Origin: Nitrososphaeria archaeon
Lineage (GTDB): Archaea; Thermoproteota; Nitrososphaeria; Nitrososphaerales; JACAEJ01
Direction of reading: 5' to 3'
Length of the DNA: 61,806 nucleotides
Assembly: GCA_029775925.1 (NCBI GenBank)
Contig: JARVKB010000030.1
Coordinates: 1-61,806, forward strand
Under the pieces are notes generated by a model. The model did not search any database and was not told where the DNA came from. It was given only the letters and a program-made list of their open reading frames with translations. Numbering within the stretch: the first letter of the stretch is position 1; each line of letters begins with the position of its first letter. The translations under genes and the position numbers were made by a program. Below are positions 1 to 61,806 of the stretch, one piece after another.

Positions 1-180
1 CATGGAGTAAACTTTTCTATAAGATTTACCATTTAGCTTCCTATCACCCATCGGGTCTCTAATGTACCTAATGAAGGCGATTACCCTTTCTAGAGGATGG
101 CATAATCCTTTTACTTCGAAGATCGTTTCGTCATAAATCCTAATAAAATCTCCTTCACGAAGTTTATAATTACTTATCAC
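1..180 (-). CDS. Predicted nucleotidyltransferase, N-terminal part (truncated by window edge)
   Basis: Sixty open codons run off the left edge of the window. The reading starts at a GTG at 180, because the upstream ATG in another frame hits a stop after five codons. The visible N-terminus contains KLREGDF, then GLCHPLERVIAFIRYI and GDRKLNGKSYRKVY. This pattern resembles, from memory, the N-terminal region of archaeal DNA polymerase beta-like nucleotidyltransferases (COG2413-type). The catalytic core lies outside the window, so activity cannot be judged. The gene follows the membrane-protein gene at 188-1117 by only a few bases on the same strand, which suggests co-transcription. Confidence 0.5.
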   Translation of the reverse strand, partial: MISNYKLREGDFIRIYDETIFEVKGLCHPLERVIAFIRYIRDPMGDRKLNGKSYRKVYSM

Positions 181-187
181 TACTCAT

Positions 188-1117
188 CTACTTATTAATT
201 CTAAAAAAAGAAAGAAATGAATCTTTTGCAGATATTATCTTTGGTATCCCAGTCGCAACAGATGGTTTTCTCATTCTAATGAAGAAGATGAAAACAACAA
301 AAACTACAACACCTGCTACTACTATAGCCAACCAAACCCACCATTCTATTGGAGTGCTAGGCGGTATGACATTAGATTCTATTAATGTCATCTTAATCAT
401 CAATCTCTCATCCAACCTTCTTTTAACTAGTTCCATGACACTGTTACTTACTGCTGAGGAATAATATTGTTCATAAATAGTATCAGAGGTTCTGTAAGTG
501 ATTACAAAAGTATCGAAGGTTCCTGCATCAACTTTCAATCTTTCCATTAACGGGCTTATCGTGTAATTTCGGGCAATATGAGTAATCCTAGTATCTGGAA
601 GTTCCTCAGGATAAGTTACCGTCTCAGTCCTCATTACACTCACATTCCATTTCTTTCCTTCAGTTAAGGGGAAGCTCAATTCCATAAGAGGGGGATTATA
701 GGTCACATTAGAGATTTGATACCAATTGATTTCTCCCCCTACTCTTAGCATTATTTCCATATCTTCCTTCACAGTACTCAAATCGGACTTTACCCTATAG
801 ACCATACCTTTTATAGTCCAAACAACATTTTGATCTTTCCACTCACCTTCTATCCTTTCTACAAGACAATTATATGTTGTTTCATTGATAATAACGTTGG
901 ATTCGCCTACAATCTCCTTGATAGTAGTCCCGTTCATTATAATAACCTCTGTGTCAGGGTCATAGTATTCAACCTTATACTTCCAACGATTACCTACAGA
1001 GAGAGATGGCATTTGTGCTTCAGTAGCGCTAATATATGGTGTTAATATAGCCAATGACATCAGAAAGATAAGATTTAACGCTATAGTTTTTTCTAACTTT
1101 TTTTGCATTATTACCAC
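188..1117 (-). CDS. Membrane-anchored secreted protein of unknown function
   Basis: The 309-residue product has a signal peptide at about residues 4-32 (charged MQKKLEK then a hydrophobic stretch ending TPYISA). A beta-rich extracytoplasmic region of about 220 residues follows, with several N-x-S/T sequons. One C-terminal membrane helix lies at about 259-281, then a short basic cytoplasmic tail. The segment VDAGTFDTFVITYR recurs in many archaeal and bacterial extracytoplasmic beta domains, but I cannot name the family. The real start may be ATG codon 4, which gives the more usual signal-peptide N-terminus. It lies directly upstream of the truncated nucleotidyltransferase gene. Function is unknown; the topology (outside domain, inside tail) is inferred. 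Confidence 0.75.
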   Translation of the reverse strand: MVIMQKKLEKTIALNLIFLMSLAILTPYISATEAQMPSLSVGNRWKYKVEYYDPDTEVIIMNGTTIKEIVGESNVIINETTYNCLVERIEGEWKDQNVVWTIKGMVYRVKSDLSTVKEDMEIMLRVGGEINWYQISNVTYNPPLMELSFPLTEGKKWNVSVMRTETVTYPEELPDTRITHIARNYTISPLMERLKVDAGTFDTFVITYRTSDTIYEQYYSSAVSNSVMELVKRRLDERLMIKMTLIESNVIPPSTPIEWWVWLAIVVAGVVVFVVFIFFIRMRKPSVATGIPKIISAKDSFLSFFRINK

Positions 1118-1217
1118 ATTACATCAAATAATCCACGTATTTAAATAGTAAGTTACTCAAATGAGTTAGATAATCTTGTCAAAAATTAAAGTATAAAAAA
1201 TATCTCAAAATAATTCC

Positions 1218-2231
1218 ATGGTAATGGAGAACGACCTTATAAAAAAGGCTAACGATATAATGATTGCAGCCCAGCTCGCATCAGCTCTAGAAGTTAGTGG
1301 GACACCTAAGCCTGGTAATGTGCATAGAAATGCAGATTTTATGGATACAAGATTTGAGCACTACCTAGCTGGCTCAATAGCCATCGGTCCTCATATAAGG
1401 GATGTAGCATTGATGGGGATGAATGCAGGTCTAGGTCGTATTAAACTCAGTAGGATAAGTATTGGCAGATATATAAAAAAAGCCATTCATGAAGTAAGAA
1501 ATTGGCATAAAGGAGGGAACACTCATTTAGGCATAGTGTTACTCTTAATTCCATTAGCAGCATCAGCAGGATTTATGACCACAAAATTTGGGAATATAGA
1601 GCCCAGTGGATTACGTTCAACTTTATCCAAGATTATGAAGGCTACTACTTATCAAGATGCTCTTGATGTTTGGGATGCTATTCTAGAGTCTAATACCTCA
1701 TCTTTAGGACAGTTAAGTCCAGATATTGCCCCAGATTTTAGGGATGCTGATGCAAAGGACAAAATAATAAAGCAAAAAATTCGATTATACGATTTGATGA
1801 AAATCTCTTCAAAATGGGATAACGTGGCTAAAGAGTTAACCACAGGCATGAGAATTTCTTTTAATTTAGGTTACAAGACACTTTTAGATGTTTATGAGAA
1901 GACAGGCGATATCAATACAGCGACTGTCCATACTTTTTTGACAATATTGGCAAAGCACCCTGATACACTTATCGCCAGAAAAGTAGGGTTGGAGCGTACA
2001 CAAAATATAAATGAGGCAATCAACATAGGAATCATTGAATCTAAAAAGATTTCAAAAAAAGCAAAGATGATTTTAAGACTTGGAGGATTAACCTCTGAAA
2101 AAGGTAAGAAAGCATTGGAGCATTTTGACAAAGAATTGAGAGATTCTAAAAATAAATTAAACCCCGGAACTACTGCTGATATCGTAGCTTCATCCTTGAT
2201 GATAGCAATTATATGTGGGATGAAAGTTTAG
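1218..2231 (+). CDS. CitG/MdcB-like triphosphoribosyl-dephospho-CoA synthase family protein
   Basis: The 337-residue protein carries the two signatures of the CitG family: SGTPKPGNVHR at residues 27-37 and GGNTHLG at 99-105, followed by a hydrophobic helix. In bacteria this family makes the triphosphoribosyl-dephospho-CoA prosthetic-group precursor of citrate or malonate lyases. No lyase genes are in the window. Archaeal homologues usually occur without such lyases, and their substrate is not settled; a role with a pterin or nucleotide cofactor is possible but speculative. It stands alone between the divergent secreted-protein gene and the tRNA. Family assignment is firm, reaction is not. Confidence 0.8.
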   Translation: MVMENDLIKKANDIMIAAQLASALEVSGTPKPGNVHRNADFMDTRFEHYLAGSIAIGPHIRDVALMGMNAGLGRIKLSRISIGRYIKKAIHEVRNWHKGGNTHLGIVLLLIPLAASAGFMTTKFGNIEPSGLRSTLSKIMKATTYQDALDVWDAILESNTSSLGQLSPDIAPDFRDADAKDKIIKQKIRLYDLMKISSKWDNVAKELTTGMRISFNLGYKTLLDVYEKTGDINTATVHTFLTILAKHPDTLIARKVGLERTQNINEAINIGIIESKKISKKAKMILRLGGLTSEKGKKALEHFDKELRDSKNKLNPGTTADIVASSLMIAIICGMKV

Positions 2232-2277
2232 TTAAAATAATTAAGAATAAAAACTTCTTTTTGTTAAGTATACTTAG

Positions 2278-2352
2278 GCGGAGTTGGTCTAGCCTGGTTA
2301 GGATGTCAGCCCCCCAAGCTGAAGGTCGCGGGTTCAAATCCCGCACTCCGCA
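2278..2352 (+). tRNA. tRNA-Gly (anticodon CCC)
   Basis: A full cloverleaf can be drawn over 75 nt: acceptor GCGGAGT paired with ACTCCGC, a four-pair D stem, anticodon stem TCAGC/GCTGA, a five-base variable loop, T stem GCGGG/CCCGC with loop TTCAAAT, and discriminator A. The anticodon loop at 2311-2317 reads CCCCCAA, which places CCC at 2313-2315. Position 33 is then C instead of the nearly universal U. The GCG acceptor start and A73 agree with archaeal tRNA-Gly. CCA is not encoded (TACCA follows) and there is no intron. Confidence 0.93.
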
Positions 2353-2456
2353 TACCATGGAGAGTTGAATGCGCATCTTTTTTACTATAGTGCAAAAAGG
2401 TGTGAATGAGAGAACACATGAGGACTATTAAAGGGATACTAAAGAAGTTCTTAAGA

Positions 2457-3001
2457 TCAATAGGTATCGATTTTTGACTTTCTTCTTCGAATTAGTAAGA
2501 AATAGGTTATTGTAACTACCATTATGATAATTATAAGAATACCAGCACCTAATTTTAAGATCGGTGCAGACACTATGATTAGATAAGCTGTGTAAGTTGG
2601 GTCGTGCTCTATCCTATAGCCGCTATAAGTAGGAGATGAGATGATGTAAAAGTAGTCTGCATAGTCCCAGTCTAAAAGATGCCTTTTTGGCTTGTTCGAA
2701 TAGCTCTGGGTTAATATTTGCTATAACCCACGGGATATGGCGCATTAAGTATGTATGAACCCTAAAGATGCCATTCGTAGGTTGGTGGGCAAAGCCAGCT
2801 ATCTTACTCGTTCTTGTATTCGCAGCGTAGGTTTCGTAAATAGATTCTGTTTGATCGAAAGTAAAATTATACAATTTGTAATTCTTTTTGTTTACAAAGT
2901 TAGCTTCAAAGATTCTTTCTCCATCATTCGAAGTTGTGGTTATTCTAGAATCACTTACATCGACTTCCTTGTCATTTACATTGGTATTTCCCAGACTTTG
3001 T
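2457..3001 (-). pseudogene. Decayed gene remnant for a C-terminally membrane-anchored protein
   Basis: Two minus-strand reading frames join into one protein-like sequence. The upstream frame covers about 3001-2690 and reads through KNYKLYNFTFDQTESIYETY and HQPTNGIFRVHTYLMRHIPW. The downstream frame covers about 2690-2457, with DWDYADYFYIISSPTY, then a membrane helix and an RRRK-rich tail, ending at a TGA at 2457-2459. The frames switch at the short T run near 2684-2688 (plus-strand numbering). No start codon of its own is visible and the 5' end abuts the stop of the sugar nucleotidyltransferase gene, so the N-terminus is lost. I do not recognise the family. Confidence 0.6.
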
Positions 3002-4285
3002 TTATTCAGCTAACTTCACTATGTCCTCATGGCTTTGAAGAAATTTATCTATATAAGTCATTCGTGGCGGAATCGTTAGACCTGGATTAACTTTAGTCCT
3101 TATTAATTTGCAACCTTCTTTGATATGCACAGCGTTTCCTATAATAGACATCGATTCAATATATGTAGGATTTTGAAAAGTCGACTCTATTACAACCTTT
3201 CTACCTAGAATGCTATCAGATACTTGCGCACAATCTCCGATCCTACCAGCATCCATGATGGCTGAATTTTTTACACCTACTCTTTCTCCAATTATACAAA
3301 AGTTGTCAATGTTAGAGTCTATGATTCTCGTATAATCACCTATCCTTGTGTGCCTTCCAATTAAAGCTGCCCCTTCTATGTATAGCTTATTCTCTTTACA
3401 TTTTCTTAGTATTTCCTCCCTCCTCTTTATAGATTCTTTGCTATATCCCTGAACCCAAATGTTCTTGCCTGGGAATAGTCGCTCTTCTGTAACCCCTATA
3501 TCCAAAACACCGTAAAGAACATCTCTCATAGCCTTCAAATAACTTTCTGGAGTCCCCAAATCGTACCATATTTGCAACTCATAGCCATAAACAGGTATAC
3601 CTTTATTCACTAGATAGGGAATAAAGTCGTAACCAAAATCTAATCTTCCATTTTTCTCTCTTATTTTAATTACATCTTCACTTTCAACCTCTTTTCTAAT
3701 TTCTGGTGAAAGAAGATATATGCCAGCATTGACGTAATTGCTTGGAGCCTCGCTTGATGAAGGTTTTTCGATGAATCTTTTTATTCTCATATCTGGCCCT
3801 AATTCTGCTACACCATAATCTTCAACATTCTCTACCCTAAAGAGAGCGATACTCATCATCGCCCCTCTTTCTTCATGTTTTTCCAAAAAATCGTTGAGAT
3901 CGATTTTAAAGATGTTATCTCCTTGTACAACGATAACGGGATCGTTTACATCATAGTATTCCATGTTCAGCCTATATGAATCAGCGCTTCCTAAATCGTC
4001 TAAGTTAGGTTGATGTTTAATGTGCACCCTTGGTTCAATTTTATACTTTGCAGAAAAACCAACCCCTTCTCCATATTGATCAAAAAGGTTTGTATAATTT
4101 ATGTAGCCGTTTTCTCCAAAAATGAAGTTTCTAACGCCCTGCTTAGCTAGCTCAAGCATGGCAAATTCAATAAGAGGCCTATTTAGGAATCTTATACAAG
4201 GCTTAGAAACATCTTGAGTTAAAGGTCTTAACCTCAAAGCTTTACCTCCAACAGGGATAAAGCACCTTAAATCTTCTATTTTCAT
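3002..4285 (-). CDS. Sugar-1-phosphate nucleotidyltransferase with left-handed beta-helix domain
   Basis: The product has 427 residues. Residues 1-240 form a nucleotidyltransferase domain with the nucleotide-binding loop GGKALRLRPLT (13-23), the KP that follows it, and VVQGDN for the metal-binding Asp. Residues from about 290 contain hexapeptide-like repeats (IGRHTRIGDYTRI, IGERVGVKNSAIM, IGDCAQVSDSILG) of a left-handed beta-helix. The loop starts PVGGKA where bacterial enzymes read LAAGKG. Such proteins make UDP-, dTDP- or GDP-sugars for glycans or protein glycosylation; the sugar and nucleotide cannot be read from sequence. A second, single-domain enzyme of the superfamily lies at 55199-55891. 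The start ATG at 4285 is the only good choice. Confidence 0.85.
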   Translation of the reverse strand: MKIEDLRCFIPVGGKALRLRPLTQDVSKPCIRFLNRPLIEFAMLELAKQGVRNFIFGENGYINYTNLFDQYGEGVGFSAKYKIEPRVHIKHQPNLDDLGSADSYRLNMEYYDVNDPVIVVQGDNIFKIDLNDFLEKHEERGAMMSIALFRVENVEDYGVAELGPDMRIKRFIEKPSSSEAPSNYVNAGIYLLSPEIRKEVESEDVIKIREKNGRLDFGYDFIPYLVNKGIPVYGYELQIWYDLGTPESYLKAMRDVLYGVLDIGVTEERLFPGKNIWVQGYSKESIKRREEILRKCKENKLYIEGAALIGRHTRIGDYTRIIDSNIDNFCIIGERVGVKNSAIMDAGRIGDCAQVSDSILGRKVVIESTFQNPTYIESMSIIGNAVHIKEGCKLIRTKVNPGLTIPPRMTYIDKFLQSHEDIVKLAE

Positions 4286-4461
4286 AACTTTAATAGATCG
4301 ACGCTTAGATTTAAATCATTTCGAAAGTCGAATAGTAAAGAAAATTGATAAGAAAACGCTTGAAGCTTGAACCACATTATAAAAAGAAATTATATGAGAA
4401 GAGTTTTAATAAAATTTGAACAAGTAATGAAAAAATTTATTAGTAGATAATTTCACTTATT

Positions 4462-4570
4462 ATAAGGTGTAGCCAAAGAGTGCATGTGTACGGAGCAGGA
4501 AACAAAAAACTAAAAGATGGAAATACTGCACTTCCCTTCTATGGGCGGCTGTTTATTCCTCGCTTACCAT
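4462..4570 (+). ncRNA. Candidate structured RNA upstream of carA
   Basis: A GC-richer island sits in an otherwise AT-rich 325-bp gap. GAGTGCA at 4478-4484 can pair with TGCACTT at 4527-4533, including one G-U pair that favours the plus strand. AGCC (4471-4474) can pair with GGCT (4547-4550). A TATA-like stretch (AAAAAATTTATT, about 4430-4440) lies about 28 nt before the island, and T-rich sequence follows at 4570-4582. That T-rich stretch could equally be the TATA box of carA, whose start is at 4611, so a leader of carA and a free RNA cannot be told apart. No known RNA family is recognised. Confidence 0.35.
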
Positions 4571-4610
4571 ATTTTTATTATAATCCCAAAGACTTCTCGA
4601 ATAGGTGTAG

Positions 4611-5738
4611 ATGTTGGCTAAAGCAATTTTAGCTTTAGAAGACGGAACGATATTAGAAGGAAATGGTTTTGGTTATCCTTATGAAGTTTCGGGAGAAGTT
4701 GTTTTTAATACAGGCATGACAGGCTATACTGAATCTCTGACAGATCCATCTTACTTTGGCCAGATATTGATTCAAACTTATCCTCTAATTGGCAACTATG
4801 GTGTGCCACCTTATTCAATTACTGACGAATTCGAAATTCCTTTACATTTTGAATCTAATAGAATTCAAGTTAGAGGTTACGTGATATATTCGCTCGCCCA
4901 AAAACCTAGCCACTGGTCTAATAAAAAGTCATTAAATGAATGGCTATATGAGCAAAAGATTCCCGGCATAGAGGGCATAGATACAAGGGAGCTAACCAAG
5001 AGGATAAGAATCAAAGGCACGATGCTAGGGATTCTTAAAGTGGCTGAAGAGATAGATTTAAGGGAAATTGAATCGAAATTAGAAAAGATACAAGACCCTA
5101 ATAAAAAAGATCTTGTAAAAGAGGTAACGATAAACAAACCTATCGAATATAACTCTGGAGGTTTGTTGAAAGTTGTGGTAATAGATTGTGGTACGAAATT
5201 TGGCATCCTAAGAAATCTTTTACAAAGAGGTATGAGTGTTATAAGAGTCCCGTATGATTATTCAGCTGAAAAAATTCTGGGGTTAAATCCTTCAGGCATA
5301 GTCATCTCTAACGGCCCGGGCGATCCTAAAAAATGTGATAAGACCATTAGAGTTGTTAGAGAAATCTTGGAAACAGATTTACCTGTAATGGGGATTTGTC
5401 TTGGTAATCAGATTCTTGCCCTCGCTACAGGTGCTGATACGTATAAGTTGAAGTTTGGACATAGAGGCCAGAACCATCCTTGCATAGATTTATACGATGG
5501 AAAATGCTACATAACAAGTCAAAATCATGGTTATTCCATAAATGCTGAAAGTTTAGAAGGGACGGAGTTTGATGTATGGTTCAAGAATGTGAATGATAAG
5601 ACTGTAGAAGGTATAAAGCATAAAAAGAAGCCTGTATTTGGAACTCAATTCCATCCAGAAGCGTCTCCTGGACCTTATGAGTCAGGTTTTCTTTTCGATT
5701 ATTTCTTAAAAGAGGTAAAAAAATTTGCCAAAGTTTGA
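4611..5738 (+). CDS. carA: Carbamoyl-phosphate synthase small (glutaminase) subunit
   Basis: CarA hydrolyses glutamine and passes ammonia to CarB for carbamoyl phosphate, the precursor of pyrimidines and arginine. The 375-residue length is normal. The N-terminal CPSase small-chain domain (EDGTILEGNGFG, NTGMTGYTESLTDPSY) spans residues 1-180. A class I glutamine amidotransferase follows with nucleophile C263 in GICLGNQ and the partners H348 and E350 in FGTQFHPEASPGP, so the catalytic triad is intact. The gene overlaps carB by 14 nt, so the two are translated together. A TATA-like stretch at 4570-4580 would give an almost leaderless mRNA. Confidence 0.97.
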   Translation: MLAKAILALEDGTILEGNGFGYPYEVSGEVVFNTGMTGYTESLTDPSYFGQILIQTYPLIGNYGVPPYSITDEFEIPLHFESNRIQVRGYVIYSLAQKPSHWSNKKSLNEWLYEQKIPGIEGIDTRELTKRIRIKGTMLGILKVAEEIDLREIESKLEKIQDPNKKDLVKEVTINKPIEYNSGGLLKVVVIDCGTKFGILRNLLQRGMSVIRVPYDYSAEKILGLNPSGIVISNGPGDPKKCDKTIRVVREILETDLPVMGICLGNQILALATGADTYKLKFGHRGQNHPCIDLYDGKCYITSQNHGYSINAESLEGTEFDVWFKNVNDKTVEGIKHKKKPVFGTQFHPEASPGPYESGFLFDYFLKEVKKFAKV

Positions 5739-8700
5739 TTGGATAAAAAAAGTTTTGATCTTAGGAAGCGGAGCCATAAAAATAGGAGAGGCCGGAGAGT
5801 TTGATTATTCGGGTGCACAAGCCATAAAAGCACTCAAAGAAGAGGGAATAAAAACAATATTAGTAAATCCGAATATAGCAACGATTCAGACTGATAATAA
5901 ATTTGTAGACAGGGTTTACTTTCTTCCGATAAATTCAGAATTTGTTGAGAAAATAATAGAAGAGGAGAGACCTGACGGAATACTCTTAGGTTTTGGAGGC
6001 CAAACCGCTCTAAATTGCGGCGTAGAATTAGCAGAAAGAGGAATTTTAGAGAAATACAATGTAAAAGTTATAGGGACAGGTATTGAAGCAATAAAGATCG
6101 CCGACGATAGAGATCTCTTCAGAAAAACCATGTTAGAGAACGGGATACCGATTCCAAAAAGCGAGAAGGCAAATTCTATTGAAGAAGCAATACGAGTAGC
6201 CAATAAGATAGGTTATCCAGTAATGGTAAGAGTTGCTTATACACTCGGTGGTCAAGGATCAGGGGTAGCACACAATAGAGAAGAATTGGCAGAGATTGTT
6301 TCTAGAGGTTTGGCCCATAGTAGAATAAAACAAGTCTTGATTGAAGAATACCTTGGCAAGTGGAAAGAAGTTGAGTACGAAGTGATGAGAGATATTAACG
6401 ACAATTGTGTGATCGTGTGCAATATGGAAAATTTTGATCCTATGGGAATTCATACAGGGGAGAGTATTGTTGTTGCTCCATCTCAAACTTTGACGAATAG
6501 AGAGTATCATACTTTAAGATTGACGAGTTTTAAAGTAGTAAGAGCTTTAGGAATAATAGGAGAATGTAATATACAATTTGCCTTAAACCCTAACTCTGAA
6601 GAGTTCAAAGTAATAGAAGTAAATTCAAGATTATCAAGAAGTTCTGCCCTTGCATCAAAAGCCACTGGCTATCCTATAGCATATATAGCTGCAAAACTTG
6701 CAATTGGTTATACTTTACCAGAATTAATAAATAAAGTTACAGGGATTACTACTGCCTGTTTTGAACCTGCATTAGATTATGTCATAGTTAAAATTCCGAG
6801 ATGGGATTTCCAGAAGTTCAAATATGTGAACAGAAGGATCGGCACCCAGATGAAATCTGTAGGAGAAGTTATGGGCATCGGTAGGACTTTTGAAGAAGCT
6901 TTGCAGAAAGCCGTAAGAATGCTCGATATAGACAAAGAATTAACAGATGTTGATGATTTAAAAGTTGGTAAGAATGATATTTTTGCTATAGAAAAGATAG
7001 AACATGAGTTAGAGAATCCAACTGATGAAAGAATATTCTATATCGTTAAAGCTTTGCAATTTGGGATAAATGTAGAAAGAATTTCTAAGTTGACTGGCAT
7101 AGATCCTTGGTTCTTAAACAAGATAAAAAATATAGTAGAATTTCAGGAATTGATAAAAAAGAATTTTACTCCAGAGATAATAAAAAAAGCCAAACAGCTT
7201 GGTTTTTCAGATAAAAAGATTGGTGAGATAGTTGGAAAGAGCGAATCAGAAATCAGGAAGATAAGAAAATCTTTAGGAATATTGCCAGTGATAAAACAGA
7301 TAGACACTCTTGCAGCAGAATGGCCGGCTATTACCAACTACCTATACCTCACGTATAATGGCCAAACAGACGATATAGAAATATCGAGAAAAAGCAAAGT
7401 CGTTGTTCTTGGCTCTGGCTGTTACAGAATAGGTTCAAGTGTAGAATTTGACTGGTGCTGCGTGAATATGGCATGGGCTCTAAAAAAGAAGAATATAGAA
7501 GAGGTCATAATGATAAACTATAACCCAGAGACCGTCTCAACTGATTATGATGTTCTCGATAAGCTATACTTCGAGGAATTAAATTTGGAAAGAGTTCTAG
7601 ATATAATTGAAAAAGAAAACCCAGACGGAGTAGTCGTGAGTGTAGGAGGACAAATACCCAACAATTTAGCTATGAAGCTTGCAAGGAATAATGTCAAAAT
7701 ATTGGGAACGTCTGCTGAGGACATAGACAGCGCTGAAGATAGATCAAAGTTTAGCATGATACTTGATGAATTAGGGATAAAGCAACCTGATTGGAGTAGG
7801 TTAGAGACGATAGAGAAGGCAAAAGAATTTGCAAGAAAGATAGGTTATCCTGTATTAGTAAGGCCGTCCTATGTCCTTTCTGGTTCTGCGATGAATGTAG
7901 CTTTCAATGAAGAAAATTTGGAAGATTATTTGATGAAGGCGACTAAAGTATCGAAGGAGCACCCCGTAGTTATATCAAAATTCATTACAAATGCTAAAGA
8001 AGTAGAAGTTGATGGGGTTTGTGATGGAAAGAACGTCTTCATAGGTGCAATAATAGAGCATGTAGAGAATGCAGGAGTACACTCAGGAGACGCTACGATG
8101 TGTATACCAACCATCAATATTCAAAACCATATCAAAGACAAAATAAGAGACTACACAAGGAGAATCGCCAGAAGATTGAACATAAAAGGTCCTTTTAACA
8201 TCCAGTATATAGTAAAGGATGGAGAACTCTACGTTATAGAGTGCAATTTAAGGGCATCAAGGAGTATGCCCTTTGTGTCAAAGACGACTGGAATAAATCT
8301 CATGGAAATAGCTGCAGATGCCATTTTGGGAGAAGAGATAAAAGATGGTGAAGCTTCAGTAAATAAATTTAGCGTAAAGGTCCCCCAATTCTCTTTTATG
8401 AGACTAGAAGGTGCAGACCCTGTAACAGGTGTTGAGATGGTTTCTACAGGAGAAGTGGCTTGTTTTGGTGAGAATTTTGAAGAAGCTTTTCTAAAAGCGC
8501 TTATCGCTGGTGGTTTGAACTTACCCAAAAAAGGAGATTCTATTCTAATCACAGTTGGTGGTTATAAAGAGAGCATAGTTCCTATTGCCAAAAAGTTCTT
8601 AGAAAAAGAGTTTAAAATATATGCAACGAAGCACACAGCAGAAACCTTGATAAAGAATGATATAAAATGTGAAATACTATATAAAGTAAGCGAGAGTAAA

Positions 8701-8892
8701 AAACCAAATATTCTCGATTACTTGATAAATCAAAGGATAAAACTGGTCATCAATATTTTGAAATTAGAAGGAACAGACTCTATGAGAGCATTAGATGATG
8801 ATTATATAATAAGGAGAAAGGCGGTAGAGTTTGGCATACCTGTTATAACAAATCTTGAGCTCACAGATGCTCTAGTAAAAGCTATTAAATGA
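5725..8892 (+). CDS. carB: Carbamoyl-phosphate synthase large subunit
   Basis: The 1055-residue protein has the duplicated ATP-grasp architecture of CarB: a first carboxyphosphate half (LILGSGAIKIGEAGEFDYSG near the N-terminus), an oligomerisation middle region, a second carbamoyl-phosphate half beginning VVLGSGCYRIGSSVEFDWC, and a C-terminal MGS-like allosteric domain from about residue 930. It makes carbamoyl phosphate from bicarbonate, two ATP and ammonia delivered by CarA. Translation starts at a TTG (5725) inside the end of carA; there is no closer ATG preserving the family N-terminus. A T7 run at 8899-8905 just after the stop probably ends transcription. Confidence 0.97.
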   Translation: MPKFDWIKKVLILGSGAIKIGEAGEFDYSGAQAIKALKEEGIKTILVNPNIATIQTDNKFVDRVYFLPINSEFVEKIIEEERPDGILLGFGGQTALNCGVELAERGILEKYNVKVIGTGIEAIKIADDRDLFRKTMLENGIPIPKSEKANSIEEAIRVANKIGYPVMVRVAYTLGGQGSGVAHNREELAEIVSRGLAHSRIKQVLIEEYLGKWKEVEYEVMRDINDNCVIVCNMENFDPMGIHTGESIVVAPSQTLTNREYHTLRLTSFKVVRALGIIGECNIQFALNPNSEEFKVIEVNSRLSRSSALASKATGYPIAYIAAKLAIGYTLPELINKVTGITTACFEPALDYVIVKIPRWDFQKFKYVNRRIGTQMKSVGEVMGIGRTFEEALQKAVRMLDIDKELTDVDDLKVGKNDIFAIEKIEHELENPTDERIFYIVKALQFGINVERISKLTGIDPWFLNKIKNIVEFQELIKKNFTPEIIKKAKQLGFSDKKIGEIVGKSESEIRKIRKSLGILPVIKQIDTLAAEWPAITNYLYLTYNGQTDDIEISRKSKVVVLGSGCYRIGSSVEFDWCCVNMAWALKKKNIEEVIMINYNPETVSTDYDVLDKLYFEELNLERVLDIIEKENPDGVVVSVGGQIPNNLAMKLARNNVKILGTSAEDIDSAEDRSKFSMILDELGIKQPDWSRLETIEKAKEFARKIGYPVLVRPSYVLSGSAMNVAFNEENLEDYLMKATKVSKEHPVVISKFITNAKEVEVDGVCDGKNVFIGAIIEHVENAGVHSGDATMCIPTINIQNHIKDKIRDYTRRIARRLNIKGPFNIQYIVKDGELYVIECNLRASRSMPFVSKTTGINLMEIAADAILGEEIKDGEASVNKFSVKVPQFSFMRLEGADPVTGVEMVSTGEVACFGENFEEAFLKALIAGGLNLPKKGDSILITVGGYKESIVPIAKKFLEKEFKIYATKHTAETLIKNDIKCEILYKVSESKKPNILDYLINQRIKLVINILKLEGTDSMRALDDDYIIRRKAVEFGIPVITNLELTDALVKAIK

Positions 8893-8898
8893 AAATGC

Positions 8899-8905
8899 TT
8901 TTTTT
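8899..8905 (+). terminator. Oligo-T terminator after carAB
   Basis: A run of seven T residues begins seven bases after the carB stop codon. Archaeal RNA polymerase terminates at oligo-T tracts without needing a hairpin. It separates carAB from the RNA element that follows. Confidence 0.55.
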
Positions 8906-8944
8906 GTTAAAAAATATTGACTTATATGATTCCTTTTTTGATCA

Positions 8945-8956
8945 TTAAATATAAAT
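8945..8956 (+). promoter_or_regulatory. TATA box for the 8981-9209 RNA
   Basis: TTAAATATAAAT matches the archaeal TATA-box pattern. Its centre lies about 30 nt upstream of 8981, where the closing helix of the RNA begins. This spacing suggests the RNA has its own promoter and is not a carAB 3' product. Confidence 0.5.
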
Positions 8957-8980
8957 AGATTTCCAACCATATAATTGACA

Positions 8981-9209
8981 GTTACCCAACCGGAAAAGGT
9001 GTGGGTCTGTCGATCGAACTCGCATGTCAGGGGAAGCCTTGACATGCCGCGCGGGTCGACAGTCGTTTGATCACTAAGATGTGAAGCTTGTGGAAAACCA
9101 CAAGGCTCCTCTTATGATCAAACGAGGGCCAACCAGTAAGGTAACGTAGGAGTAAAATCACATACGTTACAAGACTGGAAAGCCACATCCACGCCGAGAG
9201 TTGGGTAAC
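8981..9209 (+). ncRNA. Large multi-branched structured RNA, family not recognised
   Basis: The 229-nt GC-rich island folds by eye into a closed multi-branched structure. Its ends pair perfectly over 10 bp (8981-8990 with 9200-9209). Inside this GGTGTGG (8998-9004) pairs with CCACGCC (9189-9195), using a U-G pair that favours the plus strand. Three arms follow: CTGTCGA/TCGACAG (9007-9013, 9056-9062) capped by an 8-bp stem (9022-9029, 9040-9047); a perfect 10-bp stem (9064-9073, 9115-9124) capped by a 7-bp hairpin (9087-9093, 9098-9104); and CCAGT/ACTGG (9133-9137, 9174-9178) capped by GTAACGTA/TACGTTAC (9141-9148, 9163-9170). It has its own TATA box and a T-rich 3' flank (9217-9225). I do not find the conserved cores of archaeal RNase P or SRP RNA. 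Confidence 0.75.
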
Positions 9210-9440
9210 CTTCCATATTTTTCTCTCATAATTATTGTCTACATTTTTTGATTGCCTTTATAGCTATCTATTTAACCATCATTAAACGAAAAGATATTGC
9301 AAGTAGTCATGTTACTGTTTGAAATTATTGTAAAAAAAGAAAATCAAATTATTTTATAGGATGATTACAAATATAAATAATGTTAATTTAATATCGATTA
9401 AGATAAAAGGTTAAAAACAGCATTTGGAGGCTTAAGGATC

Positions 9441-9791
9441 ATGGAGGTTAAGAAATTGAATCTCGATTTTCTTTTACTCTATTTCATTTTAGGAGGGATT
9501 GTGGTAAGTACTACCGTATTTATTGGTAGCGAGGGAAAAGGTTTATTAGCAGCTTTTATAGCCCTCTTCCCTTCAGTAACCTTTACTACTTTTTTGATAA
9601 TATACTTAGAATCTGGTTTGGACGCTACTCTCTCTTATGCGAAAGGTTTAGTTCTTTTAACTCCGTCATGGATAATTTACCTACTTACCTTTATCTTTTT
9701 CTTATCAAGGATAGGATTTGCTCAAGCCATAGTATTAGGCATATCACTTTACATAACGTCTTCACTTGTGATAATATATTTGATAGGGTGA
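9441..9791 (+). CDS. Small integral membrane protein, DUF3147/GlpM-like
   Basis: The 116-residue protein is almost entirely hydrophobic with four predicted membrane helices. The arrangement of a helix, GKGLLAAFIALFPSV, LIIYLESG, then LLTPSWIIYLL resembles the DUF3147 (GlpM-like) family as I remember it, whose function is unknown. It begins 230 nt after the large RNA element and appears to be a separate unit. The ATG at 9441 is preceded by GGAGG at 9426-9430, a good ribosome binding site. Family call is moderate, function unknown. Confidence 0.65.
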   Translation: MEVKKLNLDFLLLYFILGGIVVSTTVFIGSEGKGLLAAFIALFPSVTFTTFLIIYLESGLDATLSYAKGLVLLTPSWIIYLLTFIFFLSRIGFAQAIVLGISLYITSSLVIIYLIG

Positions 9792-9934
9792 TTTAACTCT
9801 AAAATTTTTACCTTATGTTGAATTTAATTTTCTAATAACCAGAGCAATTGCCGTCCTTTCTTTCCCTCATAATAAGAGTCTCATTGACAACAATTTCGTA
9901 CTCTATAATAGATTCGACTTCTGGAAGATATAAT

Positions 9935-10090
9935 AAAAGCAGAGTCCTGACAAGTTAAAGCCATGAGCATGCTACGCAAGATTCCCTACGAATCTACGTA
10001 ATAGATAGGCGAGTCATGCCCCGCCTACCTGCTAGCTCAGCACTCAAGATCTAGCTCATCGATCGCCAGGGCCATCATCTTCATTGCCCG
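9935..10090 (-). ncRNA. Candidate structured RNA, second GC-rich island
   Basis: This 155-nt GC-rich island has no plausible gene. On the minus strand it folds into nested helices: 10065-10070 with 9946-9951 (CCUGGC/GUCAGG), 10054-10059 with 9963-9968 (AUGAGC/GCUCAU), and inside them a hairpin of 10022-10029 with 10004-10011 and a two-part hairpin within 9974-9999. Three of the helices contain G-U pairs on the minus strand that would be A-C mismatches on the plus strand, so the minus strand is preferred. TATA-like sequence lies upstream at about 10099-10117, and the 3' flank is T-rich on that strand (TGCTTTTATTATA). A TATA-like stretch near 9928-9940 on the plus strand keeps the orientation uncertain. 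Confidence 0.45.
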
Positions 10091-10153
10091 CATAAATCTA
10101 TAAAGCTATAAATACATATAAGCTTAACCTTGAATTCATGATTTAACATATGT

Positions 10154-11347
10154 TTATTTGAGATCTTGAGAAAAGTATCGGTTTAGAATTTCATGAAAAT
10201 CGTTGAAACCTCTCCCAAGATCGATTGGGACGGCTTTACTTAAGATTTCTTCAACAATTTTGTCTATTTCCAATTTTCTTTCCAATCCTATTATTGCTTC
10301 TTTACATTTTTTGGTCATAAATCCTTCTGATTTTCTTTCTTTTGTGAACTTAAATATTCCAATTCTTTTTGAATAATCATGTATTTCTTTTTTACTCAAC
10401 CCTATTAATGGAAATAAAATCTGCACTTTATAATTTGAAGATATTCTAAGAGAGTCTTTTATATTTTCAAGGCTATTTTTTTCTAAGTTTTCTCCACCCA
10501 CGATAGTATTTATACCAATTCTTCGAGCATAAGCGCATGTAGTTCTTAATGTTATTCTATTAATTAAGAATTGTAAGATTTTAGAAGGACAAAACTGCCC
10601 TAACCTTTCTATAACTATGCCCATCCTTAAAGCAGTAATATTATATCTTTTAATAGGTAAAAATTCTCTAAGTAAAGTTGCTATTGTTATTACTCTCTTT
10701 TCATGAAAGTTATCGGAATATGGTCTAAAATCGAAAAATAAAAAATAAGGGAATATTCCTTGCTTAATCATCAACCAGCTTGCTACAGCGCTCTCATTAT
10801 CACCGAATAATGGACATACCGCTTTTCCTTGCGATCCGACAGGCCTGCCTCCTGGCCCATCATATTTGTAGTAAAATACACATGCCATTTCATCCTCTAT
10901 ATTTGCATAAATTATTTTTGATGGGTTCTTCCTATTTTGTCTTACATTTTTATCACCTAACTCCCCTATGATTCTTGCGCAGGTTGCAAATTCTATGTCC
11001 CTGCTAAGATAGGGTAAAGAACCTTTTATATCTGCCCGTACATCAAAAGTCTCGTTAGGATATATTAAATCCGTCCCAGTTTCTACTATCGATTCAACCA
11101 CATCATCATATTTTGATGATGTGGTCCTTACTATGGCAGTAAAATCCACACCCGGTATTTTTGATATAGCTTCAGCCGCGTGAACAGGATCATTAGAATC
11201 TATCAAAATGATATTCCGTCTTATTTCTTTATTAAAAAAATGCAATCCTGATAATTTCAATGATGTAGATATTTGCCTTGCAAGAAGCCTTTTAGATGAA
11301 GTATCAATACACTCAGATAATGAAACGAGGACTTTATAATCCCTCAA
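10154..11347 (-). CDS. ThiI-like THUMP/PP-loop protein with degenerate PP-loop
   Basis: The 397-residue protein follows the ThiI plan: an N-terminal ferredoxin-like region, a THUMP domain (about 70-165), and an adenine nucleotide alpha hydrolase-like domain from about 168. ThiI makes 4-thiouridine in tRNA by ATP adenylation. The approach sequence GRPVGSQGKAV is conserved, but the ATP-binding loop expected as SGGxDSPVA reads FGDNESAVA (residues 181-189), so the signature is lost. The later VGGENL and LFPLIGLSKKEI segments match ThiI. There is no rhodanese domain. It may bind tRNA without catalysis, or use a changed nucleotide site. The frame is intact over its full length, which argues against a fresh pseudogene. 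Confidence 0.75.
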   Translation of the reverse strand: MRDYKVLVSLSECIDTSSKRLLARQISTSLKLSGLHFFNKEIRRNIILIDSNDPVHAAEAISKIPGVDFTAIVRTTSSKYDDVVESIVETGTDLIYPNETFDVRADIKGSLPYLSRDIEFATCARIIGELGDKNVRQNRKNPSKIIYANIEDEMACVFYYKYDGPGGRPVGSQGKAVCPLFGDNESAVASWLMIKQGIFPYFLFFDFRPYSDNFHEKRVITIATLLREFLPIKRYNITALRMGIVIERLGQFCPSKILQFLINRITLRTTCAYARRIGINTIVGGENLEKNSLENIKDSLRISSNYKVQILFPLIGLSKKEIHDYSKRIGIFKFTKERKSEGFMTKKCKEAIIGLERKLEIDKIVEEILSKAVPIDLGRGFNDFHEILNRYFSQDLK

Positions 11348-11795
11348 TTAAATTCATTTTTCCTTTTCTTCTCTCTATTTTAACTTATTCGTAAATTGTC
11401 AAAATAAAATTATACTAAACGATATACTATAAAAATTATGAGTTCAGCACATTACCTGAAGCTTTTGTTATGTAAAGTTAAATATTAGATAGAATCAAGT
11501 TTAACAATTATTTGCCATCTATTTTCAAAGACCATACTGATAAGGAATTGGTTAATTTTATGTAGAAGTTATATTAAGTAAGGCACAGTACCTTATTGAT
11601 AATAATGTATCATCTTCAAACGGACCTTTAGAAAACTGTTAAACCAGCTTAATAAAAATAACTACTACGTTTATAGATAAAAGTTGTGCATTTATTCGGA
11701 TTATATAAGCATTGATACCAGAAGCAGTCAGAATAGGTTTTAATGCTATAGAGTTAAAAGACTTAAATCTGAAATAATTTTTTGTCTATGAGTGT
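11348..11795. other. AT-rich intergenic stretch without recognisable feature
   Basis: I find no open frame with protein-like composition, no GC-rich island and no clear repeat here. It probably holds the divergent or upstream promoters of the ThiI-like gene and little else. Confidence 0.5.
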
Positions 11796-12107
11796 TTAAT
11801 CCATAAACAATATTTTAACATCCTTTTTTAATGCTAAACCAAATTCTGCTTCGATTGCTTTGAGTATGGCTAAAGGGACAGGACATGTTGGATGAAGTTT
11901 TGCTTCAGAAGCAGCTTTATATACTATATTATTATCCATTCTTTTTGCCATCTCTTTTATACTTATCTCACTTATCTTTTTAGAAAGTTCTACAACGCTT
12001 GGGCAATCAGATTCAATGTTTAAAATAACTTTTGAATTCAATTTATTAGCGTAAATGATTACATTTCTTTTGCATGCGCCTGGATTTACACTTACTTTTG
12101 TTGTCAA
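11796..12107 (-). CDS. Small cysteine-conserved protein, DUF6951-like
   Basis: The 103-residue protein has three spaced cysteines in NPGACKRN, SDCPSV and HPTCPVPLAILKAIEAE. This pattern recalls small archaeal and methanogen proteins (DUF6951-like) with conserved Cys that may bind a metal or iron-sulfur cluster; function is not known. It is transcribed away from a wrecked Mrp/NBP35 iron-sulfur carrier ATPase pseudogene that starts about 75 bp away, which would fit a former iron-sulfur link. That link is inference. Start ATG at 12107. Confidence 0.65.
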   Translation of the reverse strand: MTTKVSVNPGACKRNVIIYANKLNSKVILNIESDCPSVVELSKKISEISIKEMAKRMDNNIVYKAASEAKLHPTCPVPLAILKAIEAEFGLALKKDVKILFMD

Positions 12108-12182
12108 TTTTGCTCTATTTACTTACTATACTTTGAGATCGGATTAATTAAACTTTTCAGAATTTAAAGTAAAGATATAAAA

Positions 12183-12916
12183 ATGGATAAGAAAGAAATT
12201 TGATTGTGACCGTCTCTGGAAAGGTAGTAGGAAAAAATCCTTTGTGACTGGAACGCTTGCTATAGAATTAAAGACGAAAGCATGAGTTTGGCGTATTAGA
12301 TGCTGACATAACAGGCTCGAGTATAGCAAAGATATTTGGTTTAAATAAAAGATCTACGAAAGGGGATTTTGGAATAAACCCTGTATTAACAGGGTCAGGA
12401 ATAAAAATAATATCTATAAACCTTTTACTCTATGATCCTACTGCTCCTATTATTTAGAGAGTCATATCATTAACTCTGCTATAAAGCAACTTTTCAGGAT
12501 GTTTATTGGGAGCTCCATTATTTACTGAATGGATCGCCTTCCTAGCACGAATGATGCAACTTATCCATTTTTATATCTTGCACAACAATTGTGAAAAAAG
12601 TTACGAATATAGCAAAGCATATGGAATGCCTATTATAGGTCCAATAGAAAACATGAGTTATTTAGAATGTTCTAATTTTGGAGAGAAGGTAGAACTTTAT
12701 GGACCTTCTAAAGGGCTCGAGGTTGCAGAAGATTTGGGGATGCAATTCCTTAGCAAGATTCCTTAAGATCTCATGATTTCTAAATTATCTGATCAAGATA
12801 AGCTTGAGGATTACTTTAATCCAGACTTTGTAAAAATCACTAGAACCCCAAGACTTAATTTAGAAGAAGTGGTTAAGAAAACGAGTATAAGACAGTCTAT
12901 AGCATGGTCGAGATGA
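12183..12916 (+). pseudogene. Mrp/NBP35-type iron-sulfur carrier P-loop ATPase, pseudogene
   Basis: Pieces of an Mrp/ApbC ATPase appear in order across shifting frames: TVSGKVVGKN (a damaged SGKGGVGKS Walker A), VTGTLAIELK, VLDADITGSSIAKIFGL, GINPVLTGSGIKIISINLLL followed by an in-frame TAG, DRLPSTNDA (expected DLPPGTSDA), AKAYGMPIIGPIENMSYLEC, ELYGPSKGLEVAEDLGMQF, then KIP and an in-frame TAA, and KLSDQDKLEDYFNPDF to a TGA at 12916. There are at least two internal stops, several frameshifts, and a deletion after the Walker-B-like region. The cysteine pair expected as CPxCG has become CSNF. Mrp proteins carry iron-sulfur clusters to apoproteins. The extent at the 5' end is approximate. Confidence 0.88.
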
Positions 12917-12967
12917 ATTAAGTTTTTAGTCCAATCTTTTTATAATCCGAAAATTCATACTAAAATT

Positions 12968-13780
12968 ATGGAAACGAAAGTATTTCTCATTTCATATACT
13001 CCTAACCTTGAGAGAGTTTGCGCCTCAGCCATGAGGTCTTGTTACTCTCAACATTCATCATCTGAGCTTTATCTTAGAAAAGATCTACTAAGCGATGCTG
13101 ATGTAAAAAGGATGCTAGAGAAGGCTCTTCAATTAGGACATTACGATGTAATGGAACATGGCTCTTTAACCTATAGTTTAGAGAACGTTTCTAGAGTTTT
13201 AACTCATCAATTAGTGAGGCACAGAATTGCTTCTTTTTCCCAACAAAGCCAAAGGCATGTAAAAATAGGAAAAAATGAATGGTATATAAAGCCACCATCC
13301 ATAAAGAATGAAAAATTCCAAATTAAAGTTAACAATACTAAAATCGAGCTTAACTATGATGATTTTATGACTATTAGTGAACAAATGTACAAAGCTTATT
13401 CAGAAATAGGTTTTCATAAAGAAGATGCTAGATTTGTGATACCATCTGCATGTAAAACCAATATAACCATAACGGCAAATCCGAGGGAGTTCAGACACAT
13501 ATTTAGTCAAAGATGTGATAGTGCAGCGCAATGGGAAATTAGAGATGTATCTTGGGCAATGCTTTCTCTTGCTAAGCTTATAGCCCCGACTATATTCAAA
13601 AACTTTGATTCTCCTGCAAGTAAAGATAAATATGCATTAGAAAGATTGATTAAGTTGGACGAGTTACTTTTGAATTATAGATTATCTTTTGAGAAAGCAG
13701 AGAAGGGAGCTTTATTGGAGATAGATTTAAGTGATTTAAATCTTTCCCATAAGGTTTTTTCCTATATTATAAAAGGTTAA
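12968..13780 (+). CDS. thyX: Flavin-dependent thymidylate synthase
   Basis: ThyX methylates dUMP to dTMP with methylene-folate-type donor and FAD/NADPH. The 270-residue protein holds the ThyX signature RHRIASFSQQSQR (residues 84-96; pattern RHRxxSxxxxSxR), preceded by the FAD-binding HYDVMEHGSLTYS region, and the C-terminal catalytic region with RCDSAAQWEIR. It lies directly upstream of aspA with a 26-nt gap, so the two may share a transcript. Start ATG at 12968 matches the family N-terminus. Confidence 0.96.
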   Translation: METKVFLISYTPNLERVCASAMRSCYSQHSSSELYLRKDLLSDADVKRMLEKALQLGHYDVMEHGSLTYSLENVSRVLTHQLVRHRIASFSQQSQRHVKIGKNEWYIKPPSIKNEKFQIKVNNTKIELNYDDFMTISEQMYKAYSEIGFHKEDARFVIPSACKTNITITANPREFRHIFSQRCDSAAQWEIRDVSWAMLSLAKLIAPTIFKNFDSPASKDKYALERLIKLDELLLNYRLSFEKAEKGALLEIDLSDLNLSHKVFSYIIKG

Positions 13781-13806
13781 ACATAACATATTTTTGATCT
13801 TTATGC

Positions 13807-15216
13807 ATGGATAAGAAAAGGATAGAGAAGGATTATCTTGGAGAGAAAGAGATACCTGAAGATGCCTATTACGGTATTCAGACTTTAAGAGCTATAGAGA
13901 ATTTTCCTATTAGCGGAATAAAAGCTCATCCAGAGTTTATAAGAGCTACTGCGCTAGTAAAGAAAGCTTGTGCTGAAGCGAATATGATGATAGGAGACTT
14001 AGATGAAAGAATTGGAAGAGCAATTATAAATGCTGCTGACGAAATAATAAATGGTAAATATCATGAGCAATTTTTAGTGGACGTGTTCCAAGCAGGAGCA
14101 GGAACATCCCATAACATGAATGCTAATGAAGTTATTGCAAACAGAGCTATAGAATTATTAGGAGGAAAAAAAGGAGATTATAGAATTGTTCATCCCAATG
14201 ATCATGTAAATATGGCGCAATCTACAAACGATGTATTTCCTACGATAATGCGAATTTCTTGCCTCTTTTTAATTCGGAAATTGATTTTTGAGCTTAAAAA
14301 TCTCGAGGAAGCTTTTAAGAGAAAAGCGATAGAATTTGATAAAATCGTAAAACCTGGAAGGACTCACCTTGAAGATGCTGCGCCTATAAGATTGGGTCAA
14401 GTTTTTAATGCTTACGCTTTCATAATTTCTGAGAATATTGAGAGGATAGAGAGGGCATCTATTGCTTTAGAAGATTTGAATATAGGCGCAACAGCGGTTG
14501 GTACAGGCTTAAATGCAGAGCCAGAATACGTCAAGCTGGTTGTGGAAAAATTAAGAATGTATACTGGTCTCAATCTTCGTAGTGCTAAAAATTTAATAGC
14601 GAAAACTCAGTCTATGAGTGATTTTGTAGAATTATCAAATGCCCTTAAAACATTAGCAACAGATATGATTAAAATTGCCAATGATATTAGATTGATGAGC
14701 TCTGGGCCCGTTACAGGATTGAATGAGATAAATTTACCTGCAGTCCAACCCGGATCATCCATAATGCCTGGCAAAGTAAATCCTGTAATTGCAGAAGCTA
14801 TGGACATGGTAGCCTTTCAAGTGATAGGAAATGATTTGACAATAACTCTTGCATCGCAAGCAGGGCAACTTGAGCTTAATGTTATGATGCCTGTTATCGC
14901 CTTTAATTTGATACAATCTTTACACATATTGAAGAATTCCATACATGTGTTCACAGAAAAGCTCGTATTAGGAATTACTGCCAACGAGAAAAGATGTAGG
15001 GATATGGTAGAGCGTAGCCCCGGATTAGCCTTAGCATTAAACCCATACATTGGCTTTGATGCTACTGCAAAGATTGTCCAAGAAGCAATAGCTAATAATA
15101 AAACCATAAAAGAGGTAGTATTAGAGAAGAAATTACTTCCTGAAGACATTATTGGTAAAATTCTCGATCCTTATGCCTTAACTGAACCAGGCAAGAAAAA
15201 AGCAAAACAAAGTTAA
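13807..15216 (+). CDS. aspA: Aspartate ammonia-lyase (or class II fumarase-family enzyme)
   Basis: The 469-residue protein belongs to the aspartase/fumarase superfamily: AGAGTSHNMNANEVIAN (from residue 96), HPNDHVNMAQSTND (129-142), PGRTHLEDAAP and the SS loop GSSIMPGKVNP (316-326). Aspartase interconverts aspartate with fumarate and ammonia. The QSTND and NMNANEV wording favours aspartase over fumarase (which usually has QSSND and HLHNDVN-type contexts), but the superfamily is hard to split by eye. It follows thyX. A long pyrimidine-rich tract at 15269-15310 probably terminates transcription. Confidence 0.82.
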   Translation: MDKKRIEKDYLGEKEIPEDAYYGIQTLRAIENFPISGIKAHPEFIRATALVKKACAEANMMIGDLDERIGRAIINAADEIINGKYHEQFLVDVFQAGAGTSHNMNANEVIANRAIELLGGKKGDYRIVHPNDHVNMAQSTNDVFPTIMRISCLFLIRKLIFELKNLEEAFKRKAIEFDKIVKPGRTHLEDAAPIRLGQVFNAYAFIISENIERIERASIALEDLNIGATAVGTGLNAEPEYVKLVVEKLRMYTGLNLRSAKNLIAKTQSMSDFVELSNALKTLATDMIKIANDIRLMSSGPVTGLNEINLPAVQPGSSIMPGKVNPVIAEAMDMVAFQVIGNDLTITLASQAGQLELNVMMPVIAFNLIQSLHILKNSIHVFTEKLVLGITANEKRCRDMVERSPGLALALNPYIGFDATAKIVQEAIANNKTIKEVVLEKKLLPEDIIGKILDPYALTEPGKKKAKQS

Positions 15217-15268
15217 GGTAATTTTTTGCTTCAGCTTAGGGAATAAGTACTGATTTTCTATGGTCCTC

Positions 15269-15310
15269 TTTTACTCTTTTTAGCCTTTCTTTTTTTCTTC
15301 TAGTTTTTTA
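15269..15310 (+). terminator. Pyrimidine-rich terminator after aspA
   Basis: About 50 nt downstream of aspA several T runs (T4 to T7) follow one another within about 40 bases. This is typical of archaeal oligo-T termination and there is no gene between here and 15491. Confidence 0.5.
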
Positions 15311-15490
15311 TTAATTTTCCCTCTAAGTCTTCTTTATTTAATGAGAATAAAGATTTCTGAGAAATTATTTAAATTTTTGAAGAATAGTCGAATTTTAGAT
15401 TATATGTTACAGGAAGGTATATAAGTGATTAAGGAAATGATTGTTAAGTTAGGGAAAAAGTAGATCAAGCATTATTTAGGTTGGATTTTT

Positions 15491-16669
15491 ATGGAATTTG
15501 TTGAGAGACTCGGTAAAGTTGAAGATATCATGTCTAGGACTTTTAATGTCGTTAAAGAAGATGAGTTTCTCTCAAAAGTAATAGGTATGTTTAAAGAAGG
15601 TAAGGCCAAGCCTACTGAAGCACTCATAGTTGTAGATTCTAAAGGAAACTACAAAGGCGTACTTACTGAACGCATGATAATCAGGTCGAGGCTTGATCCT
15701 AAAAAGACTAAAGTTAAGACAGTATATAGACCTGCACCTAAATTGAATCCAAAAGACGATACCATTGAAGCTGTTATATTGATGGTTGATAATGATATTA
15801 AACACATTCCAGTGATTGAAGACAGTAATATTGTTGGCTTAGTTGCAGATGTAAATGTTTTAGAGAAAGCTGTTAATGGACCCTTTGGCTTAAAACCAGT
15901 AAAGGATATAATGACTAAGGAGCCCAAAGTCATTGAAGAAAATGCTTCTATAGCTAGTGCTATGGCTTTAATGAGGGAAGAAGGCGTATCTAGACTTCCT
16001 GTAGTTAGAGGTGACAAGTTAGTTGGAATTGTTAGCATACATGATATTGTAGAACATGTTATTCTACCAAGAGATAGGATCAGGTTTGGAGACTTTGCTG
16101 GAGATAAGCCTAAACCTTTAAGCAATCCTGTTAAGGGAGTAATGACAAAACCCGTGATAACCATCTCTCCAAATACTACACTTAAAGGTGCAGTTCAACT
16201 TATGCTCGAGCACAATATAGCTTCATTAATCGTTTTAGATAAAGGCAGGATAGCAGGTATTGTGACTAAAAACGATATACTGAGTGCTATAGCCCAAGAA
16301 AAAAGATTAATTAAAAGGGGACTTTTAATCCAATTTTCCTTTAACCGAATGAGCATCGACAGTACGGAATATGAGCGCATGTTGGCTGATACAGATTCCT
16401 TTGCTAGAAAGTATTCAGACCATCTAGGTGAAGGTGTAATCACGGTCTACTTTAAGCAGCATAGAGAGAAGTGGAGAAACTTACCATTTATTCACTGTCG
16501 AATTATGATCAAGAGCGAAGGAGGGCAATACGTAGGTGTAAGTAATGGTTGGGGCTTCTCAAATGCCCTTCAAAATGCCTTAGAACATGCTGAAAGACAG
16601 ATACTAAAGGATAAGGAACTCAAATTTGCAGAAGATTTCATCGATAAAATGTTGGGGCTATGGTATTAA
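15491..16669 (+). CDS. Four-CBS-domain protein with HPF/RaiA-like C-terminal domain
   Basis: The 392-residue protein has four CBS motifs in two Bateman pairs (about 12-65, 70-125, 134-190, 214-268), seen as repeats of the type VKDIMTKEPKVIEENASIASAM and LVGIVSIHDI. CBS pairs bind adenine nucleotides. Residues 275-392 form a different domain containing HCRIMIKSEGGQYVGVSNGWG then a helix with LEHAERQILKDKE, reminiscent of the ribosome-hibernation HPF/RaiA fold. CBS proteins with such tails have, to my recollection, been linked to ribosome hibernation or dimerisation in archaea. An energy-sensing ribosome-binding role is therefore plausible but inferred. It is a single-gene unit. Confidence 0.8.
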   Translation: MEFVERLGKVEDIMSRTFNVVKEDEFLSKVIGMFKEGKAKPTEALIVVDSKGNYKGVLTERMIIRSRLDPKKTKVKTVYRPAPKLNPKDDTIEAVILMVDNDIKHIPVIEDSNIVGLVADVNVLEKAVNGPFGLKPVKDIMTKEPKVIEENASIASAMALMREEGVSRLPVVRGDKLVGIVSIHDIVEHVILPRDRIRFGDFAGDKPKPLSNPVKGVMTKPVITISPNTTLKGAVQLMLEHNIASLIVLDKGRIAGIVTKNDILSAIAQEKRLIKRGLLIQFSFNRMSIDSTEYERMLADTDSFARKYSDHLGEGVITVYFKQHREKWRNLPFIHCRIMIKSEGGQYVGVSNGWGFSNALQNALEHAERQILKDKELKFAEDFIDKMLGLWY

Positions 16670-16825
16670 TAGGTTTTTATCAAATTACCTAAACAGAATA
16701 TTTTCATTTGAATGAAGCAACTTTAATGGATTTTATCAAAGACTAGCCTAAACGATATGATTTTATTATTCGTAACACTTTTTTCAGTACTAAATTTAAT
16801 TTAAGTCGAGTAAAAATAGAATTAG

Positions 16826-17869
16826 GTGCAATTAATGGGTGTTGGTGTTGCTATTTTATCTGGTGGAGAAAGTAGACGTTTTCAGAAACCTGGTTATAAG
16901 AGAAAAGATAAGGCTTTGGAAATTTTAAATGGAAAGAAGATGATAGAATGGATCATAGATACAGCCTATAAAATATCCGATAAAGTTGCCATAATAGTAA
17001 GGAATGAAAAGCAGGTAAAAAAATATTTGAATATTTTCTCTAAAAATTATCCCAATCTTAGCATAATCCCAGACTTAAGAAAATTTGGGCATAGTCCTCT
17101 CGTAGGTCTTGCAACTAGCACTAAAGTAATAAATGATGATTTTATTTTAATTTTACCTTGTGATGCACCATATGTAAGAGAAGATGTTCTTAAATTATTA
17201 GTAGATAAAGCAAAAGGTTACGATGTTATCTCACCTTTATGGCCAGATGGCAAGGTTGAACCTCTTATTTCCATTTATAGAAGAAAGCACGTATTACTTT
17301 GCTACCCTGCTCTTCTTAAACTTAAGAGATGGAGATCAGATGATATGATAAGATGTAGTAGAAAATCTTATCTTATTAATGTTGAGAATTTGAGAGAAAT
17401 TGATAAAGAATTGAATTCTTTTTTCAACATAAACTATCCCGAAGAAATTAATACTAAAAAAAGGATCAAATTAAATAATAGGATAATAAGAGATGATAAG
17501 ATAATCTATCCAAATAGAGCATCTGTAGAAAGAATAGAAAATATTGTGAGAGCTATATTGAATAAAAATTTAAACCCTAACCTTATGGACGATTTAAAAG
17601 GTTCTAATTTTTGGCTATCTCTTATAGCGTTATCACTTTTTAAAAAATTTGGAAAAAAGTATATGGAATTAGCCGGAAGAAGCTTTGAGGATGAAGCAAA
17701 TTATTACATAGGAAAAGAGTTAAAAATGTTAGCTCTTCATGCTATTTTAGATTCTTTATCTTGCTGGAGAGAGTTAAACCATGCTGATAACTTGAGTAGA
17801 TTATCAAAGGAAGCTTCTAATTTGAGGAAGCACATTAACATAGACTTTAAAGGAAAGTATGGATTATAA
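16826..17869 (+). CDS. MobA-like nucleotidyltransferase with extra C-terminal domain
   Basis: Residues 1-200 form a MobA-like domain: nucleotide loop LSGGESRRF (11-19), the K in KDKALEIL, and LPCDAPYV for metal binding. MobA attaches GMP to molybdopterin. Residues 210-347 are a mostly helical domain rich in basic residues that I do not recognise, so the protein is about 150 residues longer than ordinary MobA. No other molybdenum-cofactor gene is in the window, so the substrate may be another cofactor phosphate. The reading starts at GTG 16826, or at ATG 16835, which gives the more usual N-terminus. Confidence 0.7.
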   Translation: MQLMGVGVAILSGGESRRFQKPGYKRKDKALEILNGKKMIEWIIDTAYKISDKVAIIVRNEKQVKKYLNIFSKNYPNLSIIPDLRKFGHSPLVGLATSTKVINDDFILILPCDAPYVREDVLKLLVDKAKGYDVISPLWPDGKVEPLISIYRRKHVLLCYPALLKLKRWRSDDMIRCSRKSYLINVENLREIDKELNSFFNINYPEEINTKKRIKLNNRIIRDDKIIYPNRASVERIENIVRAILNKNLNPNLMDDLKGSNFWLSLIALSLFKKFGKKYMELAGRSFEDEANYYIGKELKMLALHAILDSLSCWRELNHADNLSRLSKEASNLRKHINIDFKGKYGL

Positions 17870-17876
17870 TCTGTAT

Positions 17877-19676
17877 TTATTCTTTTTTTGAGAGGTAGTA
17901 GTAAGATTCTTTTTCTTTCTGCTCTCTATCCAACTTGCTACCTGGCTTATTGACTCTAGGTCTTCCGGTATCCACGTCACGTCTATAAGTAATTCCTAAA
18001 TCTTTGAGAAATATGTTCATACCTTTCTCTTTTTCTATAGGAGATGTAGCTTCACCTCTAACTCCTTGCTCACCAGTAAATATCATAAGAGAGTCAGAAA
18101 CAATATCTATGAGTTGAACATCGTGATCCACTATTATTGCAGATTTACCTTGAGCTTTTATGAATCTTTGAACTGCCTTTGCAAAAGCTATTCTATCCTC
18201 AACGTCCATAAAGGCTGATGGTTCATCTAAAGCATAAACATCAGCTTCTCTTAGTAAGCATGCTGTTACAGCTACCTTTTGTAACTCCCCTCCACTTAAA
18301 TCCTTTAATGATTTATCATATAGTTTATTAACTCTTAATGGATTTATTATTGATGATTGAATTAAACTTGTTTCTAAATCTCCTTTTGATACTTTATCTA
18401 AAAAGGTTTTAACGCCTTCATCGGATTCAGAATAAAGATACTGAGGCTTGTAGGATATTCTAGCTTTACATTTAACCTCTCCTTCATCAGTTTTTTCTTC
18501 TCCAGCTATAATCCTCATGAATGTTGTCTTTCCTAACGCATTCCCCCCTAGAATTCCTATAATTTCTCCTTCTTTTAAAGACCCCCTTGAAACTTTTAAT
18601 TTGAAAGTTGGATAAGATTTTAAGAGATCTGTATACTCAATTATGTTTGGTGTTTGTAAAGAATCTCCTATAGGAGCAAAGACATCAAATGTTATAGGAT
18701 TATCTCTAAACCTTATGTTCTCAGCTGGCAGATATCCATCGAGTAGAGCATTAATTCCAACTCTCGCAGACATTACACCAGATACTATGCCATAAGCTCC
18801 AGGATCACCATATAAAATGTGTACATAATCACTTAAATAATCTAAAATTGTTAAATCATGCTCAACAAGTAAGACAGATTTTCCTTGTTTAGCTAAACTA
18901 GATATTACTTTAGCAACGCTTAACCTTTGATAAACATCATTATATGATGATGGTTCATCAAAAAAGTATATATCAGCATTTTTTAAAGCACATATGGCTA
19001 CTGCTAATCTTTGGAGTTCTCCACCACTCAGTTCTTTAATAGGCTTATGCAAACACTCCTTAAGATTTAAATTTTCAATTAATTCATTAATAGCTCCTTT
19101 TTCATCAAACATTTTCAATAATGATAAAGAATCGTCCTTCCAAAATCTAGCTAAATCGTAAACTGTTTGAGGTTTAAAAGAGACTATTAACTCTTTATTG
19201 CAAATCTTCTCAAAATGATCCTTAAGTTCTGTTCCATGGAAATGATCTATAATTACATCCCAATCAGGAGGATTTTCTATTAAGCCCATATTCGGTTTAA
19301 TTTTGCCAGAAAGAATGTTTAAAGCTGTAGTCTTTCCTGTTCCGTTTTTTCCTATTAAACCCACTATAGCTCCTTTTCTTGGTATTGGTAACTTATAAAG
19401 CCTGAAACCGTTAGGACCGTATTGATGAATCTTATCTTCCTTCAACTCCTCTGATAAGTTAATTATTATAATTAAGTTGAATGGACATCTCTTAGTGCAA
19501 ATACCACAACCTCTGCATAACTCTTCACTTATTATAGGTTTCCCATCATCACCAAATATTATCGTCTTTTCACCCATCTTCACACCTGGGCAGAGTCTAT
19601 AGCACTCTAACCCGCACTTTTTAGGCTGGCATTTCTCTCTATCTAATACAGCTATACGATGGACCAAATACCTCAC
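17877..19676 (-). CDS. ABCE1/Rli1 ribosome-recycling ATPase
   Basis: The 599-residue protein is the archaeal ABCE1 ortholog, which splits ribosomes after termination. Residues 16-29 and 54-64 hold the eight cysteines of two iron-sulfur clusters. Nucleotide-binding domain 1 has Walker A GKNGTGKT (109-116), LSGGELQRLAVA and FFDEPSSY; domain 2 has GGNALGKT, LSGGELQKVAVT and ALDEPSAF. Length and order fit the family. It starts at GTG 19676; the HRIAVLD segment right after it is the usual N-terminus. The gene points the same way as the radical SAM and nreA genes upstream, though an 85-nt gap separates them. Confidence 0.97.
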   Translation of the reverse strand: MRYLVHRIAVLDREKCQPKKCGLECYRLCPGVKMGEKTIIFGDDGKPIISEELCRGCGICTKRCPFNLIIIINLSEELKEDKIHQYGPNGFRLYKLPIPRKGAIVGLIGKNGTGKTTALNILSGKIKPNMGLIENPPDWDVIIDHFHGTELKDHFEKICNKELIVSFKPQTVYDLARFWKDDSLSLLKMFDEKGAINELIENLNLKECLHKPIKELSGGELQRLAVAICALKNADIYFFDEPSSYNDVYQRLSVAKVISSLAKQGKSVLLVEHDLTILDYLSDYVHILYGDPGAYGIVSGVMSARVGINALLDGYLPAENIRFRDNPITFDVFAPIGDSLQTPNIIEYTDLLKSYPTFKLKVSRGSLKEGEIIGILGGNALGKTTFMRIIAGEEKTDEGEVKCKARISYKPQYLYSESDEGVKTFLDKVSKGDLETSLIQSSIINPLRVNKLYDKSLKDLSGGELQKVAVTACLLREADVYALDEPSAFMDVEDRIAFAKAVQRFIKAQGKSAIIVDHDVQLIDIVSDSLMIFTGEQGVRGEATSPIEKEKGMNIFLKDLGITYRRDVDTGRPRVNKPGSKLDREQKEKESYYYLSKKE

Positions 19677-19761
19677 CTTAGCATAGTAAAAATCATCTTA
19701 AGATCTTTAAATTCCATTTACTTGAAGCTTAACTATTATTAGCAATAAATACTTTATAAAG

Positions 19762-20583
19762 CTAAGGAAAGGCTGCTTTGCAAAGAACACCTTTTTTCAA
19801 GCATGCATCTTTTAATTTAACTTTTAATCTATACCAATAATCCGAGTTATTCGTAATAAGGAACGGTAAACGTTCTTTAAGCCCAGGCTTTTCCTTATCT
19901 AAAAATGAAGCCATAGAATCTAATACCCAAGGTCTTAAGTTAAGCTTATCATAGATTATTTCGCTCCTTGTTTTTTTGGCCAGATCGATTATCTTTAAAA
20001 GGCTTTCATAATCGTCATTTATCTCAGGGATTATAGGTCCTAAAAATATCCATGTGTTTATCCCTTCATTGGAGAATTCTTCTATAACTTGGGAAAGAGA
20101 GCTAGGCGATGATGCTCTTGGTTGCAATTTTCTAGCTAAATCATCATCAAGAGTAGTTATAGTAAAGCCTACATCAAATCCCTCTGATTTAATCAAATCT
20201 TTATCCCTCAAAATTAAAGTAGACTTTGTCTGTATAGAAACTGGAAATTTATGAATTGATAACAGCTCAATACATTTCCTAGTTAATTGTAGCTTTTCTT
20301 CCAATGGTTGGTAAGGATCTGTAACTGTACTTATGCCAACTATGCCCTTTGGAAGCTTCTTCAATTGATTACTTAGAATTTCAACGATATTTATCTTTGC
20401 TTTTACGAATTTTCCCCAATTTTTTGCAACTTTATCATTATGAAATACAGATGGACTGTAGCAGTAAATACAACCATGCTCACAACCGAAGTAAGGGTTT
20501 AAAGAGTAATCTAAGTATGGTAAATTACTATGTGATATAGCATTCTTGCAAATGATGTAAGAGTAACTGATCAAAAACACCAT
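19762..20583 (-). CDS. SplB-like radical SAM protein
   Basis: The 273-residue protein has the radical SAM cluster motif CEHGCIYC (C34, C38, C41) preceded by the NPYFGC context of the SplB/COG1533 group, and the conserved VTDPYQPLE motif in the middle. COG1533 proteins resemble spore photoproduct lyase but most have unknown substrates. It begins five bases after the stop of nreA, so the two are translationally linked. That placement makes a DNA-damage role attractive, as inference. The start near 20583 gives a short hydrophobic leader; an internal start cannot be excluded. Confidence 0.85.
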   Translation of the reverse strand: MVFLISYSYIICKNAISHSNLPYLDYSLNPYFGCEHGCIYCYSPSVFHNDKVAKNWGKFVKAKINIVEILSNQLKKLPKGIVGISTVTDPYQPLEEKLQLTRKCIELLSIHKFPVSIQTKSTLILRDKDLIKSEGFDVGFTITTLDDDLARKLQPRASSPSSLSQVIEEFSNEGINTWIFLGPIIPEINDDYESLLKIIDLAKKTRSEIIYDKLNLRPWVLDSMASFLDKEKPGLKERLPFLITNNSDYWYRLKVKLKDACLKKGVLCKAAFP

Positions 20584-20588
20584 CCTGA

Positions 20589-21881
20589 TTAGAAATCTGT
20601 AATCTTTCTTTGAAAAAAGGCTTCCTTTAAAATTACACTATTTTCTATCCATCTATCAAAAGGTACTGTAAGAAATTTAAATGCAAAATTCAAAGCAGAT
20701 TGAAAATCATCGAACCTTTTTGGCTTATTTTTCAATGCATTTCTAACACTTTCCCTAACATTCCAGACACCGATAGGTAATATATAGCCTGGATAAATCT
20801 CCCTTAAAACAAGGACCTTTGCTTGCTTCTTCATCTTTTTTAGCTTCTCAGCGACTGCCAACCTTGCAGAATAATAGCACCCACCTACTTTAGCATAACT
20901 AGTCCTTCCTACATAGCTCTCATAATCACCCATTATTGCTGGATTCTTTCCTCCAAAATTCCACATAGTTCCAGGGAACCATGCCTCTATCCACTCAAAG
21001 CACCATTTTTCTGGCATAAATATTGCTAAGAATAAATTATCTAAATTCCTAAAAATGTATACTTCATAATCATCTAAACTATCATATTGCTTTATCTCTT
21101 CGACCAACCAAAAGGAGATTATATCATCAACTGCCGTAATACTCCATCTCGTAGGTACTAATCTTCTTCTATTCCCAATTCCTAGCATGCCAACGCTGAA
21201 GGCACGTTGAATTCTGCTAATAATGACCCCTTGCTTATAAAGCTGAACTATAGCTTCAGAAGCTTTCAAATCCTTATCATAGTAAGCTTTTTCTATCCTT
21301 CTATCAACACTTATGTTAGAAGTTTTAAAGGATTTTAATTGTGATGAAAAACCAAAAGGTGGAGTTTCTTCACTTAAATATAACATACTCACAGGTCTTT
21401 TATTGAAAACTGCCTCAGAATCTACTGGGGATATACTCATAGATAATTCTTGAATTGAATCGAGCAAACGGTTACCTTTTAATGTGTCTTCTATATGCAT
21501 TGTGGTTTTACCTCTAATCAAACTAAGGCGATATTCTATAATTTCTTTAATAGATCTACCCGCCCAAAGCTCGGGGGTATCCAGTATCTCAGTATTTCCA
21601 AGATATGGAGGGAGTACAGGACCAATACAAACTTTAGGGTAGCTTATTCTTCCTACAAAGGTCCCTGGTGGAGTAGAACCTTCAACTCTTTCTGATAATA
21701 TCAGAAAAGGGCTTTTTATCATGAGTTTAGCTTTAAATAATATAGGGCATATTAGCCTACCACATAACATATTACCTCCTTTACAGATTAAGCACAATTG
21801 TGATAACTCTCCGGTTAATTTTATATTATGTAATAACAAATCATTCATTAATTCATTCTGGATCCAATGATGTTCAATCAA
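20589..21881 (-). CDS. nreA: DNA repair protein NreA
   Basis: The 430-residue protein matches the archaeal NreA family (COG1602). An N-terminal zinc finger has C30, C33, C40 and C45, followed by SPFLILSERVEGSTPPG and VGRISYPKVCIGP. The last seven residues, QRKITDF, form a PIP-box-like end (Q, I, F spacing), the PCNA-binding feature known for NreA proteins that protect against DNA damage. The gene heads a tight pair with the radical SAM gene. Upstream is a 385-bp gap without another gene. The start at 21881 may be one of several; ATG codon 12 is an alternative. Confidence 0.9.
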   Translation of the reverse strand: MIEHHWIQNELMNDLLLHNIKLTGELSQLCLICKGGNMLCGRLICPILFKAKLMIKSPFLILSERVEGSTPPGTFVGRISYPKVCIGPVLPPYLGNTEILDTPELWAGRSIKEIIEYRLSLIRGKTTMHIEDTLKGNRLLDSIQELSMSISPVDSEAVFNKRPVSMLYLSEETPPFGFSSQLKSFKTSNISVDRRIEKAYYDKDLKASEAIVQLYKQGVIISRIQRAFSVGMLGIGNRRRLVPTRWSITAVDDIISFWLVEEIKQYDSLDDYEVYIFRNLDNLFLAIFMPEKWCFEWIEAWFPGTMWNFGGKNPAIMGDYESYVGRTSYAKVGGCYYSARLAVAEKLKKMKKQAKVLVLREIYPGYILPIGVWNVRESVRNALKNKPKRFDDFQSALNFAFKFLTVPFDRWIENSVILKEAFFQRKITDF

Positions 21882-22095
21882 TGATTTACATTATCAAAGA
21901 TAGATATATTAATAATTTGAGCACATAAATAATTCATCTTCATAAAAATGTTAAGAAATAATACAAGTTTAATTCTTCTTTAATTACGGTCCGAAATACT
22001 ATTCTTAAGATGTTGGCAATAGAAAGATTACAAAATACAATGTTGAAAATTTTCTTCGTAAAAAAGAAGTAAAATTCGATTCAATGATCTTTTTT

Positions 22096-22117
22096 ATAAA
22101 GACATGCATGTCTTTAT
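22096..22117. repeat. 22-bp perfect palindrome
   Basis: The sequence from 22096 to 22117 equals its own reverse complement, with core GACATGCATGTC. It overlaps a TATA-like stretch (TTTTTATAAA, 22091-22100) about 170 bp before the VIT-family gene. As DNA it could be an operator for a dimeric repressor that competes with TBP; as RNA it would be a hairpin. Which one is not decided by the sequence. Confidence 0.6.
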
Positions 22118-22267
22118 GAGGTGGCTTTGCTAAGGAAGACGAAAGACCGATGAGGGGTAGTTTGATCAAAGCTTTTAGTAGATCGAGGTCTTCATTAGAT
22201 TCTGCACCATAAAATCAATATATTGGCTCGATCTAAGATTGTAACAAAACGATCGGAGGAATAATAT
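22118..22267 (+). promoter_or_regulatory. Possible pseudoknotted 5' leader of the VIT-family gene
   Basis: Between the palindrome and the gene are two crossing helices: GGCTTTG (22123-22129) with CAAAGCT (22167-22173), including a G-U pair that favours the plus strand, and GAAGAC (22135-22140) with GTCTTC (22188-22193). Crossing order means a pseudoknot if both form. The region is GC-richer than its surroundings. A metal-responsive leader would make sense for a transporter gene, but I match no known riboswitch. Confidence 0.3.
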
Positions 22268-22747
22268 ATGATGAGACATTCAATAAAAACAGGGTTTAGC
22301 TTTGGTTTAACTTCCGGAATAATCACAACATTAGGTTTAATAGTAGGTCTAAATTCGGGCACCCGATCAGAACTTGCCGTCATTGGCGGGATACTGACAA
22401 TAGCTATAGCAGATGCCTTTTCAGATGCATTAGGTATCCACATTTCTGAAGAATCAGAGATTAAGCATACCCCAAAGGAAATATGGGAGTCAACGGTATC
22501 AACCTTTCTTTTTAAGTTTGTTTTTGCTATCACTTTTGTTTTTCCTATTCTTTTATTCCCACTTATGATAGCAGTTATTGTAAGTATTTTTTGGGGGATA
22601 TCTCTTTTGGGAATCTTTAGTTTTTACATTGCAAAAGAACAAAAAATAAAACCGTGGAAAGCAATTATGGAACATTTAATCATAGCATTTGTAGTTATAA
22701 TTTCTACGAATATTGTTGGCGATCTGATAAGGATAACGCTTATTTAG
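22268..22747 (+). CDS. VIT1/CCC1-family membrane transporter
   Basis: The 159-residue protein has four to five predicted membrane helices and the VIT-type opening GLTSGIITTLGLIVGL, then a helix with AIADAFSDALG. VIT/CCC1 proteins export iron or manganese from the cytoplasm into a compartment or out of the cell. The protein is short for the family (usually 220-250) and lacks the long cytoplasmic metal-binding helices, so the transported ion is unsure. RBS GGAGGAATA precedes the ATG. A second relative lies at 57850-58392. Confidence 0.7.
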   Translation: MMRHSIKTGFSFGLTSGIITTLGLIVGLNSGTRSELAVIGGILTIAIADAFSDALGIHISEESEIKHTPKEIWESTVSTFLFKFVFAITFVFPILLFPLMIAVIVSIFWGISLLGIFSFYIAKEQKIKPWKAIMEHLIIAFVVIISTNIVGDLIRITLI

Positions 22748-22791
22748 ATATTAGGGCAAATGGCTGCTTTACTTACCATTCATTAATATCA

Positions 22792-23736
22792 CTAATCTAA
22801 AAGACCCTTCAATACTTCCATCCATGCTTTAGCTACATTATCAGGATTATATCCTCCTCCACCTAGAGCCATTATTCTCCCATCACATAATTCATGTGAT
22901 ATTCTATGGAGCCTTTTTGTTGCATATCTATGAGCTTCCTCTGTATAGTTTAGATGTGTAAGCGGATCATTTTTCAATCCATCTGCACCACATTGGAATA
23001 TTATCAGTTCTGGCTTTATTTGGTAAGCAAATTCTTCAACCTTTTTAAAGGCTTCCTTAAATTCTTCATCCCCTGATCCTGGAGCTAATGGTAAATTCAG
23101 CTTTGTTCCTACTGCTTCTCCAGAACCAGTTTCATTACTGAAACCAGTTCCTGGATACAAATACCTACCATCTTCATGTATATCAGCTATAAATACCATA
23201 GGATCATCATAAAATTCATAGAAAACACCATCTCCATGATGAGCATCTATATCAACATAAAGTATTCTTTTTACATGATAAGTCTTTTTAGCATGAATTA
23301 TTGCTATTGCAATATCATTAAATACACAGAATCCTGCAGCTCTATCTCTTCTTGCATGATGCATTCCTCCAATAGGATTGAATATATGATTGAATTCTTT
23401 CTTCATAATCATATCCAAGCCAAGTAGAGTAGAACCTACAACATAGCAAGCAGCTTCAAAAATGCCTTTAAATGCAGGAGTATCTCCATAATCTAGGTAG
23501 CCAAAACCATATTCAGAAGCTCTTTTCACAAAATCTACGTATTCTTTAGTATGAAAAAGAAGTAAAACATCTTCGCTTACCATTACTGGCTTGATTATTT
23601 TAATACTTTCTTTATTGGTGATTTCTTCTTTGAGTAAAATCCAAAAATTTTCAACTCTACTGTTTCTAAGTGGATGATCGTCAGGAAACGAATAACTAAA
23701 AGGAGAGTCCCAAAAAAATATTCCGACTATGTGCAT
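22792..23736 (-). CDS. Histone deacetylase/AcuC-like zinc amidohydrolase
   Basis: The 314-residue protein has the class I/II deacetylase core: GGMHHARRDRAAGFCVFND with the paired histidines, YVDIDAHHGDG with the Asp and His zinc ligands, FQCGADGLKNDPL with the third Asp ligand, and ALGGGGYNP. These enzymes remove acetyl groups from lysines or from polyamines and acetoin-pathway enzymes. In an archaeon with few known acetylated targets, chromatin (Alba-like) or metabolic enzymes are possible substrates; the sequence does not say. It is a single-gene unit. Start ATG at 23736. Confidence 0.93.
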   Translation of the reverse strand: MHIVGIFFWDSPFSYSFPDDHPLRNSRVENFWILLKEEITNKESIKIIKPVMVSEDVLLLFHTKEYVDFVKRASEYGFGYLDYGDTPAFKGIFEAACYVVGSTLLGLDMIMKKEFNHIFNPIGGMHHARRDRAAGFCVFNDIAIAIIHAKKTYHVKRILYVDIDAHHGDGVFYEFYDDPMVFIADIHEDGRYLYPGTGFSNETGSGEAVGTKLNLPLAPGSGDEEFKEAFKKVEEFAYQIKPELIIFQCGADGLKNDPLTHLNYTEEAHRYATKRLHRISHELCDGRIMALGGGGYNPDNVAKAWMEVLKGLLD

Positions 23737-23991
23737 GTTATTATGAATATAGTTGTCGACCGATTTAAAGGTTAACTCGCTTTGAATAAGAAAATCATGA
23801 CAAGTGCACTTTTGATGGTTAGAAACTTATTTACTAATTTTTAAAATGGATCCTCTGAAATACTTGTCTTTCCTTGATTTTGTGCTTGGATAAAAGTAAG
23901 TTTTCATATTTTCATATGGTTTTCATGTTAAAATGAAAATTTACCAATGTTTTTTAAAATTCTAAGACTTAGAAATGGCACTATCATTTAA

Positions 23992-25302
23992 TCAAAAACA
24001 TCGTATTCCGCTAATTCTTATATGGGGTCCGCCTTCAGATATGCAGAAACCCTTCTCTAAGTTGGGTCGTAAAGTGGCTAACTTGCCCACCGCGTCCACT
24101 CTTTGAATAGCATTCCTTACATTATCTACGATCTTTAATTGCTTTATGGGTTCTTCTATTTTCTTATTACGAATAAGGTATGCTATTTCAGGAATGAGCT
24201 CGAATCTACCATCTATTGTATCGACCTCAGCCTTTACCAAACCTCTTATGTATATTCCATTCTTCGTATCTTCGAACATTTCTTTTAAACTCCAATCAGA
24301 AGGTCTTATATACACATTGCTTACGCTAGGGCGAGGTATATGGGTAATTCCATGAGCGTTTCCAGGTATCTCATCCCCCTTTGCAGTGAGCCTTGTATGT
24401 AATAATGTTATCTCACCTTTATTAATGAGTGTTTTTCTTACTCCTCTAACACCTTCGTCATCCCAAGTGAAAGAGCCATAAGCTCCAGGTATTGTGGGAT
24501 TATCTTCTATAGTAAAATCTTCGTAAATATCTAAATCTTGAAAGAATTTTCCTTGAAATGTATCTGCTTCGAGCATATGGGCTACTTCATGGGCAAACGC
24601 ACCAGCAGTTTCACTATCAAATATCACTTTGAAACCTTTTCCTCTTTCAAGAGGTGACATGAGCTTCGCCTTCAGCATATCTTTGGCTCTTGAGACCAGA
24701 TCGTCAAGGATATAATCCCAATCACGTCCGTTTAAGACTTCTAACCCTCCTTTACCTCCTAAAATTCTACTAGCAAAGCCTTGAAGGATGTCTCTAATAA
24801 TAAGATAAATAGTAAGATCCGTCAAAGGAGAACTCTCTCTAACATTAGTACCCTCTGAAGTCACCAGAGTTGAATCAATATGATAATGCGTTAATACCAG
24901 CTCTGATCTCGCGTATAAAGATCCTAATCTTGCCTTCAGTTCATTCTTAAGGCTTAGGAGAAATTCATTAGCCTCTTCTATATTAAATTCTTTTTTTTCT
25001 TTATATTCTACTTCTCCTACTTCAGGCTTTATAGGCGATAGTCTGACTTCTCTTTCTGTTAATACTGCTTGTTTTAGGGCTAATTCAGATACCATCTCAG
25101 CGTTTTGAGTATCGATTTTACTTGCACAAGCAATACCATAGCCTTTATCAACAACACGACAGACAATTTTTTCTGATTCACTCTCAAAGACTTCAGAGGA
25201 GTCTGGTCTAGAAGCGACTTGAATTTCTTGGCATTCCACTGTTCTGAAGTCTACATACTTGACTTTTGGTATTTTCTCAATTATCTGATGGAGATCCACC
25301 AT
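23992..25302 (-). CDS. TldD-family protein with altered metal site
   Basis: The 436-residue protein is a TldD/PmbA-family metalloprotease by overall pattern (IPGNAHGITHIPRPSVSNVYI, FELIPEIAYLIRN-type segments). TldD proteins normally have HExxxH plus a C-terminal cysteine in GxCGK as zinc ligands. Here the motif is HEVAH (238-242), one residue shorter, giving HExxH, and the C-terminal end lacks GxCGK (only C420 in a different position and C435). No partner TldE gene is adjacent. The frame is intact. It may be a variant protease with a changed site, or an inactive relative. Confidence 0.82.
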   Translation of the reverse strand: MVDLHQIIEKIPKVKYVDFRTVECQEIQVASRPDSSEVFESESEKIVCRVVDKGYGIACASKIDTQNAEMVSELALKQAVLTEREVRLSPIKPEVGEVEYKEKKEFNIEEANEFLLSLKNELKARLGSLYARSELVLTHYHIDSTLVTSEGTNVRESSPLTDLTIYLIIRDILQGFASRILGGKGGLEVLNGRDWDYILDDLVSRAKDMLKAKLMSPLERGKGFKVIFDSETAGAFAHEVAHMLEADTFQGKFFQDLDIYEDFTIEDNPTIPGAYGSFTWDDEGVRGVRKTLINKGEITLLHTRLTAKGDEIPGNAHGITHIPRPSVSNVYIRPSDWSLKEMFEDTKNGIYIRGLVKAEVDTIDGRFELIPEIAYLIRNKKIEEPIKQLKIVDNVRNAIQRVDAVGKLATLRPNLEKGFCISEGGPHIRISGIRCF

Positions 25303-25530
25303 CTAATCATAATTTTAGATTAAAGTAAGATATTAATTCTACGCTCTCCTTTTATAAAAGAATCTCATTTGAGCTTTAGATCTATTTATAGTTTTCTAAC
25401 CAATCTTTTTCTTAATGCTTACTCATCATAAGTAAATTATACTTATTTATCGGTTTTTCAAAGATAATTCGACTTAAACCTAAAAATAGTAAATTTTAAT
25501 AATAATTTATACAAATCTCAAGGTACAAAA

Positions 25531-26319
25531 TTGGAAGAAATTAAACATGTAGATGAAAACCTCATAACAAAGGCAATAATAAAGAAGGCTGCTGAAGAAT
25601 GGATAGATTTCTCGGAATGTGATGTAATAGTTGTAGGTGCTGGTCCTGCTGGCTTAACGGCATCAACTTATCTCGCTAAAAATGGTCTAAAAACTTTGGT
25701 TCTAGAAAAAAAGCTATCTTTTGGAGGAGGAATGGGAGGGGGTGGTATGTGTTTCCACAAATTGATCATAGAAAGTCCTGCAGACGAGATAATTAGAGAA
25801 TTTGGTTGCAGATTAGAAATGATCGATGATAGAATATACATTACAGATGCGGCAGAAATGATGGCAAAATTGGCAGCAGGAGCAATAGATGCTGGAGCGA
25901 AGATACTTTTTGGTGTTGCTGTTGAAGATTTGATTTTCAGAAGTTCACCATTAAGAATAATAGGCACAGTAGTTCAATGGGCATCTGTTAATATGTCTGG
26001 GCTTCATGTCGATCCCCTTCCTATTAAATCAAAAGCAGTTGTAGATTGCACTGGTCATGATGCTGAAGTACTCGCTGTAGCATCACGTAAGATTCCTGAG
26101 CTTAAAATAACGATTCACGGGGAGAAGTCCATGTGGGTAGATCTTGCTGAGAAGTCAATAATCGAAAATACCGGAGAGGTTTGCCCCGGTCTTTACGTTG
26201 CAGGAATGGCAGTAGCTGCGCTTCATCATACTCCAAGAATGGGCCCTATCTTTGGAGGAATGATACTGTCAGGAAAAAAAGTAGCCGATTTGATTGTAAA
26301 GAAGATAAAAACTCAATAA
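25531..26319 (+). CDS. thi4: Archaeal Thi4 thiazole synthase
   Basis: Thi4 builds the adenylated thiazole of thiamin from NAD and glycine. The 262-residue protein has the dinucleotide loop GAGPAG (36-41), GGGMGGGG and the later MSGLHVDP region. At the position where yeast Thi4 has the sacrificial sulfur-donating cysteine, this protein has His159, as I remember for the sulfide-using methanogen enzyme, so it likely uses free sulfide catalytically. It starts at TTG 25531. It heads a tight run of genes with a zinc-finger protein and two small proteins. Confidence 0.9.
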   Translation: MEEIKHVDENLITKAIIKKAAEEWIDFSECDVIVVGAGPAGLTASTYLAKNGLKTLVLEKKLSFGGGMGGGGMCFHKLIIESPADEIIREFGCRLEMIDDRIYITDAAEMMAKLAAGAIDAGAKILFGVAVEDLIFRSSPLRIIGTVVQWASVNMSGLHVDPLPIKSKAVVDCTGHDAEVLAVASRKIPELKITIHGEKSMWVDLAEKSIIENTGEVCPGLYVAGMAVAALHHTPRMGPIFGGMILSGKKVADLIVKKIKTQ

Positions 26320-26323
26320 AGTT

Positions 26324-26503
26324 ATGACTTTCTGCTCAAATTGTAGTAAAAGAATGCCAATAATAGTTTGCAGGAGATGTAATCGCGCTATATGCAAAGA
26401 ATGCTATTTTCATCATGTATTGTGTAAATCATGTGCTATTCAAATAGGTAGGCTGAACAAAAGAAATTTTTTCTTCATAAAAGATAAATTGGACCGACCA
26501 TGA
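26324..26503 (+). CDS. 59-residue zinc-finger protein
   Basis: A short open frame begins four bases after the thi4 stop and ends just before the next gene. Its product has eight cysteines and two adjacent histidines: CSNC, then CRRCNRAICKEC, HH and CKSC, the spacing of a B-box-like or treble-clef double zinc site. The tail is basic. It is too short to rely on length statistics, but the cysteine pairs and tight gene packing support it. Nucleic-acid or protein binding is inferred, not shown. Function unknown. Confidence 0.72.
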   Translation: MTFCSNCSKRMPIIVCRRCNRAICKECYFHHVLCKSCAIQIGRLNKRNFFFIKDKLDRP

Positions 26504-26520
26504 TAAGAAAGGGGTAGAGT

Positions 26521-26712
26521 TTGAATAGATTATCAAGGTTTTTGGCTTATGGGATAGGATTAATTGCTGCCTTCTTTTTAGCACTTACGACATTTACTAT
26601 TGTAATTCGGTTTGGAATAAATGAGTATGATGCTATTATGATTAGTTTGATTCCCTTTACAGCCTTTTTCGGTGCTTGGATTTTAACTCTCCGGTTAGTA
26701 TTTAAGATTTAA
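26521..26712 (+). CDS. Two-helix small membrane protein
   Basis: The 63-residue protein starts at TTG 26521, seven bases after a GGGG RBS-like stretch. It has two membrane helices (about 9-30 and 40-61) joined by a short loop IRFGINEYDA. It lies 17 nt after the zinc-finger gene and 11 nt before the next one, which suggests an operon with thi4. No family recognised. Confidence 0.6.
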   Translation: MNRLSRFLAYGIGLIAAFFLALTTFTIVIRFGINEYDAIMISLIPFTAFFGAWILTLRLVFKI

Positions 26713-26723
26713 GACAGCCCGAA

Positions 26724-27167
26724 TTGAGTAGACTAGATCTTTTCATTCATTTCAAGAAAATATATCCTAATTGTTCAAGGAAAGAGATACAAGATTTGAT
26801 AGAAGCGATAAAATGGGATAAATATTGGCTTGTTTGCCCCAATTATAAAAATGCAATGTATACTGTAGCTTTAACAAGAGCCAACATACCTAAAGAGAAC
26901 GGTTTTCAGGCAAGGACTACTTATTTGAAGAGAGTTGTTGTAGTGTCTGAAGCTGCCAGATTTTCGAGAAAAGGGAGGATCCTTATGGTAATCAAACTCG
27001 GTTCAAAATATGTTGCAAAGAGTGTAATATCGTGGTCGGCCTTCTTAAGGCTAATAAATGAGGATACTAATTTAATTTATAATATGCTTATAGAAGGTAA
27101 ATTTCCTCCTTTCATAAATGATAAAAACATTAAAGCAATAATTCTTAAAGCTCATAAACAGAAATAA
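26724..27167 (+). CDS. Conserved-looking hypothetical protein, 147 aa
   Basis: The frame starts at TTG 26724 and closes the thi4 gene run. The product is soluble and basic, with a hydrophilic N-terminal helix (KEIQDLIEAIKWDKYWLV), then YTVALTRANIP, and a C-terminal region rich in lysine. I recognise no family or catalytic motif. Its place in the run suggests co-expression with thi4, and therefore perhaps a role around cofactor or sulfur metabolism; that is weak inference. Confidence 0.65.
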   Translation: MSRLDLFIHFKKIYPNCSRKEIQDLIEAIKWDKYWLVCPNYKNAMYTVALTRANIPKENGFQARTTYLKRVVVVSEAARFSRKGRILMVIKLGSKYVAKSVISWSAFLRLINEDTNLIYNMLIEGKFPPFINDKNIKAIILKAHKQK

Positions 27168-27258
27168 TTTTCATTAAAAAGGGCAATTTTTCCATTTTCT
27201 GAACGAATATCGTAAAATATCGCCCATATCACCAAATTTAAATCTGCTTTGTTTTTTA

Positions 27259-28497
27259 ATGAAGTTTATGGGATCTGGCGAGAGAGATCTAACAGATAGA
27301 CTCTTTTGGATTGCCAATGAAGATGAGATAAAAAGGGCCGAGACTACTGATGTTTATTTTATATACACTCTTCAAATCTTAGAGAAGAAAGGACTTGATC
27401 CGAGAGTAGTTATGGAAGTATATTTGAGAAATCTACCATATCCCGATAACTGGGGAGTCGTTAGTGGGATATATGAAGTAGCTAAGCTGTTGGAAGGTTT
27501 ACCTTTGGATGTGAGAGCTATGGAAGAAGGCGAGATATTCTTAGTCTCTCCAGACTCGATCGCTTATGAACCTGTCATCCAAATAGAAGGCAGATATAGA
27601 GAGTTTGCAAAGTATGAAAACCCGATCCTTGGATTAATATGTATGTCATCTGGGATATCATCAAAAGCTGCTAGAGTGAGGATGTGTGCAGGAGATAAAG
27701 TTTTGTTCAGCTTTGGAACGAGAAGATCTCACCCTGCTCTTGCACCTATGATCGAAAGAGCAACTTACATAGGAGGCTTTGATAGTGTTTCTAACGTGCT
27801 GGGCGCAAAGATGATGGGTAAAAAGCCTGTTGGAACTATGCCTCATGCTTTAATCCAGTGCTTCGGAGATCAAAAGATAGCATGGAAGTCTTTTGATGAA
27901 ATCATGCCAAAAGAAATACCAAAAATAGCATTGGTTGATACTTTTTCTGATGAAAAAACTGAAGCAATAATGGCATTTGAAACTTTGGGTGATAAATTGT
28001 ACGGTATAAGATTGGACACCCCTCGTTCGAGAAGAGGTAATTGGAGAAAGATAATAGAAGAAGTAAAATGGGAACTAAAGATCAGGGGTGGAAACAAAGT
28101 TAAGATATTCGTATCGGGAGGATTAGACGAAGAAACAATTCTTGAGTTAAGGGAGGTCGTTGATGGCTTTGGTGTTGGTACGGGTGTGAGTAACGCTCCT
28201 ACCCTTGACTTTAGTGCGAAGATAGTGGAGCTAGTGGTCAATGGTAGAGATATATTCAGAGCTAAAAGAGGGGACATAGCAGGCAAGAAAGAAGTCTATA
28301 GAGCCTACGATAGATTTGATGATATAGTAACCTTTTATAAGAATCCAAAGCCTAATGGGTACTATCCTTTATTGAGCGATCTTATAAGAGATGGAAAGAT
28401 AGTTCGTAAATTCAAGAGCTTAGATGAGATAAGGGAATCAGTACTATCAAAACTTAAGGTCTTAAAAGGTAGTAAACCTACTTTACGTTTGATTTAA
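27259..28497 (+). CDS. pncB: Nicotinate phosphoribosyltransferase
   Basis: The 412-residue protein joins nicotinate to PRPP to give nicotinate mononucleotide. It has the family signature SFGTRRSHPALAP in the middle and IFVSGGLDEETI plus FGVGTGVSNAP near the phosphate-binding site, with the N-terminal YLRNLPYPDNWGVVSGIYE segment. The product feeds nicotinate adenine dinucleotide, the substrate of LarB. The gene ends tail to tail with larB, overlapping it by 20 bp, and larC and larE lie just beyond. The arrangement suggests supply of the nickel-pincer cofactor as well as NAD. Confidence 0.92.
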   Translation: MKFMGSGERDLTDRLFWIANEDEIKRAETTDVYFIYTLQILEKKGLDPRVVMEVYLRNLPYPDNWGVVSGIYEVAKLLEGLPLDVRAMEEGEIFLVSPDSIAYEPVIQIEGRYREFAKYENPILGLICMSSGISSKAARVRMCAGDKVLFSFGTRRSHPALAPMIERATYIGGFDSVSNVLGAKMMGKKPVGTMPHALIQCFGDQKIAWKSFDEIMPKEIPKIALVDTFSDEKTEAIMAFETLGDKLYGIRLDTPRSRRGNWRKIIEEVKWELKIRGGNKVKIFVSGGLDEETILELREVVDGFGVGTGVSNAPTLDFSAKIVELVVNGRDIFRAKRGDIAGKKEVYRAYDRFDDIVTFYKNPKPNGYYPLLSDLIRDGKIVRKFKSLDEIRESVLSKLKVLKGSKPTLRLI

Positions 28498-29293
28498 AAA
28501 TATTTTTATTCCCTTTTATTGCTACTCTGTTAGCTATTAAAGAGGCAAAGGCACCTGCTGCAACTCCATTATCTATGTTAACAACAGATAGCCCGAGGGG
28601 ACATGCCTGTAGCATGGCCATTAGTGCGCTTGTCCCTCTTTCTCCAAACCCAAAGCTTAAAGACGTTGGTACCCCTATAACGGGAACATCGACAAGGCTT
28701 GCTACCAATGTTGGTAATGCACCTTCCATACCTGCGATCACTATTATAGCATCAACATCTTCCTTTAGCATTATCTTTAAAGGATGAAAGAGTCTATGAA
28801 TTCCGGCAACACCGACATCGTAAGCTGTAAATACGTCACAACCCATCTCCTCAGCGATTATTTTTGCCTCTTCTGCTATAGGTATATCTGCTGTGCCTGC
28901 TGTTATTATACCAATTTTTCCTCCAGTTTTTTCTATCTTGAAATCCTTTCTCTTTATGACGATCATGCCTGCTCGTTTATTTATGAATAGATTAGCATCA
29001 GAGATTGCCATCTTTTTTAATACTCTGATGCATTTATCATCAGCACGACTAATTATCACCCTTCCTCTTTTTTTCATCATATGAAGAGCAATCTTTGCAA
29101 CATCTTTTGGTGCTTTTCCAAATGCTAATATTATCTCTGGAATGCCTTTTCTAAACTCTCTTCCAACATCCACCTTTGCTATATTGCCTACTTTTTCAAT
29201 AAATGATAGTTTTAGCAACTTTTCTGTTTCTTCTATCGATATTTCTCCTTTAACAAGCCTCTCCAAAATCTTTTTCATCATCTCTACTAACAT
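28478..29293 (-). CDS. larB: Nickel-pincer cofactor biosynthesis protein LarB
   Basis: LarB carboxylates nicotinate adenine dinucleotide and cleaves off AMP. The 271-residue protein has an N-terminal helical region (about 1-70) and a C-terminal PurE-like domain: IITAGTADIPIAEEA, AYDVGVAGIHRL, IVIAGMEGALP and GVPTSLSFGFGERG. These are LarB hallmarks. It is transcribed divergently from larC, with 65 bp between the starts, so both may share a control region. Start ATG at 29293 or the nearby ATG a few codons in. Confidence 0.95.
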   Translation of the reverse strand: MLVEMMKKILERLVKGEISIEETEKLLKLSFIEKVGNIAKVDVGREFRKGIPEIILAFGKAPKDVAKIALHMMKKRGRVIISRADDKCIRVLKKMAISDANLFINKRAGMIVIKRKDFKIEKTGGKIGIITAGTADIPIAEEAKIIAEEMGCDVFTAYDVGVAGIHRLFHPLKIMLKEDVDAIIVIAGMEGALPTLVASLVDVPVIGVPTSLSFGFGERGTSALMAMLQACPLGLSVVNIDNGVAAGAFASLIANRVAIKGNKNIFKSNVK

Positions 29294-29358
29294 TCAATTA
29301 TTTATTATCTTTATTCCTTTTTGTTTGAGCAAAGCTTAAACCAATAAATATTCTCATA

Positions 29359-30621
29359 ATGAATATGTCTAAGGATCGCGTACTAATAATCGACTGTCAA
29401 TTTGCAGGAATATCTGGGGATATGGTATTAGGTGCTTTGGTCGATCTTGGAGTAAACGATAATGAAATAAGAGATGCTGTAAGCATATCACAGAACTATC
29501 TTAAAGGAATTAAGAGCTTAGATATTGAAATAAAGGATGTAAAGAGAAAAGGGTTTAGAGCGAAAAGATTTGAAGTTAAAGCTCAAGAAGATTATGAACA
29601 TAGGAAAGGAATTGAGGTTAAAGAAGCTATTATAAAATGCATAGATGATCTAAATTTAAAAGCTGACGCTAAGATTTTTGCATTAAATGTTATTGATACT
29701 TTAATAAACGCTGAAGCAAAGATACATGGGGAAAGCGTTGAAGATGTTCATTTGCATGAATTAGGATCTGTTGATACTGTTGTAGATATCATTGGTACAG
29801 CTTTCTGTTTAGATAGTTTAGATCTATTCAAAAATACTAAAATTTATTCTACCCCGGTAGCTGTAGGTGGTGGAACTTTTAGATCTTTGGAAGGGATTTT
29901 GTCTATTCCTCCACCAGCAGTTATTGAGATACTGAAGTCAAAAACCTTTCCTATGATAGGTGGACCTATTAACGCTGAATTATGCACTCCTACAGGAGCA
30001 TCTATACTTGTAAACATGGCAGAATCAATAAATTATTACCCTCCTATCAAACCATATTCTATAGGACATGGTGCAGGAAGCAAGGATTTTGAAGAATTTC
30101 CGAATATTTTATACATGACTTTAGGTGAAAAAATTTCAGAATTATTTTCTGATGAGGTATCTTTAATAGAGAGCAACGTTGATGACGTGACAGGAGAGAT
30201 CATTGGTTATACTATTGACAAATTGATGAGGGAGGGTGCAAAAAACGTCTCAATAATCCCAATTTATACAAAAAATAATAGACCGGGTCAAATAATACAA
30301 ATCATATCAGATCACAATAAGGTTGAATATTTATCAAAGATTCTTATGGAAGAAACAGGAACTTTAGGAGTGAGGATAATACCTTGTAGAAGGCATATTT
30401 TATTAAGGGATTTTTTTAATGTTAAGATAAAATTTGATGAAGTAGAGAGAGTTATTAAGGTAAAAGTTGCAAAAAATAGTGATGGGAAGATCATTAGGAT
30501 AAAGCCTGAGTATGAGGATGCAAAGAAGATAGCTAATGAGCTTGGCTTGCCTTTAAGAGAAGTTCTTTTTATTGCTGAGGAAAGAGCAAGAAAAATTCTT
30601 TTTGAAGATTTAAAAGATTAA
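29359..30621 (+). CDS. larC: Nickel insertion protein LarC
   Basis: LarC inserts nickel into the pincer cofactor using CTP. The 420-residue single frame has the LarC N-terminus DCQFAGISGDMVLGALVDLG, the VHLHELGSVDTVVD segment with its histidines, PTGASILV and the C-terminal half ESNVDDVTGEIIGY. In Lactiplantibacillus the two halves are joined by a programmed frameshift; here they are one continuous frame. It is followed by larE after two bases. ATG at 29359 or at codon 3. Confidence 0.95.
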   Translation: MNMSKDRVLIIDCQFAGISGDMVLGALVDLGVNDNEIRDAVSISQNYLKGIKSLDIEIKDVKRKGFRAKRFEVKAQEDYEHRKGIEVKEAIIKCIDDLNLKADAKIFALNVIDTLINAEAKIHGESVEDVHLHELGSVDTVVDIIGTAFCLDSLDLFKNTKIYSTPVAVGGGTFRSLEGILSIPPPAVIEILKSKTFPMIGGPINAELCTPTGASILVNMAESINYYPPIKPYSIGHGAGSKDFEEFPNILYMTLGEKISELFSDEVSLIESNVDDVTGEIIGYTIDKLMREGAKNVSIIPIYTKNNRPGQIIQIISDHNKVEYLSKILMEETGTLGVRIIPCRRHILLRDFFNVKIKFDEVERVIKVKVAKNSDGKIIRIKPEYEDAKKIANELGLPLREVLFIAEERARKILFEDLKD

Positions 30622-30623
30622 TC

Positions 30624-31451
30624 GTGTTAAAAATGGAATTAAGTTCAACAACACAGAGGAAGCTTGATAAGCTTACAAGTTTCTTTAAAGATAAGAAAAG
30701 AGTTTTAGTAGCATTTTCAGGAGGAGTGGATAGCTCTTTAGTTACTATGGTAGCAAAAATTGCTTTAAGAGATGATGTAATGGCTGTGACAGTAAACTCG
30801 ACATTATTTCCTCCTTTGGAAATCCAAAATTCAAAGAGAATCGCAGAAAAAATAGGAGTAAGACACAGAATAGTTGATATCGATTTACTAGCAAATTCTT
30901 TTATCTATAATAATCCTCCAAATAGATGCTATTATTGTAAGAAAGAGATCATAACCACACTTAAAAAGATAGCAAAGGATGAAGGGATGAGCATGATTGT
31001 AGATGGTACAAATACTGACGACCTCAAAAAGTATAGACCAGGTGCTTTAGCTTTGAAGGAAGAAGGTGTTTATAGCCCTTTAGCTATAATTGGTGTATCG
31101 AAAAGAGAGGTAAGAGAGATAGCAAGTTACCTTGGCCTTCCTAATTATGATAAACCGTCCATGACTTGTTTTGCATCTAGGTTTCCATACCATCAAAAGA
31201 TAACTCGTGAAGGGGTACTAAGGATTTCAGAAGCTGAAAATTATATAATTAGTTTACTAGGTGCAAAACAAGTTCGTGTTAGAGATCACAACGGTATCGC
31301 TCGAATCGAACTGGGTAAGGATGAAAGGAAACTTCTTTATGATGAAGTTTTAATGGATAAAATAGTTAGGAAGTTAAAATCTTTAGGCTTCAATTACATA
31401 ACTATGGATTTGCAAGGCTATCGCTCTGGAAGTATGGATGAAGTTTTATAG
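30624..31451 (+). CDS. larE: LarE sulfur transferase, three-cysteine type
   Basis: LarE adds sulfur to the pincer cofactor precursor after adenylating it. The 275-residue protein has the PP-loop SGGVDSS (32-38), C102 and C105 in RCYYCK, and C182 in MTCFASRF, the position of the sacrificial cysteine of Lactiplantibacillus LarE. A CxxC pair plus the third cysteine is the pattern I associate with iron-sulfur-cluster LarE enzymes that work catalytically. It begins at GTG 30624 or ATG 30633, immediately after larC. No larA racemase gene is in the window. Confidence 0.93.
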   Translation: MLKMELSSTTQRKLDKLTSFFKDKKRVLVAFSGGVDSSLVTMVAKIALRDDVMAVTVNSTLFPPLEIQNSKRIAEKIGVRHRIVDIDLLANSFIYNNPPNRCYYCKKEIITTLKKIAKDEGMSMIVDGTNTDDLKKYRPGALALKEEGVYSPLAIIGVSKREVREIASYLGLPNYDKPSMTCFASRFPYHQKITREGVLRISEAENYIISLLGAKQVRVRDHNGIARIELGKDERKLLYDEVLMDKIVRKLKSLGFNYITMDLQGYRSGSMDEVL

Positions 31452-31453
31452 AA

Positions 31454-32467
31454 TCATTGAATTATTCCAAGCGTCTTATTTGTGAGCTTGATGGATTCTT
31501 CTTTTGAATATTTACCAATTAAAGCCCTTATCGCATCTATATTCTCAGGTATTACTATAGCTTCTTGATGCACGCCCATATAAAAGTAAATTTCATCTTC
31601 TACAACTCTGATTGAATCGGCCCATACTGCTACCTCGTACAAATCATATCTTATTCTTCCAAGCTCTCTAGCAAAATCCATTATATGAGCAGTAGACTTT
31701 ATTCCATTTTTACTGTTCACTAAAATAACTCTAGTTGTTCCTTTTAATACATCTATCACATCGTCTTCGTTTACTTTTTCCCTCACAGAAATTATCAAAG
31801 AATGAAGATGCATATGAGTAGTTGGTACCTTTAAAGCCATTGTAAAAATATCTATATGTGGTAATACTGTTTGTACGTCCGGTCCATGGTGTGATGGTAG
31901 ATTTACAGGATCTAGAACAACAGCATCGATCGGTCCCTTGCTAATTTCATCGGGGTCTGCAGCCCTCCTTGCTATGACGGCTCTTGCCCTTTTTATCTTG
32001 AATGCTTTATCCAAAGCGTCTAGTACACGACACAAAGCAGTAGTATTACAAGAAACAACTCTTAAGGACTTTTTGCCCTTCGCAACATCAAAATTACATT
32101 GCGCAACAAAAGAAAGTCCTGTAAGCTCGTGTTCCTCTCCTCCTTCGAATATTACCTTTTTATCAAATTCCTTGTAGATTCGGTTGTTCTGGGCACCTAT
32201 ACCTTCAGGACTGGCATCGACTATCACGTCCACTTCTCTTAACAAATCCTTTAACATGCCCTTAGGATTCAATCCAGCTTCAAAGAAACTCTTTAAGGAT
32301 TTTTCATCAATTGCATATAGATTGTAATTCTTCTTTACAGCTACAAGTGCTTTATAATCTGCCTTAACTTTAACAATACCTTCCAAAACCATGTCTGGCT
32401 GAAGTGATATAGCATCTGCAACTCTTCTTCCTATGACACCATATCCGTTTACTCCCACTCTTATCAT
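31454..32467 (-). CDS. gap: Archaeal type II glyceraldehyde-3-phosphate dehydrogenase
   Basis: The phosphorylating enzyme works reversibly in glycolysis and gluconeogenesis. The 337-residue protein shows the archaeal form: N-terminal VGVNGYGVIGRRVADAI, the catalytic cysteine in VVSCNTTALCRVL (C140) and HHGPDVQTVLPHI. Its gene overlaps pgk by 4 nt, so the two are co-translated and make consecutive steps. It is convergent with larE, only two bases apart. Confidence 0.95.
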   Translation of the reverse strand: MIRVGVNGYGVIGRRVADAISLQPDMVLEGIVKVKADYKALVAVKKNYNLYAIDEKSLKSFFEAGLNPKGMLKDLLREVDVIVDASPEGIGAQNNRIYKEFDKKVIFEGGEEHELTGLSFVAQCNFDVAKGKKSLRVVSCNTTALCRVLDALDKAFKIKRARAVIARRAADPDEISKGPIDAVVLDPVNLPSHHGPDVQTVLPHIDIFTMALKVPTTHMHLHSLIISVREKVNEDDVIDVLKGTTRVILVNSKNGIKSTAHIMDFARELGRIRYDLYEVAVWADSIRVVEDEIYFYMGVHQEAIVIPENIDAIRALIGKYSKEESIKLTNKTLGIIQ

Positions 32468-33669
32468 TTCTCAAACCTCTTGGCAGCTCTCTCGAGAGCT
32501 TCTATAAGAGGTAAACGCTTACCAGCGAGATAGAGCACTAAAGCACCTCCGGATGTGCTTACATGATCTATCCACTCTTTTATGCCAAACCTTTGTAAAG
32601 CTGCTGTCAAATGCCCCCCACTTACTATAGTAGTACCGAAGGATGACGCCATGGCTCTTAAAAGCCCTTCTGTCCCTTTTTCGAAACCTTTCTTCTCAAA
32701 GACTCCTGCAGGTCCGCTCATGAATATTGTACCAGAACTACGGATGATTCTTGAGTAAACATCGATAGTTTTTGATCCTATATCTAAAATGGCATCGTTT
32801 TTATCCAATTCATTTATGCTTATCTCTTTTCTTTCTCCATTACGTTCCACAGCAACATCTTGAGGAAGCTCGAAAACTTGGGGATACTTTGCTAAAAGAG
32901 CTTTTGCATATTCAACGATTTTATCTTCATTACTTATCCCGAGTTTATAGTTAATCTTGTTTGCAGCTTTAAAAAATAAATTCGCTATCAACCCGGATAG
33001 CAATACTTTGTCAGCACGATTGTTATTAATCAATGCTTCTATAGCTTCCATTCGATCAGTAACTTTAGAACCACCAAGAACAGTAGTATAAGGTCCTTTA
33101 GCAGCAGTAATTATCCTATTTAACGCTTTTAGTTCTTTTACAACAAGCCTTCCTCCGCAAGTAGGTAAAAGATAAGAAAAGCCCACTATAGAAGGATGAG
33201 CCCTATGAGCGGTAGGAAATGCATCCAATACACACGCATCAAAAAGTTTGTAAAGACGTTGTACAAAAATGGTTTTTGATGCTTGTTCAGGTTCATATTC
33301 CATGTTCTCTTCAGCAATAAACCTCAAATTGTCTAAAAGCAAAACTTCGCCTTTCTTTAAATTTGCTATTTCTTCTCTTGCTTTCGGACCGAAAACATCG
33401 TCTATGAACTTTACTTCTTTTCCCAAAACATCAATCAACACTTTAGCATGCTGATCTAGAGATACGTAATCATGCCTTCCAACACGTCCTTGATGGGATG
33501 CCACAACGACCTTTGCATGGCAAAGATCACGTATTGTTGTAGAAGCTTCCTTTATCCTCTCTATTTCCATGAGCTTTCCAGTCATAGGGTCTATAGGCGT
33601 ATTTATATCGACACGTAAAAAGACAGTTTTGTTATCTAAATTTAAATCTTCTATCGTAAGTAACTTCAT
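32464..33669 (-). CDS. pgk: Phosphoglycerate kinase
   Basis: The 401-residue protein transfers phosphate between 1,3-bisphosphoglycerate and ADP. It has the family N-terminus TVFLRVDINTPID, the ASHQGRVG segment, VLGGSKVTDRM at the hinge region and the C-terminal nucleotide region TTIVSGGHLTAAL. Length is normal for archaeal pgk. It precedes gap in the same transcript (overlap of 4 nt). The start ATG at 33669 is preceded by an AT-rich promoter region. Confidence 0.96.
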   Translation of the reverse strand: MKLLTIEDLNLDNKTVFLRVDINTPIDPMTGKLMEIERIKEASTTIRDLCHAKVVVASHQGRVGRHDYVSLDQHAKVLIDVLGKEVKFIDDVFGPKAREEIANLKKGEVLLLDNLRFIAEENMEYEPEQASKTIFVQRLYKLFDACVLDAFPTAHRAHPSIVGFSYLLPTCGGRLVVKELKALNRIITAAKGPYTTVLGGSKVTDRMEAIEALINNNRADKVLLSGLIANLFFKAANKINYKLGISNEDKIVEYAKALLAKYPQVFELPQDVAVERNGERKEISINELDKNDAILDIGSKTIDVYSRIIRSSGTIFMSGPAGVFEKKGFEKGTEGLLRAMASSFGTTIVSGGHLTAALQRFGIKEWIDHVSTSGGALVLYLAGKRLPLIEALERAAKRFEK

Positions 33670-33852
33670 ATTTAAAATTCAAGCTTTATATAATATATAT
33701 CTTGCGGATGCCTTTTATTCAAGCTCGATATCTAACTTGATAATTGGAAAAAAAGCAGAATTTAGAATCAAATTTAGTATGTTGATAAAAGATGAGATAG
33801 AATTTTATGTTGACCCCATGGTATCATGGCTAATTTTTGCTATATCTTTAAC

Positions 33853-35610
33853 CTAAAACGGTAACATGAAGAAAACTTGAGTAATGTATATGGCGATAAA
33901 GCTAACGATCACAAGAGCCCCTGCATGTTTAAAGCCTGCTGCAACGCTTCCCTCTCCCATCTTTCCTGCAACAAAGCCCATTATCCATGCTTCAAGAATA
34001 GCACTACTAAGCAATACATCTATTGTTAATTTAAGATCAACACCTGTATAAATTCCTACGGGCGACCCAATCAAAGGTACAGTTACAAAGTAGATCATCA
34101 TAATTGTTGTTGCTACAACCATTACCGCACCAAAGTAAGGTATGAATATATATGGTCTTAAAGTAGCCTTCTTCTCCTTCTCGATCTCACTCATCTTTTG
34201 GCTGAAGTCAGCCAAGCTTCCAAACATTTTCACTGTTCCTCCCCCAACGTCTACAACCTCTAAAAGTAAAAATGCAATAGCTCTTACAATCCAACTTCTT
34301 ACTGATCTTGAGAAGTTGACCATAACCTTACGTAAGGGTACCCCCCATGAAAGTTGAGCTGACATGGTTTTAACGTATTTTGTCAACCCGCCGTAACTTC
34401 TATTGGCAAGTTGCTCTATGCATTTTTCTGGGGCCAATCCAGTCTTCCTGATTTCTGCTACATCTCTTAAGAAGCTTGGTAACATATTCTCGACAGATTT
34501 TCTATGAGATGCATCACGTTGATGAATTATCGCTGATGGTATCACCGCTATTAGTAATCCTAAACCAAGTTTCATGTAAAAGGGTGTTTGAGGTATAAGG
34601 AACATTAATGGTATTATTATTGAGCTAAGTGAAAAGACTAAATACGGTGTAAAGTAAATGAACGGCTCTTTAGGTTGAATGCTATGAACCATAAATATGA
34701 ATAAAGCTGAGACAAGAGGGATAAAGACGACTGAGAAGATCACAATACTAGTTAAGCCTGCTCCACCTCCTTGGCCTAAAAGGGCTTGTACAGCAAAAAG
34801 AACGAAGAAAGATATGCCAAGAATAACTGCAATAGAAATATATGCTTCTGCAAACGTTCCTATAAGCTCGGCTGCGCTTTTCATCTTTATGGTTCTATAT
34901 GCAAATATATCTTTAAGCTTTGATTCCATAAAACTTACCATATCCCCTCCAGTCTTTAATATCGATGTGTATCCTCCAAGAAAGTCTGATAATGCTTTAT
35001 TTGGGTTATATCTGGCTGCTTTATCTAAAGCAGATACAGGATCCATGCCAAATACATCTATATCCGCTAGTATTCTTTTAGCTTCTTTTGCTGTAGCAGG
35101 ATAGAGATCGACGTTACTTAGTCTCTTAAGAGTTACAAGAGGAGAAATACCACCACCAGCTAATGTAGTAATATAACCTATTACGAAAGGTAATTCATTA
35201 TCTATTGCACTTGCCCTTGAGGATTGGCTCAACTTAGGTGCAATTAATCCTAATGCAAATACAATTGGTGCAATAGGAAGAAGAAAAACACCGATGATTA
35301 ATCTATATGCAAAGATTAAGTAAAAACCTAAAATCGTTGGGATTATGCTAACTATCGTGAAGAATAAAACTAGAGAGATGAGAACTTCTGGTGTAATTAT
35401 AAGGTTTGATTTTTGTATATCATCCTTTAACTGTGGCATTCTTTTACTTAACCAAATAGAAGGCCTTCGTAAAATTCTAAAGGTAAAAGCTGTAAACTTA
35501 TCAGTAAGTGTTATCTTAAAAACATCTGATTCTGATTTATTTGATAATGGGTTCGATTTGCTTTTCAATCTTCTCAAAAACACCTTTTGGATTGTTATGG
35601 TATTGCTCAA
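33853..35610 (-). CDS. TadC/FlaJ-like pilus or secretion platform membrane protein
   Basis: The 585-residue protein has two T2SF-type domains, each with a soluble stretch (for example ARYNPNKALSDFLGGYTSIL and LRDVAEIRKTGLAPEKCIEQ) followed by membrane helices, about nine helices in all. It is the inner-membrane platform for type IV pilus-like filaments. Its first 74 nt overlap the end of the ATPase gene; an internal GTG or TTG start a few codons downstream is possible. It pairs with the ATPase at 35537-37135 and the peptidase at 42789. No pilin gene is obvious nearby. Confidence 0.9.
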   Translation of the reverse strand: MSNTITIQKVFLRRLKSKSNPLSNKSESDVFKITLTDKFTAFTFRILRRPSIWLSKRMPQLKDDIQKSNLIITPEVLISLVLFFTIVSIIPTILGFYLIFAYRLIIGVFLLPIAPIVFALGLIAPKLSQSSRASAIDNELPFVIGYITTLAGGGISPLVTLKRLSNVDLYPATAKEAKRILADIDVFGMDPVSALDKAARYNPNKALSDFLGGYTSILKTGGDMVSFMESKLKDIFAYRTIKMKSAAELIGTFAEAYISIAVILGISFFVLFAVQALLGQGGGAGLTSIVIFSVVFIPLVSALFIFMVHSIQPKEPFIYFTPYLVFSLSSIIIPLMFLIPQTPFYMKLGLGLLIAVIPSAIIHQRDASHRKSVENMLPSFLRDVAEIRKTGLAPEKCIEQLANRSYGGLTKYVKTMSAQLSWGVPLRKVMVNFSRSVRSWIVRAIAFLLLEVVDVGGGTVKMFGSLADFSQKMSEIEKEKKATLRPYIFIPYFGAVMVVATTIMMIYFVTVPLIGSPVGIYTGVDLKLTIDVLLSSAILEAWIMGFVAGKMGEGSVAAGFKHAGALVIVSFIAIYITQVFFMLPF

Positions 35611-37135
35611 AAACTGCTCCTATGTCTCTATAATTCCTAATACCTCTCTTCCTTAGCCAATCAAGTATTACCATTCTTCTATCAAGCTCCTCAAGAACTT
35701 CGTCCATACTTATCCCTTTATCTTTTGCTAGCTTTTTTAATTTGTAGCTATCTTCAAGATGATTAGCGATGAATGAATCGCTAGAAGGTACCCACTCAAA
35801 AACTCTAAGATACTTACCATACTCAATAACCTCATCTACGGATATGACACGACGAGCAACTTTAAGAAAGCCACTTTCAGCTATAGGTATTGCTACTCTT
35901 CGAGTAGATACTACCAAATCGAGGAAAGGTATGTACGAAGGAGATACATCCATTGGTTTTGAGGTTAATCTTTGCATAGCTGAATAAACATCATCAGCAT
36001 GGAGAGTGCACATACCACCATGGCCTGTACTTATGGCTTGAAACAGGACAAAAGCTTCTTCTCCACGAACTTCTCCAACAACTAACATATCTGGTCTCAT
36101 TCTCAAAGACGCTTTGACAAGATCGTATAATGTTATTTCCCCTATTCTTTCTGCACCAAATCCATAGCTAGGTCTTGATACTAATGGTACCCAATTTTGA
36201 TGTGGTATGTTTATCTCTTGAACCTCTTCAATAGTTACTATCTTCAAATTCGGTCTGACCATTGTTAGCAGAGCATTCAGAGTGGTAGTCTTGCCACTAG
36301 CAGTTGCTCCAACTACTATTGTTGATGAACGGTTCTCCATAAGCATCCAAAGATAGCTAGCAATCTTATAATCAAGAGTACCAAAATTTAACATATCTAT
36401 TATTGTAATGGGATCTTCACGAAACTTCCTTATAGATAAAGTGCTACCTTGAGGGGATACCTCACGTCTAAAAGTTGCTGCCAATCTATGCCTACCTGGT
36501 AGTGTTGCATCAACGACAGGATAAGCAGTTGAGATATGCTTCCCTGCAAGATGAACGAGCCTTATTATTGTATCGTCAAGTTCTCTATCATTATCAAACA
36601 CTAAGTTTGTCTCAAGGCTTTCATACTTTCTATGCCAAACGAAGGCTGGCTTACCTACACCATCTATGGATATGTCTTCAATATTAGGATCGAGCATAAA
36701 AGGATCTATAGGGCCATAGCCTATCATATCTCTCTCAGCAAAATATAGGATTTTTGACCATGAGACGTTAGCTATCTTTCCTAAGCTAAGCTTGTACTTA
36801 TCAATCGTTCTTTTTGCATGTTCCTCAAAGTACACTTTAGGATCTATTTCACTTCTTGGTACTTTTAATTCTATTTGAAGTATGTTTATAATATCACTAT
36901 AAACCTTTTTTTCTTCGTCATTTAAACTTAATTCATCTATAAGGTACATTGGGGTTCTTTTTACTGGATCTTCAGCAATTATTGCATATACGAAAGGCTC
37001 CTTTAAAGGATATCTTTCGATTACAGGTATTCCTAAAGGTATTGGCCTTGCTACTATAGGCTCAAAAAGAAGTTCTTGGTCCTTAGCATATGCTTTTTTA
37101 TTTTTTGCCAATTTATATACGATTTTAAAATTCAA
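35537..37135 (-). CDS. TadA/GspE-type secretion ATPase
   Basis: The 532-residue protein powers assembly of pilus-like filaments. It has an N-terminal domain of about 230 residues, Walker A GATASGKT (276-283), the Asp/Walker B region RMRPDMLVVGEVRGEE and the His box TGHGGMCTLHADD. The order and spacing match archaeal VirB11/GspE-family ATPases, and all key residues are present. It overlaps the platform gene and is the upstream gene of this two-gene operon. A 405-bp gap without gene lies upstream. Confidence 0.94.
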   Translation of the reverse strand: MNFKIVYKLAKNKKAYAKDQELLFEPIVARPIPLGIPVIERYPLKEPFVYAIIAEDPVKRTPMYLIDELSLNDEEKKVYSDIINILQIELKVPRSEIDPKVYFEEHAKRTIDKYKLSLGKIANVSWSKILYFAERDMIGYGPIDPFMLDPNIEDISIDGVGKPAFVWHRKYESLETNLVFDNDRELDDTIIRLVHLAGKHISTAYPVVDATLPGRHRLAATFRREVSPQGSTLSIRKFREDPITIIDMLNFGTLDYKIASYLWMLMENRSSTIVVGATASGKTTTLNALLTMVRPNLKIVTIEEVQEINIPHQNWVPLVSRPSYGFGAERIGEITLYDLVKASLRMRPDMLVVGEVRGEEAFVLFQAISTGHGGMCTLHADDVYSAMQRLTSKPMDVSPSYIPFLDLVVSTRRVAIPIAESGFLKVARRVISVDEVIEYGKYLRVFEWVPSSDSFIANHLEDSYKLKKLAKDKGISMDEVLEELDRRMVILDWLRKRGIRNYRDIGAVFEQYHNNPKGVFEKIEKQIEPIIK

Positions 37136-37540
37136 ATGATATAAACATTATTCCAATCTTTTTGATATTTAAGTAAAAATTATACAACTCTATATCTAAC
37201 TAATCTTGACCTTATAAACTAGGAGGGAATGAACCTGGAACTTGATAAATAATACCATCTATAACAATTAAAAGACGGGCTTCGTTATATTCTTGATGAA
37301 AAGTGTAGTTAATTATTTTTTGATCAAGGATAAAATAGCATGCCATTGCAAAAACATCTTACTACATCCATTCTCATCTTCTTAACTGCTCGAGCATTTG
37401 AATTATAAAAAATTTAAATAGATCTGGGATCTATTCCTACTTATCATAAATCTTTTTATCAACTCTTTATTATCGAATTAAGAATTGAAGAGAAATAGAA
37501 TTGTAAAAAGACAAATTATAATAAAGGCGATGAACAAATA
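37136..37540. other. Divergent intergenic region between ATPase and coiled-coil gene
   Basis: This 405-bp AT-rich gap separates two divergent genes and should hold both promoters. I see TATA-like A/T runs but no GC-rich island, repeat or small gene that I can support. Confidence 0.45.
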
Positions 37541-39172
37541 ATGAGTGAAAGAATAGAAAAAAATCTAATCATACCTTCCTTTGCTCTATCCTCCATAAAT
37601 AGGAAGCCTATCGATGAGGAGCTAGAAATAGCTTTTATTTACTATATGGTTGAAAGAGAAAAAAAGAAATCCTTTATAAAAAAGGAGAGAGAAATTATAT
37701 CCTTTATTATAAAAGCTTATTATGGAATTTGGGCTTATCCGATAAGCAATAAATGGATATTTATTGATCCTATTAAGCTTCATTCGTTTTCTTTAAAGAC
37801 TTTTGAATTGCCTCAGATAGAAGAATTCATAAACCAATTGAAGGATGCTCACAATAGTAGAAATCTTTTCAATAGTCTTCTCATAAGGCATAATAAGACT
37901 TTTTCCCAATTTAAAGAAAAGTATTATACTATATCTGGTCTAATAGACAAACCCCTCGCATTAGCCATTGTTAATTATATTAAAGATGTTGGTACCATTA
38001 GTACTCCATATCCGAATTCTCTTATGCTGCCTTTACAATTAGACGAGGGAAAGATGCTGGAAGTTGTTTATGAATTGAATAAAATAAAAAAGGAGCTTGA
38101 AAACGGCATCGCTAAGCTTGAGGAGACAATAAGAGTTTTAGATGAAGAAACTAGCCACCATATGGCTCAAATAGAAGAGGAAATAATCAGCATAAATAAT
38201 GAGTATAAGAATCAAAGGGAGGTTACATTGGAGATTATCAACAGGTCCATAGAACAGCTTAAGATGAAAAAAGAGCTTGAGATGAAGATGGTCTTATCAA
38301 GATTCGAGGAACGTAAGGAACTTTTTAATTCTCAAATAGGAGAATACAGAAAATTATCCATGTACTTGAAAAAAGATTATGAGACCTTAAAGGAGATGAT
38401 AAATTCATCTAAATCTTCAAGAAAAGATAAGATTTACCTTGATCTTTGGAGTAAAATACTAAAGGATATTTCTTTAAGAATAGAAGGAATTGAAAAGGAG
38501 ATTGAAGAGATTCAATCTGTGATAAAAGCTTTAGACGATGAGAGAGAAAAAGAGGTATCTTCTATCGAGTATGCATACAAACAACTCATGGAATCTAAGA
38601 TGAAATCACTTAATGACATGGAGATAGAAAAAGAATTAGAAGTAAAGAAAAGAAGGGAAGAAGCAAAGGACCTTTCCAACAAAGTAATGAATTTAAGACG
38701 CCAGATACTAGATATGCACAAGCATGCAAAAATCAACTTAGAACAGATAAATCAACTACCATTGCAAGAGTTTAACGGCAATGAACCAAAATTATTATGC
38801 ATGCCTTTTTACCTTATTTGTTATGAAGATATAAAAGGGCGGAAAAGATACAAAGCAAAACCTCCGAGTATTATTCAATTCCCTTCTTACCCTCCATTAA
38901 AATGGATGCGTAGCATATCTTCTCCAATTCTCAGGCCTTATTCTGGTCAAATCATGAACATTTTCGAAGTCAAATTAATTGAACATATTGTAGCAAATCC
39001 TATCTTCGAGGGAGAGATTTATAAGATGGGTAAGAATTTAGATTTGTTAACTTCTTTTGAAGCTAAAAAGCAAATATTTGATGCTATCGATTCACTAATA
39101 AAACAAGGTTGGATTCCTCATAGACAAGCTTCTTTGCTTAAGAGGAGCTTGAAAGTGATACCTTCATCCTGA
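37541..39172 (+). CDS. Large coiled-coil protein of unknown function
   Basis: The 543-residue protein has an N-terminal globular part (1-160) with aromatic-rich segments such as AYYGIWAYPISNKWIFIDP, a long coiled coil (about 165-410) dense in E, K and heptad leucines, and a C-terminal globular part with PPSIIQFPSYPPLKWMRS. There is no membrane helix or signal. I recognise no family. It sits in the pilus-ATPase island and could be a cytoplasmic partner or cytoskeletal-like element of that machine; this is inference from position only. ATG at 37541. Confidence 0.85.
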   Translation: MSERIEKNLIIPSFALSSINRKPIDEELEIAFIYYMVEREKKKSFIKKEREIISFIIKAYYGIWAYPISNKWIFIDPIKLHSFSLKTFELPQIEEFINQLKDAHNSRNLFNSLLIRHNKTFSQFKEKYYTISGLIDKPLALAIVNYIKDVGTISTPYPNSLMLPLQLDEGKMLEVVYELNKIKKELENGIAKLEETIRVLDEETSHHMAQIEEEIISINNEYKNQREVTLEIINRSIEQLKMKKELEMKMVLSRFEERKELFNSQIGEYRKLSMYLKKDYETLKEMINSSKSSRKDKIYLDLWSKILKDISLRIEGIEKEIEEIQSVIKALDDEREKEVSSIEYAYKQLMESKMKSLNDMEIEKELEVKKRREEAKDLSNKVMNLRRQILDMHKHAKINLEQINQLPLQEFNGNEPKLLCMPFYLICYEDIKGRKRYKAKPPSIIQFPSYPPLKWMRSISSPILRPYSGQIMNIFEVKLIEHIVANPIFEGEIYKMGKNLDLLTSFEAKKQIFDAIDSLIKQGWIPHRQASLLKRSLKVIPSS

Positions 39173-39232
39173 ATATGTTAATTGACGAAAATAGAAAAAA
39201 TTTATTAGAGAGTTATCATATTTATCTTCGGC

Positions 39233-39541
39233 TTGAAAGTAATTCGAAGATCAAAACTTGAGAGGTTAATGGACATCTTAAGAGTCATAAAAATCACAGG
39301 TCTTATAAAACAGACACATATAATGTATAAAGCAAATCTAACTTGGGATGAATTAAAGAGGGACTTACAATGGCTTATGGATTTGGGTCTCATTGAAAAA
39401 ATATTTGTAAGTGAAGGTATATGCTATAAAATAACTCATCTTGGTTCTGACGCACTCGCTCATTTCCAGAAAATTGAATCTATGCTTAAATTAGATCAAG
39501 AAAAGAAACTTTATAGTGAAAAAAGCTTAGCCATGGTATGA
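39233..39541 (+). CDS. Winged-helix transcriptional regulator
   Basis: The 102-residue protein starts at TTG 39233. It has the pattern of archaeal winged-helix domains (ILRVIKITGLIKQTHIMYKANLTWDELKRDLQWLMDLGLIEK, then a beta hairpin with YKITHLGSDAL), like the HTH_45 group. It follows the coiled-coil gene by 60 bp and might control this island. Target is unknown. The start is not certain, since in-frame codons near 39233 also include no ATG upstream. Confidence 0.75.
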   Translation: MKVIRRSKLERLMDILRVIKITGLIKQTHIMYKANLTWDELKRDLQWLMDLGLIEKIFVSEGICYKITHLGSDALAHFQKIESMLKLDQEKKLYSEKSLAMV

Positions 39542-39547
39542 TAATAG

Positions 39548-39751
39548 CTAATGTACTTCATAAACAAAAGTCAAAAAACTAAGAATGAGGAATAGAATTA
39601 AAAAAACTAATATCATTGTTAATGATATTAAAAAGGGTGATACAAAAGGCTCAAAATAGACTTTTATGAAGACAAAAAACACCCATCCTAGTGCTACGGA
39701 TGCTAAAAATGAGAAAAAAACTGCTATTGCAATGCGAATCCATGATACCAC
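39548..39751 (-). CDS. Two-helix small membrane protein
   Basis: The 67-residue protein is almost wholly hydrophobic, with helices at about 4-29 and 38-64. It is convergent with the winged-helix gene (gap of six bases) and 23 nt downstream of the coiled-coil gene at 39775, with which it probably forms an operon. No family recognised. Confidence 0.55.
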   Translation of the reverse strand: MVSWIRIAIAVFFSFLASVALGWVFFVFIKVYFEPFVSPFLISLTMILVFLILFLILSFLTFVYEVH

Positions 39752-39774
39752 TTACATCAGCCTGGAAACGATCA

Positions 39775-40209
39775 TCAAGGCTTTAAATGGACCATTAGCT
39801 TTATGGGGATATTATCACTCATAACTGCCGATATAGTTACTATACCTTCCTCAAAGCTTGCAAGAGGGTCTAAAGCTTTTCTTATCTTTTGCATTATATT
39901 TAATTTGTCTTGCAGACTTTTTACTATGTCTTCGAGGATTTCTGTCTCTTGTCTTAAACTTGGGTTAACAAGGACTCTTAAACCCGATAGATCTATTTCT
40001 TTTCCATCAAAAGAAGTTACTTGCTTTTCTCCTGCAAGCTTTACAATGGCTTCTTGAGCCTTCTTTAACCTCTCTGCTTTAATACGATTCTCCTCTAAAC
40101 GGCGAAGATAATCACCTAATAGGGTTCTAATCCTACCTACTTCATCATCTAAGAACTTTTTAAACTCGTCTGGCGTATTAAAAGTTTTAAACTCTAACGA
40201 AGTTTGCAT
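39775..40209 (-). CDS. Small coiled-coil protein of unknown function
   Basis: The 144-residue protein has two helical stretches (about 12-58 and 85-118) predicted as coiled coils around a short middle part FDGKEIDLSGLRVLVNP, and ends in a beta-like segment. No catalytic motif or membrane segment is visible and I do not recognise the family. It precedes the two-helix membrane protein on the same strand, so the pair may form a soluble/membrane couple. Confidence 0.7.
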   Translation of the reverse strand: MQTSLEFKTFNTPDEFKKFLDDEVGRIRTLLGDYLRRLEENRIKAERLKKAQEAIVKLAGEKQVTSFDGKEIDLSGLRVLVNPSLRQETEILEDIVKSLQDKLNIMQKIRKALDPLASFEEGIVTISAVMSDNIPIKLMVHLKP

Positions 40210-40536
40210 TTATAAGAAAAGAGGAAAACGTATATTTAACATTTTTTATTTACTTTTTCGATGATGTCATGATAAATCATTAATGCGCACCCAGTTGTAT
40301 ATAGCTATGAAAGCCCTTTTTACAGCCATGTAGAATAAGTCTCTTCCTATACGATAAGTCTATAAAGTATAGCATAGAAGCAACGATTCACATCTGGTTT
40401 TTATTTCTCTTAAAGATGCTACTCTTTTTACCTTATCCATAAGGCTGTAAAACTGAAATAGGTGACCTTAGACTACACATCAAACAGCATAAAGGCCAAA
40501 GAGCTTAGACAAGAAAGGTTAAACCTTATCGCAATA
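40210..40536. other. Intergenic region between coiled-coil and PRC-barrel genes
   Basis: This 327-bp gap contains only short frames (a 29-codon GTG frame near its right end) that lack protein-like support. I see no GC-rich island, tRNA or repeat; the upstream promoter of the 39775 gene should lie here. Confidence 0.45.
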
Positions 40537-41904
40537 TCATCTACTCTTTAAAAACCCTATGAATAAGCCTCCAATAAACCCCATCAACGCATTCACTAAG
40601 CTTTGGAAATAAATAAAGGCATCGCTTGCCGCATATTCCAAAATCTCTATTACATTATTTAGGATAAAACTAGGTAATAAGATTGTTAAAAAGTCCTTTA
40701 ATCCTAAAGAGAGTAATAAGTGGAGAATCATTGCTATTATAAATGTACCGAGTAATCCACTTATAAGACCTGACAAAGCTCCTTTCTTCCATTCTTTAAT
40801 AATATATCCTGCCACCCCTCCAGAAAATAATGCGCCAACATAAAAAAAGAGACCAATGAAGATCATAAGAATGACACCAATGCCAGTTCCATAGAAGAAA
40901 ATTTCCAGCCCTGTTTGAAATACAACTGGAAATTCTTTTTCTTGTATACTTGAAGAATAAGTTTTCTTTACCATATCTTTAGAATTAACTTCCACCTGCT
41001 TTGGTTCTTCTGTCTTCGATTCTTCTACAAAAACTTCTGGTAAAGTTTTATTTAATATTACAACATCACCTATCTTCTTTATCTGATGCCAAGGTACAGA
41101 AGATTTATACAAAAAAACACTCTTACTGGATACAAGATTCGTGGGTATCTCGTAACCTCTCATTTTTGCATATGCTAATATCTTATTATCAGTTAAATCT
41201 TGTGGCTGTTCAAAACCTAAGGATTCCATATGCTTTATAAGATCTTTTGGCTTTTTTTCAGAAAAAATCCTTTTTTTCAATCGGTTCATGTCTGGGACTA
41301 ATCTTGTAACCATTACCTCTTTGCATACTTGAATGCTCAGACCTTCAGGGCTCATTAAAATGCCATATAGTTTGCCTAAAATCTTTGCTGAGTTATCTAC
41401 GACAAGCTTGCCTTTCAAGTTTTCTTCCTTTTGGTAATTCGGAGACTTTTGTGGCGCTATGCCTCTTATTGTACTTTCTATTGGACTTTTGAGTAAAATA
41501 CAACTCCCTAAATCACTTTTATTCATAATTTCAACATCACTTAATTGAATATCTGGCTTCTCTTCTTCCACTTCTCTTGAAACTTCTTTCACAGGTATCT
41601 TTACCTCTTTAAGTTTCGCATAGTTTACTAAATCGTTTTCTGTTATCGATTGTATCTTGAGTTCATTTATTATAAATTTGTAAAGTTCTTGAATGTTAGA
41701 TATGTTATACTTTTCTTTATGATCCCTTAGAAGAATTTGTTTTAATGCTTCAACATCAGGCACTTGTTCTTGAACCTTCTTTAAAGATTTAACCTTAAAA
41801 AATGGACCTTCTGGTTTAATATCTACTTTTACCACGTGACCGTAAATGTAACCTTCAGAGTCCACTACTAGAGCATCAATCAATTCTGAAGGTGTAAATT
41901 CCAA
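40537..41904 (-). CDS. Tandem PRC-barrel protein with C-terminal membrane domain
   Basis: The 455-residue protein begins with a PRC-barrel-like segment (DALVVDSEGYIYGHVVKVD), has a second one near residues 165-200 (KLVVDNSAKILGKLYGILM), each followed by a small helical repeat ending in KYNISNIQEL- or DLTDNKILAYAK-like sequence. From about 335 it has four or five membrane helices with glycine-rich loops. PRC barrels occur in the archaeal division protein CdvA and in RimM. A membrane-anchored scaffold is a reasonable guess. It is divergent from the KaiC-like gene, with 88 bp between starts. Confidence 0.75.
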   Translation of the reverse strand: MEFTPSELIDALVVDSEGYIYGHVVKVDIKPEGPFFKVKSLKKVQEQVPDVEALKQILLRDHKEKYNISNIQELYKFIINELKIQSITENDLVNYAKLKEVKIPVKEVSREVEEEKPDIQLSDVEIMNKSDLGSCILLKSPIESTIRGIAPQKSPNYQKEENLKGKLVVDNSAKILGKLYGILMSPEGLSIQVCKEVMVTRLVPDMNRLKKRIFSEKKPKDLIKHMESLGFEQPQDLTDNKILAYAKMRGYEIPTNLVSSKSVFLYKSSVPWHQIKKIGDVVILNKTLPEVFVEESKTEEPKQVEVNSKDMVKKTYSSSIQEKEFPVVFQTGLEIFFYGTGIGVILMIFIGLFFYVGALFSGGVAGYIIKEWKKGALSGLISGLLGTFIIAMILHLLLSLGLKDFLTILLPSFILNNVIEILEYAASDAFIYFQSLVNALMGFIGGLFIGFLKSR

Positions 41905-41992
41905 ACTCGATCCTACTCACTACTGATGTATTTAAAGGGTTAGAATTTTTAAACCTTTATATTTAAAGTTAAACATTATAATTCTCTGGTAG

Positions 41993-42754
41993 ATGGATTT
42001 GGTAAATAGAGTTCCAAGTGGAATTGAAGGATTGGATGAGTTAACAGAAGGCGGCTTCCCGAGAGGAAAAACGATAGTAATATCAGGAGTTCCCGGATCT
42101 GGAAAGACGACTTTTTGTATAGAGTTTCTTTATAAAGGTGTATTAGATTATGGCGAGAATGGTGTTTACATAACTCTTGAGGAGAGCCCTGAAAGTGTAA
42201 TAAAGAACATGATGAATCTAGGCATGGATTTAAAGAGCTTAACATCGAAAGGGAAGCTACTTCTTGTAGATGCAAATCCATTAAGAGGAGAGACGATGCT
42301 CACTGTATCTGGTGTTCATACAGGATTTATCGAGTTCAAGGCTTATGGATTATCAGAGTTGATAAGGCAAAAAGTTAGAGAAATAAATGCAAAGAGGGTT
42401 GCTATAGATGGATTAACAGCCTTATTAATGCATTATAAAGATGACTTTGAAAGAAGGTTAGAGATTGTACGTTTACTCATAGGCATATCTGGTTTAGATT
42501 GTACAACCTTAATCACAACTGAGCATCGAACTTATGAATTAAGGAAGTATTTTCTTATGGAGCACTTTCTTGCTGATGGTGTAATCTTTTTGGATATGTT
42601 CCAATCAGGAGGAGGGTTTGTTAGAGGAATTCAAATCCAAAAGATTAGAGGTATAAAGCACGATTTCGATTTCCATCTATATCGCATTACTGATAAGGGT
42701 ATAGTAGTCTTCCCAAAGGAGAAAATATTCGCTCCGTCAAAAGAAGAAGTATAG
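41993..42754 (+). CDS. Single-domain KaiC/RadA-like ATPase
   Basis: The 253-residue protein is a RecA-superfamily ATPase of the archaeal KaiC-like group: GLDELTEGGFPRGKTIVISG, Walker A GVPGSGKT (32-39), the ITLEESPESVIKNM segment and VAIDGLTAL as Walker B. Such proteins act as signalling ATPases; in archaea the best-known relative is the archaellum protein FlaH, which works beside the FlaI ATPase and FlaJ. Its position with a secretion ATPase island makes a FlaH-like role possible, as inference. It is followed after 34 nt by the prepilin peptidase gene. Confidence 0.88.
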   Translation: MDLVNRVPSGIEGLDELTEGGFPRGKTIVISGVPGSGKTTFCIEFLYKGVLDYGENGVYITLEESPESVIKNMMNLGMDLKSLTSKGKLLLVDANPLRGETMLTVSGVHTGFIEFKAYGLSELIRQKVREINAKRVAIDGLTALLMHYKDDFERRLEIVRLLIGISGLDCTTLITTEHRTYELRKYFLMEHFLADGVIFLDMFQSGGGFVRGIQIQKIRGIKHDFDFHLYRITDKGIVVFPKEKIFAPSKEEV

Positions 42755-42788
42755 GCTCAATATTTTTTAATTATACACGGGCTTATTT

Positions 42789-43484
42789 ATGCTATTACTA
42801 AAGCTATTTGTTTGTATCCTAATGCTAATTTATGCATCTTACAGTGATTGGAAGACAAGAGAAGTCGATGATAAGCTATGGATAATATCCTCATTTATAG
42901 GAATAACCATTAATTTAATCGATCTTTCTTTTCAATTTGAGATCAAATTATTAATGCTAGTCATAATTTCCATATCTCTAATCTCTTTAATCTCCTTTAT
43001 ATTCTATTATATTGGATTCTTTGGAGGTGCTGATATGAAAGCATTAATAGCCATAGCATTGATAATTCCGGTGTATTATCCATCAAAATATATTCATCCT
43101 TTTACATCTTTGATTTCTCTTACCAATGGTGCCTTCCTCACTTTAATCCTTCCTTTGATATTTTTCATTATGAACATGACAAGAATTCTTCGTGGCAAAA
43201 AAATCTTTTCAGGATTTGAAAGTGAGAAGATTTGGAAAAAATTTCTTGTATGCTTTTTAGGATATAGAGTAAGCAATGTCAAGAAGGAACAGTTTTTTAT
43301 GAGTTTACAAAAGAATATTAATGGAAAAAAAGTTTTTCACATATCTTTATTAAAAGATGAAGAGTTTATTTCGGGTCAAGACGTTTGGGTGACGCCTGGT
43401 ATTCCATTATTGATTTTCATAACCTTTGGGTTCTTATTAACGATAACTTTTGGCGATCTTCTTGCCCTTTTCTTTCAATTCTAG
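42789..43484 (+). CDS. Archaeal prepilin/preflagellin peptidase (A24 family)
   Basis: The 231-residue membrane protein has about six helices and the two catalytic aspartates of A24 aspartyl proteases: D20 in SDWKTREVDD and D82 in GGADMK. These enzymes cleave class III signal peptides of pilins and archaellins. It lies in the pilus island with an ATPase and a platform protein, and directly after the KaiC-like gene. The pilin substrates are not found in the window. Confidence 0.92.
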   Translation: MLLLKLFVCILMLIYASYSDWKTREVDDKLWIISSFIGITINLIDLSFQFEIKLLMLVIISISLISLISFIFYYIGFFGGADMKALIAIALIIPVYYPSKYIHPFTSLISLTNGAFLTLILPLIFFIMNMTRILRGKKIFSGFESEKIWKKFLVCFLGYRVSNVKKEQFFMSLQKNINGKKVFHISLLKDEEFISGQDVWVTPGIPLLIFITFGFLLTITFGDLLALFFQF

Positions 43485-43510
43485 TTTTAGCATAGTTTAT
43501 CTTTTTATTA

Positions 43511-43930
43511 ATGTGCATAATAAGGATTAATATGCCAATATTTGTTGTACATGAGCATTGGGCTTCTCATCATCATTTCGACTTTAGACTTGAGATGGGC
43601 GATGTTTTAAAATCTTGGGCTGTACCAAAAGGACTGCCAAAAGAACCTGGTATTAAGCGATTAGCAATAGAAGTTGAAGACCATCCTCTCGAATATGCGG
43701 ATTTTGAGGGAACGATACCTGAGGGCGAGTATGGTGCAGGAAAAGTGGAGATATGGGATAAAGGTAGCTATACATTAAAGGCAAGAAAAGTTAGAGAAAT
43801 ACGTTTTGAGCTAAAGGGGAATAAGCTTAACGGAGATTATACCCTCCTCCTTATAAGAGAAGAGAAAGGTAGAAGGCAATGGTTGCTTTTTAAAAATAGA
43901 GACCAAAATTGTAAAGAGAAATGTCTATAA
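43511..43930 (+). CDS. Stand-alone LigD-type 3'-phosphoesterase
   Basis: The 139-residue protein matches the phosphoesterase domain of bacterial LigD: HEHWASHHHFDFRLEMGDVLKSWAVPKG, then DHPLEYADFEGTIPEGEYGAG. The histidines, the Asp in FDFR and the arginine of the active site are present. In bacteria the domain trims 3' ends during non-homologous end joining; here it is not fused to ligase or polymerase, nor are Ku or ligase genes in the window. The likely true start is the ATG at codon 8 (MPIFVV). Role in repair is inferred. Confidence 0.92.
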   Translation: MCIIRINMPIFVVHEHWASHHHFDFRLEMGDVLKSWAVPKGLPKEPGIKRLAIEVEDHPLEYADFEGTIPEGEYGAGKVEIWDKGSYTLKARKVREIRFELKGNKLNGDYTLLLIREEKGRRQWLLFKNRDQNCKEKCL

Positions 43931-43958
43931 CTGGTAGCATATGTTCTGATGAAAAATT

Positions 43959-44993
43959 TTATGGAGTCATATGTGGGTAAATGATCACTTTTATGGAATC
44001 TTTTGGATTTGAAACGAGTTGAAAACCAAGACCTATCTCGTTCAAACTTAGCTTGTGTGTGATCATTTTTTTTACGTCTATGGCTTTAGAACGTATTAGC
44101 TTAAGAGCTACTACATGATCAGACGGGCTACCTGCATATGAAGAAGTTAAAGTAATTTCATTACGCCAGAAAATCTCGTTTAAAGATAAAGGCAAAGTAA
44201 CTTCGGGTTCAGTAGGGGCAAAGAAGAGAATCGTCCCACCTCTCTCTACAGATTTTATCGCTTGAATTATAGCTGATTTTGCACTTGTGCAAACTATCAC
44301 TCTATCAGCCAACATCCCATCGTTAACTTCATGCATTCTTTCAGGTATATCTTCTGATGCATGATAAGCTGCATCAGCCCCCATGCTTAAAGCTACTTTC
44401 AGCCTATGCTCGTTTACATCTGTTGCAACTATTTTACTTGCTCCCATGAGTCTTGCAAGTTGTATATGTAGTAAACCTGCAACTCCGCTACCTATAACAA
44501 GTACACTTAAACCTGGTTGCATTTGGGCTATTCTTTGCCCTCGAACTACACAAGCAAGTGGTTCTGTGAAAGTTCCTTCCTCAAAAGAAACATTATCTGG
44601 TAAAGGATAAACTCCACGATCTACGTTAATAGCAGGTATTCTAACATATTCAGCGAAGCCACCAGGATCAAAATTTGTTTTACGAAGAGTTTCACATACA
44701 GTATGATGACCTGTAAGGCAATAATGGCAAGTATTACAAGGAACGTGATGTGAAGCTGTAATTCTTTGACCTACTCTATATTTTTTAACGTCTTCTCCAA
44801 CCTTAACTATTTCACCGGCTATTTCATGACCAAGGACTAAAGGAGCTTTCTTAACACGGTACCATTCCATTACATCACTACCACAAATACCACACGCCTC
44901 AATCTTTACCAAGATTTCTCCAGGACCTATTTTTGGTATTGGCATATCCTCAAGCCTAATATCCCTATTGTTATAATAAACGGCGGCCCTCAA
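43959..44993 (-). CDS. Zinc-dependent alcohol dehydrogenase (MDR family)
   Basis: The 344-residue protein has the MDR catalytic zinc residues (GICGSD, GHEIAGEIVKVGEDV), a structural zinc site in CNTCHYCLTGHHTVC and the Rossmann motif VIGSGVAGLL. It resembles sorbitol or threonine dehydrogenases; the substrate cannot be read. Its gene follows the LsrF-like aldolase gene after 22 nt, so the pair likely acts on a common sugar or keto compound. Confidence 0.9.
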   Translation of the reverse strand: MRAAVYYNNRDIRLEDMPIPKIGPGEILVKIEACGICGSDVMEWYRVKKAPLVLGHEIAGEIVKVGEDVKKYRVGQRITASHHVPCNTCHYCLTGHHTVCETLRKTNFDPGGFAEYVRIPAINVDRGVYPLPDNVSFEEGTFTEPLACVVRGQRIAQMQPGLSVLVIGSGVAGLLHIQLARLMGASKIVATDVNEHRLKVALSMGADAAYHASEDIPERMHEVNDGMLADRVIVCTSAKSAIIQAIKSVERGGTILFFAPTEPEVTLPLSLNEIFWRNEITLTSSYAGSPSDHVVALKLIRSKAIDVKKMITHKLSLNEIGLGFQLVSNPKDSIKVIIYPHMTP

Positions 44994-45015
44994 TAATACA
45001 ACCTCAAATATTTTA

Positions 45016-45813
45016 TTAATTTGTTACTGCACTTTGCTTAAGGCTGTTAAATAGTTCGTGAGCTTCCTTCACATTAAATCCTTCGTGAACTATTGCTCTT
45101 ATAGCCTTGATCATGGCTATGGGGTAATCATGTTGCCAAATATTTCTTCCCATATCCACACCTACTGCACCAGCCTCTAAAGCATCATGAACAAGCTTGA
45201 AAACATCTAATTCCGTCTCAAGCTTCGGTCCACCTGCAATAACAAGAGGTACAGGACAGCCTTCAGAAACTTTTCTAAAATTCTCACAATAATATGTCTT
45301 CACCATGCTTGCACCTATTTCAGCTGCTATTCTACAGCATAATGCTAGGTATCGAGCTTCTCTTTTCTCTAGCTCTTTACCAACGGCTGTAACTGCAATT
45401 ACAGGCATCCCATATTCATGACCTTCATCAATAAGTCTTGCTAGACAAGTTAAAGTTTGATGTTCATACTCTGTGCCTACATATATTGAGAAGGCAACTG
45501 CTGCAGCATTAAGTCGAACAGCATCTTTCATGGATGTGATTATCTCTTCATTAGCGATAGTTCCTATGATACTGTTTCCACCCGAAACTCTAAGCACGAT
45601 AGGAGTGTTAATATCATGAGGAATGGATGAACGTAGGATGCCACGGGTTAGCATAATAGCATCAGCAAAAGGAAGAAGGGGCATTATTGTTCTTTTTGGG
45701 TTTTCAAGTCTAAAGGTTGGGCCTTGAAAGTATCCATGATCTACGGCTAGCATGACTGTTCGACCATCATTTCTAATTATTCGAGATAAACGATTTCTTA
45801 AACCCCAGTCCAT
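45016..45813 (-). CDS. LsrF-like class I aldolase/thiolase
   Basis: The 265-residue protein belongs to the DeoC/FbaB aldolase family closest to LsrF (autoinducer-2 degradation): NDGRTVMLAVDHGYFQGPT, SIYVGTEYEHQTL, the Schiff-base lysine in MVKTYYCE, PLVIAGGPKL and GVDMGRNIWQ. Bacterial LsrF is a thiolase for phospho-AI-2. Archaeal relatives are also used as ADH synthase or fructose-bisphosphate aldolase, so the reaction is open. It is the first gene of a pair with the MDR dehydrogenase. Confidence 0.85.
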   Translation of the reverse strand: MDWGLRNRLSRIIRNDGRTVMLAVDHGYFQGPTFRLENPKRTIMPLLPFADAIMLTRGILRSSIPHDINTPIVLRVSGGNSIIGTIANEEIITSMKDAVRLNAAAVAFSIYVGTEYEHQTLTCLARLIDEGHEYGMPVIAVTAVGKELEKREARYLALCCRIAAEIGASMVKTYYCENFRKVSEGCPVPLVIAGGPKLETELDVFKLVHDALEAGAVGVDMGRNIWQHDYPIAMIKAIRAIVHEGFNVKEAHELFNSLKQSAVTN

Positions 45814-45880
45814 TACGATAACACCATCTAATCAAATTCCATTCTCAGTTAAATAAAAGTCTTCTCTAAATTCATTCATC

Positions 45881-46621
45881 TTAATTACCTCGATAATTGT
45901 ATCTGGGCTTCTTTGCTGTAATTATGACTACTCCACCAAACATCTTTTCTCTAATTGTTGCTTCACTAAAATAGGTGTTAAGAATTTGTTTTAAATCTTT
46001 ATTTTTTGGTAATTTTCTATAAGTTGTATAAAGTGCCTTATAAAATAATCCCTTCTTTCTAACAAGGATTATTGTTATAAAAGGTACTATAAACCTCCAC
46101 CAAATTGCTACTATCCATCTTTTAATTTTACTATTAGGTTTTCCTAAATCGACGATGATGAATTTACCGTCATTCTTTACTACCTTTGATATTTCTCTCA
46201 AAGCGATATTGAGGTTTATCGAATCTCTTAAAGAGAAACCACACATCACTAAATCAAATATTTTTCTTTTAAATGGGAGTGCCTCAAACAAACCAACAAC
46301 CATATCAGGATTCCCGTTTTCTAACCTCTTTTTAGCAATATTAAGATATTCTGGCATGGGATCCAAAAGTATTAGATTTTTTATCTTCAGTTTCTTAAAG
46401 GCTATTTCACTCATTACACCAGGGCCACAACCTGCATCTAAAACCAATTCTGCAGAGGGCAAAGCATAATTAATACCTTCTTCTCTATAGAATTGATCTT
46501 TACCAAAAGATATTATATGATTAACATAATCATAAAAAGGTAGAACAACGTGAAGAGCATCTATAACTTCATGCCACTTCTCTTTTAAACCGAAAGCTTT
46601 TTGAATCTCTCTCTTATTCAA
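45881..46621 (-). CDS. UbiE-like SAM-dependent methyltransferase
   Basis: The 246-residue protein has the SAM-binding motif I ELVLDAGCGPG, motif II LILLDPMPEYL and motif III-like FDLVMCGFSLRD, in the UbiE/MenG style. The N-terminus includes FYDYVNHIISFGKDQFYREE, seen in quinone methylases. It might methylate a quinone, but related archaeal enzymes act on other lipids; the pathway is not visible here. It lies upstream of the aldolase pair on the same strand. Confidence 0.8.
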   Translation of the reverse strand: MNKREIQKAFGLKEKWHEVIDALHVVLPFYDYVNHIISFGKDQFYREEGINYALPSAELVLDAGCGPGVMSEIAFKKLKIKNLILLDPMPEYLNIAKKRLENGNPDMVVGLFEALPFKRKIFDLVMCGFSLRDSINLNIALREISKVVKNDGKFIIVDLGKPNSKIKRWIVAIWWRFIVPFITIILVRKKGLFYKALYTTYRKLPKNKDLKQILNTYFSEATIREKMFGGVVIITAKKPRYNYRGN

Positions 46622-46774
46622 TATTGATTCTCATATCTTCCTTATTAGACATTATATAACAATTAATCTGATATTGATCAAAGTTGGGCTTAGGGTAGAA
46701 ATCATGGCTAAAATTCCAAATAACATCAAAAATTCTGTCCAGAATATGGTCAAAAACTTACTCGATTCAAGTAT

Positions 46775-47884
46775 TTATTTTTCTAAGGATTGATCTAACA
46801 TACCTTCAATTCTCGATATTTTATCTCTCTTCTTATCTATTATTATATACCTTCTTGGGTATGGTATCTCTATTCCATTTGCATCAAATTCTTTCTTAAT
46901 TTGATAGAGTAAATCACGGGCCATCCTGAAAGCAGTTGGTTGATCTTTAGCTCTACTTAATAATCTGAGTAAAATGCCTGATTCTGCAAACTCCATTACA
47001 ACTACATTTGGTATATTCTCGATTGGTAAGCAATCTGGATGTTTTTTAGCAATATCTACCATGATCTTCATAGCTTTATCTAAATCAGATTCGTAGCTTA
47101 TTTGAACGAATATAGGAACAAGCATTGTTGGATCCTTTAGTGAATAATTAATTATTACCTCATCATCTAAAACGGAATTTGGTATTATCATCCTTCTGTT
47201 GTCCCATATTCTTATGACTGTATGGCGTAAAGTTATATCTTCAACAAATCCAAATTCTCCTCTTATCATAACAGCATCCCCTACCCGAATAGGATGGGTG
47301 ATTGTAAGGTTCATTCCTGCAAGTAGATTGCCTATAGTCTTTTGAGCTCCAAGTCCTATGACTATGGCAAGGAAACCAGCACCTATCGCAAGAGACCAAA
47401 TAATACCTATTAAGCCTGGGAAGATTATAGTGAGAACAATGGTCCCACCAATTATATAAACAAAGTATATTATGAGGCGGTGGATTAATCTAAACGTAGT
47501 TTCTCTATCTGGGTTTTCACGTATTATTATTTTGATGTGTCGCCCCATGTAGTTATTGATAATAAAGCTTATTACTGATGTAGCTATTAATACTGCTATT
47601 ACAGAAGTAATAACGTCCATATTGAACATAATCCAGATAGGAAGGGTTCCAGGATATTTTACATCCCAATACCTTATTGCAGTCATTATACCAAATAAAA
47701 TAATGAAGATCGTTAAAGGACCCTTCACTATCATCATAGCATAATCGTCTATTTTTGTTTTAGTCTTTCCAGCTATCTTTGTTATGTATCTATTTATGAG
47801 TCTGATTAATGCTATAGCTATTATTAAAGAGCTTATTATGATTAAAGCTGTAATAATCATGTCTAGCACATCAATAAAATTCAA
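46775..47884 (-). CDS. MscS-family mechanosensitive channel
   Basis: The 369-residue protein has about four membrane helices, the last of which is followed by the MscS pore-to-beta transition GLGAQKTIGNLLAGM and then TITHPIRVGDAVMIRGEFGFVEDITLRHTVIR, the MscS beta domain. The C-terminal alpha-beta domain is complete. Such channels release solutes on hypo-osmotic shock. It is a single-gene unit. Confidence 0.93.
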   Translation of the reverse strand: MNFIDVLDMIITALIIISSLIIAIALIRLINRYITKIAGKTKTKIDDYAMMIVKGPLTIFIILFGIMTAIRYWDVKYPGTLPIWIMFNMDVITSVIAVLIATSVISFIINNYMGRHIKIIIRENPDRETTFRLIHRLIIYFVYIIGGTIVLTIIFPGLIGIIWSLAIGAGFLAIVIGLGAQKTIGNLLAGMNLTITHPIRVGDAVMIRGEFGFVEDITLRHTVIRIWDNRRMIIPNSVLDDEVIINYSLKDPTMLVPIFVQISYESDLDKAMKIMVDIAKKHPDCLPIENIPNVVVMEFAESGILLRLLSRAKDQPTAFRMARDLLYQIKKEFDANGIEIPYPRRYIIIDKKRDKISRIEGMLDQSLEK

Positions 47885-47932
47885 TTTTTATCACTATTGA
47901 AAAATCAATTTTTTATGTTTTAAAAATGTTAC

Positions 47933-49633
47933 TTAACTTACTATTAAATCTACAAAATCAAATCTCCTCACATCTACAAGACCATAGTCTGTAATCTTCA
48001 GCTCTGGTATTACAGGCAAAGCTAGAAAAGATAGAGTCATGAAAGGTGCATCAAGGCTACAACCAAGCTTTGATACTTCTTCATGTAATTTCTTTAAGTT
48101 TACAACTATGTTCTCAGCCTTCCAATTAGATATGATCCCAGCTACAGGAAGTGGTAACTCACCAATAATTCTACTATCATCAACAACAACAATACCTCCT
48201 CCCATTTCCTTTATTCTATTAACTGCTAAGCACATATCTTTATCATTAACTCCAACTACGATTATATTATGAGAATCATGAGATATGCTTGAAGCTATGG
48301 CGCCTTTTTTAATACCAAAACCCTTTACAAAACCCTTCCCAATCCTACCACTATTCTTATGCCTTTCAACAACACATATTTTTAGTACATCGTGCTCAGT
48401 ATCTGATAAAAGCTTTCCATCTTTTACTTCTAGATCATGTTTTAATTCTTTCGTGTATATCTGATGCTCTACAATACCAATGACCCTAATGGTAACAAAA
48501 TTCTTTCTTTCAGTAGTTATCGTTAAATCTCCAGGATAAATCTCTCTTAAATTCATTGTCTTCATTACAGACTCATTAGATAATCTCTCTTCAACTTCTT
48601 TTAGATATTGCCCATTTTTTGCAACTATTTTACCATCTATAATGACTAAATTTGCATTAAAATCTTTAAGATTATCTACTACTACTAAGTCCGCACACTT
48701 ACCTGGAGAAATTCCTCCTAAATTTTTAAGACCATAATATTCAGCAGGGTTAAGTGTTACCATCCTAATAGCGTCGATAGGATCTAACCCATTACTCACA
48801 GCCTTTCTTAAGTTATGATCAATATCTCCTTCAGCCAATAAATCTTCAACATGCTTATCATCTATAACTAACATAAAACGTCTTGAATTCTCCTTCGTTA
48901 CTATTCCTATTAAATCTGAAAGATTTTTTGATGCAGAACCTTCTCTTATCATAACCCACATACCAAGAGAGAGTTTTTCAAAAGCTTCTTCTTTTTCCGT
49001 CGATTCATGATCTGAGAAAATACCTGCTGAGATATAGTTACAAAGATCTAAACCTTTAAGCCCTGGTGCATGACCATCAATAGGCATATCTTTACATGCA
49101 TAAATTTTATCCATAATATCTTTATCTCGAGATATTACACCAGAAAAGTTCATGACTTCTCCTAGACCGATTATTCTATCAAGTCTTTTTAACTTCTTGA
49201 TCTCTTTGACGCTTATAGTTGCTCCTGAAGTCTCAAGCCGGGTTGCTGGGACGCAAGATGGTATCGTAAAATAGACTTTTAATGGGGATCTTTTAGAATT
49301 TTTTATCATAAATTTTATGCCTTCAATGCCTTTCACATTTGCTATCTCATGAGGGTCTGCTATAATACAAGTGGTCCCTCTGGGAACAACGACTCTTGCA
49401 TACTGGCTAGGTATCATCATGGAGCTTTCTATGTGTACATGAGCATCTATATAGCCTGGCAGAATATATTTTGATCCTAAATCAATCCGCTTCTTTGATT
49501 GTACAGGATTTTTACCTACGTATGTTATCATTCCGTTTTTTATGCCTATATATGATTCAGATATTATTCCTGTATAGACATTGACTAAATTACCATGTAA
49601 TATTAATTCAGATTTAAAACTCAAAACACTCAC
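47933..49633 (-). CDS. ade: Adenine deaminase
   Basis: The 566-residue amidohydrolase converts adenine to hypoxanthine. It has the metal-binding HVHIESS motif (H65, H67), DPHEIANVKG, the DGHAPGL segment and SDHESTEKEEA, all characteristic of the Ade family, and the C-terminal domain expected for the family, with DSHNIIVVGV. It is divergent from the phosphoribosyltransferase gene at 49821, which could take the hypoxanthine product. Start ATG at 49633. Confidence 0.95.
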   Translation of the reverse strand: MSVLSFKSELILHGNLVNVYTGIISESYIGIKNGMITYVGKNPVQSKKRIDLGSKYILPGYIDAHVHIESSMMIPSQYARVVVPRGTTCIIADPHEIANVKGIEGIKFMIKNSKRSPLKVYFTIPSCVPATRLETSGATISVKEIKKLKRLDRIIGLGEVMNFSGVISRDKDIMDKIYACKDMPIDGHAPGLKGLDLCNYISAGIFSDHESTEKEEAFEKLSLGMWVMIREGSASKNLSDLIGIVTKENSRRFMLVIDDKHVEDLLAEGDIDHNLRKAVSNGLDPIDAIRMVTLNPAEYYGLKNLGGISPGKCADLVVVDNLKDFNANLVIIDGKIVAKNGQYLKEVEERLSNESVMKTMNLREIYPGDLTITTERKNFVTIRVIGIVEHQIYTKELKHDLEVKDGKLLSDTEHDVLKICVVERHKNSGRIGKGFVKGFGIKKGAIASSISHDSHNIIVVGVNDKDMCLAVNRIKEMGGGIVVVDDSRIIGELPLPVAGIISNWKAENIVVNLKKLHEEVSKLGCSLDAPFMTLSFLALPVIPELKITDYGLVDVRRFDFVDLIVS

Positions 49634-49820
49634 ATTAAAACTTAATCGTTTCGCCTAAATAATATTATCGCTAAGCTAATTGCTGTCATTCTTTAGTCTA
49701 ATACTTTTTTGATTTTTGACAATTTTTTATTTGAATATAAGAAAACTATTCTTATTTGCACATAAAATTAATCCATTATGCTTAAATTTAAATCATATAA
49801 TAATGTGCTAGGTAATTCGG

Positions 49821-50408
49821 TTGGAGAAAGCTGAGTTCATATTACCAAGCTTTGATGATATAGATAAGATGCTATCGAAGCTTGCTTTAATGATTAGAGA
49901 GAGTAGATTTGAACCAGATATTCTAATAGGCGTATCAAGAGGAGGGCTCATACCAGTCGCCATTTTATCTGATAAGCTTGGAGTGAAAAGTGAGATAGTA
50001 GGGGTAAAGTATTATCAAGGTGTAAAAGAGACAAAAGAGAAGCCAGAAATTTACCAACCCATATTATCTGATTTAAGTAAGAAAAAAGTGTTAATAGTTG
50101 ACGATGTTGCAGACTTGGGCCATAGCTTAAATTTAGTGAAGAATTATGTTCAAGAAAAGGGTGCAAAAGAAGTAAGAGTTTGTACTCTCCACTATAAACC
50201 ATGGTCGATAGTTAAGCCCGATTACTTCGTCGAGGAAACGGAAGCATGGATAATCTACCCATGGGAAGTAAATGAAACTTTGACAAGTTTTCTTAAGAAA
50301 CTAAGAGAAAAGGGTTTAAAAAACTCCGAAATTATAGATGAAATGATAAAAAAAGGAATTCCGAAGCAACTCGTCGAAAAGTTCTTCATTGAAGACAATC
50401 ATGTGTAA
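49821..50408 (+). CDS. Purine-type phosphoribosyltransferase
   Basis: The 195-residue protein has the PRPP-binding motif KVLIVDDVADLGHS (89-102) and IGVSRGGLIPVA early on, the layout of COG2236 purine phosphoribosyltransferases. The last 45 residues are a helical extension (KKLREKGLKNSEIIDEMIKK) not usual in the family. It starts at TTG 49821. Together with the divergent ade gene it forms a purine-salvage pair: adenine to hypoxanthine, then to IMP. Base specificity is inferred. Confidence 0.85.
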   Translation: MEKAEFILPSFDDIDKMLSKLALMIRESRFEPDILIGVSRGGLIPVAILSDKLGVKSEIVGVKYYQGVKETKEKPEIYQPILSDLSKKKVLIVDDVADLGHSLNLVKNYVQEKGAKEVRVCTLHYKPWSIVKPDYFVEETEAWIIYPWEVNETLTSFLKKLREKGLKNSEIIDEMIKKGIPKQLVEKFFIEDNHV

Positions 50409-50439
50409 AAGCTTAAGAAAAAGATAAGCAATTTTAAAA

Positions 50440-51633
50440 GTGATTAGCTTGGATAATCCTTACGAACAAAATAAATCCAATTCTACTTTAATTGTTATAG
50501 TGGCCGTTCTTTTAATTGGTTTGTTTTCAGGAGGATTTTTCACTTACATGATACTTGCCCCCAATATAAGCTATTTACAAAATGAAGTTAGAATTCTTAA
50601 AAAACAAATTTTGAATTATCAACCCATTCAGAATATAAATGTATATCAAAACTTAACATCTCTCTCAGAGATCTATCAAAAAGTTAAGGACTCTGTTGTA
50701 ATTATCCGAGGATTCACTTTTCCTGATTATGCCCAGGTCGAGGGCTCAGGCTTTGTTTACAACTATAGTGGTAGCATGTTTATAATAACGAATTTTCATG
50801 TTGTTCATGATGTTTTTAACATAACAGTAACTTTTAGTAATGGAAATTCATATCGTGCTATAGTGAGAGGGTTTGATGCTTATGTAGATTTAGCTGTGCT
50901 TGAACTAAAAGATGCTCCTCAATCAGAATTTAAGCCCTTGAACATTGTTAGCTCTTCAAAACTTAAAGTAGGCGATCCTATAATAGCTGTTGGGAACCCC
51001 TTTGGGCTAACGGGTTCTATGACAACTGGTATAGTAAGTCAACTTGGAAGAAGTATTTCCGAATCGATAACTGGTGGCTTTAGAATAGCAAATGTTATAC
51101 AAATAAGTGCTCCAATAAATCCTGGTAACTCTGGAGGACCGTTACTCAATTACGCGGGTAATGTGGTAGGAATAACCACTGCAATAGTAGCTGACTCGCA
51201 AGGGGTAGGATTTGCTATTCCATCAGATACGATTCTTAGAGAAATTCCTTGGTTGATTGAAACAGGATCATACAATCAACATTCATGGATGGGTCTTAGC
51301 GGTATTGATATGAATTATGAAATTGCTGAGGCTATGAATGTAAACATCACTTATGGTTGGTTAATATGTCAAGTAGTACCGTTTGGACCGGCACAGGTTG
51401 CAGGCTTAAGGGGTGGCACAACACAGGTAGAAATAGCTGGACAGTTTTACACTATTGGTGGAGATATAATTGTAGCTATTAATGGAACAAAGATAGTAAA
51501 TGGAGATGATCTCTCAAGCTACTTGGATGCAAAAACACTACCTGGAGATGTTATAATTTTGACTATAGTTAGAAACAACCAGTTAATGAATGTGACTTTA
51601 ACATTAGGAACTAGACCGCCGCCTCCCATTTAA
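50440..51633 (+). CDS. HtrA/DegP-like membrane serine protease
   Basis: The 397-residue protein has an N-terminal signal anchor (about 15-39), a trypsin-like domain with the triad His120 (TNFHVV), Asp150 (YVDLAVLEL) and Ser231 (PGNSGGPLL), and one C-terminal PDZ domain (about 290-395). HtrA proteases degrade or refold damaged proteins outside the cytoplasm. It starts at GTG 50440 and follows the phosphoribosyltransferase by 31 nt; the two may share a transcript by chance of packing. Confidence 0.95.
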   Translation: MISLDNPYEQNKSNSTLIVIVAVLLIGLFSGGFFTYMILAPNISYLQNEVRILKKQILNYQPIQNINVYQNLTSLSEIYQKVKDSVVIIRGFTFPDYAQVEGSGFVYNYSGSMFIITNFHVVHDVFNITVTFSNGNSYRAIVRGFDAYVDLAVLELKDAPQSEFKPLNIVSSSKLKVGDPIIAVGNPFGLTGSMTTGIVSQLGRSISESITGGFRIANVIQISAPINPGNSGGPLLNYAGNVVGITTAIVADSQGVGFAIPSDTILREIPWLIETGSYNQHSWMGLSGIDMNYEIAEAMNVNITYGWLICQVVPFGPAQVAGLRGGTTQVEIAGQFYTIGGDIIVAINGTKIVNGDDLSSYLDAKTLPGDVIILTIVRNNQLMNVTLTLGTRPPPPI

Positions 51634-51692
51634 TATGATAAATGCTTAATGAATCCTTAACATTTTAATAATGTAAAAGAATTCTTCTAAAC

Positions 51693-52640
51693 ATGGAAAA
51701 ATCTAAATTAAAACCTGTTCAAGATATAGAACTCAAGAAACCTTATTCTGCAAAAATAATAATAAATGAAATGAGGAATTCTGGAGGCTTTGTAGGAAGA
51801 CATCTCGCAGAAGGAGTTGATATTTTAGTAAATATGGTAAAGGATAAATCATGTATAAAATTCTTGAGCTTTCCAGCAGCACCTGTTGCTACAGGGTTAA
51901 GAGGTATATTAAAAGAGCTTATAAGGCTTAAACTGTTTGATGTAGTTATAACTACCTGTGGAACATTAGACCATGATTTAGCTCGCTCATGGGGGAATTA
52001 TTATGAAGGGAGCTTTTGGTTAGATGATAAAAAGCTCTTTAAAGAAAGTTTCCATAGACTTGGTAATATAATTATACCACATGAAGTTTATGGACCTATG
52101 CTAGAAAAAAAGCTCAAACCTTTCTTCAAGAATTTATATGAAGAAGGTATAAGAGAGATATCATCCATCGAGCTATGTAAAAGACTCGGAGAGTTTGTTA
52201 ATGATGAACATTCTATTCTTTACTGGGCTTATAAGAACGATGTACCGATGATTATACCAGGGTTAACAGATGGCGCGATTGGAAGTCAGATATGGCTACT
52301 ATCACAAATCCATAAAGACTTCAAGATAGACTTGCTCAAAGATGAACAAGTACTCTCTAATATAGTGTTTGATGCAAAGTCAACAGGAGCTTTGATGATA
52401 GGAGGAGGTATATCGAAGCATCATGTTTTGTGGTGGAATCAGTTTAGAGGCGGTTTAGATTATGCAGTTTACATAACAACTGCTTTTGAATATGATGGCA
52501 GTCTTAGTGGAGCTTTGATAAAAGAAGCAATATCATGGGGAAAGGTAAAAACCAAAGCAAAGCAAGTTACAATTCATGGTGAAGCTACTGCTTTACTTCC
52601 TTTTATGATTGCTGCGCTTATAGAAGAAATTGAGATTTAA
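51693..52640 (+). CDS. dys: Deoxyhypusine synthase
   Basis: The 315-residue protein makes deoxyhypusine on translation factor aIF5A from spermidine. It has GFVGRHLAEGVDIL, TTCGTLDHDLARSWG, the catalytic Lys242 in GGGISKHHVLWWN, and GGLDYAVYITTAFEYDGSLSGA. All key parts of the NAD and spermidine sites appear. Its end overlaps the RAM-domain gene tail to tail by 4 nt. Start ATG at 51693. Confidence 0.96.
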   Translation: MEKSKLKPVQDIELKKPYSAKIIINEMRNSGGFVGRHLAEGVDILVNMVKDKSCIKFLSFPAAPVATGLRGILKELIRLKLFDVVITTCGTLDHDLARSWGNYYEGSFWLDDKKLFKESFHRLGNIIIPHEVYGPMLEKKLKPFFKNLYEEGIREISSIELCKRLGEFVNDEHSILYWAYKNDVPMIIPGLTDGAIGSQIWLLSQIHKDFKIDLLKDEQVLSNIVFDAKSTGALMIGGGISKHHVLWWNQFRGGLDYAVYITTAFEYDGSLSGALIKEAISWGKVKTKAKQVTIHGEATALLPFMIAALIEEIEI

Positions 52641-52876
52641 ATTGCAACAAGAGTTATTGTTCTAGTTACGCCTTCCGTTCTACGAATTCTAGAAATCAAA
52701 GCGTTAAGCTTCTCTTGGCTTGGAACTTCTACTAGGAAGACTCCATCATATTCCCCATAGACCATAAAACCATCTTTTACACCCTCAAACTTCTTTATCT
52801 CTTTAATCACTCTTTCTTCTGATCCTAATACTAATCCTGTAAGTATCACAGCCTTTATCTGACCCAAGATTATCAC
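52637..52876 (-). CDS. Stand-alone Lrp/AsnC RAM-domain protein
   Basis: The 79-residue protein is the ligand-binding (RAM) half of Lrp/AsnC regulators without the DNA-binding helix-turn-helix: KAVILTGLVLGSEERVIKEIKKFEGV, YGEYDGVFLVEV and a final beta strand. Such proteins form oligomers that bind amino acids and may modulate full Lrp regulators. Targets are unknown. Confidence 0.85.
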   Translation of the reverse strand: MIILGQIKAVILTGLVLGSEERVIKEIKKFEGVKDGFMVYGEYDGVFLVEVPSQEKLNALISRIRRTEGVTRTITLVAI

Positions 52877-52918
52877 TAGAGGGATCTAAATTTGTTATAT
52901 AAAAGAATATGGGTAAAA

Positions 52919-55075
52919 TTATATTTTCGGGGGTCTTTTGCTATACCATAATGCGATGAATATAATGAAAAGAGCAGGAATTGCTATACTTAAGTTAACT
53001 ACCCAGTTTTCTTTATAAGTTAAAACTAAAGGCACCACTAGCAACGTTATTAAATTTATAACTTTCAACATTGGATTTAAGGCTGGTCCTGCTGTATCTT
53101 TTAATGGATCTCCGACCGTATCTCCAATTACGCCAGATTTATGAGCGTCAGAGCCTTTCCCACCAAATAATCCATCTTCTATAGACTTTTTGGCGTTGTC
53201 CCATGCCCCCCCAGCTGTGGCCATATATACAGCAAGCAGTTGGCCTGAGAGTATGGCACCTGCTAAGTATCCGCCCAAAGCATACTCATGAAGCAGAAAT
53301 CCTATGACTATAGGTATCAATAAGGCAATTACTCCTAACGTTAAAAGCTCTCTTTGAGCAGCTAAGGTGCTGATTGATACACACCTACCATAATCAGGTT
53401 TTTCTTTACCTTCCAATATTGATGGTTTCTCACTAAATTGCCTACGCACTTCTCTAATCATCCCAAAAGCTCCCCTGCTTACAGCCCTTATTGCCACAGC
53501 GCTAAATAAGAAAGGTATTCCCCCTCCTATCAGCAATCCAACAAATACTTGTGGGTCATGGAGAGGCAAACTCTCTATGTGAGAGACATGGAAGTAATCA
53601 TTGAAGAGTGAAATAGCCGCAAGGACTGCAGAGCCAATAGCTATGCCTTTTGTTATAGCCTTTGTGGTGTTGCCAACTGCATCCATTTGTTCAAGTATCT
53701 TTCTGGTCCTAGGTTCAAGATTAGCCATCTCAGATAAACCTTCAGCGTTATCGACTATTGGTCCAAAAGTATCCATTGAAACGTTGTTACCTGTTAAGGT
53801 AAGGAAGCCTATTCCTGCCAAAGATATGCCATATGCTACCATTACGTAATTCGGAAGGAACAATATAGCAGATATAATTATCGTACCTGCAATCGCGACT
53901 ATGGCTGTAACTGTAGCCTCATAACCAACTGCTAAACCTGACAGTATTGTTGTTGCAGGTCCAGTTTGAGTAGACTCAACAATCTCTTTAACAGGCCTGT
54001 GTCTTTTTGAAGTATAATAATCAGTTATGTAATTTATTGAGATTGCCAAAACTATACCTGAGAAGGTCGCACCAGCGAACCTTAGACCATATATAGGATC
54101 ACCTACATAATTACCCATATAGTAATACGCTAGTATAACAAACCCAGTTATGGATATCAAAGCAGCAAGATTATACCCTCTTTTAATCGCTTTCATGGCA
54201 TCACCTACGCTACCACTTACGCTCACAAAGTATGTGCTTATTATAGAACTGAAGATTCCTATGGCTCTAACTACGAGTGGATAAATAACGCCAACTATGC
54301 TACCTGGAAAAGCTGCTAAGCCGAGGATCATCGCTGCTACTATAGAAACTTCATAAGATTCGAATATGTCAGCAGCCATGCCTGCACAATCGCCAACGTT
54401 GTCACCTACTAAGTCAGCTATAACTGCGGGGTTTCTAGGATCATCCTCAGGTATTCCTTTTTCTATCTTTCCCACTATGTCCGCACCTATATCGGCAGAC
54501 TTAGTGTATATGCCTCCCCCAACTCTCATGAAAAGAGCTATTAGTGAGCCTCCAAAAGCGTATCCCAATAGAACTGCATAAGCTTTCTCTGGTCCAAATA
54601 ATAGAAGTATAATTACACCTCCAAGAAGCCCTAGTCCATCTGTCAACATGCCTGTAATAGTTCCACTTCTGTAAGCTATCTTTAGAGCTTCATTGAAGCT
54701 TTTACCTGCTGCATTTGCGACTCTTACATTACCCTTTACCGCCATGGTCATACCTATAAATCCAACTGATCCTGAAAAGACAGCACCCATCAAGAAAGCC
54801 CCAGCCCTTCCTAATGCGATGTCTATGCCACTTGCCGATCCTGTATAGTAGAGGAAGATGACTAAAAATAATACCGGTATAATCATGCTTTTAAACTGAG
54901 TTTTCAAATAAGCGTTAGCACCTTCTTTTATTGCCTTGTTTATAATCTTCATCTTCTCAGTTCCCTCTTCATATTTGTTTATCTGTAATATCAAGAGCAT
55001 AGCATAGACCAATCCGGCTAGAGAAGAAGCAAGTACTGCGTAAATGAGTATGCTTTCAATGTTCATTTTTATCAC
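52919..55075 (-). CDS. hppA: Membrane pyrophosphatase, K+-independent type
   Basis: The 718-residue protein has about 15-16 membrane helices and the pyrophosphate-binding motifs GDNVGDCAGMAADIFES (224-240) and IEDG-LFGGKGSDAHKSG with GDTVGDPLKDTAGPALN near the C-terminus. Hydrolysis of pyrophosphate drives ion pumping across the membrane. At residue 472 the motif reads GNTTKAITKG (468-477), with Lys in the position that is Ala in K+-dependent enzymes; the known rule predicts a K+-independent, proton-pumping type. It is a single-gene unit. Confidence 0.95.
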   Translation of the reverse strand: MIKMNIESILIYAVLASSLAGLVYAMLLILQINKYEEGTEKMKIINKAIKEGANAYLKTQFKSMIIPVLFLVIFLYYTGSASGIDIALGRAGAFLMGAVFSGSVGFIGMTMAVKGNVRVANAAGKSFNEALKIAYRSGTITGMLTDGLGLLGGVIILLLFGPEKAYAVLLGYAFGGSLIALFMRVGGGIYTKSADIGADIVGKIEKGIPEDDPRNPAVIADLVGDNVGDCAGMAADIFESYEVSIVAAMILGLAAFPGSIVGVIYPLVVRAIGIFSSIISTYFVSVSGSVGDAMKAIKRGYNLAALISITGFVILAYYYMGNYVGDPIYGLRFAGATFSGIVLAISINYITDYYTSKRHRPVKEIVESTQTGPATTILSGLAVGYEATVTAIVAIAGTIIISAILFLPNYVMVAYGISLAGIGFLTLTGNNVSMDTFGPIVDNAEGLSEMANLEPRTRKILEQMDAVGNTTKAITKGIAIGSAVLAAISLFNDYFHVSHIESLPLHDPQVFVGLLIGGGIPFLFSAVAIRAVSRGAFGMIREVRRQFSEKPSILEGKEKPDYGRCVSISTLAAQRELLTLGVIALLIPIVIGFLLHEYALGGYLAGAILSGQLLAVYMATAGGAWDNAKKSIEDGLFGGKGSDAHKSGVIGDTVGDPLKDTAGPALNPMLKVINLITLLVVPLVLTYKENWVVNLSIAIPALFIIFIALWYSKRPPKI

Positions 55076-55198
55076 TCGTCTTTACTTTTATGATTTATAT
55101 TGATTGGAATTAGAACCCTTTAAAAAGTTTATCTCAAAAATAATAAAAATCTCTCATAAAACTTATAGCCTTTTAAAACTATTGCCTGTAAGAGCGTT

Positions 55199-55891
55199 AT
55201 GAAGGCTGTCATATTAGCTGGAGGTTATGGCAAAAGGTTAAGACCATTAACTACTGAAAAGCCAAAGCCACTTATAGAGATAAATAAAAAACCTATATTG
55301 ATTATGCAGTTTGATTGGTTAAAGAGTTATGGTATAAATGAAGTAATTTTATGTGTAGGTTTCCTTAAAGAAAAGATCATAGAATATGTTGGTAATGGCA
55401 AAAGGTTTGGTATGAAAGTAGGATATGCAGTAGAAGAAGATCCACTTGGCACAGGTGGAGCTTTGCTAAATAGCGAGCTTCTTCTAAGAGGAGAGGATAA
55501 ATTCATAGTCCTTAACGGCGATGTTGTTACTGATTTAGATTTATCAAAATTGATAAGTAATTATGATAAAATAGGTAATATCGCTTTAGTGCCTCTTAGA
55601 TCTTCTTATGGCGTTATAATGATAAATGATAAAGATGAGATAATAGAGTTCAAAGAGAAGCCCGTTCTAAGAGATTTTTGGATAAATGCAGGCGTCTATT
55701 GCCTTAGCCATGATATATTCAATTACCTTCCTGAGAAGGGCGATATAGAGACTACAGCATTTCCCAAATTGGCTAAGGAGAAAAAGCTAGGGGCCGTGAA
55801 ATATGCTAATTGCTTCTGGAAAGCTATTGATGTTCAAAAGGATATAGAAGAAGCTGAGAGGGATTTATTGGTTATTAAATCAAAGATTTAA
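55199..55891 (+). CDS. Sugar-1-phosphate nucleotidyltransferase, single-domain
   Basis: The 230-residue protein has the full signature LAGGYGKRLRPLTTEKPKPL at the N-terminus and VLNGDVVTDLD for metal binding. It lacks the left-handed beta-helix found in the enzyme at 3002-4285, so it is the short form often annotated as mannose-1-phosphate guanylyltransferase. Nucleotide and sugar are not determinable. It is followed by a coiled-coil gene with 41 nt between. Confidence 0.9.
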   Translation: MKAVILAGGYGKRLRPLTTEKPKPLIEINKKPILIMQFDWLKSYGINEVILCVGFLKEKIIEYVGNGKRFGMKVGYAVEEDPLGTGGALLNSELLLRGEDKFIVLNGDVVTDLDLSKLISNYDKIGNIALVPLRSSYGVIMINDKDEIIEFKEKPVLRDFWINAGVYCLSHDIFNYLPEKGDIETTAFPKLAKEKKLGAVKYANCFWKAIDVQKDIEEAERDLLVIKSKI

Positions 55892-55932
55892 AGATATGTA
55901 AATTTATAAACATGTGCATTATCTTTTAAACT

Positions 55933-56352
55933 ATGGCAAGTTTATCTGGAAGTGATAAATCAGCTTCAACTCAAGACCTTGAACGTCGATTAAAGGAATT
56001 AGAGGAAAAACTTAGAGAATCAGTACCTAAGAAAGAGGCTGAAGAATTGAAAAAGAAGATTTCAGAATTGGAATCTTATTTGAAAAAGTATGAGGAAGAG
56101 CTTAAGGCTGCTAAGCAAATAATAAAGGATTTACAATCACCTTTGCGTGATGTTGTGAGTAGAATAAAAGATATTGTGGGCGAATATGGAAAGGTAAGCT
56201 TAGAATATGGTGGGTATGAGATAACCGTATTAGACCCTCATCATTTCCCATGGAATTTAACATTAAATGCATTGTTAGATGCTTCATTCGAGGTCTGGAT
56301 AACTAGAAAGGATGGACAGAATGTAATAAAGTGCAAGCCTCCATCAGTTTAA
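55933..56352 (+). CDS. Small coiled-coil protein of unknown function
   Basis: The 139-residue protein has a charged coiled coil (about 15-75, rich in E, K and L at heptad spacing) and a C-terminal globular part with EITVLDPHHFPWNLTLNALL and VWITRKDGQNVIK. No family is recognised. It lies after the sugar nucleotidyltransferase on the same strand. Confidence 0.7.
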   Translation: MASLSGSDKSASTQDLERRLKELEEKLRESVPKKEAEELKKKISELESYLKKYEEELKAAKQIIKDLQSPLRDVVSRIKDIVGEYGKVSLEYGGYEITVLDPHHFPWNLTLNALLDASFEVWITRKDGQNVIKCKPPSV

Positions 56353-56368
56353 ATCCTAAAAATTTAAT

Positions 56369-57760
56369 TCATATAGGGATTATAGGATACTGTAGATAAA
56401 GGAGAAGAATAGCGAGTAACAAAGGTATTACTGAAGCCAGTATACCAGGTTTGATCCAATAGCCCATAGTGACATGACCAAGTTTCCTGCGTTCAATCAT
56501 TCCGATAGCAACTATGTTTGCTGTACTGCCAATCATAGTTAGGTTTCCAAAGAAAGTTGCAGAAAAAAGCCCAGCCCACCAGAATGGAAAGACATGCACA
56601 CCTAGAGCACTAAGTTCATGAATTATTGGTACAGCTATCGCTACGGCTAATACATTATCCATAAGAGCACTCAAAACACCCATTATCCACGTAAAGTTCA
56701 TTAAAATGCCAAACTCTCCGCCAATAGCACCTAAAGAGAGAGCACTACTAGCTATTCGTTCGGTTAAACCAACGTAGCTTAAAGTTCCTACTTTAGCAAA
56801 AAGCATCATAAAGAAAGCTAGTGTCCACCAATCGACACGTCTTTCCACGAGCTCTTTAGCTTTTTCATACTCTATAAGAAGGGCTATCGATGCTGCACCT
56901 AAAGCCGTACCAAGCAACATAGTGTTCTTTTCAAGATGTAGAACTTCTTCTATAAAGCTATGAAGGATGAGGAATGTTATAGTTCCTAGAAACAATATGG
57001 TAGATATAATAAGCTCTTTTCCAGAGGTTAGGACTCTCCCTTCTATTATTTTTTTCTCTTCTTTTACTTCTAGCTTAAGATGTTCATCCAATCTTCTAAT
57101 ATCTCCTGAAAAATAGTACATTGATAAGGGTATCACAATAGCTAAGCTGAGAATGGAAATAGGCGTAGCCCATCTCAAAAAATCTATGAAGGTAAGCCCA
57201 CCTCTTAAGGCAATCATAACTCCAACAGGGTTTCCTACTACAGTCGCACTGCTACCTATATTCGTTGCAAAGATGAGCATGATAACAAAAGGTATAGGAT
57301 TGAGCTTGAGCCTTACTGCGAGGTGTATCATTGTAGCGCTCATAAAAAGGATTGAAGTTACCTCGTCCACTAAAGCAGCAAATAAGGCTGATAAAATCAT
57401 CATTACAGCTACAAGCCTATAACCTCTTGGACCTACCATCTCTACGATTTTATCGATTATATACTCAAAAAAATGCCTCTCTTCTAAGAAGCCTATTACA
57501 ATCATCATTCCCATTAAAAAGAGAATTATGTCGACACCTGCATACTCAATTAAAGTATGAATATCGATTAAACCTGCAGCCAATAGTACGGTAATTCCTA
57601 ATAGTCCAAAGGCTAAGCGAAATCTCCAAAATAAAAGAGTGCCGTACACTATGGCTAGGAAGGCTGTTAGTGCTATAACTTCCCTTGTACTCAATCCGAG
57701 AAGAAAACTTATTGTGAATGTAGTCAGAACCATAAATACGAAGGTAAGACTTTTTCTCAT
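56369..57760 (-). CDS. Ion transporter of the ArsB/NhaD (SLC13-like) superfamily
   Basis: The 463-residue protein has about 12 membrane helices and the IT-superfamily motif FATNIGSSATVVGNPVGVMIA in the middle, echoed in the second half by LFSATFFGNLTMIGSTANIV. These two repeats are typical of ArsB/NhaD/SLC13 carriers. Substrate (arsenite, sodium/proton, dicarboxylate) cannot be told. Confidence 0.88.
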   Translation of the reverse strand: MRKSLTFVFMVLTTFTISFLLGLSTREVIALTAFLAIVYGTLLFWRFRLAFGLLGITVLLAAGLIDIHTLIEYAGVDIILFLMGMMIVIGFLEERHFFEYIIDKIVEMVGPRGYRLVAVMMILSALFAALVDEVTSILFMSATMIHLAVRLKLNPIPFVIMLIFATNIGSSATVVGNPVGVMIALRGGLTFIDFLRWATPISILSLAIVIPLSMYYFSGDIRRLDEHLKLEVKEEKKIIEGRVLTSGKELIISTILFLGTITFLILHSFIEEVLHLEKNTMLLGTALGAASIALLIEYEKAKELVERRVDWWTLAFFMMLFAKVGTLSYVGLTERIASSALSLGAIGGEFGILMNFTWIMGVLSALMDNVLAVAIAVPIIHELSALGVHVFPFWWAGLFSATFFGNLTMIGSTANIVAIGMIERRKLGHVTMGYWIKPGILASVIPLLLAILLLYLQYPIIPI

Positions 57761-57849
57761 CGAACATCATTGTAGCTTATTCTATCGATAATTTAAATGT
57801 AGCTTTTATTCAATTTAGTCAAAAAAATTAGACCAATTTACATTAATTA

Positions 57850-58392
57850 TTAAAATGCCAATTTTAATGTGAATAAAAGGAGCAATGTAACAATACCTGC
57901 TAAGACCATCAAAGCTCCTTGTGTAATCATGTTTGATTTTGATATCCTCCCCAGGAAGATACCCAAGATGAAGAGAACAGACATGTTCAATATTACTGAT
58001 GCTATTATAGCGTTTCTTAAAGATAAAAAGCCATAAAAAGAGAGAATAAACGGAAATAATGCAATCGAAGCAGCTATAATAGGCGATATGGCATCGATTA
58101 AGGCTACATAGATAACGGCAACTATAGATGCTCGATTTATTATTGAATTTTTTAAGTTCGTAAACATAGCTTGCTCAAGCTCTTTGATATTCCTAATCCT
58201 TTGCGCTTTTTCTGCCATAAAAGCACCCAAGGCTCCAGAAATTCCCATAGCTAAGCTTGCTCCAAAGCCTGTACTTAATATAATCTTTACATCACTTACT
58301 CCTGCAATGTAAGAACCTATTACTACTCCTAAAATAGCTAATGCACCATCAAATCCATTCATTATGAGGTATCTTTCAGCAATTTCATTCAC
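57850..58392 (-). CDS. VIT1/CCC1-like membrane protein
   Basis: The 180-residue protein has about five membrane helices. It begins MNGFDGALAILGVVIGSYIAG, then GFGASLAMGISGALGAFMAEKAQR, the pattern of VIT1/CCC1-like transporters (some annotated as TIGR00267 family). The second short VIT-type protein in the window is at 22268-22747. The metal carried is unknown. Confidence 0.75.
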   Translation of the reverse strand: MNEIAERYLIMNGFDGALAILGVVIGSYIAGVSDVKIILSTGFGASLAMGISGALGAFMAEKAQRIRNIKELEQAMFTNLKNSIINRASIVAVIYVALIDAISPIIAASIALFPFILSFYGFLSLRNAIIASVILNMSVLFILGIFLGRISKSNMITQGALMVLAGIVTLLLLFTLKLAF

Positions 58393-58542
58393 CTTTGCTA
58401 TCCTAAGATACCTTCTTAACTTTAAGATAATCTGGTTTTGAATGCTATCATACCTCCTAATTAAATCTTAAAGATTATTTCTTAGGTTCACTTATGGTTA
58501 ACGCTCTAATTTATATGCAACCATAATTTAGATAAAAATATT

Positions 58543-58815
58543 ATGACTGTTTATATAAAAAGATTGGTTATAGACTCGCTCAAACCGCGTGAAATTGGAA
58601 TTCTTGATTTATCCAAGGCTTTATGTGAAGTTAAGGGAGTCGATGAGGTTGACATAACTGTTACTGAGGTTGATGTAAAGACTGAGACGATAAAAATTAC
58701 TATAAGAGGCTCTAATATAGATTATGAAAGCCTAACAAAAGCCATGAGTGAGCATGGAGCTACGATAAGAAGCTTAGATGAGATAAACGTTAGTAAAATA
58801 AAGACTATTAATTAA
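58543..58815 (+). CDS. DUF211 family protein
   Basis: The 90-residue protein matches the archaeal DUF211 family: VIDSLKPREIGILDLSKALCEVKGVDEVDITVTEVDVKTE-type core, followed by a short ferredoxin-like second half with a conserved ISIDYESLTKAMSEHGATIRSLDE-like end. The family is small, ferredoxin-like and may bind an amino acid; function is not established. It is convergent with ychF. Confidence 0.85.
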   Translation: MTVYIKRLVIDSLKPREIGILDLSKALCEVKGVDEVDITVTEVDVKTETIKITIRGSNIDYESLTKAMSEHGATIRSLDEINVSKIKTIN

Positions 58816-58824
58816 TCATTTTGG

Positions 58825-60042
58825 TTATTTCTTCTTTTTAGAGGAAGACACTATGGTGAGAACATCTCTATCCTTAATGGTATATTCTGATGGTAATCTT
58901 AAACCACTTCTAGCATCTATAGCATATAAGAGACCTTTTGCAAGCTCTGTATGGACCTCTTTTGCAAGATCCAATACAGTTGAACCAGATGGCAATAAGT
59001 AAACATCAGGAAGTACGTTGCCCTGCTTATCAGATAACTTTTGAGGATCGTAAACAGGATAAACACTATTCATCCTGAGTAATTTGAATACTGCAACATT
59101 TATAGCGAATTGTACTCCAGTCCTCATATACTCTCCTAAAACTGCTTTCCTAATGTAATTTAGAGCCCATTTCTGCCTATCTGTAAGAGCTGCTTGATTC
59201 AAAATTTCAAACCTTTCCTCTCCTGGAATATATTTGATAAGACCTTTTTGCTCAGCTCTCCTTAACGTTAATTCAGCTTCAGCACTTGCAGGAACTACGA
59301 TCATATCTGAATACTCATCTCGAATTCTCTTAAAATTCTCAGCAGAGGTTGGTAGATCCATTTTATTAGCAACTATAAGTGTTGGTTTTGATATATCTCT
59401 CAATATCCATGCAAAATTCTTAGTATCATCATCCGACCAATTCTCAAAATCCTTAGCTTCAAGCTTTGCCTCTTTTAAAGCCATTTTTACATGACTCTCT
59501 TTAATACCTATCCCTTTTAAAACTTCTATAATTGCTATTGAAAATTCAAGTCCAGACTTCATTAGCTTAGAAATTCTTGATCTGTTACCTTCAATAAGCT
59601 TAAGATACCACATCACAAGCTCTTCTTCTATATCTCCTATATCTGCTAATGGATCGCCAGTTCCTGGTGCAGTAATTCTACCTTCAGCATCTACACTACC
59701 TGATGCATCCACTATATGTAATAAAGCATCTGATTGAGCTGCTACCGATAAAAATTGATTTCCTAAACCTTTTCCTGCCCATGCTCCCTTTATTAGACCT
59801 GGAAGATCGATTAATTCTATAGGTATGAAACGCCATCCATCGATACATTTAGAATTCTTAGGATTATCATTAACTTTGAACTCCCTACAAACACATAAGG
59901 TTACAGCACTTCCTATGCCTGTATTTGGAGCTTTAGTTGTAAATGGATAAGTCGATACCTCGGCTGTTTGAAGTGTAGCTGAGTTAAAGAAAGTTGTCTT
60001 ACCTGTATTCGTCTTTCCAATTAACCCAATTTTTATGGGCAT
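58825..60042 (-). CDS. ychF: YchF/Obg-related P-loop NTPase with TGS domain
   Basis: The 405-residue protein has Walker A GKTNTGKT (9-16), the G3-like DLPGLIKGAWAGKGLGN, and a nucleotide specificity motif NKMD in VANKMDLP where bacterial YchF usually has NxxE, and a C-terminal TGS domain (about 320-400). YchF-group NTPases bind ribosomes and help stress responses. The NKMD suggests guanine preference, unlike ATP-preferring YchF. It is convergent with the DUF211 gene. Confidence 0.92.
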   Translation of the reverse strand: MPIKIGLIGKTNTGKTTFFNSATLQTAEVSTYPFTTKAPNTGIGSAVTLCVCREFKVNDNPKNSKCIDGWRFIPIELIDLPGLIKGAWAGKGLGNQFLSVAAQSDALLHIVDASGSVDAEGRITAPGTGDPLADIGDIEEELVMWYLKLIEGNRSRISKLMKSGLEFSIAIIEVLKGIGIKESHVKMALKEAKLEAKDFENWSDDDTKNFAWILRDISKPTLIVANKMDLPTSAENFKRIRDEYSDMIVVPASAEAELTLRRAEQKGLIKYIPGEERFEILNQAALTDRQKWALNYIRKAVLGEYMRTGVQFAINVAVFKLLRMNSVYPVYDPQKLSDKQGNVLPDVYLLPSGSTVLDLAKEVHTELAKGLLYAIDARSGLRLPSEYTIKDRDVLTIVSSSKKKK

Positions 60043-60107
60043 TTTATGTCATTAAATCTTATTCAAATATAGCTTAAAAATATGTTCCTTTAATCTTGTA
60101 TTAAGAA

Positions 60108-61100
60108 TTGACGGGGAATATCATAGATAGTGATAATGGTGTTTTAATAAGATATAATGATATGAAGATAGCGTTAGATCCACTTAAGGTAATAGATGCA
60201 GATCTAATTTTTGTGTCTCATGCTCATATAGATCATATTCACCCTCAAAAGGATGATGCTATCATCTTAACATCTGAAGAAACTGATTTACTTGCAAAAA
60301 GAAGAGGCATAGATTTGGGAAAAACAGTACAAGAATTGAATGGGTTTGAGCTTATAGACTCTGGACATATCCTAGGATCACGTGGTTTGCTAATAGATGG
60401 AAAGATTTTTTACACAGGAGATCTCGCTACAAGATCAAGAGCTTTCTTAAATAAAGGTAAAAGTGTGAAATGCGATATATTAATAATAGAATCTACTTAT
60501 GGAAAGAATAATTTTCATTTTCCTCCTTTAGAAAAAATATTGGATGAAGTTAACAAGATTATTTCAAATCTTTTCTCTCGAGGAATACCTGTTGTGCTAA
60601 TGGGCTATCCTTTAGGAAAAGCTCAAGTGCTATCTTATCTCTTCTCAAGTTGGAATCCTATTTATGTGCATGAATCTGTACAGAAGATGAATGAAGCTTA
60701 TTCTCAATTAGGCATTAAGCTTCGTGATTTCATTCCTTATCATGAAGCTTTTGAGAAGGATTTGTTAAAAAGAAGACCGTGGATTCTAATCGCTCCTTTA
60801 TGGAGTGGAAGAACGAATTTTGTAAAGGGATTAAAAAGAAGATATAATGCAGTAACTATTGCTTTTAGTGGTTGGAGTGTAGAACCTAGTTATAAGTATG
60901 CTATGTCTTTTGATTATTCCTTTCCTCTTAGTGATCATTGTGATTTTGATGAACTGATTAAATTCGTAAAAGATTGTGAGCCAAAAAAGGTCTATACTAT
61001 ACATGGTTTCTCTTCAGAGCTTGCAAGTTATTTAAGAAAATTAGGATATGATGCTACACCTCTTTTAGGTTCTCAAAAATCATTAGAAGAGTCTTTTTAA
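60108..61100 (+). CDS. Metallo-beta-lactamase-fold exonuclease-like protein
   Basis: The 330-residue protein has the metal motif SHAHIDHI (H38, H40, D42, H43) and later IESTYG, LIDSGHILGS, DHCDFDELIKF with the remaining ligands. This is the COG1236/beta-CASP-related pattern of mRNA 3'-end processing-like exonucleases, often found near DNA ligases. Substrate unknown, DNA or RNA. It starts at TTG 60108. The next gene follows after 9 nt, suggesting an operon. Confidence 0.88.
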   Translation: MTGNIIDSDNGVLIRYNDMKIALDPLKVIDADLIFVSHAHIDHIHPQKDDAIILTSEETDLLAKRRGIDLGKTVQELNGFELIDSGHILGSRGLLIDGKIFYTGDLATRSRAFLNKGKSVKCDILIIESTYGKNNFHFPPLEKILDEVNKIISNLFSRGIPVVLMGYPLGKAQVLSYLFSSWNPIYVHESVQKMNEAYSQLGIKLRDFIPYHEAFEKDLLKRRPWILIAPLWSGRTNFVKGLKRRYNAVTIAFSGWSVEPSYKYAMSFDYSFPLSDHCDFDELIKFVKDCEPKKVYTIHGFSSELASYLRKLGYDATPLLGSQKSLEESF

Positions 61101-61109
61101 ATTGGTTGA

Positions 61110-61658
61110 ATGAGAATGCCAGTTACACCTCTTCACTATTTTTTAGCTTATATTATTTATAAGATAAGTAAATTCAATTTAAACTTTCCAGCTTTAATCG
61201 TTGGTAGCATTGTTCCGGATCTTGAGGCTCCGATTATTTTTCTTATTTCAAAAGGTGAAATAGATAGACTAGTTCTTCATAGTATTCTAGGCTCTATGAC
61301 CTTAGGTCTTTTAATTTCTATCTTCATATCTATCTCACTTTATCCAAGAATTTTTGTTTTTATCTTACATGATTTTAGAAAAGAGCTAGATACAAAGTGC
61401 AATTTCTCTAAATCTTTAGTAATCTCAAACATTATAGGAGTTTTATCACATGTCTTTTTAGATGCTTTACATCATGAATATAATCCCTTGCTATATCCTT
61501 TTTCTATAAATTCCATTAATGATTTCGTTCTGTTTAATGATTATCTTTTAGCATCAAAATTAATAAGTGCTATTTTTATAATTCTTGGAATTATAATCCT
61601 ATTTAAGGAAATAAGGTTAGGAAGGAATGGTTTTTTAAAAAGAATTTTATTAGGATAA
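61110..61658 (+). CDS. DUF4184/YdjM-like membrane metal-dependent hydrolase
   Basis: The 182-residue protein has a short N-terminal PVTPLHY, VPDLEAPI, LVLHSILGSMT and SHVFLDALHHE, with conserved His and Asp residues spread across four membrane helices. This pattern belongs to membrane-bound metal-dependent hydrolases like YdjM or DUF4184, whose substrates are unknown. It follows the exonuclease-like gene after nine bases, on the same strand. Confidence 0.75.
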   Translation: MRMPVTPLHYFLAYIIYKISKFNLNFPALIVGSIVPDLEAPIIFLISKGEIDRLVLHSILGSMTLGLLISIFISISLYPRIFVFILHDFRKELDTKCNFSKSLVISNIIGVLSHVFLDALHHEYNPLLYPFSINSINDFVLFNDYLLASKLISAIFIILGIIILFKEIRLGRNGFLKRILLG

Positions 61659-61711
61659 ATAAGTTTTTATTAAATTCTTGCATTTCAAACAATAAAATGG
61701 AATATATGGAT

Positions 61712-61806
61712 TTATAAAATCTCCTGCATTAAAAGATTATGCCCCCCTTCATATATAAAGTCAAAATACATCTTATTAATTTTGTTAATAAAAGAGAAAA
61801 GCACTT
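61712..61806 (-). CDS. C-terminal end of an unidentified gene (truncated)
   Basis: An open frame enters from the right edge and ends at a TAA at 61712-61714. The 31 visible codons end with KMYFDFIYEGGHNLLMQEIL, which has normal protein composition. I recognise no family. The evidence is only an open frame and composition, so it is a weak call. Confidence 0.35.
   Translation of the reverse strand, partial: VLFSFINKINKMYFDFIYEGGHNLLMQEIL

Follow-up and report, generated by a model that had tools for sequence, protein, structure and literature searches.

A type IV pilus assembly island in a Ca. Methylarchaceae archaeon, with pilins probably supplied in trans

The island of genes at positions 33,853 to 43,484 of the window (the whole stretch of 61,806 nucleotides that was analysed) probably encodes the sole machine with which a Ca. 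Methylarchaceae archaeon assembles type IV pili, from pilins supplied in trans. The arrangement of the genes is new and specific to the lineage, but the machine is an archaeal type IV pilus and not one of a new kind. What can be read from the DNA itself is that the three core genes are single-copy, that pilins lie elsewhere in the genome, that relatives keep the synteny, that a palindrome is common to the two loci, and that one of the small proteins, CC144, is linked to pilus genes across the phylum. Compared with bacterial type IV pilus machines, those of archaea appear much simpler, consisting of an ATPase, a platform protein, a peptidase and pilins. A concrete candidate for a part still missing from this list is a small protein found repeatedly, in many families of Thermoproteota, next to the ATPase or the pilins, and two separated loci joined by one palindrome offer a testable regulatory model for pili. 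The host lineage comprises uncultivated, putatively methane-cycling archaea.

The assembly machinery

All genes listed in an earlier note on this DNA are open frames at the positions given, and the gene content described there, including a secretion ATPase, a platform protein and a prepilin peptidase, is confirmed. The platform protein (TadC/AapF/ArlJ type, 585 aa; 33,853 to 35,610, reverse strand) matches T2SSF twice (Pfam 2.3e-22), and its gene is adjacent to and overlaps that of the secretion ATPase (T2SSE, Pfam 1.5e-37; 35,537 to 37,135, reverse strand), which preserves its active-site motifs (GATASGKT as Walker A, plus LVVGEVR). The prepilin peptidase (PibD/FlaK type; 42,789 to 43,484, forward strand) matches both Peptidase_A24 (1.9e-13) and Arc_PepC_II (6.6e-13) in Pfam and retains its DWKT and GGAD motifs. 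Secretion ATPase, platform protein and A24 prepilin peptidase each exist as a single copy in the genome, and all three copies are inside the island. Four features expected of an archaeal type IV pilus of the clade 4 type were found: a T2SSE/VirB11 ATPase, an adjacent TadC-type platform, class III pilins in the genome and an A24 peptidase. The nearest NCBIfam models are UpsF/BasF for the platform protein and FlaI and BasE for the ATPase, with all scores under the cut-offs.

One might instead see in the island another kind of secretion or motor machinery, resembling the archaellum or Tad, with the KaiC-like protein in the role of FlaH, since FlaI is the nearest NCBIfam model of the ATPase and a KaiC-fold ATPase lies close to a FlaI/FlaJ-type pair. 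This is very improbable. No ArlI, ArlJ or ArlH equivalog was found, the FlaI, FlaJ and ArlH models scoring 361, 88 and 64 bits against cut-offs of 550, 550 and 215. The pilins are of PilA type and lie beside this ATPase in relatives, and the genome has a single ATPase for any filament. For a Tad pilus, which would have TadB and TadC as separate proteins, TadZ and a secretin, the comparison covered the platform, here one protein with two T2SSF domains, and the TadA model, which scored 195 bits against a cut-off of 373.

The KaiC-like protein itself (41,993 to 42,754, forward strand) is a single-domain KaiC-family ATPase (Pfam KaiC 6.7e-64) with intact GVPGSGKT and catalytic TLEE motifs. It shares with the KaiC CI domain and with archaeal PH0186 and PH0284 (E 2e-64 to 1e-37) the single RecA-type domain, the Walker A motif and the catalytic Glu pair, but unlike KaiC it has no CII domain. 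The earlier note had called it FlaH-like in context; KaiC CI is the closest match (2e-64), FlaH structures reaching only 3e-5 to 6e-4, and together with the ArlH score this led to rejection of a FlaH/ArlH assignment.

Pilins at other loci and a common palindrome

An N-terminus pattern search of the whole window found no class III (pilin-type) signal peptide among its open reading frames, in agreement with the earlier note; the pattern matches 11 of 11 pilin-type proteins from the host genome and its relatives. The system is not without pilins, however, as these are on two other host contigs, C14 and C27, with the signal peptides KGISPVIASII and KGVSPVIATTI. At the trans locus, a PMT-type glycosyltransferase accompanies one or two allelic major pilins; also encoded there are a second pilin and a class III protein of 443 aa with a large outer domain that is probably an adhesin or tip and is 86% identical to its counterpart in the sister genome G001. 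The earlier note had itself named a pilin operon in another part of the genome, dependent on this ATPase alone, as an observation that would refute its reading, and the pilins on C14 and C27, in a genome with a single secretion ATPase, are of this kind.

In G001 the pilin block is located between CC543, the large coiled-coil gene, and the ATPase (L027:5984-9037), and in both G003 (L.E.AR.22) and the H03B2 MAG pilin-type genes are immediately upstream of the ATPase. Blastn matches to the sister genomes stop at 37,181 of the window and restart at 37,409, so that the breakpoint interval, which is unmatched in these genomes, falls where relatives carry the pilin block. As sister genomes have the block at this place, it has probably been relocated in the host. 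It should be noted that the host genome (Nitrososphaeria, 1.4 Mb) is metagenome-assembled, comprising 34 contigs with contamination estimated at 3.2%, and the direct junction of ATPase and CC543 could therefore be an assembly error, the pilin block truly lying between them and having been skipped. The relatives that show the region do carry pilin-type genes at this position; additionally, C27 starts within the pilin gene and C14 stops just past it, which looks like local hypervariability or a mixture of strains. C14, of only 5.3 kb, could be mis-binned, although it is of the same genus (85-86% identical to G001). Against a mis-assembly, C27 continues from the pilin, the glycosyltransferase and one gene in common with G001 into aquaporin, DUF2193-like and FdhD-like genes (assigned by eye), which are absent between the corresponding loci in G001. 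Beyond the tip gene, C14 carries genes for a PIN toxin and for a protein of acylphosphatase type, not for the ATPase, and normal promoter sequence flanks the junction on either side. A mis-assembly is considered unlikely, and we infer relocation instead.

The two separated loci have a sequence in common. The 19-bp palindrome AATAGA-N7-TCTATT occurs as two exact sites in the 1.4 Mb, one upstream of CC543 (37,417 to 37,435) and one upstream of the relocated C14 pilin, and is a putative operator. A site upstream of CC543 was again found in G001, G002, G003 and G006, though, as the palindrome was derived by aligning several of these promoters, only its presence in G006 is fully independent. Exact matches away from CC543 or a pilin are all intragenic. 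In total counts there was no excess over the backward control (11 vs 12), so it is the positions alone that are special. A candidate regulator is the winged-helix protein (39,233 to 39,541, forward strand; HTH_45, Pfam 3.4e-16), whose gene starts 60 bp after CC543. It resembles Sso10a-type winged-helix proteins in its HTH_45 match and C-terminal extension (NCBIfam Sso10a 1e-14), but the score of 54 bits is under the cut-off of 60, and it is likely a local regulator, not a chromatin protein.

In the mechanism proposed here, the peptidase would trim pre-pilins delivered in trans from the unlinked locus, and the ATPase and platform protein would build the trimmed pilins into a filament. A dimeric regulator, either the winged-helix protein or another, would probably bind the palindrome at the pilin and CC543 promoters and in this way may coordinate the two loci.

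CC144 and the other island proteins

CC543, CC144 and TM67 had no family match in Pfam or NCBIfam. CC543 (543 aa; 37,541 to 39,172, forward strand) also adjoins the island in G001, G002 and G003, and its AlphaFold2 model (pLDDT 86) has globular N- and C-terminal parts with an antiparallel coiled-coil hairpin between them (residues 169-404). It was rejected as an SMC/Rad50 protein, the likeness being limited to the coiled coil and the ATPase head missing, and as part of a defence system, as PADLOC gave no meaningful match. It does not appear to be a generic pilus protein either, since distant homologues are near PEPCK, HIT and Lrp genes (assigned by eye) and not near pili. TM67 (67 aa; 39,548 to 39,751, reverse strand) has two membrane spans apparent from its sequence and is conserved in G001 to G003. 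The PRC-barrel protein (40,537 to 41,904, reverse strand) consists of a tandem of PRC barrel plus helical domain followed by a C-terminal, DUF5518-like membrane domain. Its Pfam PRC score is weak and under the cut-off (8.4e-4), and its PRC half is internally repeated, the halves being 28-33% identical to each other across orthologues. It was discarded as a widespread pilus part, since it is confined to one family and occurs in 6 of the order's 121 genomes.

CC144 (39,775 to 40,209, reverse strand) is an alpha/beta coiled-coil protein of 144 aa whose family is present in 109 of 299 Thermoproteota genomes. Of 40 CC144 loci sampled, 15, spread over about 12 families, had a secretion ATPase nearby, where 2.0 were expected (P about 3e-10, a value that treats genomes as unrelated and ignores kinship). 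In a further lineage group CC144 lies beside pilin genes (loci L096, L097, L109 and L115), and the pilus locus of G007 (1.58 Mb, one contig) also has CC144, together with a secreted protein of about 1030 aa and a peptidase. Presence or absence of CC144 relative to the ATPase has no test power, as T2SSE is in 295 of the 299 genomes. This linkage beyond chance across unrelated families marks CC144, as judged by gene position, as a pilus-associated family, and the protein probably assists pilus assembly as an accessory factor in the cytoplasm. Its predicted model has the helix, beta hairpin, helix topology of prefoldin subunits, but with extra strands at both ends and no sequence match; Foldseek was non-significant (best E 0.06), and prefoldin was rejected as an identity.

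The synteny of the island core is kept in G001 to G003, and the order of winged-helix, CC144, PRC, KaiC and peptidase genes is present in G005 also. Since the series from the winged-helix gene through TM67, CC144, PRC and KaiC to the peptidase is conserved in part or whole in three genera of the family, a check that the earlier note had proposed, this is not a random gene mixture. It is nevertheless possible, though the less probable account, that core pilus genes here have unrelated neighbours, with CC543, the PRC protein, KaiC and CC144 kept together by chance or slow rearrangement. Distant homologues of CC543 and paralogues of KaiC are located elsewhere, CC144 is far from pilus genes in many genomes, and the PRC protein, being known from this family alone, offers no independent case of linkage. 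However, even in distant families CC144 accompanies ATPases and pilins, CC543 and a pilin have the palindrome in common, and independent work has associated KaiC with pili (PMC4858521). The PRC protein and KaiC may still be such unrelated neighbours.

A wider reading is put forward tentatively. CC144 may be an unrecognised, phylum-wide part of the Thermoproteota type IV pilus, a small factor that would serve assembly or coupling in the cytoplasm and have no bacterial counterpart, to which Ca. Methylarchaceae would add a module of CC543, the tandem PRC protein and a KaiC timer or switch, with the operator joining the two separated loci in one regulon.

Comparison with described archaeal pili

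The earlier note had judged the mixture of genes unlike any described locus, and also as either an unusual surface machine or partly unrelated genes. The first judgement holds for CC543, the tandem PRC protein, TM67 and CC144, which are distinctive, but not for the KaiC-like protein: a 2016 census of 191 pilus-linked arCOGs (PMC4858521) already describes KaiC-family ATPases and roadblock proteins at type IV pilus loci of archaea, as well as trans-acting pilins. Of the second, the unusual character stands as a lineage-specific pilus arrangement and the new machine does not. CC144 is the less expected part of the result, KaiC near pili and pilins in trans being described already.

Within the Nitrososphaeria, Ca. 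Nitrosocaldus cavascurensis has a Thaumarchaeal pilus locus of about 16 genes with ATPase, platform, prepilin peptidase, three prepilins, a putative adhesin and a FlaH-family gene (arCOG04148) (PMC5797428); it has an archaellum/chemotaxis cluster alongside, and no PRC-CC543 set was seen in it. The island is alike to the clade 4A, 4H, 4I and 4J pili (Aap, Ups and Thaumarchaeal; Makarova et al. 2016, PMC4858521) in having a VirB11/T2SSE ATPase beside one TadC-type platform, PilA-type pilins, large adhesin-like proteins, an A24 peptidase and pilins capable of acting in trans. It differs from these in adding CC543, the tandem PRC membrane protein, TM67 and CC144 at the core, and in that the host's pilin block is on another contig, with the palindrome common to both loci.

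The pilus machine and its pilins

Checks of open reading frames and Pfam families at 33853-43484 agreed with an earlier note; the island holds a secretion ATPase (TadA, T2SSE), a platform protein (TadC, T2SSF) and a prepilin peptidase (A24) together with a 543-aa coiled-coil protein (CC543), a winged-helix protein (wHTH), small proteins of 67 aa (TM67) and 144 aa (CC144), a tandem PRC-barrel membrane protein (PRC) and a KaiC-like ATPase. The window is the entire contig C8 of a 34-contig, 96% complete MAG of 1,401,784 bases, and because its family includes MAG HK01M, the genome belongs to Ca. Methylarchaceae, an mcr-bearing family within Nitrososphaeria (PMC9478090). Genome-wide searches found one T2SSE ATPase, one T2SSF protein and one A24 peptidase, all in the island, which is the host's sole type IV pilus machine, with its pilins probably displaced. 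The same note saw no short class III signal-peptide protein in the island, and a pattern scan of the whole window gave zero matches while recovering 11/11 positive controls.

Pilin_N matches were found on two other contigs, C27 (E 1.8e-7) and C14 (7.2e-5). C14 (L053) carries a pilin on the minus strand (179-607) and, on the plus strand, a second pilin, pilin2 (1282-1737), and a class III protein of 443 aa (1734-3065) whose outer domain is large, after which comes a PIN toxin gene. On C27 (L052), a pilin truncated by the contig start (3-404) precedes a PMT-type glycosyltransferase gene. The two end pilins have unrelated outer domains and near-identical N-termini (98% match) and downstream flanks (93% match between C14 1-146 and C27 604-451), so both contig ends probably represent a single locus whose pilin differs between alleles or strains, a variation that appears to have broken the assembly at these points. 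The PMT-type gene, a candidate pilin glycosylation enzyme, adjoins the major pilin in the window's genus (L052:493-1818, L027:4597-5589), and a similar-looking gene has this position in a Desulfurococcales MAG (L034:2957-4147).

Gene order in relatives and a shared palindrome

In the related genome G001 (L016/L027) the order is GAPDH-PGK-TadC-TadA-188aa-tip-pilin2...pilin-PMT...CC543-wHTH-TM67-CC144-PRC-KaiC-A24-LigD_N, where tip is a large class III protein, probably an adhesin or tip. In G003 (L019), tip and pilin2 genes lie upstream of CC543, which is oriented as in the window, and on a second contig further tip genes immediately precede the ATPase gene. G005 retains wHTH-CC144-PRC-KaiC-A24 and a G006 fragment retains PRC-KaiC-A24. 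Homology between the window and sister genomes ends at 37181, upstream of TadA, and restarts at 37409, upstream of CC543. Taken with the sister-genome gene order, this gap indicates that the pilin block probably left the TadA-CC543 spot in the window genome; the main alternative to such a departure is that it is only apparent and reflects an assembly error.

The prepilin peptidase gene is followed (window 43511-43930) by one for a stand-alone LigD 3'-phosphoesterase domain protein, which keeps its place in G001 and G003. A PhoU/AbrB-like gene adjoins TadC in relatives (L026:4187-5248, L029:5797-6882, L030:8042-9097), preceding PGK where the contig includes PGK, and the matching space in the window is only about 180 bp. 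The ATPase gene of some relatives contains an intein of ~490 aa inserted after the Walker B region (L030:2940-6017 of G003:C64, L043:219-3284; Intein_splicing 6.8e-18 and 2.9e-15, with LAGLIDADG_3 in L030); split matches also occur in L047 and L048, and the window copy has no intein.

Promoter comparison found AATRGA-N7-TCYATT upstream of both the pilin and CC543. Seven whole genomes of the family hold 11 exact sites, four inside coding sequence and seven intergenic, the latter upstream of CC543 in five genomes (G000, G001, G002, G003, G006) and of a pilin in two (G000, G001). The backward control gave 12 sites, so the count is not above control and the case rests on position. The lone site in G006, a genome left out of motif derivation, is the CC543 one. 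Upstream of pilin2 there is a further site with one mismatch. No site was found near CC144, PRC or KaiC, or near the start of TadC/TadA itself; 282 bp separate the CC543 site from the TadA start. In the window the winged-helix gene follows CC543 in the same direction (60-bp gap), and in G001 and G002 the two genes diverge from the site. This layout fits a winged-helix protein that would regulate its own gene and also control the pilin through the palindrome, and the putative operator tying the two loci is worth follow-up.

CC144 and the other island proteins

A CC144 profile (A1) built from eight seed sequences matched 109 of 299 Thermoproteota genomes and no f10 genome. Among 40 CC144 loci sampled from 39 genomes, all outside the window's family, a TadA-type ATPase was present within the fetched stretch at 15, against 2.0 expected from per-genome ATPase counts (P 2.6e-10, relatedness ignored). 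A frequent order is CC144, a secreted protein of ~850-1250 aa, TadA and TadC; such large secreted proteins lie beside CC144, often adjoining the pilus ATPase, across Thermoproteota, and propeller, CarboxypepD_reg or BNR-type repeats were seen in those tested. Examples are L089:8427-11864, L103:5114-8050, L118:5406-8030 and L105:4916-8014, and the window has no counterpart. At four loci (L096, L097, L109, L115) the neighbours of CC144 include a class III pilin and proteins judged roadblock-like by eye, and in G007, of the window's order, one cluster holds TadA, tip, pilin, secreted protein, CC144 and peptidase. In many other genomes CC144 sits amid housekeeping genes; the linkage to pilus genes is therefore common, not universal. 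The AlphaFold2 model of CC144 (pLDDT 90.6, 45 sequences) is predicted as strand, long helix, hairpin, helix and hairpin, resembling prefoldin only weakly. CC144 is worth follow-up.

CC543 is modelled as an antiparallel coiled-coil hairpin bearing two globular ends, and family searches matched it to no ATP-binding family, while structure searches found no significant relative. One Nitrososphaeria genome (G025: L011, L021, L022) has at least three paralogues of the CC543 family, L023 and L024 hold further members, and these genes neighbour HIT, PEPCK or Lrp-type genes. The PRC protein is confined to the window's family. The island KaiC is CI-like and carries the catalytic Glu pair, and the genome holds six more KaiC-family matches, some of them incomplete.

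Comparison with described pili

Archaeal pili with KaiC-family genes and roadblock proteins nearby, as well as pilins acting in trans, have already been described (PMC4858521), and a large adhesive pilus locus has been described in Ca. N. cavascurensis (PMC5797428). The type IV pilus itself is a known system; the gene arrangement here is new.
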